Source: a virus
IMG/VR virus record: IMGVR_UViG_3300047368_000080
Span: 1-26,973 of that record
Strand: one strand, 5' to 3'
Length of the DNA stretch: 26,973 nt
Of this stretch, positions 1 to 26,973 are shown one piece after another. Position 1 is the first letter of the stretch. Every line of letters starts with the position of its first letter. The position numbers and the translations under genes are program-made. The notes under the pieces were generated by a model, which was not told where the DNA came from, searched no databases, and was given only the letters and a program-made list of their open reading frames with translations.

Positions 1-834
1 TCAAGCACATACATTCCTCACATTGATAAGGCGTGGACTTGGAGAATGGGCGAGGTTAATATATGGACTGGGTATCAGAATGAAGGAAAGTCTTTGCTTT
101 TGAATCAGCTTGCTACTGTTAAAGCATTTCACGATGGTTGGAAGTTTGGCGTATTTAGTCCAGAGAATATGCCTATGAAAGACTTTTTCAATGATATTGT
201 AGAGATGTACATTGGTAAGAGTGCTGACCCATATTACAAGAATAATCAGATGACAAAGGATGAGTATTATGAAGCAATCAACTTTGTAAAGAAACACTTT
301 TTCTTAATATACCCCAGAAAGAACTTTAACTTGGATTCTATATTTGATAGGGCGAAGTTTCTTGTTAAGACAAAAGGTATTCGTTCTTTAATCATTGACC
401 CATACAATACGGTGCAGCATAAGATGTACAAGGGGGAACGTGAGGACTTGTATATTAGTCGCTTCATGAGTGAGTTAAAGAGGTTTGCTATTGAGAATCA
501 CATATCTGTAAATTTAGTGGCGCACCAAGTTACACCACAGAAAGATGAAAGTGGCAGATATTACAAACCCGATGTGAATAGAATTAAGGGTGGCGGTACG
601 TTTTCAGACAAGGCAGATAATGTGATGTTTGTATGGAGACCGAATCGTGCTTTGGATTTCTCGGACACAAGTGTTATCTTTGGCTCACAGAAGATTAAGA
701 AACAAAAGCTAGTTGGTATTCCACAGGATGTGGAGGGCATCAATTTTAACATAAGAGAACAAAGGTATTACTTTGATGGATACACACCATTTAAGGATAT
801 AGATGTTTTAAGATGCGGAAAAAAGCTAGAGTAG
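1..834 (+). CDS. DnaB-type replicative helicase, C-terminal part (5' end outside window)
   Basis: RecA-fold ATPase of the DnaB/Twinkle helicase type, expected to unwind phage DNA at the fork. The frame is open from base 1 (15 codons precede the first internal ATG at 46, reading ...TYIPHIDKAWTWR), so the gene starts left of the window. Numbering from base 1, the Walker A loop is GYQNEGKS at residues 24-31. A Walker B-like strand RSLIIDPYN follows near residue 130, and HQVTPQK plus RIKGGGTFSDKADNVMF match the late DnaB motifs (switch glutamine/H4 region). No primase or DnaB N-terminal domain is visible here; it may lie upstream. The gene overlaps the next nuclease gene by 22 bases, so the two are translationally coupled. 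An RecA-like ATPase without helicase activity is possible but less likely. Confidence 0.85.
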   Translation, partial: SSTYIPHIDKAWTWRMGEVNIWTGYQNEGKSLLLNQLATVKAFHDGWKFGVFSPENMPMKDFFNDIVEMYIGKSADPYYKNNQMTKDEYYEAINFVKKHFFLIYPRKNFNLDSIFDRAKFLVKTKGIRSLIIDPYNTVQHKMYKGEREDLYISRFMSELKRFAIENHISVNLVAHQVTPQKDESGRYYKPDVNRIKGGGTFSDKADNVMFVWRPNRALDFSDTSVIFGSQKIKKQKLVGIPQDVEGINFNIREQRYYFDGYTPFKDIDVLRCGKKLE

Positions 835-1130
835 ATGCAAACCAAAAAGAAGTAGTAAAACAATTAAGAGATTTAGGCGTTTCAGTCTTACATACCCATC
901 AGTTGGGTAGAGGTGCGCCAGACTTAATACTAGGTTACAGAAATGATAACTACATGATTGAGTTGAAAGACGGAAATAAAACAAAGAGTCAACAGAGGTT
1001 AACACCTGATGAGGTAGGGTTTCAAGAGAAGTGGCAAGGCAATTACGCTGTTTGCAATTCGATTGAGCAAATTTTAACTGTAATAGATTATGTTGACGAA
1101 GGAAGAGTTGTTACAAAAACTCGCAAATAA
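813..1130 (+). CDS. VRR-NUC-like PD-(D/E)xK nuclease
   Basis: A 105-residue stand-alone nuclease of the VRR-NUC type, common in phages beside helicases and thought to cut branched or replication-intermediate DNA. The core motif is visible: an N-terminal helix, then GRGAPDLILG (catalytic D near residue 36), the strand YMIELKDG with the E-x-K pair near 48-50, and a QQRLTPDEVGFQEKW segment with the conserved Q. The length suits the family. Its start lies inside the helicase gene and its end overlaps the sigma-like gene by 41 bases, a tight early/middle operon. The fold is well supported; the exact substrate is inferred. Confidence 0.85.
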   Translation: MRKKARVDANQKEVVKQLRDLGVSVLHTHQLGRGAPDLILGYRNDNYMIELKDGNKTKSQQRLTPDEVGFQEKWQGNYAVCNSIEQILTVIDYVDEGRVVTKTRK

Positions 1131-1629
1131 GTATGATGACTGGTATAATATGGCTATGTCGTTTAGCATTTCAGAGGAACAAGCTAAAGAACTTGTCCAA
1201 GAGATGTTTGTTAGGATTTTTGACTATGTTAAAGACCCACAAAAAATTATGTATAATGATACAGAGGTTAATACCTTTTATATTTATATTACGTTAAGAA
1301 ATTTATATTATGCAAATATACACACAAGCTGCAAAAAGAATCCGATTGTATTTTCAACGGATAAGATTACGGATGATAATTTTAAGGGAATGTATGAAGA
1401 TAGCTTGGATTCTATCGAAGAAAAAGAAAAAGAAGAAGCGCTATTTAAGAGAGTTGAAGCTCTGGTTGAGGATTGGTACTGGTACGACAAAGGTATCTTT
1501 AATCTTTATTATCACAGGGGTATGTCTATGAGGGATATTGCCAGAGAAACTAAAATAAGTTTAAGTAGCATATTTAATACACTAAAAAATGCCAAAGAAG
1601 CAATCAGAAAAGAAATCACAGGAGATTAA
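1090..1629 (+). CDS. Phage sigma-70-like (ECF-type) RNA polymerase sigma factor
   Basis: A 179-residue protein with two recognisable sigma parts. EEQAKELVQEMFVRIFDYV (residues about 28-46) resembles region 2, which binds core polymerase and the -10 element. The C-terminal GMSMRDIARETKISLSSIF (about 143-161), followed by NTLKNAKEAIRK, is a region 4 helix-turn-helix. A lysine/glutamate-rich linker (EEKEKEEA) joins them. It probably redirects host polymerase to phage middle or late promoters. This fits with the lack of a host-type TAnnTTTG promoter ahead of the virion operon at 11211. It overlaps both neighbours by about 41 bases. Another regulator with a sigma-like HTH cannot be excluded. Confidence 0.8.
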   Translation: MLTKEELLQKLANKYDDWYNMAMSFSISEEQAKELVQEMFVRIFDYVKDPQKIMYNDTEVNTFYIYITLRNLYYANIHTSCKKNPIVFSTDKITDDNFKGMYEDSLDSIEEKEKEEALFKRVEALVEDWYWYDKGIFNLYYHRGMSMRDIARETKISLSSIFNTLKNAKEAIRKEITGD

Positions 1630-1975
1630 GTCAACAGGGCTTGGCGATACCGTAGAGAAGGTGTTTCGTAAGACTGGCATCGACAAATTAGCAAAGGCAG
1701 TTCTCGGAGAGGATTGTGGTTGCGACAAGAGGCAGGAATTACTAAATTATTTATTCCCTTATGGAAAATACAATGCGCCAACGGATGAGGAGTTGGACAC
1801 AATTCAATGGTTATTTGAGAGGTCAAGAAACACGATTAGCGGTAGTATGGTTAAAGAGATTTATTCTGTTTATAATCGTATCTTCAATGATAAATTGCAA
1901 CCCACAAATTGCAGCAGTTGTTTCAAGCCTGTAAAGCAAAAACTACTAAAGATACACAATGAGTTTAATAAGTAA
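1589..1975 (+). CDS. Conserved phage protein, cysteine-rich, function unknown
   Basis: 128 residues. After a lysine-rich start it has GLGDTVEKVFRKTGIDKLAK, then GEDCGCDKRQELLNYLFPYG, and a C-terminal CSSC at about 110-113. From memory, the pattern 'GLGDT..(K/F)...TGI..L, CGC.KR...LN..FP' recurs in small proteins of Bacteroidota phages, but no function is known to me. The CGC and CSSC pairs could bind a metal (inference). The start lies inside the sigma-factor gene and the end overlaps the next gene by 17 bases, so it is co-translated with replication and transcription genes. Confidence 0.75.
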   Translation: MPKKQSEKKSQEIKSTGLGDTVEKVFRKTGIDKLAKAVLGEDCGCDKRQELLNYLFPYGKYNAPTDEELDTIQWLFERSRNTISGSMVKEIYSVYNRIFNDKLQPTNCSSCFKPVKQKLLKIHNEFNK

Positions 1976-2417
1976 TACTTTTAAGGTAGACTTAAATAGG
2001 GGTGAACAGATAGAGCATATGGTTCTTGATATGATTAGACCCAAGTACCCTAAAGCGTATAAAATGGAAGGTTACTTTAAGGATTACGATATATATGTTC
2101 CTGAAATAAAAAAAAGCATAGAAGTTAAATCAGACGAGAAATCTAAATACACTAACAACATTGTTGTTGAGGTTGAATTTGATGGTAAACCTTCAGCGTT
2201 ATCAACATCTAAAGCTGATTATTGGGTTTGGCACGATGGTTTTTATTTCACTTGGTTCACTATTGACCTTATAAAAAAGTGCATTAAAGACAACATGATA
2301 CCTGTAAGAACCTTTACTAGCAAAGGAGATACTAAATCTAAAAAGGCTTATTTAGTCAAAAAGGATGTCCTGTATAGATACGCCATAAAACAAAGTAAAG
2401 TCAATATATTACTTTAG
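1959..2417 (+). CDS. Putative PD-(D/E)xK nuclease-like protein
   Basis: 152 residues. An N-terminal helix with GEQIEHMVLDMIRPKYP is followed by YFKDYDIYVPEIKKSIEVKSD. The aspartates of DYDIYVPE and the E-x-K of IEVKSD (near residues 56-58) form a PD-(D/E)xK-like active site. A further stretch, EFDGKPSALSTSKADYWV, is typical of phage resolvase or endonuclease-like members. It probably handles recombination or branched DNA, or trims phage DNA (inference). The stop is followed after one base by the next small gene. It is distinct from the VRR-NUC gene at 813 and the RecE-like gene at 3075, giving three PD-(D/E)xK proteins in 4 kb. Confidence 0.72.
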   Translation: MSLISNTFKVDLNRGEQIEHMVLDMIRPKYPKAYKMEGYFKDYDIYVPEIKKSIEVKSDEKSKYTNNIVVEVEFDGKPSALSTSKADYWVWHDGFYFTWFTIDLIKKCIKDNMIPVRTFTSKGDTKSKKAYLVKKDVLYRYAIKQSKVNILL

Positions 2418-2418
2418 T

Positions 2419-2574
2419 ATGCCACTAATTAAACCAAAGAAGTACGAGAAGCAGAAAGATTTTGTAGTGCGTTGCATAGGCAATGCTAAAATGGCTTCTG
2501 AATATAAGGACACCGACCAGAGAATGGCGGTATGCTACACCATCTGGAAAGAGAACTTTAATCCAAAAAAGTAA
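2419..2574 (+). CDS. Small conserved phage protein (51 aa)
   Basis: Short ORF beginning MPLIKPKKYEKQKDFVVRC and continuing with EYKDTDQRMAVCYTIWKE. The pattern of an arginine-cysteine followed about 25 residues later by 'Y.D..QR.AVCY..W' recurs in small phage proteins and at the ends of some head-protease or portal proteins, as I recall it; the function is unknown. It starts one base after the preceding stop. Its start context, TTACTTTAGTATGC, is repeated exactly at 22590-22602 before another phage gene, which supports the start. It ends just before an operon boundary. Confidence 0.75.
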   Translation: MPLIKPKKYEKQKDFVVRCIGNAKMASEYKDTDQRMAVCYTIWKENFNPKK

Positions 2575-2595
2575 AGTAGGTAGCCTCTTTTTTTT
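2567..2595 (+). terminator. Possible weak intrinsic terminator
   Basis: An imperfect stem (AAAGTAGG / CCTCTTTT with one mismatch and a G-T pair, loop TAG) overlaps the stop of the 51-residue gene and runs into eight T residues. The stem is weak, but the T run and the promoter directly downstream suggest an operon boundary. Confidence 0.35.
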
Positions 2596-2604
2596 GTTTA
2601 TATT

Positions 2605-2634
2605 TTGTTAATTACTAAATAGTTTGTATGTTTG
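2605..2634 (+). promoter_or_regulatory. Bacteroidota-type promoter
   Basis: TTG at 2605-2607, a 19-base spacer, then TATGTTTG at 2627-2634. This is an exact fit to TTG-N17-23-TAnnTTTG of flavobacterial primary sigma. Transcription should begin near 2641, giving a leader of about 11 bases before the ATG at 2652. It lacks the TTAACATTG repeats of the other early promoters. Confidence 0.75.
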
Positions 2635-2651
2635 CTTAAAATAATAAGTAA

Positions 2652-2846
2652 ATGGACAAGTTATTAAGATTTATATTATCCCCCTTAAACTTACTGAAGT
2701 TAGTATTTGTAATCGTTTTAGTATTCATATTCTGGATGCTTGAAAGTGTATTGCAGATAATCCACTATATACTTAACGCACCCTTGTCGTGGGTTTTGAG
2801 CAAGGTAGAGAAGTTAATTAAATTACTAATAAGACAAATAAAATGA
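2652..2846 (+). CDS. Small membrane protein, unknown function
   Basis: 64 residues with a long hydrophobic stretch (about residues 10-35, LKLVFVIVLVFIFWMLESVL) and a second amphipathic or hydrophobic segment (IIHYILNAPLSWVL), then a basic tail ending LIKLLIRQIK. It is first in the transcript from the promoter at 2605-2634 and overlaps the next start by four bases. The role is unknown; a membrane-acting early protein such as superinfection exclusion is one possibility, and a holin is another, but no endolysin is nearby to support that. Confidence 0.6.
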   Translation: MDKLLRFILSPLNLLKLVFVIVLVFIFWMLESVLQIIHYILNAPLSWVLSKVEKLIKLLIRQIK

Positions 2847-3082
2847 GTAAAACAAATGAGTTATTTCAGAAGATGAGAGAGCGAGGTTCTCTTGACCCTG
2901 AGCAAATAGATAGAATGGAAAAGAGTTACCAAGAAGAAATGGAACTTGCCGAGTGGAAGTATTCAGAAGAGGCTAAAAAGAATAGAGAAGAGATTAAGTA
3001 CACACTAAACAAGGTGTTTGAGCAATTTCACCCCATGCAATTTATAGCACCAGAATTAGCTAAAAGAAGAATAGATGAGTAA
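2843..3082 (+). CDS. Hypothetical charged helical protein
   Basis: 79 residues, strongly charged (many Glu, Lys and Arg) and predicted helical by eye, starting MSKTNELFQKMRERGSLDPE. No motif recognised. ATGA overlap with the membrane protein upstream and an 8-base overlap with the RecE-like gene downstream put it in the recombination operon, where a partner role for the nuclease is conceivable but not shown. Confidence 0.65.
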   Translation: MSKTNELFQKMRERGSLDPEQIDRMEKSYQEEMELAEWKYSEEAKKNREEIKYTLNKVFEQFHPMQFIAPELAKRRIDE

Positions 3083-3863
3083 TCAGATAGTTACACTAGA
3101 CGGAAAGTTTTGGGATAAAGATTCTATCTTAAAACAAATGGATAATGACGAGTTCTATTATGAATATTTGGGTAAGAACGCCTTGAGTAGCAGTAGTGTG
3201 AAACTCTTAAATAAATCACCTAAAGCATACGCCAAGTCTTTAAGGTTTGCTAATAAGCGTACAAGTGCTATGACTGCTGGATGGCTTTTACACTTGGCTG
3301 TGTTTGAGCCTGAAAAGTTTGGACACCTTAATTGGGTTGATGCCAGTACAAGGAACACCAAGCTATACAAGGAGGCGTTTGCCGACAATCCAATGACGTT
3401 CTTGAGAAAAGAGTATGAAGAAACAATGAGGCTTTCTGATGCTGTTTATAATAACAACGATGCTGCTCAACTAATCGAGGGGCTGGAATATGAGAAACCA
3501 GCTATCGGAAACATTATGTCCATACCTTTCAGGGGTAAGGCTGATGCGCTGAATGTAGGTGAGACTATCGTAGACCTCAAAACAACAACGGGTCTTGCAG
3601 AGGGTAGCTTTCCTTATAACTGTAAGAAGTATGGGTATGCAAGTCAGGTGTTTATTTATTGCAATTTGTTTGGGATAGATTACAAAGATTTTGTATTTTT
3701 ATGTGTAGATAAGGAAACTAAAGACATAGGCGTGTACAATGTAAGCGAAGAGTTCTATTATGAAGGAGAGCGATTGGTTGACAATGCGGTTAATGTCTTT
3801 AAGACTTGGTTCTCTGATGACCCAAAGAATATAGACCAGCACACTATAAAAGGAATACTTTGA
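3075..3863 (+). CDS. RecE-like PD-(D/E)xK exonuclease
   Basis: 262 residues of the exodeoxyribonuclease VIII-type family (PDDEXK). Visible motifs: ALSSSSVKLLNKSPKAY near residue 35 (start of the fold), TAGWLLHLAVFEPEKF near 66 (nucleotide/DNA-binding helix with His), FRGKADALN near 151, VDLKTTT near 164-170 (catalytic D and K), and YGYASQVFIYC near 185 (the conserved Q-x3-Y helix). It should degrade one strand of a duplex end in 5'-3' direction for single-strand annealing. I see no RecT/Redbeta-type annealase in the window; it may lie to the left, or an unrecognised neighbour may act instead. Confidence 0.85.
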   Translation: MSNQIVTLDGKFWDKDSILKQMDNDEFYYEYLGKNALSSSSVKLLNKSPKAYAKSLRFANKRTSAMTAGWLLHLAVFEPEKFGHLNWVDASTRNTKLYKEAFADNPMTFLRKEYEETMRLSDAVYNNNDAAQLIEGLEYEKPAIGNIMSIPFRGKADALNVGETIVDLKTTTGLAEGSFPYNCKKYGYASQVFIYCNLFGIDYKDFVFLCVDKETKDIGVYNVSEEFYYEGERLVDNAVNVFKTWFSDDPKNIDQHTIKGIL

Positions 3864-3994
3864 GAAAAAAGAAGCTAACACAGCAACATAGAATAGAAAT
3901 GCTTGAGAAGGCGGTTACAACGATATACGCCATGCTTCAAGCTGTAATAGAGAAGTTGCCAAACGATAAAAAAGATGACGTATCACCAAGCTAA
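3860..3994 (+). CDS. Small hypothetical protein, TTG start (44 aa)
   Basis: ORF starting at TTG 3860, which overlaps the TGA of the RecE-like gene (TTGA). It reads (M)RKKKLTQQHRIEMLEKAV and ends KLPNDKKDDVSPS. It is a single amphipathic helix flanked by charged ends. It fills the gap between two genes and overlaps the next start by 20 bases. The coupling and lack of an alternative reading favour a real gene, but the non-ATG start and short length keep this uncertain. Confidence 0.45.
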   Translation: MRKKKLTQQHRIEMLEKAVTTIYAMLQAVIEKLPNDKKDDVSPS

Positions 3995-4175
3995 AGAAGA
4001 TTGCCGAGAGGATGTGCTGCTCTCATTAAGAGAGGGTATGCTGCTTCTTGATGAGGTTAAGTTCTTAATAGAATACTTTAAAGATACAGAGCAGTATGAG
4101 TGCATACAAGGTGCTATGGAAGCGTATAACGAATATAAAAAAGAATTAGATGGAATTGGAAATAAAATACCTTAA
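3975..4175 (+). CDS. Hypothetical acidic helical protein
   Basis: 66 residues, starting MTYHQAKEDCREDVLLSLR and rich in Glu/Leu helices. No recognised domain. It overlaps the DnaA-domain gene by 26 bases. Short helical proteins at this position often accompany replication genes; no function is assigned. Confidence 0.6.
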   Translation: MTYHQAKEDCREDVLLSLREGMLLLDEVKFLIEYFKDTEQYECIQGAMEAYNEYKKELDGIGNKIP

Positions 4176-4626
4176 GAAATTAGTAGAGAAAAAGAATGGT
4201 GTTAAGCTAGGTGTAAAGACAAGAAAAAGAGAAGTTGTATTTGCTAGAAGAATGTATTACAAGTTAATGAAAGAGTTTTACAGAAAGATGTCTCTTAACT
4301 CAATAGGAAAGACATTGCCTTTAAAACAGAATCATGCTACTGTATTGCATCAGATAAATGAATTTGAAATAGACTACGCCCAAGACAAGTTGTTTAGGAA
4401 TAAGTATAATTCAATACGAAATGAGTTTTACGGTCTTGCAGGAGAGCCAGAGATTGATTTAGAAGAAGAGAACATGAGGCTTAAACTAGAGGTTTCTGAT
4501 TTGAAGAAGGATATTGAGAAGTTGAATGATGATTTAAAGAAAGCTATATCTAATAACATACAACCGAGAAACCAACAGACAAAGGTTTATTACGCCTCTG
4601 AAGGAATAAGCGGTTCAATATACTAA
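4150..4626 (+). CDS. DnaA domain IV-like DNA-binding protein with coiled coil
   Basis: 158 residues. Residues about 20-65 (VKTRKREVVFARRMYYKLMK ... MSLNSIGKTLPLKQNHATVL) resemble the DnaA domain IV signature: the 'R.R.vv.AR...Y' helix, then 'sl..IG..l...H.TV', where the HATV segment corresponds to the helix that reads the DnaA box. No AAA+ domain is present. Residues about 98-137 (EEENMRLKLEVSDLKKDIEK) form a coiled coil, probably for dimerisation. A phage origin-binding or helicase-loading adaptor is likely (inference), fitting with the DnaB-type helicase at 1-834. It could instead be a transcription regulator. Confidence 0.75.
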   Translation: MELEIKYLKKLVEKKNGVKLGVKTRKREVVFARRMYYKLMKEFYRKMSLNSIGKTLPLKQNHATVLHQINEFEIDYAQDKLFRNKYNSIRNEFYGLAGEPEIDLEEENMRLKLEVSDLKKDIEKLNDDLKKAISNNIQPRNQQTKVYYASEGISGSIY

Positions 4627-4632
4627 TAAGAC

Positions 4633-4782
4633 ATGAAACTAAAGAAGAATACATTTGTAAAGGCATACGCCTACTTTAAAGACCAATTAGCTTTGGCGCA
4701 AGAAAAAGAAGATAATGATGATGTAATCAGGTATTACAATCGCCAGATTGACACATTGATGACTAGGTATTACTCACAGTAA
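4633..4782 (+). CDS. Small hypothetical protein (49 aa)
   Basis: Short ORF starting MKLKKNTFVKAYAYFKDQLA and ending RQIDTLMTRYYSQ. It is a charged, helical protein with no recognised motif. It sits six bases after the DnaA-domain gene with codon use like its neighbours. It is the last gene before the terminase pair; the 43-base gap that follows holds no recognisable promoter. Confidence 0.55.
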   Translation: MKLKKNTFVKAYAYFKDQLALAQEKEDNDDVIRYYNRQIDTLMTRYYSQ

Positions 4783-4825
4783 ATCAGGTGGTTAAACACT
4801 TGGGTATGAACTTTATTATTTAAAC

Positions 4826-5275
4826 ATGCCAAGACCAAAGAAGAGAAGTCTAATATCAGACGAGAAGAAAGCTGAATTAGGAATACCAATCAAGCCAAAG
4901 CCAGAGCCGAAAGAGAAGCAACCACACGTTCCATATTCTGATGGGCGTAGAAACAACGGTGCAATAAAAGGAGTGTCCAGAGGGCAGGGGAGAAAGCCTA
5001 AAGCCAAAGAAGCGGACATTAAGAACTTTGCGCTGGGTTCTATGAAGAGAGCCTTTGGAAGTGAGAAGAAAGCGTGGGAGGCACTTGCAGAGATGAGTAA
5101 GGACTCCTTTGCACATTTGCGCCTACTGTGGGAATACAAGTACGGTAAGCCAAAAGAGCAGAAAGACATTAACGTAAAGCAAGAGGTTCACATTCCTGTA
5201 ATATCTTTCCTACAACCTGAAGAGACTATCGACATTGAATCAACAGAGATAAAGGATGATGAAGGTAAATCTTAA
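4826..5275 (+). CDS. Terminase small subunit (putative)
   Basis: 149 residues, basic and proline-rich at the N terminus (PIKPKPEPKEK). It contains NNGAIKGVSRGQGRKPKAKE near residues 43-62, then a helical segment (MKRAFGSEKKAWEALAEMSK) and YGKPKEQKDINVKQEVHIPV. The 'YGKP.e..d......'-type ending is common in small terminases of Bacteroidota phages. It would bind the packaging site and recruit the large subunit. Position supports the call: it overlaps the large-subunit gene by 20 bases. Sequence similarity alone is moderate. Confidence 0.75.
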   Translation: MPRPKKRSLISDEKKAELGIPIKPKPEPKEKQPHVPYSDGRRNNGAIKGVSRGQGRKPKAKEADIKNFALGSMKRAFGSEKKAWEALAEMSKDSFAHLRLLWEYKYGKPKEQKDINVKQEVHIPVISFLQPEETIDIESTEIKDDEGKS

Positions 5276-6473
5276 TCCCAAATACAATCCTCTGTTTAGA
5301 GACTCAAGTAGATACTTTGTAATTACAGGTGGTAGGGGAAGCGGTAAGTCTTTTGGCGTAAATACATTCTTGGTGCTTCTAACATACGAAAGAGGGCATC
5401 GCATACTCTTTACACGATATACAATGACTTCAGCATCTATGTCTATTATACCAGAGTTCTTGGAGAAGCTGGAGTTGATGGGTATAGCAGAGAACTTTAC
5501 GGTTACAAAGAATGAGATTATAAATAACCTAACAGGAAGCAGCATTCTGTTTAGTGGTATTAAGACTGCGAGTGGAGACCAAACAGCCAAACTCAAGTCT
5601 ATTCAAGGCGTTACGACATTTGTCTTGGATGAAGCAGAGGAACTTACAGACGAAGAATCGTTTGAGAAGATAGATTATTCTGTTCGTGCTACTGGAAAGC
5701 AGAATCGCTGTATCCTCATTCTAAACCCCACAACTAAACAGCATTGGATATATGAGAGGTTTTTTGAGAATAGAGGCATCTCTGATGGTTATAATGGCGT
5801 TAAAGAGAACGTCAGCTACATTCACACAACCTACCTTGACAACAAGCAACACTTGTCTCCGTCGTTTGTAGAGCAAGTGGAGGTAATGCGCCAAAGGAGA
5901 CCAGAGAAGTTCAAGCACCAGATATTAGGTGGATGGCTTGAGAAGGCAGAAGGAGTTGTGTTTACTCATTGGGAGATTGGCGATTTCAATAACGAGTATG
6001 ACACCATCTTTGGACTTGATTTCGGATTTTCGGTAGACCCCTCAAGTTTAACTGAAATTGCAGTAGACAAGCTACGAAAGACTATCTGGATAAAAGAACA
6101 CTTCTATAAAGCAGGACTATCTACGTCTAATATATTTGAGATGTGTAGAAGGTATGCAGGAAACAATCTGATAGTTTGCGACAATAGTGAGCCACGTCTT
6201 ATATCAGAACTCAAGACTAAAGGACTTAAAAACATTACGCCCACCATAAAAAAGAAGGGTAGCATCTTATCGGGCATCGCCCTTATGCAAGATTACAATA
6301 TAGTTGTAGATAAAGACTCTGTGAATCTAATACGGGAGTTTAACAATTACGCATGGAAGCTAAAGGGCAGTATCCCCAGAGACTCTTGGAATCACGCCAT
6401 TGACGGAAGTCGCTACGCAATTCAATACGCCCTTGAAAGAACTGTGCCGAAGGGTATGTACGTACTGCGCTAA
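5256..6473 (+). CDS. terL: Terminase large subunit (packaging ATPase-nuclease)
   Basis: 405 residues with all expected motor and nuclease motifs. Walker A GGRGSGKS is at 25-32, Walker B TTFVLDEAEE at about 120-129, and LNPT near 156-159 corresponds to the coupling motif. The RNase H-like nuclease acidic residues are in GLDFGFSVDP (D255), VCDNSEP (D309) and HAIDGSRYA (D383). It packages DNA into the prohead and cuts concatemers. The start is ATG 5256; a second ATG follows immediately, so either may be used. The length suits the PBSX/Terminase_3 type. The portal gene, normally adjacent, lies about 17 kb downstream. Confidence 0.95.
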   Translation: MMKVNLNPKYNPLFRDSSRYFVITGGRGSGKSFGVNTFLVLLTYERGHRILFTRYTMTSASMSIIPEFLEKLELMGIAENFTVTKNEIINNLTGSSILFSGIKTASGDQTAKLKSIQGVTTFVLDEAEELTDEESFEKIDYSVRATGKQNRCILILNPTTKQHWIYERFFENRGISDGYNGVKENVSYIHTTYLDNKQHLSPSFVEQVEVMRQRRPEKFKHQILGGWLEKAEGVVFTHWEIGDFNNEYDTIFGLDFGFSVDPSSLTEIAVDKLRKTIWIKEHFYKAGLSTSNIFEMCRRYAGNNLIVCDNSEPRLISELKTKGLKNITPTIKKKGSILSGIALMQDYNIVVDKDSVNLIREFNNYAWKLKGSIPRDSWNHAIDGSRYAIQYALERTVPKGMYVLR

Positions 6474-6559
6474 AACACGCCATTTGAGCCTTACTGTATT
6501 GGGTTTCATGGCACTTCTCGCTAAAGATGACCCCAAGTACCACTAGAAATTTAAACGCT

Positions 6560-6694
6560 CTATTTCGCACTTTTATCCAGTTCTATATTTGTTATAGGGT
6601 CAACAGATATTATACCTTGTCTACCGAACTTAACTACAACCTCATCACACCCATTATCTAAACAGGTACGGAGGTATTGATTAAATTGCTTCAT
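6560..6694 (-). CDS. Small hypothetical protein (44 aa)
   Basis: Leftward ORF starting MKQFNQYLRTCLDNGCDEVV and ending PITNIELDKSAK. Its ATG lies inside the last codons of the dATP/dGTP diphosphohydrolase-like gene (14-base overlap), so the two are probably co-translated. No motif recognised. It ends 86 bases from the stop of the convergent terminase gene. Confidence 0.55.
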   Translation of the reverse strand: MKQFNQYLRTCLDNGCDEVVVKFGRQGIISVDPITNIELDKSAK

Positions 6695-7094
6695 TGTCAT
6701 TCTCTATCTCTTTTTGTAAGTTAGCCAGCGCCCTCCAAGCTACTTTAGCGGAGTGTCTGATGTTATCGGTATCAATAGTACCTGCTTCAAGTAAGTGCCG
6801 AGAAAGAGCATCTAATTCGTCTCCTGACTTGCTTCTATCCCACGCCAGAGGTTTATCTGGATTGTGTTGTTGTTGTCCAGCGTAAGAACATCTAGCAACT
6901 TCTCTTATTGCATCAGGAAAGTAATTCAATACCCCTGTAAAGATTGGAGTTTGCTTTCTTGTGAATTTAACAGGGGTCTCTTCCTTTTTGAATTCAATAC
7001 CCTCCTGTGAATTTAATACCTCTTGCTCTTCAGGAATAATTTCAATATCCCCCTGCTTATTCCATTTATACATATATTTGCCTTTAAATATCAT
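6681..7094 (-). CDS. dATP/dGTP diphosphohydrolase N-terminal-family protein
   Basis: 137 residues. The C-terminal two thirds carry the family pattern known as DUF5664 or dATP/dGTP diphosphohydrolase N-terminal: FPDAIREVARCSYAGQQQH, PLAWDRSKSGDELDALSRHL, then DTDNIRHSAKVAWRAL. Family relatives belong to the MazG-like nucleotide pool enzymes linked to purine-modified phage genomes. Enzyme activity here is inferred. The N-terminal 50 residues are a Glu/Lys-rich extension whose DNA contains five copies of the AATTYAATA repeat. With ATG 7094, only four bases separate it from a TATCTTTG element, implying a nearly leaderless mRNA; Met8 (7073) is an alternative start giving a leader of about 20 bases. 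Confidence 0.8.
   Translation of the reverse strand: MIFKGKYMYKWNKQGDIEIIPEEQEVLNSQEGIEFKKEETPVKFTRKQTPIFTGVLNYFPDAIREVARCSYAGQQQHNPDKPLAWDRSKSGDELDALSRHLLEAGTIDTDNIRHSAKVAWRALANLQKEIENDNEAI
6923..7050. repeat. AATTYAATA repeat cluster inside a coding region
   Basis: Five copies of the dispersed motif: AATTCAATACCCC (6923), GAATTTAACAGGGG (6963), GAATTCAATACCC (6990), GAATTTAATACC (7009) and ATTTCAATATCCCCC (7039). All lie in the N-terminal half of the leftward diphosphohydrolase-like gene and encode its Lys/Glu-rich segment. Confidence 0.7.
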
Positions 7095-7098
7095 GATA

Positions 7099-7106
7099 CA
7101 AAGATA
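7099..7106 (-). promoter_or_regulatory. -7 element of leftward promoter
   Basis: CAAAGATA on the + strand is TATCTTTG on the - strand, an exact TAnnTTTG element, four bases before the ATG at 7094. No TTG was found at the usual distance upstream, so the call rests on one element. Confidence 0.5.
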
Positions 7107-7124
7107 GTAAATATTTTACAAATA

Positions 7125-7157
7125 CTTAACATTGGCTTAACATTGGGTAACATTAGG
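7125..7157 (+). repeat. Three tandem 11-bp operator-like repeats
   Basis: CTTAACATTGG at 7125-7135 and again at 7136-7146, then the variant GTAACATTAGG at 7147-7157. The 11-base period places each copy on the same face of the helix. The array covers the -33 TTG of the promoter at 7143, which is a typical operator position. The same motif recurs at 8435-8456 (- strand) and 8483-8504. Confidence 0.7.
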
Positions 7158-7170
7158 CTTCGTATGTTTG
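7143..7170 (+). promoter_or_regulatory. Bacteroidota-type promoter for the 7195 operon
   Basis: TTG 7143-7145, 17-base spacer, TATGTTTG 7163-7170. Transcription is expected near 7177, giving a short A-rich leader before the ATG at 7195. The -33 element lies in the second 11-bp repeat. Confidence 0.75.
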
Positions 7171-7194
7171 CATCGAACATAAAAATAAATACAA

Positions 7195-7704
7195 ATGGAA
7201 ATACAAATTGAGTTTGGGGGATTTTACGGATTTCACGATGACTACATTGAAGATAGATGCGACACATTAAGTATTGATACTGATGATGTAAATTGGCATA
7301 AGACTTTTATTCATTATAGCGTAGCTTGGGTGCATAGATTTACAGACATGACAGGAATAGAATTGTTTTTTATTGGATTAGACAGTCCACGATACTACAA
7401 TTTTCGCACCGATAACATTATAGCAAAAGTATTGCCTGATGTTGTTCAGCACCTGATGACGTATATAAACGATGAATTTAAGGAATGGGCAAATCCACAA
7501 TTACAAAGTAGGTCTGGATTTCACTCATTCTATAATGGCGTTGATGACTTAATCGAACGCAGTAAAGATGATGATGATGATAAGGCTATATTATTAGGTA
7601 TGGTTTGCAATTACTTAATTGAAGTAATGGAAGTAAACGAGGATATTTACGAGTTAGAATATGACATAATAGAATTAACAGATAAAACAACAAATAATGA
7701 ATAA
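7195..7704 (+). CDS. Conserved acidic phage protein, unknown function
   Basis: 169 residues, very acidic, with a DDDDD run near residue 125. The N-terminal part reads MEIQIEFGGFYGFHDDYIED, followed by IELFFIGLDSPRYYNFRTDN (about 55-74). 'LDSP(K/R)YYNF.TD' is a pattern I recall from hypothetical proteins of Bacteroidota phages and elements. It is the first gene of an early operon. The acidity and early position would fit a DNA mimic or anti-restriction role, but nothing in the sequence proves that. Confidence 0.75.
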   Translation: MEIQIEFGGFYGFHDDYIEDRCDTLSIDTDDVNWHKTFIHYSVAWVHRFTDMTGIELFFIGLDSPRYYNFRTDNIIAKVLPDVVQHLMTYINDEFKEWANPQLQSRSGFHSFYNGVDDLIERSKDDDDDKAILLGMVCNYLIEVMEVNEDIYELEYDIIELTDKTTNNE

Positions 7705-7909
7705 CGAAGAAATATATATTGACGAGATAATAACATTATGGTCTAATGAAGATGGCGTATGCTTATCGAATGACCACAATACAGTAACAATACGCCCACA
7801 GGCATTGTTCGATTGGCTACCAAGTATTATTGAGGTAACCATGAAGCAAAAGAAAAAAGAAGATGAAGATTTGATTATGCAATTAAAACACAAAATAAAT
7901 GGGATTTGA
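7697..7909 (+). CDS. Hypothetical protein (70 aa)
   Basis: Starts MNNEEIYIDEIITLWSNEDG and ends with a Lys/Glu-rich helix (KQKKKEDEDLIMQLKHKING). No recognised domain. It overlaps the preceding gene by eight bases and the following gene by eleven, so it belongs to the same translation unit. Confidence 0.65.
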   Translation: MNNEEIYIDEIITLWSNEDGVCLSNDHNTVTIRPQALFDWLPSIIEVTMKQKKKEDEDLIMQLKHKINGI

Positions 7910-8192
7910 TAAACACAAATGGAAAGAAGGATTGAAGGATGATATATTATATATGATGTCGGATAATTCAATAGCAAACGAAGATGAGCTTCGCACATTC
8001 ATACATGAAGAGATAGATAATCAATGTATATACTATTCTGATTGCCTCGACATAATGAGGGAATATAATATGTATGATTGGAGTAGTTTAGAAATGGAAT
8101 GTACAAATGTTTCACAGGTTGCATACTGCATACTACTTGAGGAAACTTATAGTTTAGATTATGATGAACTTAAAGACGAATTACATGATTAG
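7899..8192 (+). CDS. Hypothetical acidic protein (97 aa)
   Basis: Starts MGFDKHKWKEGLKDDILYMM and contains FIHEEIDNQCIYYSDCLDIM and EYNMYDWSSLEME. It is acidic like its operon partners. The 'IHE.iDn.ciYysDc..I' pattern is reminiscent of small proteins in other Bacteroidota phages; the function is unknown. It is the last clear gene of the 7195 operon. Confidence 0.68.
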   Translation: MGFDKHKWKEGLKDDILYMMSDNSIANEDELRTFIHEEIDNQCIYYSDCLDIMREYNMYDWSSLEMECTNVSQVAYCILLEETYSLDYDELKDELHD

Positions 8193-8244
8193 TTTAACAA
8201 CAGGAATTTTATTTTTACTTACACTTATATTGTTGTCAAGATAA
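8185..8244 (+). CDS. Possible 19-residue hydrophobic peptide
   Basis: ATG 8185 overlaps the end of the preceding gene. The peptide MISLTTGILFLLTLILLSR is one hydrophobic helix with a basic end. Translational coupling is plausible, but such a short AT-rich ORF can arise by chance. Confidence 0.25.
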   Translation: MISLTTGILFLLTLILLSR

Positions 8245-8246
8245 GC

Positions 8247-8337
8247 AATTCAATATATGATTGTTTTGCAATTCAATACCCCCTTTTGTAAATTTAATAC
8301 CCTATGAATTTAATAGGGCTATGAATTCAATAGGGGG
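8247..8337. repeat. AATTYAATA repeat cluster, foldable
   Basis: Copies start at 8247, 8270, 8291, 8307 and 8324. Two early copies are followed by CCC runs and the last two by GGG runs. As a result CCCTAT/ATAGGG (8300-8305 with 8313-8318) and an outer ACCCCC/GGGGGT pair can form a nested stem-loop. Spacing is 16-23 bases. No protein is encoded. Confidence 0.7.
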
Positions 8338-8358
8338 TGTATGCTTGGATTTCGGGTG

Positions 8359-8386
8359 TGTAGGGGTTGCCCTACATGGTGTAGGG
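8359..8386. other. Mutually exclusive hairpins (switch-like)
   Basis: Arm A TGTAGGG (8359-8365), loop GTTG, arm A' CCCTACA (8370-8376), spacer TGG, second arm A TGTAGGG (8380-8386). A' pairs perfectly with either copy of A, so two 7-bp hairpins compete. No T run follows on either strand. It could act in the leftward transcript from 8422-8450 or in read-through from the 7195 operon. Confidence 0.6.
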
Positions 8387-8421
8387 GAAATCTGACGTTA
8401 AGGCGTGAACAGTCCATTTTG

Positions 8422-8450
8422 CAAATATACAAAATTGCATGTTAACTCAA
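8422..8450 (-). promoter_or_regulatory. Leftward Bacteroidota-type promoter
   Basis: On the - strand TTG (8450-8448), 18-base spacer, TATATTTG (8429-8422). Two 11-base TTAACAT repeats (8456-8446 and 8445-8435) overlap it. Its transcript would run through the hairpins and repeats and antisense to the 7195 operon. The only ORF is 32 codons long (8417-8319), so the product may be a non-coding RNA. Confidence 0.6.
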
Positions 8451-8456
8451 TGTTAA
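8435..8456 (-). repeat. Two 11-bp operator-like repeats, - strand
   Basis: On the - strand TTAACATTGAG (8456-8446) is followed directly by TTAACATGCAA (8445-8435). It is the inverted counterpart of the array at 8483-8504, with a 26-base interval between the two arrays. Confidence 0.6.
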
Positions 8457-8482
8457 ATCTTTGTTTCATTTGGTAACAATTT

Positions 8483-8504
8483 CTTAACATTGGCTTAACA
8501 TTGG
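8483..8504 (+). repeat. Two tandem 11-bp operator-like repeats
   Basis: CTTAACATTGG occurs at 8483-8493 and 8494-8504, identical to the first two copies at 7125-7146. A degenerate copy, GGTAACAATTT, precedes at 8472-8482 in the same 11-base phase. The array overlaps the -33 element of the promoter at 8501. Confidence 0.7.
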
Positions 8505-8528
8505 AAATAAAAAAACGTTGCATATTTG
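8501..8528 (+). promoter_or_regulatory. Promoter for the mini-gene operon
   Basis: TTG 8501-8503, 17-base spacer, CATATTTG 8521-8528 (one mismatch to TAnnTTTG). Transcription near 8535 gives a leader of about 14 bases before ATG 8549. This makes an upstream start at 8501 impossible. Confidence 0.65.
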
Positions 8529-8548
8529 TACCAACAAAAACAAACATT

Positions 8549-8821
8549 ATGAAAACAATTACAGATTACCAAAACCTTAAAACAGAGTTAGAAACAATAA
8601 AAGTTAATCACAAAGAAAAAGGTTTAGACCCTTGCTTTATTTCAGTAAGCGCAAGTGGAATGAATTGGAGGGAAGCAAAGAAGATAGGAATGAAAAAAGA
8701 TTACTATTACGGTTGGGTGTTTTATAGCACATCTACAAACTCAAATGGTTATGACTTGTATGAGAAAATAAAACAAGCGTGTAAAGGTTTTAGTCTTTAC
8801 GTTTCAGAAAGACAATTATAA
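8549..8821 (+). CDS. Hypothetical protein (90 aa), first gene of the mini-gene operon
   Basis: Starts MKTITDYQNLKTELETIKVN and includes CFISVSASGMNWREAKKIGM. No domain recognised. The start at 8549 was chosen over an in-frame ATG at 8501 because the promoter -33 to -7 elements occupy 8501-8528. The start context (caaacattATG after an A/C-rich leader) matches the other genes of this operon. A GNRA-capped hairpin follows ten bases after the stop, which may set this gene's mRNA level apart from the rest. Confidence 0.7.
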   Translation: MKTITDYQNLKTELETIKVNHKEKGLDPCFISVSASGMNWREAKKIGMKKDYYYGWVFYSTSTNSNGYDLYEKIKQACKGFSLYVSERQL

Positions 8822-8830
8822 TAATAAAAC

Positions 8831-8848
8831 AGGGGGAGCAATCCCCCT
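8831..8848. other. Perfect hairpin with GCAA tetraloop
   Basis: AGGGGGA-GCAA-TCCCCCT: seven perfect pairs, six of them G-C or flanking, closed by a GNRA loop. No T run follows on the + strand, so it is more likely an mRNA stability or processing element, or a pausing site, than a full terminator. On the - strand it is followed after one base by TTTTATTAT and could end leftward transcription. Confidence 0.6.
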
Positions 8849-8863
8849 ATAAAACAACACAAT

Positions 8864-9007
8864 ATGAAAACAAACAACACAAACAACAGAACACAGAAAA
8901 CGATTGAAACTTTTGCGCTAATCATTGCAACAATTTACAGTATTGCAACCGTTCTTGGCGTTGGGTATATTTTACTAAACATTGACAAAGTATCTTTTAA
9001 TTTCTAG
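8864..9007 (+). CDS. Small single-helix membrane protein (47 aa)
   Basis: MKTNNTNNRTQKTIETFALI begins a polar N-terminal segment followed by a hydrophobic helix (IIATIYSIATVLGVGYILL, about residues 20-38) and the tail NIDKVSFNF. An inner-membrane peptide is likely. It lies just downstream of the GNRA hairpin, and the next membrane peptide follows after four bases. Function unknown. Confidence 0.6.
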   Translation: MKTNNTNNRTQKTIETFALIIATIYSIATVLGVGYILLNIDKVSFNF

Positions 9008-9011
9008 CAAT

Positions 9012-9107
9012 ATGAAGACAATCGACAAACTAACAAAAAAAGCGGTGCATCTACTTTTGTACATCATTCCGCTATATTTAGCCCTTCGCATTATATTAAC
9101 ACAATAA
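9012..9107 (+). CDS. Very small membrane peptide (31 aa)
   Basis: MKTIDKLTKKAVHLLLYIIP followed by LYLALRIILTQ: a basic N-terminal end and one hydrophobic helix. It is four bases after the preceding membrane protein gene and has the same A-rich start context (agcaatATGAAG). Possibly the two peptides act together. Confidence 0.5.
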   Translation: MKTIDKLTKKAVHLLLYIIPLYLALRIILTQ

Positions 9108-9119
9108 AACAAAACAAAG

Positions 9120-9320
9120 ATGAAAATAGAATTCATAAAAGACGATAACGACAAAACAATAGGTTATAAATTGATACCTGAAAACGAAAGCGAAAAATAC
9201 CAAATAAACGAAATTAGAAACCAATATTTTTGGGGGAGCGTAAAATACGATGGAAGGGAAGGTGGCTGCTCAAAATTCGCTGGTAATTTGAAATTTAAAT
9301 TTGGTGAATTACAATTATAA
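9120..9320 (+). CDS. Hypothetical protein (66 aa)
   Basis: Starts MKIEFIKDDNDKTIGYKLIP; a beta-rich, charged protein ending NLKFKFGELQL. No recognised motif. It is preceded by AAAACAAAACAAAG directly before ATG, the same leader as the GTG gene at 9332. Confidence 0.6.
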   Translation: MKIEFIKDDNDKTIGYKLIPENESEKYQINEIRNQYFWGSVKYDGREGGCSKFAGNLKFKFGELQL

Positions 9321-9331
9321 AACAAAACAAA

Positions 9332-9484
9332 GTGGAACTACAAATATACATACATCGCAAAACTAAATTCTTACGATTAAGAAATAAACCATCTATATAT
9401 ATTGGCAAAGGTTCAATACAAATATACACAGGCAAAATATTTTGTTTTGCTGCTGGTTTAAACTTATATAATAAAGTACAATAA
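9332..9484 (+). CDS. Small basic protein, GTG start (50 aa)
   Basis: ORF from GTG 9332 reading (M)ELQIYIHRKTKFLRLRNKP and ending AAGLNLYNKVQ. The leader AAAACAAAACAAA directly before GTG copies the one before ATG 9120, which supports the unusual start. It fills the gap between 9320 and 9499 exactly. It may be a beta-strand-rich nucleic-acid binder judging by its basic residues, but no family is recognised. Confidence 0.5.
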   Translation: MELQIYIHRKTKFLRLRNKPSIYIGKGSIQIYTGKIFCFAAGLNLYNKVQ

Positions 9485-9498
9485 TAAAACACAGAAAC

Positions 9499-9777
9499 AT
9501 GAAACAAACAAAGATAGTACAAATGTTAGGACGCACAGGTCGACCAGTATCGAATCAATTTTTAATATTTACTAAAGAAGGTACATATTTTCAGAGCTAT
9601 AAAAGTATCATCGCATTCAAGCCAAACGATGACAGGCGCATTCAGTTAGACTCTTACTACTGGGATTATTCCGCCACTACTGGCAAATATAGAAACGATT
9701 TTCTCGGGGAAGGTATAGCCGACACAAGAGCAAAGATAGAAAGTAAAGAATACTTTTTGACTAACTTAAATAATTAA
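9499..9777 (+). CDS. Conserved phage protein of unknown function (92 aa)
   Basis: Contains GRTGRPVSNQFLIFTKEGTY, FQSYKSIIAF, then LDSYYWDYSATTGKYRNDFL and a KIESKEYFLTNLN end. The pattern 'TGRPV.NQF ... FQSY.S.IA ... WDYS.TTGKYRN.FL.E' is one I recall from small proteins in many phages (a DUF8033-like family; name uncertain). No biochemical role is known to me. The strongly conserved core suggests a folded beta-rich domain. Confidence 0.75.
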   Translation: MKQTKIVQMLGRTGRPVSNQFLIFTKEGTYFQSYKSIIAFKPNDDRRIQLDSYYWDYSATTGKYRNDFLGEGIADTRAKIESKEYFLTNLNN

Positions 9778-9781
9778 GAAA

Positions 9782-9940
9782 ATGAAAGCATACGAAAATA
9801 CACAAATAAACAATTTAGTTTATCCATGTAATGTATATGGATACAATGTACAATTTACGGACGGTTACGGAAACAAAACAAAGTACCTAAACATAAACGC
9901 TAAACAATTGGAACAAATAAAAAACATAATAACAAGATGA
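9782..9940 (+). CDS. Hypothetical protein (52 aa)
   Basis: Starts MKAYENTQINNLVYPCNVYG and ends NAKQLEQIKNIITR. It looks like a small beta-hairpin plus helix protein. It begins four bases after the preceding stop, and its TGA overlaps the next ATG (ATGA). Confidence 0.55.
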   Translation: MKAYENTQINNLVYPCNVYGYNVQFTDGYGNKTKYLNINAKQLEQIKNIITR

Positions 9941-10131
9941 AACCAAAACTATACACACAAAGAAACGAATTGACAAAATACGCTTTATGTTGTGGATACG
10001 CCCAAACAAGAAACAACAAAACGTTAACGTTTATACACAACGTTTATAAGGTTGCTTCATTATACGAAGTAAAGTATTTTGATACATTAAAGCAAGCGAG
10101 AAGATATCTATATACGGGTAAAATAAATTAA
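9937..10131 (+). CDS. Hypothetical protein (64 aa)
   Basis: Starts MKPKLYTQRNELTKYALCCG and ends FDTLKQARRYLYTGKIN. The opening 'LYTQRN.L.KYA.CCGY' and the closing 'T..QAR..Y' resemble small proteins of other Bacteroidota phages that I recall without a function. Basic. Coupled to the preceding gene by ATGA. Confidence 0.62.
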   Translation: MKPKLYTQRNELTKYALCCGYAQTRNNKTLTFIHNVYKVASLYEVKYFDTLKQARRYLYTGKIN

Positions 10132-10133
10132 TC

Positions 10134-10274
10134 ATGAGTAGGAATATATTTGAAAATAATTTACGGATAATTAAAGAAAGTAAAACAAATCCAGCCAAAG
10201 AAATAAATCATCTACAGGATAAAGACTTTATTAAGTGGCTGAATGATAACGGGTTAATTAACTGGCTAAAATAA
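10134..10274 (+). CDS. Hypothetical protein (46 aa)
   Basis: Starts MSRNIFENNLRIIKESKTNP and ends FIKWLNDNGLINWLK. Helical, with a tryptophan-containing tail. It starts two bases after the preceding stop. No motif recognised. Confidence 0.5.
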   Translation: MSRNIFENNLRIIKESKTNPAKEINHLQDKDFIKWLNDNGLINWLK

Positions 10275-10281
10275 AAATAGC

Positions 10282-10431
10282 ATGAAAAGGTATATTTTTT
10301 TTCTTCTGTTTCTCACATCATGCATAGACAATAAAGAAACAATAGTATGCGAATGTGTAGAGACAAACGATATAATAATAATAAACGAAGTCATCAAAGA
10401 CATTGATATTTGCGATACAGTATGCAAATAG
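10282..10431 (+). CDS. Small lipoprotein (49 aa)
   Basis: MKRYIFFLLFLTSC is a short type II signal peptide: basic start, hydrophobic core, lipobox LTSC with Cys14. The mature peptide begins CIDNKET and holds four more cysteines (C23, C25, C44, C48), so disulphides or metal binding are possible. It should be lipid-anchored at the cell envelope. Acidic residues just after the Cys could act as the surface-export signal known for Bacteroidota lipoproteins (weak). Phage lipoproteins often block superinfection, for example T5 Llp; that role is inferred. It is last in the operon, 19 bases before the terminator. Confidence 0.7.
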   Translation: MKRYIFFLLFLTSCIDNKETIVCECVETNDIIIINEVIKDIDICDTVCK

Positions 10432-10450
10432 AAGTAGTTTGTTTTGTTTA

Positions 10451-10481
10451 AAGGGGTTGCAGAAATGTAACCCTTTTTTTT
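10451..10481 (+). terminator. Intrinsic terminator of the mini-gene operon
   Basis: GGGTTGC-AGAAAT-GTAACCC (7-bp stem, one G-T pair), extendable by AAG/TTT, followed by eight T residues. It closes the 8549-10431 operon. Confidence 0.8.
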
Positions 10482-10529
10482 ATGTCCATACGTTAAAAAA
10501 TACTACAAATACAACAAATACGGCTAAAT

Positions 10530-10576
10530 GTGGGGTACTCTGACTGGTAAGTACTACTACTACCTTATATCCCCAC
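10530..10576. other. Long stem-loop, possible structured RNA
   Basis: GTGGGG (10530-10535) pairs with CCCCAC (10571-10576) around a 35-base interior containing GGTA...TACC and ACTACTACTACC. It lies beyond the terminator with no nearby promoter. Structure is suggested by pairing only. Confidence 0.35.
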
Positions 10577-10610
10577 TCTCTACCTACCTAATCATTTCCA
10601 CCTGCCATTC

Positions 10611-10738
10611 AATTCAATAGGTATGAATTTAATAGGTGGTATAACATCTATTGTTGTGCAATAGAATTGCCTTACAATTCAATACCCATACTTGTGAATC
10701 TAATACCCTTTTCGTATATTAGCTATGAATTTAATAGT
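10611..10738. repeat. AATTYAATA repeat cluster
   Basis: Copies start at 10611 (followed by GG), 10626 (GG), 10677 (CCC), 10697 (AATCTAATACCC) and 10728 (followed by GT and the ATG at 10739). The last copy is the direct leader of the gene at 10739. Confidence 0.7.
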
Positions 10739-11002
10739 ATGGCAAAACGTAAGATAAAACCAATTCCATTGCATTTACAAGACACAGATAAAGCTCGTAA
10801 AGCTATCTCTTGGGCGTTTAGAAGCTATTTAAGAGCATATCCCGTTCCAAGTGGAGGTATGTATCATATTGAAATAGATAATGGCTTAAAACGCATTAAA
10901 TCGCCTCAAACGTACAAAAAAGAAGAATTGACTGATGCTTTGTGGCGCATCTACATAAAATACTACGACAACCATTTAGAAAAAGTAGGTTATGAATCAT
11001 AA
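10739..11002 (+). CDS. Hypothetical basic protein (87 aa)
   Basis: Starts MAKRKIKPIPLHLQDTDKAR and continues with ISWAFRSYLRAYPVPSGGMY. Basic N terminus; no domain recognised. An in-frame ATG at 10667 would add 24 residues translated from the repeat cluster. I chose 10739 because AATTTAATAGT-ATG matches the leader of the protease gene at 18806 and because MAKRKI is a typical start. It stands alone between repeat regions, transcribed by an unrecognised promoter or by read-through. Confidence 0.65.
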   Translation: MAKRKIKPIPLHLQDTDKARKAISWAFRSYLRAYPVPSGGMYHIEIDNGLKRIKSPQTYKKEELTDALWRIYIKYYDNHLEKVGYES

Positions 11003-11011
11003 CTGGTTACT

Positions 11012-11126
11012 CATGTTATTATACGATACATGTTATATTATTTATATAGAGTGCATCATGTTATTACTCTTTATGAAACATAACCTTCTTAAAATGCATA
11101 TTAAGATACGATACATGTTATTATAC
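11012..11126 (+). repeat. AT-rich direct repeats (CATGTTAT)
   Basis: CATGTTAT occurs at 11012, 11029, 11057 and 11114. GATACATGTTAT follows ATAC at both 11029 and 11114, and CATGTTATTATAC is shared by 11012 and 11114. The surrounding 11003-11210 is very AT-rich and non-coding. It could be an origin, an operator set or a late promoter region. Confidence 0.5.
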
Positions 11127-11210
11127 ATTAAGATATATATTATATATATGTGTCATACAGGCAGGTGCATAATCAATAAGTACACTTAAACAACCAATTA
11201 TTATTTAGAT

Positions 11211-11915
11211 ATGAAAACCATAGAATTAGAATTATCAGTTCCAACTGACTTATCAAGCATAACACTTGGACAGTACCAGCGTTATATGAAGGTCATTGAA
11301 GAGAACGGAGAAGATGCTGATGATTTCTTGGCGCTAAAGACTATTGAGATATTCTGTAACATATCCCTAAAAGATGTTCTTAACATTCCAGCTAAAGATG
11401 CTGACAGGGTATTAAGCATAATCAACAAGGCGTTTGAAGAGAAACCTAATCTAATACGCAGGTTTGACTTACTTGGCGTAGATATGGGATTTGAACCGCA
11501 GTTAGAGAATATTGCTCTTGGCGCATACATAGACGTTGAAGATAATATATCAGACTGGAGTAGAATGCACAAAGCGATGGCAGCGCTGTATCGACCTGTC
11601 AACTTCAAGCAAAAGGACAAATATACAGTATCGCCCTATGAACCAAGCGAAGAGGTGTCAAACCTTATGAAGGAAATGCCCCTCGATGTAGTAATGAGTG
11701 CTATGGTTTTTTTTTACGATTTAGGGAAGGAGTTGTTGAAAGCTATACCGAGCTATATACAGAAAAATCTGACGGAGGAACAGACTTATCAGCTCAAGCA
11801 AACTTTGGCTCAAAATGGGGTTGGTATCAATCAATCTACGCTCTCGCTGGAGGAAATGTTCTCAAGTTTAACGAAGTTACCAACCTTCCAATTTTCCAAT
11901 GCCTCAACTTCCTGA
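11211..11915 (+). CDS. Tail assembly chaperone, 0-frame product
   Basis: 234 residues, first gene of the virion block. It corresponds to the short product (lambda gpG role) that coats the tape measure during tail assembly and is absent from the virion. The N-terminal part is helical and acidic (MKTIELELSVPTDLSSITLG). At codons 166-168 it reads GTT TTT TTT within nine T residues, a T-TTT-TTT slippery site; most ribosomes stay in frame and end at 11915. The alternative -1 frame to 11977 carries a recognisable chaperone C-terminal domain. Assignment rests on position, two-frame structure and the C-terminal motif. Confidence 0.78.
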   Translation: MKTIELELSVPTDLSSITLGQYQRYMKVIEENGEDADDFLALKTIEIFCNISLKDVLNIPAKDADRVLSIINKAFEEKPNLIRRFDLLGVDMGFEPQLENIALGAYIDVEDNISDWSRMHKAMAALYRPVNFKQKDKYTVSPYEPSEEVSNLMKEMPLDVVMSAMVFFYDLGKELLKAIPSYIQKNLTEEQTYQLKQTLAQNGVGINQSTLSLEEMFSSLTKLPTFQFSNASTS

Positions 11916-11977
11916 CCTTTGAGAAAGAAAAGAATGAATTAGAAGCGGCAATGATAAAGAAAGCATATAAACGATGA
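11642..11977 (+). CDS. -1 frame extension of the tail assembly chaperone (frameshift product)
   Basis: This -1 frame is open from 11642 and is entered by slippage at 11707-11715; the used part is 11714-11977, giving a fused product of about 255 residues (168 + 87). It encodes KWGWYQSIYALAGGNVLKF followed by NEVTNLPIFQCLNFLTFEKE and ends AMIKKAYKR. 'KWGWY..IY.LA.G......V..L......YL.f.K.KNE.E' is the conserved second-frame part of these chaperones (gpGT role). Its TGA overlaps the next gene's ATG at 11974 (ATGA), which argues that ribosomes reach this stop. Here start marks the open frame, not an initiation codon. Confidence 0.75.
   Translation, partial: TKRRGVKPYEGNAPRCSNECYGFFLRFREGVVESYTELYTEKSDGGTDLSAQANFGSKWGWYQSIYALAGGNVLKFNEVTNLPIFQCLNFLTFEKEKNELEAAMIKKAYKR
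11706..11717 (+). other. Programmed -1 ribosomal frameshift site
   Basis: GTT TTT TTT TAC in the 0 frame can slip to GGT TTT TTT TTA. The nine-T run satisfies the X-XXY-YYZ rule. No clear downstream stimulator was identified by eye. Confidence 0.7.
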
Positions 11978-12444
11978 AAGAGTTTTACGACCTTATAGAT
12001 AAAATATACGAAGAGCTAAATTCAAGTGAATTTGTAAGCACAGTTACTTTTGGTAACATTATGGATGTTGACTTGTCCAAGCAGAGTATATTCCCATTAT
12101 CACACATAAACATACAGGATGCTGTGTTTGGAGAACATACAATCACATTCTCGATTCAAGTTATAGCAATGGATTTGGTTGACGAAAGTAAAGAAGATAA
12201 ATTCGATACCGATTCAATACCTTATCAAGGACTAGACAATAAACACGATGTGCTAAACACGCAGCTTGCAGTAATAAACAGATTGCAGTCTAAATTAAGA
12301 CGTGGAGACCTCAACGATGATAACTACGTTTTAGACACCGATGCAACTGCCACTATGTTTGAGGATAGGTTTGAGAACTTAATGACTGGTTGGGCGCTTA
12401 CCCTATCCATATCAATCCCTAATAATGTTGTAACTGTCTGCTAA
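11974..12444 (+). CDS. Tail terminator/completion-type protein (putative)
   Basis: 156 residues. Key parts are FPLSHINIQDAVFGEHTITF, SIQVIAMDLVDESKEDK and FEDRFENLMTGWALTLSISI. The pattern of a beta strand, 'MDLVDE', and a C-terminal 'F.dRF.N...GW.....I.iPN' is one I recall from tail completion or tail terminator proteins of Bacteroidota phages. It would cap the tail tube at the head end. It starts at the ATGA overlap with the chaperone's -1 frame and ends overlapping the next gene by one base. Confidence 0.65.
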   Translation: MKEFYDLIDKIYEELNSSEFVSTVTFGNIMDVDLSKQSIFPLSHINIQDAVFGEHTITFSIQVIAMDLVDESKEDKFDTDSIPYQGLDNKHDVLNTQLAVINRLQSKLRRGDLNDDNYVLDTDATATMFEDRFENLMTGWALTLSISIPNNVVTVC

Positions 12445-12998
12445 TGGAAATTAGATTCAAAAATACTGAAGCATACGTTAAATCATTCGCAGAGACGAAA
12501 CTGATTCAGTACTTCCTTGAATCATATCAGACATCAAGACAGAGAGTAGGTAATATAAATGCGCCAGTAAGGTCAAGCGGAGAAGGTGGTGATTCGTTAA
12601 ACGTAAGAGCAGAGAACGGTGGTCTTGATATAAACCTATACGGTAACTCATACTTGCAGGGCGTAGACGAAGGTACAGCACCATTTAGTCCAAATGTGAA
12701 CGCTATAAAGGATTGGATTCGTCAAAAGCCAGTAACATTGAAAGATTTTGGTGGAAAGGAGATGCCAAGAACAGAATCTAATATAGCATCTGTCGCATAC
12801 AAGATTGGCGAGGCTATATCGCTTCGTGGTATTGCGCCAGCAAATTACATAAGAGAAGTTGTGGAAAAAGCATTTGATAATATAGTAGATGGAATGCTAC
12901 CTCCGCTAAAAGAAGATATAACAGATAAATTAGAAGAAATACTAAAAAGTGTCGGCTACACAAAGAAAGGCGATACATACGTTTTAAAGACAAAATAA
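12444..12998 (+). CDS. HK97 gp10-like head-tail/tail completion protein (putative)
   Basis: 184 residues. The central segment NSYLQGVDEGTAPFSPNVNA followed by IKDWIRQKPV, and the later SLRGIAPANYIREVVEKAFD, match the layout of gp10-like proteins ('Y....E.GT......i..Wi......g....I.RP...'). It is expected at the head-tail interface. It starts at TAATGG overlapping the previous stop, and a tail protein gene begins right after its TAA. Family match is moderate. Confidence 0.6.
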   Translation: MEIRFKNTEAYVKSFAETKLIQYFLESYQTSRQRVGNINAPVRSSGEGGDSLNVRAENGGLDINLYGNSYLQGVDEGTAPFSPNVNAIKDWIRQKPVTLKDFGGKEMPRTESNIASVAYKIGEAISLRGIAPANYIREVVEKAFDNIVDGMLPPLKEDITDKLEEILKSVGYTKKGDTYVLKTK

Positions 12999-14177
12999 AT
13001 GGCAAAACTAATAAACACAAGAAGTCCGTTTTTCATAAAGGTATCAGATTCTACGCTAGATACAGCTAAATTAGAATTATATATTTATGAGGGTGTATAT
13101 GATTCAAGCCCTGATGCTGCTGACCTCAAATATACAATAGAGAAGTCGGAGCTTGAAGGTAACAATATTATTGTCTTTGAAATAAGCGAGCTTGTTAGAG
13201 ATTACATTGAAACCAAGTATGACGGAGAGTACGACAGCTATACCGTTTGGGTAAATCCAGTAATAACGGCAACAAACGAAACTGGGGGAACAATAACATC
13301 TCCAACAATAACTCCAAGTGTTTCAAGTCAATTTATAGCCACAGAAGGTTACGGTTACTTTGAGGAAGGGGCTAACCCAGACTTTGACGAAGGGTTAATG
13401 ATGTCTGAAGGAACTATATACAGGGTTAATGACAGAAGTGTGAATATTCCAGTTAGCGCAGAGACAACAAATAGTATAGCGTTTAGGTTAAACGGAGATA
13501 CCATAAGCTCCGTTACAATATCTGATAACGACAACACCAATCAAAAAATACAATACATAGCATCTGATAGCAATTCAACAGCAGACAGCTACAAAGAAAG
13601 GGTATTAGAAGCTGGTGGTGTATTTGAATATAACAGATGTCTTGAGGCATTTGAGGAAGCTGTTGATATAGGCGCAGTTGACGAAGTGTACATAAACTAC
13701 ACAAACGACACAGAAACAAGAACCAAAATACTAAAAGTAAAAACATTTGACTGCTCGAAGTATGAGCCAATAAGAGTTACCTTTGTAAACAAGTATGGCG
13801 CACTACAAGACCTGTATTTTACAAGAAGAAGTAATGAGTCAATAAATATAACAAGTCAAGACTTTAAGGCTTCTGTGTTTGACTTTACAAGCTTGTCTTA
13901 CGACCAAACAGCTCACCAGCAGAGAACCTTAAATTTAGTTGGCAAAGAAAGCGTAACGTTAAATACAGATTACATTGATGAGTCTTGTAACGAGCATATA
14001 AAACAGCTTATGCTTTCCGAACAAATATGGATGACAAGACTTACAGACGAAGAGAAAATTGTGCCACTAAAACTAAAGAGCAATTCTTTGGAATTAAAGA
14101 AAAGGGTAAATGATAGGTTGGTACAATACACTATGCAGTTTGATGTTGCAGCAGATAAAATAAACACTATTCGATAA
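12999..14177 (+). CDS. Tail protein of Bacteroidota phages
   Basis: 392 residues, mainly beta. It starts MAKLINTRSPFFIKVSDSTL and has FEISELVRDYIETKYDGEYD (about 65-85) and VTFVNKYGALQDLYFTRRSN (about 260-280). The 'RSP.fI' opening, 'FEIseL.RDYie' and 'NKYGALQDLyF' are features I recall from tail proteins of Bacteroidota siphoviruses, encoded next to a larger baseplate-type protein. A distal tail or tail-associated role is inferred. It overlaps the next gene by one base. Confidence 0.7.
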   Translation: MAKLINTRSPFFIKVSDSTLDTAKLELYIYEGVYDSSPDAADLKYTIEKSELEGNNIIVFEISELVRDYIETKYDGEYDSYTVWVNPVITATNETGGTITSPTITPSVSSQFIATEGYGYFEEGANPDFDEGLMMSEGTIYRVNDRSVNIPVSAETTNSIAFRLNGDTISSVTISDNDNTNQKIQYIASDSNSTADSYKERVLEAGGVFEYNRCLEAFEEAVDIGAVDEVYINYTNDTETRTKILKVKTFDCSKYEPIRVTFVNKYGALQDLYFTRRSNESINITSQDFKASVFDFTSLSYDQTAHQQRTLNLVGKESVTLNTDYIDESCNEHIKQLMLSEQIWMTRLTDEEKIVPLKLKSNSLELKKRVNDRLVQYTMQFDVAADKINTIR

Positions 14178-16327
14178 TGAATAAAGTTGTACTTTACATA
14201 AAAGATGCCGATAATGTTTATCAGGCGGTAGACTTGTTTGAAGATGAAACTATATCTGTTACATCTAAAATACAAGACATAAGGGATATATCTAAAGTAT
14301 TTACCGACTTCTCGCAATCATTTACACTTCCAGCATCGAAGAAGAATAATAAGATATTCAGACACTTCTATAACTATTTCATATCAGAAGGTGCGTTTGA
14401 TGCAAGGAAAAAAGTTGATGCTGTATTAGAGATTAACCATATGCCATTTAGGGAGGGAAAGATATTCCTTAATGGTGTTAAAATGAAAGATAACAAGCCC
14501 TTTAATTATAATGTTACTTTCTTTGGTAATACAGTTACCTTAACAGACTTATTTGGCGATGATGAAATATCACAATTAAGCTATTTAGACCAATGGACAC
14601 ACTCATACACACCAAATGATGTGAAAACAGGTTTAACGACAGGTGTGTTAGTTTCTAGCGCGCCAAGCGCAAGCGTAACAGATGTTATATATCCATTAAT
14701 AACCCACACTAAAAGACTTTACTTTGACTCGAGAAATGCAGAAGGACACAATGCAAACACATTACAGGGTAATTTATTTTACCACAATAATATCCATAGC
14801 GAAAATGCTGCGCTTCAGTACACCGACTTAAAACCAGCGATAAAGGTTACCCGAATATTAGAAGCAATAGAAAGTCAATATAATGTTGATTTTACGGGAT
14901 TCTTCGAGACAACACCAATGTCTAACCTATACCTTTGGATTTCAAGAGAAAAGGGTAGGCTTGGCGGTACAGGTGGTGCTGATAACATAAAAACTTTAGG
15001 TGCTTGGGAGGATGTTCCTGTCGGTGATGATTTAGTATCTATATCTTCAGACGGAACTGAACTCACATACATTGGAGACACAAACTATGAAAGATTACAG
15101 TTTGAGATAACAATAACGCCAGCAAGCGGATATACAAGCGTTCCATATACTATCGAAACTTATGTTGATGGATTATTGGTTTCCACAGAAACAAATCAAA
15201 CTGGAACTAACACTTTCACAATAGATGACGGTGATGCGGATATTGACATAAGTCCTGTTAAATATATTCTAAAGACAACGGAAGATTTTAACTTTACGCC
15301 AACGCTAACCGTAGCAGCATTTCACGATACATTTACAGAGACTCAAAACCTTGATTGTGGTGGGCAGATAGGTTCATTGAGTCAGATAATAATAACAGCA
15401 CAGTTACCTAAAATAAAAGTAATAGACTTTTTATCTGGAATACTAAAGATGTTCAACCTCATATTATACTATGAGGACAACAGGACTGATGCTGATTTTG
15501 GTAAAATAGTAGTTCAGTCTCTTGATGATTACTATAATGATAACCCTAATATTTTTGATATAAGTAAATACGTTGAATCATCAGAAACAGATATAGAGTC
15601 AACAATACCTTTTAGTGAGATTAATTTTAAATATCAGGAAGGTAAGACGTTACTAATGAAGCAACATAAGGAAACATTTAATCAGGATTTTGGTGATGAA
15701 GAGTTTAGACCAGAAGGAATTGATAGAGGTAAGCCTTATGAGGTTAAAGTGCCGTTTGAACACTTTAAGTTTGAGAGATTGTTGGATGTTAATGATGAAA
15801 GTATAAAACCAATTCAATGGGGGTATAGTGCTAACGACAACTTTAAACCAGACTCTACTGCTACTCCACAACCAACAGGTAATTACCAACCCATAGTAAT
15901 GAAGCCAGCTTTATTTTACGGAATTAGAATTACAGGAATAACTGCTGGCGATGGTATAAATTGGAGCGCACCTCACGATGAACTCTTTAACTACTGGAAA
16001 CCATCTAACACAAACGAGAATGGAACTTCGTCTGTTGCCCCAGCTTATACGCTAAATTTTGACAATGAAATAGACGAGTGGAACTTTACTGACTATGGTG
16101 GCTCAACTAACTCTCTATTTAAGAAGTGGTATAAGACTTATATAGAAGATGCTTTTGATGCTAAAAAAAGAATATTTAAACTAACAGCACATTTGCCAAA
16201 TAGTATATTACTTAACTATGAGTTAAATGATAGGTTTCAGATTGGAGACAAGGTATTTACTATAAACTCAATAAATAGTAATCTAAAAACAGGCGAATCT
16301 AAATTAGAATTATTGAACGTATTATGA
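14177..16327 (+). CDS. Large tail/baseplate hub-type protein
   Basis: 716 residues. The N terminus has ISKVFTDFSQSFTLPASKKN (about 39-58) and AVLEINHMPFREGKIFLNGV, then FNYNVTFFGNTVTLTDLFGD. This opening is typical of large tail proteins in Bacteroidota phages, which take the place of the baseplate hub or tail lysozyme protein. No lysozyme or peptidase motif was seen. The C terminus is beta-rich (FQIGDKVFTINSIN). It overlaps the next short gene by ATGA. Hub assignment is by analogy with gene order. Confidence 0.75.
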   Translation: MNKVVLYIKDADNVYQAVDLFEDETISVTSKIQDIRDISKVFTDFSQSFTLPASKKNNKIFRHFYNYFISEGAFDARKKVDAVLEINHMPFREGKIFLNGVKMKDNKPFNYNVTFFGNTVTLTDLFGDDEISQLSYLDQWTHSYTPNDVKTGLTTGVLVSSAPSASVTDVIYPLITHTKRLYFDSRNAEGHNANTLQGNLFYHNNIHSENAALQYTDLKPAIKVTRILEAIESQYNVDFTGFFETTPMSNLYLWISREKGRLGGTGGADNIKTLGAWEDVPVGDDLVSISSDGTELTYIGDTNYERLQFEITITPASGYTSVPYTIETYVDGLLVSTETNQTGTNTFTIDDGDADIDISPVKYILKTTEDFNFTPTLTVAAFHDTFTETQNLDCGGQIGSLSQIIITAQLPKIKVIDFLSGILKMFNLILYYEDNRTDADFGKIVVQSLDDYYNDNPNIFDISKYVESSETDIESTIPFSEINFKYQEGKTLLMKQHKETFNQDFGDEEFRPEGIDRGKPYEVKVPFEHFKFERLLDVNDESIKPIQWGYSANDNFKPDSTATPQPTGNYQPIVMKPALFYGIRITGITAGDGINWSAPHDELFNYWKPSNTNENGTSSVAPAYTLNFDNEIDEWNFTDYGGSTNSLFKKWYKTYIEDAFDAKKRIFKLTAHLPNSILLNYELNDRFQIGDKVFTINSINSNLKTGESKLELLNVL

Positions 16328-16485
16328 TAAAGCAGATTATAGATTTATTGCAAGTATCTGATTGGTATGGCGTATCTCATAACGTAGATATCGCCAAAGG
16401 AATATATAAAGGATGCTCTAGTTGGGATGAGGCGAAGAGACAAGTGAAACGAGTGAAACAATCTAAAGTATACAAGAATGGCTGA
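16324..16485 (+). CDS. Small basic protein (53 aa) between tail genes
   Basis: Starts MIKQIIDLLQVSDWYGVSHN and continues GIYKGCSSWDEAKRQVKRVK. ATGA overlap with the gene before and an 8-base overlap with the tape measure gene show it is translated within the tail operon. No family recognised; it may assist tail tip assembly. Confidence 0.6.
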   Translation: MIKQIIDLLQVSDWYGVSHNVDIAKGIYKGCSSWDEAKRQVKRVKQSKVYKNG

Positions 16486-18796
16486 ACAAAAGATACTCAT
16501 ATCAATAAAGATTAACGATAGGGAGGCTGCCAACACCCAGAAGCAATTAAAGGTTACTAAAGACAACTTTCACAGCCTTACTGATGCTGAAAAGGAAAAA
16601 ATCATTGCAGACAAGCAATTAGCTTTATCAGCCAAAGATGTAGACAAAGCATTAACGCTTCAAGCGAAAGCTGCCAACAACGCAGCGCAAGCAACTAAAA
16701 ACGGTAGAACACAGTCTGGTCTTAACAACGCAATCTTACTTGAAACAGGTCGTTTAGCCTCTGATGCAAGTTTTGGTTTTACAGCTATAGCAAACAACTT
16801 GTCGCAGGTTGTAACATTATTTAGTTCATTCGTAAAAACACAAGGTGGTGTAATAGCGTCATTTAAAGAACTTGGAAGGTCTCTTATGGGTACTGGAGGA
16901 CTTCTTATATTGGTACAATTACTCATATCTTATGGTGCTGACCTTATTAAGATTTTTGCAAGCACATCGGCAGAAGCTGTTAAACTGAAAGATGTGTTTA
17001 AGGATGCTGGAAGTCAGGTTCAGGAAACAGCAGGAAGGTTTCAAACATATATAGCTACATTACAGGATGCTAATGCATCTCAAGAAAAACAGTCTAAAGC
17101 TCTAAAGTTATTAAATAAAGAGTTTCCAGATTATATAAAACAGCTTGATAATGCTGGAGTATCTATTGAAAGCGTAAAAAATAAAACAGACGAAGCAACA
17201 AAACAGAATATATTATATGAAGAGTCAATAAGAAGGATAGCGAGGTCAAAGGCTGCTCAAAGTGCCATTGAGGAAGAGTCTGCTGCTGAAATTCAAGCTA
17301 CTTTAGAAACAGAGCGTATTTTACGAGAAACATATAATATGACTTTAGTCGAAGCTCAAGAGGCTACTAAAGTGTATAATGAAGAGCTAAAAAATGGTCA
17401 AACTGTTAGCGCTGGTATGGCTGGTTCAGTTGTAATGACTAATACTGCTGTAAACAGACAGTCTGAAAATATAAAAGTTTTAGTAGATAATTTAAAAGTA
17501 GAGACCGACCAAAGAAAGAAAAATATACAAATATTAGAGGACTATGTTATTCTTGGAGACAAAGAGACAGAAGGAAGAAGAAACAGAAACAGGGTTTTTA
17601 AAGCAGCAGACCTTGACTTTGAGAAGGAAATACAGAAGTCAAGAGAAAGGTTACTCAAGGGTTTTATAAAAGATGAAGAGCTACAAATTAAAATTAAGTT
17701 TGATGGAATAAGAACAAGGGCTAGATTAAAGCAAACGGAATTTGAGGAAGACCAGCAAAGAAGATTAGATGAGTTTAAAGCATCTGATGCTACCGAAGCA
17801 GAGAAAGCGGAGGCTCAAAAGAGGTTTGACGAAGAGATTGCCAAGTCTAAAGAATCCTTATCTGCATATATTGTAAAACTAAAGCAAGAGGAAGCTGCTG
17901 CTATAACCAATATAGGAATAGAGGAAAGTAGAGAAATACAGCGATTAAATAGAGAAAAACTTGATTCGGAGGCAGCATACCTTGACGAGAAAAACAGGAT
18001 GAATGGAGATTATTCATTCTTCCAAACCGAAAGAAACATAAAGACACTTACTATGGATGTGGCAGCTCAACAAGCTGTTGTTGACTCGCATGCTATCGGT
18101 ACTATTGAAAGAGAACAGGCTGAATTAAGATTGTTTGAATTAAAGAAACAACTAAATTCGGAGGAACAGGCTCTTGCTGAACAGAAGTTTGCTTTCTTTA
18201 AACAGCAATACACAGCTATAACAGACGCTTTAAGCCAAACATTTGCAGTTTCGGCAGAAAACGAAACTATTGCTTTAGAGGAAAGTTACGGAAGGAAAAT
18301 TGCTGCTGCTGAAGGAAATAATGCAGAGCAAGAACGTTTAGAGAAAGAGTTAGCAGAAAAAAAGGATAAAATTGCAAGAAAACAGTTTAAGATAGACAAG
18401 GCGATGAAAATAGGAAGGGCATTGATGGACACCTATCAGTCTGGAATATTGGCTTTTGGCTCTCAACTTATAGTTGGAGACCCAACCTCACCAATAAGAG
18501 CAAGAATTGCTCAAGCGGTTGCTTTAGCTACTGGTCTTGCAAATGTAGCTAATATTGCTCGTCAAAAATATAAAAGTAGTATTAGTGCTGGTGCTGGCGG
18601 TGGTGCTTCAGGCGGTGGTGGAAACGTAATACAAGCACCAGACTTTAATGTTGTTGGCGCATCTCAAACATCGCAACTAGCACAAACAGTAGCCACTCAA
18701 CAGGACAAACCAGTAAAAGCGTTTGTGGTAGGAAAAGACATTTCAACACAACAAGAATTAGATAGAAATATAACAAATACCGCATCATTCGGTTAA
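16478..18796 (+). CDS. Tape measure protein
   Basis: 772 residues and the longest gene here. It has long Lys/Glu/Ala helices (for example EADEKEKI-like segments and RLEKELAEKKDKIARKQFKI) typical of tape measures, one hydrophobic segment (GLLILVQLLISYGADLIKIF, about 142-161) and a glycine-rich stretch (AGAGGGASGGGG). The end, DKPVKAFVVGKDISTQQELD, matches the 'P(I/V)KA.VV..D(I/V)(S/T)TQQE.DR' tail of Bacteroidota tape measures. At roughly 0.15 nm per residue the tail would be near 110 nm. It sets tail length and is coated by the chaperones from 11211. Confidence 0.88.
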   Translation: MAEQKILISIKINDREAANTQKQLKVTKDNFHSLTDAEKEKIIADKQLALSAKDVDKALTLQAKAANNAAQATKNGRTQSGLNNAILLETGRLASDASFGFTAIANNLSQVVTLFSSFVKTQGGVIASFKELGRSLMGTGGLLILVQLLISYGADLIKIFASTSAEAVKLKDVFKDAGSQVQETAGRFQTYIATLQDANASQEKQSKALKLLNKEFPDYIKQLDNAGVSIESVKNKTDEATKQNILYEESIRRIARSKAAQSAIEEESAAEIQATLETERILRETYNMTLVEAQEATKVYNEELKNGQTVSAGMAGSVVMTNTAVNRQSENIKVLVDNLKVETDQRKKNIQILEDYVILGDKETEGRRNRNRVFKAADLDFEKEIQKSRERLLKGFIKDEELQIKIKFDGIRTRARLKQTEFEEDQQRRLDEFKASDATEAEKAEAQKRFDEEIAKSKESLSAYIVKLKQEEAAAITNIGIEESREIQRLNREKLDSEAAYLDEKNRMNGDYSFFQTERNIKTLTMDVAAQQAVVDSHAIGTIEREQAELRLFELKKQLNSEEQALAEQKFAFFKQQYTAITDALSQTFAVSAENETIALEESYGRKIAAAEGNNAEQERLEKELAEKKDKIARKQFKIDKAMKIGRALMDTYQSGILAFGSQLIVGDPTSPIRARIAQAVALATGLANVANIARQKYKSSISAGAGGGASGGGGNVIQAPDFNVVGASQTSQLAQTVATQQDKPVKAFVVGKDISTQQELDRNITNTASFG

Positions 18797-18805
18797 TTCA
18801 ATAGT
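18795..18805 (+). promoter_or_regulatory. AATTCAATAGT translation leader
   Basis: The repeat motif AATTCAATAGT lies directly before ATG 18806, as AATTTAATAGT does before ATG 10739. No Shine-Dalgarno is present; an A/T-rich initiation context of the Bacteroidota type is likely. Confidence 0.5.
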
Positions 18806-20137
18806 ATGAAGGTAATAGAATTATTTATAGACGAAGAGGGAGAGTTTTCAGGCATTGATGCCATATCAATTGTAGAACAACCTGCAATAGAGGAAAACTT
18901 TGTTGCATTAAAAGATGAACTTAAGGTAGAGTTAGCTGATGTCGATAAGGATAAGCGTATTCTTATGGGCGCTGCTCTAATACCCAATAAAAAAATATAT
19001 AGAAAGAGTAGAGAGGATGAGTATTACATATACTTTTCTGAAGATACTGTGCGTAGAGCATCTGAACTATTCCTAATGAAGGGAAACCAGAATAAATCTA
19101 CTTTAGAACATCAAGCACAACTATCAGGTCTGTCTGTTGTAGAGTCTTGGATTGTAGAAGATGATACACATGATAAATCTCGTAAGTATGGATTGAATAT
19201 GCCTGTTGGTACTTGGATGGTTTCTATGAAAGTAAACAACGAAGAGGTGTGGCAAGACTACGTTAAGACAGGCAAGGTAAAGGGTTTCTCAATAGAGGGC
19301 TACTTTACCGATAAGGTTGCTATGTCTATGATTGAAAAAGAGAATGATGCTGCCGAAGTATTATTAGAGATTGCTGATAGCATTGAAGCTGGAAAGCTAA
19401 ACCTAAAAACATACGGTGATTACGGAAGTGGTGTTAGAAATAACGCCAAGAGAGGTATTGAGCTAAATAAAAAGGTAAATAACCGTTGCGCAACCTCTGT
19501 GGGAAAAATAAGAGCGCAGCAGTTGTCAAGGGGTGAAAAATTGAGTTTGTCCACGATTAAGAGAATGTACTCGTATTTATCAAGAGCAGAGACATATTAT
19601 GATGCAGGTGATTCAAAGGCTTGTGGTACTATTTCTTACTTACTGTGGGGTGGTAAAGCTGGACTTGCTTGGAGTAGAGGTAAACTTAAAGAATTAGGTG
19701 AAATTGAATTAGCTGAATATGATGACAAAGGAAGAATTAAACGAAGCAATAAAGCACCAGATTCCGATACTCCAAATCCTAATCCAAAACGAGGAAGCAA
19801 ACGCAATCCAAAGGGTGCTGCTGGGAAGTCGAGGGGAGTTACTGTACCCGACAGAGTGTTAAAGTCGCTTCAGAAGAAAGCAGATGACTTTAACGACAAG
19901 TACAAAGCTAAAAAAGGATATGGAACTACCGTTGGGCAACTAAAGTCTGTATATCAACGTGGAGTTGGCGCATTTCAAACATCTCATAGTCCTGCTGTGA
20001 AGTCAGCCGAGCAATGGGCGCAAGCTAGAGTAAACGCCTATATATACCTTTTAAAGAACGGTAGACCGCAAAATACTAAATACACTACCGATTATGATTT
20101 ATTACCTAAAAAGCACCCTAAATCAAGTAAAAAATGA
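18806..20137 (+). CDS. XkdF/S78-type capsid protease fused to two further domains
   Basis: 443 residues. Domain 1 (about 1-170) starts with GIDAISIVEQPAIEENFVAL and holds ILMGAALIPNKKIYR, TLEHQAQLSG (catalytic His) and VVESWIVED (catalytic Ser), then KTGKVKGFSIEGYF, as in XkdF-like prohead proteases. Domain 2 (about 210-310) has GVRNNAKRGIELNKKVNNR and RMYSYLSRAETYY and YLLWGGKAGLAWSR, a module often joined to phage head proteins. Domain 3 (about 345-430) has YQRGVGAFQTSHSPAV and QWAQARVNAYIYLLKNGR, a DUF5824-like module also seen in large viruses. It likely processes capsid or scaffold; the roles of modules 2 and 3 are unknown. Confidence 0.8.
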   Translation: MKVIELFIDEEGEFSGIDAISIVEQPAIEENFVALKDELKVELADVDKDKRILMGAALIPNKKIYRKSREDEYYIYFSEDTVRRASELFLMKGNQNKSTLEHQAQLSGLSVVESWIVEDDTHDKSRKYGLNMPVGTWMVSMKVNNEEVWQDYVKTGKVKGFSIEGYFTDKVAMSMIEKENDAAEVLLEIADSIEAGKLNLKTYGDYGSGVRNNAKRGIELNKKVNNRCATSVGKIRAQQLSRGEKLSLSTIKRMYSYLSRAETYYDAGDSKACGTISYLLWGGKAGLAWSRGKLKELGEIELAEYDDKGRIKRSNKAPDSDTPNPNPKRGSKRNPKGAAGKSRGVTVPDRVLKSLQKKADDFNDKYKAKKGYGTTVGQLKSVYQRGVGAFQTSHSPAVKSAEQWAQARVNAYIYLLKNGRPQNTKYTTDYDLLPKKHPKSSKK

Positions 20138-20274
20138 AAAGTAAAGAAACAGTAGGAAGGCAAGTGCCGACAAACTCAAAGAGAGGTTGTTTGTGCAAGA
20201 ACGGAAAAACATACTCAAGAAAATGCTGTGATGGCACTTTGAGAGCGCAAGGTATTGGTAAAATACGTGCCTAA
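20134..20274 (+). CDS. Small Cys-rich phage protein (46 aa)
   Basis: MKSKETVGRQVPTNSKRGCL begins the protein, then CKNGKTYSRKCCDGTLRAQG. The 'GCLC..G.TYS.KCC.G....QGIG' pattern recurs in tiny genes near head genes of Bacteroidota phages, as I recall. The four cysteines may bind zinc. ATGA overlap with the protease gene. Possibly a small virion or assembly component. Confidence 0.7.
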   Translation: MKSKETVGRQVPTNSKRGCLCKNGKTYSRKCCDGTLRAQGIGKIRA

Positions 20275-20337
20275 AAATCTAACAGGTTGTTTAATACTTG
20301 TTATTTATCTATAACTATAACTGTTAATTAACATAAT

Positions 20338-20907
20338 ATGGAGAGTAAAGCTACAAACATTTTGAATGATATTATGCAAAAACTCTCTGCTATTAGTGAG
20401 CCAGAAACGAAAGAGGTTGAAAACATCGAAGTTGCAGCCGAAGAAGTTACTGAAACTCCAGAAGTAGAGGAAGTTGCATTATCTGAAGATTCTGTTGAGG
20501 AAGTTGCTACTGAAGAGGTAGAGGCTGCTCTTGATGCTGAATCAACTGAAGAGGTTGAGTTGGCTGAAGAATCAGAAGAAAAAGCTACTGAAGAAGAATT
20601 GGAAGAAGAAGATTCTGAAGAAGTAGAGTTAATGGAAGGTTATGTGAAGGAAGAGGATTTCAACTCTAAAATCGCAGAACTAGAAGATATGATTAAATCT
20701 ATCAAAGAAGATATGATGGTTGAGTATAATAAGGTTGAGCAAGAAAAGGCTGAACTTTCATCTCAAGTCGAAAAGCTATCTGCTGAACCAGCAGCCGAGC
20801 CAATCGCACACAATCCATCAGAAAAAACTGAACAAAAAGAGGTGATTAAATTCGGTCAGAATCGCCCTGCTAGTACACTTGACCGAGTATTTTCAAAACT
20901 AATATAA
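20338..20907 (+). CDS. Capsid scaffolding protein (putative)
   Basis: 189 residues, extremely acidic (long Glu/Ala/Val stretches, residues about 20-105), then a coiled coil (KIAELEDMIKSIKEDMMVEY) and a more basic, Pro-containing end with FGQNRPASTLDRVFSKL. The composition and its place between protease and major capsid protein fit a scaffold, cleaved and expelled during maturation. It is separated from the upstream gene by 63 bases that hold no clear promoter and from the capsid gene by 7. Confidence 0.8.
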   Translation: MESKATNILNDIMQKLSAISEPETKEVENIEVAAEEVTETPEVEEVALSEDSVEEVATEEVEAALDAESTEEVELAEESEEKATEEELEEEDSEEVELMEGYVKEEDFNSKIAELEDMIKSIKEDMMVEYNKVEQEKAELSSQVEKLSAEPAAEPIAHNPSEKTEQKEVIKFGQNRPASTLDRVFSKLI

Positions 20908-20914
20908 TATAAAA

Positions 20915-21895
20915 ATGAGTAATCAAAAAGTAAATCTATACGCTGGTAATGGTTCTGTTGATACCATCACCTCTACTTACGCTGGAGAGTTTGCAGGAAA
21001 ATACATTTCTGCTGCCCTCTTGACAGGTAAAACATTAGCTGAAGGTGCAATCACCATCAAACCTAATGTAAAATATAAAGAAGTCGTAAAGAAAGTTGCT
21101 TCAACTAACTTTATAGGAGATGCTTCTTGTGATTTTTCTGCTACTGCTGATGCGCTTACACTTACAGAGCGTATTCTTCAGCCAGAAGAGTTCCAAGTTA
21201 ACCTAGAGCTTTGTAAAAAAGACTTTAGAGCAGACTGGGAAGCTGTACAAATGGGATATTCTGCGTTTGACAAGCTACCTGCATCTTTCTCTGACTTTAT
21301 TCTAGGACACGTTTCTGCTAAAGTTGCTGAAAAGACAGAACAAAATATCTGGGCTGGTGTAAACGCCAACGCTGGAGAGTTTGACGGTCTTACAGTTCTT
21401 ATGGCTGCTGACGGAGATGTAAATGATGCTGCAAATGGCTCTGAAACATCTTTCACTTCTTCTAACATTGTAACACTACTTGGAAATGTAGTTGACTCAA
21501 TTCCTGCCTCTGTTTACGGTAAGGAAGATTTGACTATCTACGTTCCAACTGTTGCTTTGCAAGCTTATGTTCGCGCATTAGGCGGTTTCGCTTCAGGTGG
21601 ACAGGGTGCTGCTGGTACAGATGCTAAAGGACAACAATGGTACAATATGGGTAATGCACTTTCTTTTGAAGGTATTAAAATCCAACATGCGCCAGGAATG
21701 CCTGCTGACCACATAGTTGCTGGTGAGGCTTCTAACATCTACTTTGGTACAGGTCTATTAAGCGACCACAACGAAGTAAAAGTAATCGACATGGCTGACC
21801 TTGACGGAAGCCAGAATGTACGTATCATCATGCGATATACAGCAGGTGTACAGTACGGTATCGGTTCTGACTTGACGTTACTGACGTTAGCATAA
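20915..21895 (+). CDS. Major capsid protein
   Basis: 326 residues. The position just after the scaffold, the size and features such as ISAALLTGKTLAEGAITIKP, FQVNLELCKKDFRADWEAVQ, KTEQNIWAGVNANAGEFDGL and LTIYVPTVALQAYVRALGG fit HK97-fold capsid proteins of Bacteroidota siphoviruses. Codon use is more C-ending and less AT-biased than in early genes, consistent with high expression. An intrinsic terminator follows 14 bases after the stop. Confidence 0.87.
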   Translation: MSNQKVNLYAGNGSVDTITSTYAGEFAGKYISAALLTGKTLAEGAITIKPNVKYKEVVKKVASTNFIGDASCDFSATADALTLTERILQPEEFQVNLELCKKDFRADWEAVQMGYSAFDKLPASFSDFILGHVSAKVAEKTEQNIWAGVNANAGEFDGLTVLMAADGDVNDAANGSETSFTSSNIVTLLGNVVDSIPASVYGKEDLTIYVPTVALQAYVRALGGFASGGQGAAGTDAKGQQWYNMGNALSFEGIKIQHAPGMPADHIVAGEASNIYFGTGLLSDHNEVKVIDMADLDGSQNVRIIMRYTAGVQYGIGSDLTLLTLA

Positions 21896-21909
21896 TAATT
21901 GTTTAATCG

Positions 21910-21935
21910 AAAGGGGTAGTAACTCTGCCCCTTTT
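21910..21935 (+). terminator. Intrinsic terminator after the capsid gene
   Basis: AAAGGGGTAG-TAACT-CTGCCCCTTTT: a 10-bp stem with one T-G pair, ending in four T residues. The short T run suggests partial termination, which would raise capsid mRNA over the downstream major tail gene. Confidence 0.7.
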
Positions 21936-21952
21936 ACTAAAAAAGTAAAACT

Positions 21953-22507
21953 ATGGCTTGTGATTTAACTGGCGGAAGATTAAGACCTTGTAAGGATGCT
22001 GTCGGTGGTATTAAGAAACTACACTTTGTAGATTTCGGTGATTTAGGAACTTTAGCCTATGGCTCTAGTGATGAGATTACTGATATGACTGGTACTTTCG
22101 ACTATCACACTTATGATGTTAAAGGTAATTCTTCGCTTGAAACAAACATTACATCTTCTATGGAGAATGGAACAACATTCTTTGAGCAGGTGTTAAGCGT
22201 TACATTGTTTAAGCTAACTAAAGAGGACAATAAAGAATTGAAGTTAATGGCGTATGGTAGACCACACGTTGTTGTACAAACATTTGATGACAAGTTCTTG
22301 TTGGTTGGCGCTGACAATGGTTCTGACGTAACTGGCGGTACTGCTGTAACTGGTACTGCAATGGGAGACCTAAATGGCTACACACTAACTTTAACTGCTA
22401 ATGAAATCCGTATGCCATCTTTCGTAGATGGAGGTACTGATGCAGACCCATTTGCAGGTATGACAAGTGCTACTGCTACTGAATCTACTCAAAGAGACCC
22501 TTCATAA
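21953..22507 (+). CDS. Major tail (tube) protein
   Basis: 184 residues. It has GGRLRPCKDAVGGIKKLHFV near the N terminus, then FDYHTYDVKGNSSLETNITS and SMENGTTFFEQVLSVTLFKL, and the late segment GTAMGDLNGYTLTLTANEI. This 'CKD.vGGiK...' opening and 'GD..GYt.T..a.E' ending match major tail proteins of Bacteroidota phages. It forms the tail tube around the tape measure. It lies between two terminators, so it may be transcribed by read-through from the capsid gene. Confidence 0.82.
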   Translation: MACDLTGGRLRPCKDAVGGIKKLHFVDFGDLGTLAYGSSDEITDMTGTFDYHTYDVKGNSSLETNITSSMENGTTFFEQVLSVTLFKLTKEDNKELKLMAYGRPHVVVQTFDDKFLLVGADNGSDVTGGTAVTGTAMGDLNGYTLTLTANEIRMPSFVDGGTDADPFAGMTSATATESTQRDPS

Positions 22508-22536
22508 ATTTAATAGGGTTGTGAATTTAAAAGGGG
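22506..22536 (+). repeat. Two AATTYAATA-type repeats before a terminator
   Basis: AAATTTAATAGGG at 22506-22518 and GAATTTAAAAGGGG at 22523-22536, both followed by TTG. The tandem runs into the terminator stem, whose GGGG is the end of the second copy. Confidence 0.55.
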
Positions 22537-22558
22537 TTGCTTATGCGACCCTTTTTTT
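22531..22558 (+). terminator. Intrinsic terminator after the major tail protein gene
   Basis: GGGTTGC-TTAT-GCGACCC (7-bp stem with one T-G pair) flanked by AAAG/CTTT and followed by seven T residues. It overlaps the promoter at 22537-22567. Confidence 0.8.
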
Positions 22559-22567
22559 GTATCTTTG
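22537..22567 (+). promoter_or_regulatory. Bacteroidota-type promoter overlapping a terminator
   Basis: TTG 22537-22539 (inside the terminator stem), 20-base spacer, TATCTTTG 22560-22567. Transcription near 22574 leads to ATG 22599, whose context TTACTTTAGTATGC equals that at 2409-2422. It would drive the lectin-fold, portal, connector and fibre genes. Confidence 0.65.
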
Positions 22568-22598
22568 AAACAAATAACATTTTGATTGTTACTTTAGT

Positions 22599-23591
22599 AT
22601 GCATATACTGACAACATCTACGCTATCTCAAGATATAAATATTAAGCCGAGAAGAACGTCTATAATAGGAAATACTGTGTTGCAGCTAATTAACAAAAGC
22701 TCTAGGCAAACGGTTGATTATACCGTAACAAATACCTTTGATAGTTCAAAGAACATAAGTACAATTACAGGTACGTTTACAGACCTTACAGCAGAAACTT
22801 ATTACACAATAGTCATCAAGGATGATGTTAGTGAGATTTACAGGGGTATGGCTTATGTTACTAATCAAATTGACTACCCTAAATATGAGGTTGGTAAAGG
22901 AGATTACATAGTTGAACAAACATTTGACAACCAGTTTGTGTTCTTGGATAGTTCAGAAAGTGGCGGTGGCGGTGGAGTTGTTAGCTTATGTTACGACACT
23001 TCTGTTATGGCTGCTAAAACAAGTGCATTTCAAGTTTGTAGCCTTTACTGCGTTACAGTAGATGGAACTACTTATGATGATTGGTATGTTCCAGCAAAGG
23101 GGGAAGTAGATGCGTTTTTGGCTGATTTCCCTAAAATTACGAACAATCAATTAGAGGGTTATGGTTATGATAGAATACCCGAAGGTGTTATAAACCAAAA
23201 TCCTTTTTCGGTTGATTTTAAAAATATATGGACTTCAACAGAATTAAGTCAAAGCAGTTCTTATATGTGGAGAATGCCATTATACGGTAATAACATAGTA
23301 AGTGAACAAAAAAACACGCCAGAAATACAAGCTGATTTACCCTTTGTGGTAAGACCATTTAGATTTGAACCAAACACAGATTCTAGTATCATAACTGGAG
23401 ATAAATTTGCTGGCGGAGTAGTAGCTGCTATATACAATAGAGATGGAGTTGATGGAAAACTAATTGTATCTCCAACTCAACCAAGTACAGGACATTTATT
23501 TTGGAGTGATTTAGGACAAACTTTAACTGGAGTAAACGGAGAGACCAACGGAGAAACTAACAGTAACGCAATATTGGCATTAGGAGGATAA
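22599..23591 (+). CDS. Virion protein with DUF1566/lectin-like C-terminal domain
   Basis: 330 residues. Residues 1-120 form a beta-rich virion-attachment-type domain (NTVLQLINKSSRQTVDYTV ... YRGMAYVTNQIDYPKY). A G5 linker (122-126) follows. Then come DDWYVPAKGEVDAFLADF (about 160-177), NIWTSTELSQSSSYMW (about 210) and FVVRPFRFEPN (about 250), the hallmarks of DUF1566/Lcl_C, a C-type-lectin-like fold. The last 60 residues (FAGGVVAAIYNRDGVDGKLI, VSPTQPSTGHLFW, NSNAILALGG) look like the N-terminal third of the same domain, placed at the end. A receptor- or glycan-binding decoration protein is likely. It is transcribed from the promoter at 22537 and sits just before the portal gene. Confidence 0.7.
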   Translation: MHILTTSTLSQDINIKPRRTSIIGNTVLQLINKSSRQTVDYTVTNTFDSSKNISTITGTFTDLTAETYYTIVIKDDVSEIYRGMAYVTNQIDYPKYEVGKGDYIVEQTFDNQFVFLDSSESGGGGGVVSLCYDTSVMAAKTSAFQVCSLYCVTVDGTTYDDWYVPAKGEVDAFLADFPKITNNQLEGYGYDRIPEGVINQNPFSVDFKNIWTSTELSQSSSYMWRMPLYGNNIVSEQKNTPEIQADLPFVVRPFRFEPNTDSSIITGDKFAGGVVAAIYNRDGVDGKLIVSPTQPSTGHLFWSDLGQTLTGVNGETNGETNSNAILALGG

Positions 23592-23594
23592 GAG

Positions 23595-24848
23595 ATGGCA
23601 AAAAAAGTAAGACATTACGCAAAGAAAAGACCTATTATGAGTAGTAAAGAAGAAGGTAAAATACACATTGTTCAACTCGGTTCTTATTCAAGACCAGAGG
23701 TGAAAGAATACTATAACGATGATTTCGTTGCTTATGGTGAGGACAACGACTATTTTACTTACCTGATAGACAGGTACAACGGAAGTCCAACAAACAACGC
23801 TGCAATCAATGGCATATCTGAAATGATATATGGAAGAGGTCTTGATGCGACAGACAGTAAAGAGAATGAGGCTGGCTACAAGGAGATGAAAGAACTTCTC
23901 AAAAAGGATGTGATTAAGCGAATTACCCACGACTACAAAATGATGGGTCAAGCTGCATTGCAAGTCATATACACCAAAGACCGCACTAAAATAGCTCAAG
24001 TAGAGCATATACCAGTAGAGACGTTAAGAGCCGAGAAATGTAACTCTAAAGGCGAAATAGAGGCATACTACTACCATTCTGACTGGAGTACAGCAAGTAC
24101 AGGAGACAAGCTAACTAGAATACCTGCATTTGGGTTCTCTAATGCTGCTATTGAGATACTATACATAAAGCCTTATCGTGCTGGGTATAAATACTATTCG
24201 CCAGTAGATTATCAAGGGGGATTACAATATGCAGAGTTGGAAGAGGAGATTGCCAACTATCACATTAACAACATACAGAATGGATTGAGTCCATCAATGC
24301 TCATTAACTTTAACAACGGTACACCAGATGCAGAGCAGAGAGACGCCATAGAGAATAGCATTATAAATAAATTTAGCGGTAGTTCTAACGCAGGTAGATT
24401 TATCTTGGCGTTCAACGATAGCAAGGAATTAGCAGCAACTATTGAGCCTGTACAGCTATCAGATGCACACCAGCAATACCAGTTCTTGTCTGACGAGAGT
24501 ATGCGTAAGGTAATGGTATCACACCGTATCGTATCGCCTATGCTTGTTGGTATAAAGGATAACTCTGGTCTTGGAAACAATGCGGAGGAATTGCAAACCG
24601 CATCTGTTCTTATGGACAACACCGTAATCAGACCAATGCAAGTTACTATTCTTGATGAGCTAGAAAAGATACTTGAGTACAACGGAATTGAATTAGACAT
24701 CTATTTTAAGACCCTACAACCGCTTGAATTTACTGACTTGACTAATGCTATCAGCGAAGCCGAGATAGAGAAGGAAACAGGCGTTAAAAAGGATATAGAG
24801 GAAGAAGTTAAAGAAAAGGTAGAGGAACAAATTGAAGATGTAGAATAA
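23595..24848 (+). CDS. Portal protein
   Basis: 417 residues with portal features: an N-terminal arm, IDRYNGSPTNNAAINGISEM (about 55-75), YGRGLDATD, DYKMMGQAALQVIYTKDRTK, the helix NNIQNGLSPSMLINFNNGTP (about 215-235) and a long C-terminal helical part ending in a Glu/Lys-rich tail (EEEVKEKVEEQIEDVE). It forms the dodecameric DNA entry ring. A GGAGG sequence lies nine bases before the ATG, the only Shine-Dalgarno-like site noted, though it also encodes the end of the preceding protein. It overlaps the connector gene by one base. Confidence 0.85.
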   Translation: MAKKVRHYAKKRPIMSSKEEGKIHIVQLGSYSRPEVKEYYNDDFVAYGEDNDYFTYLIDRYNGSPTNNAAINGISEMIYGRGLDATDSKENEAGYKEMKELLKKDVIKRITHDYKMMGQAALQVIYTKDRTKIAQVEHIPVETLRAEKCNSKGEIEAYYYHSDWSTASTGDKLTRIPAFGFSNAAIEILYIKPYRAGYKYYSPVDYQGGLQYAELEEEIANYHINNIQNGLSPSMLINFNNGTPDAEQRDAIENSIINKFSGSSNAGRFILAFNDSKELAATIEPVQLSDAHQQYQFLSDESMRKVMVSHRIVSPMLVGIKDNSGLGNNAEELQTASVLMDNTVIRPMQVTILDELEKILEYNGIELDIYFKTLQPLEFTDLTNAISEAEIEKETGVKKDIEEEVKEKVEEQIEDVE

Positions 24849-25351
24849 TGGCAACAGCAATATTTATAAAAAGAAGCGACCTAATTAAGAATACTGCGTT
24901 AAGCGGTTCGATTGATACTGATAAATTCATTCAGTTCGTTAAGATTGCACAAGAAATTCATATTCAGAACTATTTAGGTAGCGACTTGTATGACAAGATT
25001 AGTGCCGATATAATTGCTAGTTCGCTTGAAGGCGATTATTTGGCGCTAGTAAACGACTACATTCAACCTATGCTTATTCACTATGCTATGGTTGAGTATC
25101 TTCCGTTTGCAGCTTATACTATTGCAAATGGTGGCGTTTACAAGCACAACTCTGAAAACAGTAGTTTAGCTGACAAACAAGAGATTGATTCTCTTATATC
25201 AAAAGAGAGGGATTATGCGGAATACTACACTCAAAGGCTAATTGACTATTTAAGTTTCAATGCGCCAAGTAAGTTCCCAGAGTATTACAGTAATAATAAC
25301 GAGGAAATATATCCTGATAAAAACGCTTTATTTAACGGATGGATGCTGTAA
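24848..25351 (+). CDS. Head-tail connector (gp6-like/DUF6712-type) protein
   Basis: 167 residues, helical. It has IQFVKIAQEIHIQNYLGSDL (about 29-48), YIQPMLIHYAMVEYLPFAAY, TIANGGVYKHNSENS, then ERDYAEYYTQRLIDYLSFNA and the closing PEYYSNNNEEIYPDK. This pattern matches connector or adaptor proteins following the portal in Bacteroidota phages; the family label is from memory. It docks under the portal to join head and tail. Confidence 0.78.
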   Translation: MATAIFIKRSDLIKNTALSGSIDTDKFIQFVKIAQEIHIQNYLGSDLYDKISADIIASSLEGDYLALVNDYIQPMLIHYAMVEYLPFAAYTIANGGVYKHNSENSSLADKQEIDSLISKERDYAEYYTQRLIDYLSFNAPSKFPEYYSNNNEEIYPDKNALFNGWML

Positions 25352-25414
25352 GTAAATACAAACCAAAGAAGGACAACGAATTAAAACTAAAATGTTACTT
25401 AAATAAAGATAAAG

Positions 25415-26452
25415 ATGTCTTACGGAAAAATTTACGAAACGACTTGGTGGGGAAATCCTGTTAGTGGCGGTTGGGGTGGTATATATTACGACCTTGCTGA
25501 ACAGATACCGACATTTATATTCACAGTACAAACTGATAAGACAGGTACATCCAATGACGACCAATTCACTTTGCCTCTTACAGATAATGGCACAGTAGAT
25601 ATTGTAGTTAATTGGGGAGATGGAACAAGTGATACAATTACTGCTTTTGACCAAACAGAAAAAACACACACCTATCCAAGCATAGGTACTTATGAAATAC
25701 AAATCACAGGTACACTTCAAGGATTTAGATTTAACAATATCGACGATATGAATAAAATTCTTGATATAAAAAATTGGGCTATTTTAGAGATGAATACATC
25801 GGCAGTTTTTAGAGGGTGTCGTAATTTAGTAGCAACCGCAACTGATAAACCAAAAAATATTACTACTTTACAAAATGCTTTTAATTCTGCTTTTGATTTT
25901 AATGGAAACTTAAATAATTGGGACGTAAGTAGCGTAACAAATTTTGGTGGGTGTTTTTTTAGGGCAAGGGAGTTTAATGGGGACATAACAAACTGGGATG
26001 TAAGTAGCGCAACTTCTTTTCAAGATATGTTTGACGATGCTGAAAGATTTAACCAAGATATAAGTAATTGGGACGTTAGTAACGTAGGGGATTTTAAAGA
26101 AATGTTTCTAGGTGCAGATGACTTTAATCAACCGATAGGTAGTTGGACTATAAAAAATGGAGGGAATGTTAATATGCAAAGAATGTTTAGAAATGCAATA
26201 AGTTTTGACCAAAGTTTAGCTAATTGGAATATGACACAAGTGAATAATTTAATAGAATTTTTATCAAATGCTACGCTTTCAACCGCTAATTATGACGCAA
26301 CACTTATAGGGTGGGCAGCGCAAACTGTACGAAGCGGATTAACTTGTGATTTTGGTAACTCTCAATATACAGCAGGTGGTGCAGCTGAAGCCGCAAGAAA
26401 CACATTGATAAATACTTATGGTTGGACAATAACTGATGGCGGTGCAGCCTAA
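25415..26452 (+). CDS. Fibre/host-range protein with PKD-like and BspA/DUF285 repeats
   Basis: 345 residues. The first 30 (MSYGKIYETTWWGNPVSGGW, then GGIYYDLA) match short N-terminal anchors of Bacteroidota phage fibre proteins. Residues about 40-105 contain VVNWGDGTSDTIT and HTYPSIGTYEIQITG, a PKD-type beta sandwich. From about 160 to 275 there are five degenerate repeats of about 23 residues, 'FN.(D/N)I.NWDVS.VT.F..MF..A', the DUF285/BspA-like leucine-rich repeat. Such repeats usually bind surfaces. A receptor-binding role is likely. It is preceded by a 63-base gap with no clear promoter. Confidence 0.78.
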   Translation: MSYGKIYETTWWGNPVSGGWGGIYYDLAEQIPTFIFTVQTDKTGTSNDDQFTLPLTDNGTVDIVVNWGDGTSDTITAFDQTEKTHTYPSIGTYEIQITGTLQGFRFNNIDDMNKILDIKNWAILEMNTSAVFRGCRNLVATATDKPKNITTLQNAFNSAFDFNGNLNNWDVSSVTNFGGCFFRAREFNGDITNWDVSSATSFQDMFDDAERFNQDISNWDVSNVGDFKEMFLGADDFNQPIGSWTIKNGGNVNMQRMFRNAISFDQSLANWNMTQVNNLIEFLSNATLSTANYDATLIGWAAQTVRSGLTCDFGNSQYTAGGAAEAARNTLINTYGWTITDGGAA

Positions 26453-26463
26453 AAAATTAAGAT

Positions 26464-26679
26464 ATGATAGAACAAACAGATTTATGTTACCCTGATGTTG
26501 AAACGTGGTTTATTTGTTGGAATGACGAAAGAACTGAAATAAAGTCATATGGTAGTATTACACCACAGCAATGTTTAGGTACTACTTGGAATGAAGTCGA
26601 TTACTATACTGATGAAGCGGAATGGCTTGAGGTGTTGTTAGAAAATGGAGTTAATCCTGAAGAAGAAACTGTTGAGTAA
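26464..26679 (+). CDS. Hypothetical acidic protein (71 aa)
   Basis: Starts MIEQTDLCYPDVETWFICWN and ends NGVNPEEETVE. Acidic, aromatic-rich. No family recognised. It starts eleven bases after the fibre gene and overlaps the next fibre gene by one base, which suggests a fibre chaperone or accessory, though it may be unrelated. Confidence 0.62.
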   Translation: MIEQTDLCYPDVETWFICWNDERTEIKSYGSITPQQCLGTTWNEVDYYTDEAEWLEVLLENGVNPEEETVE

Positions 26680-26973
26680 TGGCACTATCTGACATATATC
26701 AAAAAGCAAGTTTAGTACAAATACCAAGCGGATATAAGGCAGCAGATGATAAGCTGTATTCTGTTGTGCCTAGTAATGGGAATGGAGACTTTACAATAGA
26801 TAGCGATGCAGATGCTACAAGAGTAAATAAAGACGGTCTTATAGAAAGTGTAGCAGCAGACCAAGCGAGACTTAACTATGACCCTACAAACCCACAAGAC
26901 CCACATTTATTATTAGAACCAGAAAGAATAAATAGGGTTTTTCCTAATAACTCTTTAACAGGTTACTCAACAA
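26679..26973 (+). CDS. Fibre/virion protein, N-terminal part (3' end outside window)
   Basis: Open from ATG 26679 to the window end (98 codons). It starts MALSDIYQKASLVQIPSGYK and has DKLYSVVPSNGNGDFTIDSD, ATRVNKDGLIESV, RLNYDP and LLLEPERINR. 'SLV.IPSGYK..KLYS..P.NG.GDF' with 'ATRVN..GLIE.V' and 'LLLEP(Q/E)R.N' is a recurrent N-terminal region of Bacteroidota phage virion proteins, usually followed by carbohydrate-binding or jelly-roll domains that would lie beyond the window. Confidence 0.78.
   Translation, partial: MALSDIYQKASLVQIPSGYKAADDKLYSVVPSNGNGDFTIDSDADATRVNKDGLIESVAADQARLNYDPTNPQDPHLLLEPERINRVFPNNSLTGYST

Follow-up and report, generated by a model that had tools for sequence, protein, structure and literature searches.

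In E. coli the Pho box is read by PhoB and consists of CTGTCAT direct repeats with an 11-bp period, which overlap the -35 element and stand in a fixed phase to the -10 element. In B. subtilis the PhoP box repeats TTAACA directly at intervals of about 11 bp, and OmpR-family proteins in general bind tandem repeats of 10-11 bp. In cyanophages, phage genes under host PhoBR control are established (PMC10976474): host PhoB bound the Pho-box promoters of S-PM2d in gel shifts, including those of the DNA polymerase and of a hypothetical gene, and S-PM2d also shows that phosphate-acquisition cargo is not universal in PhoBR hijack. For Bacteroidota, two papers report that PhoB of B. fragilis binds the pstC promoter by EMSA (PMC3547664) and describe the Pho regulon of F. 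johnsoniae (PMC8115612). A Bacteroidota Pho-box sequence was not found in the accessible text of these three papers, and no Bacteroidota phage with Pho boxes or comparable nutrient control was found in the open-access literature searched.

The DNA studied here is one IMG/VR record, IMGVR_UViG_3300047368_000080, and the whole stretch of 26,973 bases is called the window below. It comes from a marine tailed phage that has Bacteroidota-type promoters and whose host is probably a marine flavobacterium. Judged from the sequence, the three repeat arrays found on these promoters (Table 1) are quite probably Bacteroidota-type Pho boxes, which would be read by host PhoB under phosphate starvation. An Rfam scan of the window found no family. 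The product of the gene at 1090-1629 has weak similarity to sigma-70 region 4.

Table 1. Coordinates of the arrays, promoters and neighbouring genes in the window.
Feature	Position	Strand	Details
DnaB-type helicase	46-834		
Terminase large subunit (TerL)	5256-6473		
Gene diverging from array 1	6681-7094	-	dATP/dGTP diphosphohydrolase N-terminal domain (PF18909)
Array 1, putative Pho box	7115-7158	+	degenerate unit 7115-7125, then three units
Promoter 1	-33 TTG 7143-7145; -7 TATGTTTG 7163-7170	+	overlapped by array 1
Operon behind promoter 1	7195-8192	+	ORFs 7195-7704, 7697-7909, 7899-8192
Antisense promoter	-33 TTG 8450-8448; -7 TATATTTG 8429-8422	-	kept in about 11 relatives
Array 3, putative Pho box on antisense promoter	8437-8456	-	TTAACATTG 8456-8448, TTAACATGC 8445-8437, 11-bp step
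Array 2, putative Pho box	8473-8505	+	degenerate GTAACAATTTC 8473-8483, perfect units 8484 and 8495
Promoter 2	-33 TTG 8501-8503; -7 CATATTTG 8521-8528	+	overlapped by array 2
First gene behind promoter 2	8552-8821	+	89 aa orphan
Portal	23595-24848		

An earlier note on this DNA had described tandem TTAACATTG units on three promoters, and they are indeed present there (7126-7170 and 8473-8528 on the plus strand, 8456-8422 on the minus strand), each array overlapping, as the note had said, the -33 element of a TTG-N17/18-(T/C)AnnTTTG promoter. Array 1 does hold the three tandem units claimed for it, but not all at 11 bases: TTAACATTG at 7126 and 7137 makes an 11-bp step, and the third unit (TAACATTAG, 7148) follows after 10 bp. 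A degenerate unit, TTTACAAATAC, stands ahead of them at 7115. Array 2, for which two to three units had been counted, has two perfect ones and the degenerate one 11 bp 5′ of the unit at 8484. The inverted pair on the antisense promoter has its two units and its 11-bp step, but the second unit reads TTAACATGC. Direct tandem repeats with the one-helical-turn period of 11 bp, a feature of Pho boxes, are found on all three promoters, with one step of 10 bp in array 1. All five exact TTAACATTG copies of the window fall inside the three arrays, compared with a mean of 0.64 copies in 300 dinucleotide shuffles, and TAACA-N6-TAACA occurs 4 times against a mean of 0.18 and a maximum of 2 in the same shuffles. 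Single copies of TTAACATTG with at most one mismatch are not enriched in the window (18 vs 16.1), so the tandem arrangement is the signal. A chance origin of the arrays was rejected on the shuffles and on the conservation in relatives described below. The other promoters found in the window are without an array, in line with the earlier claim that the motif marks a specific promoter set and is missing at the promoter at 2605 and around 22537, where no box was scored (-7.0, -5.5 and -7.9 bits).

The exact sequence TTAACATTGNNTTAACATTG was scanned in one genome per species (about 85,000 species genomes), and the matches listed are mostly from Bacteroidota, with some Firmicutes genomes too. Among these matches, 49 first downstream genes from the loci L134-L213 include DUF47/PhoU_div (8), Porin_O_P (8), VTC (3), PstS (2) and PHO4 (1), TonB/SusC-type receptors also occur in this position, and of the host targets that can be recognised, phosphate genes form the largest class; for control ORFs from the same contigs (n = 49), no phosphate family is among the 25 most frequent families. 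At further loci the downstream genes include porins once more, together with PhoU and a Na/Pi cotransporter. Some host tandems have no phosphate gene behind them, for example that of L183/L163, which is flanked by aspS and an unrelated small gene, and this counts against PhoB as the reader. In the reverse test, the upstream regions of Flavobacteriaceae PstS and Porin_O_P genes were examined with rpsI as the control; PstS and porins were chosen because DUF47, dropped as a test gene, is absent in Flavobacteriaceae. The best match to TTAACATTNNNTTAACATT reaches 15/16 upstream of 8 of 30 porin genes, and at most 11/16 in the 450 bp upstream of rpsI.

Expectation-maximisation on the upstream regions of the phosphate genes, carried out without consensus or phage input, returned de novo the motif ggTAACATTAA.TTAACATT for Flavobacteriaceae PstS and Porin_O_P; it came third, the first two motifs being the -7/leader and flanks. 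When the window is scored with this host motif, the six best sites are the three arrays (7125, 8483, 8472, 8447 on the minus strand, 7114, and 8436 on the minus strand), with scores from 23.4 to 12.3 bits, and the next site has 7.6 bits. Array 1 reaches 23.4 bits at 7125, array 2 has 23.4 at 8483 and 22.4 at 8472, and array 3 has 14.2 and 12.3. TAAC spacing upstream of the Flavobacteriaceae phosphate genes peaks at 11, 22 and 33 (26, 11 and 9 vs about 1.5), on the sense strand only, and Bacteroidales pstC upstream regions have a peak at 11 (8 vs about 1); the rpsI upstream regions have no 11-bp peak (1). One inspected box (genome L470) precedes a porin-pstS-pstC-pstA-pstB-phoU operon by about 40 bp, which is, as far as sequence can tell, where a Pho box would be expected. 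The window thus carries a motif shared with phosphate-starvation genes of the host phylum. Two results count against PhoB as the reader: the de novo search on Bacteroidales pstC upstream regions returned neither the box nor a sharp motif, and the phoBR-linked OprP of F. johnsoniae is itself not induced at low phosphate (PMC8115612). In many species of Chryseobacterium (L138, L144, L146 and other loci), a conserved tandem TTAACATTG is directed away from the nearest gene start and lies near that gene's own promoter, which is possibly a different, repressing arrangement.

The position of the box relative to the -7 element is also shared. In 17 of 120 host boxes the last TTAACATTG starts 26 nt before the TTTG-type -7, and in 9 of 120 it starts 15 nt before it, against a background of 1.4; these two distances differ by one unit. 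Arrays 1 and 2 both have a unit at 26 nt, array 1 adds a proximal unit at 15-16 nt, and the last unit of the antisense array is at 16 nt; counted from TAACA, the units start 36, 25 and 15 nt upstream of the -7 element in array 1, and 47, 36 and 25 nt in array 2. Among IMG/VR stretches, a box-to--7 spacing of 26 was found 95 times, compared with 4 for spacing 25 (the off-by-one control), 1 for 31 and 5 for 15. Like the boxes of host promoters, the arrays overlap the -33/-35 element and keep a fixed phase relative to the -7/-10 element.

Relatives were defined as the best 80 of 130 loci from a TerL search of IMG/VR (81-99% identity), and the presence of the box was scored with a motif model trained solely on host genes. 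Within these best 80 of 130, 62 loci have at least 1.1 kb after TerL, and 60 of them have the box within that distance; in one of the other two it follows at 1,157 bp. The earlier note had proposed such a scan, with non-conservation counting against it, and the array is kept. The 3.5-kb zones behind TerL, 181 kb in all, contain 171 box matches, and the other 488 kb contain 8; 5 of these 8 were inspected and are one conserved coding site. In about 95 promoters of relatives, the unit TAACA is located 25 and 36 nt before the -7, often at 47 and 58 or 14/15 too, and the stretch between box and -7 is variable. The genes behind these promoters belong to many unrelated small families, and the 89-aa gene behind promoter 2 has no relative in other family loci, though its promoter is conserved; therefore, the promoter is kept while the cargo changes.

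The box is present, too, in more distant group members (TerL 57-64%), a sample that is biased by having been found via the pattern, and certain box-bearing contigs have no similarity to the window. On one of them, an unrelated 17-kb phage contig (L084+L125, IMGVR_UViG_3300034073_002502), 16 promoters share the 26-nt geometry, and nearly every one immediately precedes its own small gene. In two further loci (L436, L443), a box promoter lies ahead of a 152-aa phage gene, the product of which we take, from inspection of the letters by eye, to resemble a NADAR-type protein. No cultured phage was useful as a relative at the DNA level, and relatives were obtained at the protein level only. The nearest found are the Nonlabens phages P12024L/S (Inhavirus; TerL 55% identity), which have a homologue of the protein at 20915-21895 and come from a marine flavobacterium. 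Strong boxes were not found at the corresponding place in P12024L/S, which counts against PhoB as the reader, and the box wiring is thus not shared by the whole of the wider group. In P12024L, a gene located a few genes ahead of the terminase is annotated as sigma-70 region 2.

With regard to the genes next to the arrays, the product of ORF 7195-7704 has 169 aa and belongs to phrog_37559, a family of unknown function; its fold matches only uncharacterised phage proteins, for example from Cellulophaga phage phi17:2, with no functional match. The divergent PF18909 gene, which is seen in about 100 related loci, could be under the shared control of array 1. Downstream of the antisense box promoter (minus strand, 8429-8260) the start, TTTGCAAAATGGAC, is conserved, and a nested hairpin made of the CCCTATTRAATT repeat comes about 100 nt later, kept in 12 relatives and with a GCC/GGC swap in L049; this region could be a small RNA, a leader or a terminator. 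This second short repeat (CCCTATTRAATT or GGGTATTRAATT) forms four clusters, at 6923-7021, 8270-8335, 10611-10708 and 22507-22535, all on the minus strand, and each version has 8 matches at no more than one mismatch vs about 0.5 expected.

Since the phage site matches the host Pho box, the regulator is most likely host PhoB. The cooperative regulator and specific regulon suggested by the earlier note were right in kind, but the regulator is probably the host's and not the phage's. It is unlikely that another OmpR/PhoB-family regulator of the host, or a phage-encoded one with PhoB-like specificity, reads the boxes and makes the promoters answer another signal: tandem 10-11 bp repeats do suit the family as a whole, the 16 promoters of the unrelated contig could look like a phage-wide promoter class, and the phage has its weak sigma-region-4-like gene; however, the motif from host PstS and porin promoters alone ranks the phage arrays first, phosphate genes lead the recognisable host targets among the matches listed, and the window ORFs that were scanned include no recognisable OmpR-family protein.

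The units overlap the -33 element and are phased with it, and strength is common in phage promoters, so the repeats might be a general feature of strong Bacteroidota promoters, namely an extended -33 together with an upstream element that serves the polymerase alpha subunit or DNA bending. As the main reading this was rejected by the rpsI controls, in which both the motif and the 11-bp peak are missing; nine inspected Bacteroidota genomes have the close form of the box as a single array in each, the other window promoters are without it, and we regard such a feature as very improbable. Little credence is likewise given to PhoB as a repressor that holds the phage genes back in a starved cell when phosphate is short. 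A protein bound over the -33 could block polymerase, but the known activating PhoB sites of E. coli overlap the -35 as well, and the phosphate operons of hosts, induced when phosphate is limiting, share the phase; the placement of the box as in host phosphate promoters favours activation.

The presence of the arrays, their fixed phase to the -7, their conservation and their match to the host phosphate-gene motif are established at the level of sequence, from which we infer PhoB binding, activation instead of repression, and dependence on phosphate. In the proposed activation by host PhoB, low phosphate would lead to phosphorylation of PhoB, and PhoB~P would bind the repeated units cooperatively, side by side on one helix face and overlapping the -33. 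Bound PhoB would then recruit RNA polymerase to both rightward promoters as well as to the antisense one, by which the small orphan phage genes and the antisense transcript would answer to the host phosphate-starvation response. As the arrays are apparent PhoB sites, the phage probably adjusts some of its infection programme to the phosphate hunger of its host. In the lineage of the window, box promoters are conserved over dozens of environmental genomes. We propose tentatively, at somewhat less than an even chance, that at least two unrelated Bacteroidota phage lineages have independently put variable zones of small genes, possibly for host takeover, under host PhoB, so that the outcome of infection would be gated by phosphate status without a phosphate-uptake gene. 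If PhoB does read the boxes, a common aquatic phage group would read the host phosphate state via the host's own regulator, and phosphorus supply would directly affect the infection of important marine polymer-degrading bacteria. The analysis also supplies a Bacteroidota Pho-box motif and geometry, which can be tested in any cultured flavobacterium.

Compared with the known systems, the site has nearly the same unit core (TTAACA) and the same period as the B. subtilis PhoP box, which belongs to another phylum with other promoter elements, and no homology to it is claimed for the phage site. With the E. coli Pho box it shares 11-bp direct repeats over the -35 region in a fixed phase, but the unit there is CTGTCAT, whereas here TTAACATTG is combined with the Bacteroidota -33/-7 elements. 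The closest likeness in kind is to the cyanophages (P-SSM2 pstS; S-PM2d), in which host-type Pho boxes stand on phage promoters (PMC10976474). Unlike in that type of hijack, the window ORFs that were scanned gave no recognisable gene for phosphate acquisition such as pstS or phoA, which counts against PhoB as the reader, the window being possibly a partial genome. The hosts here belong to the Bacteroidota, and 2-4 TTAACATTG units make up a near-perfect tandem in a fixed phase to the -7. Again unlike in cyanophages, a large group of phages has kept this site, which would drive small orphan genes and an antisense promoter.
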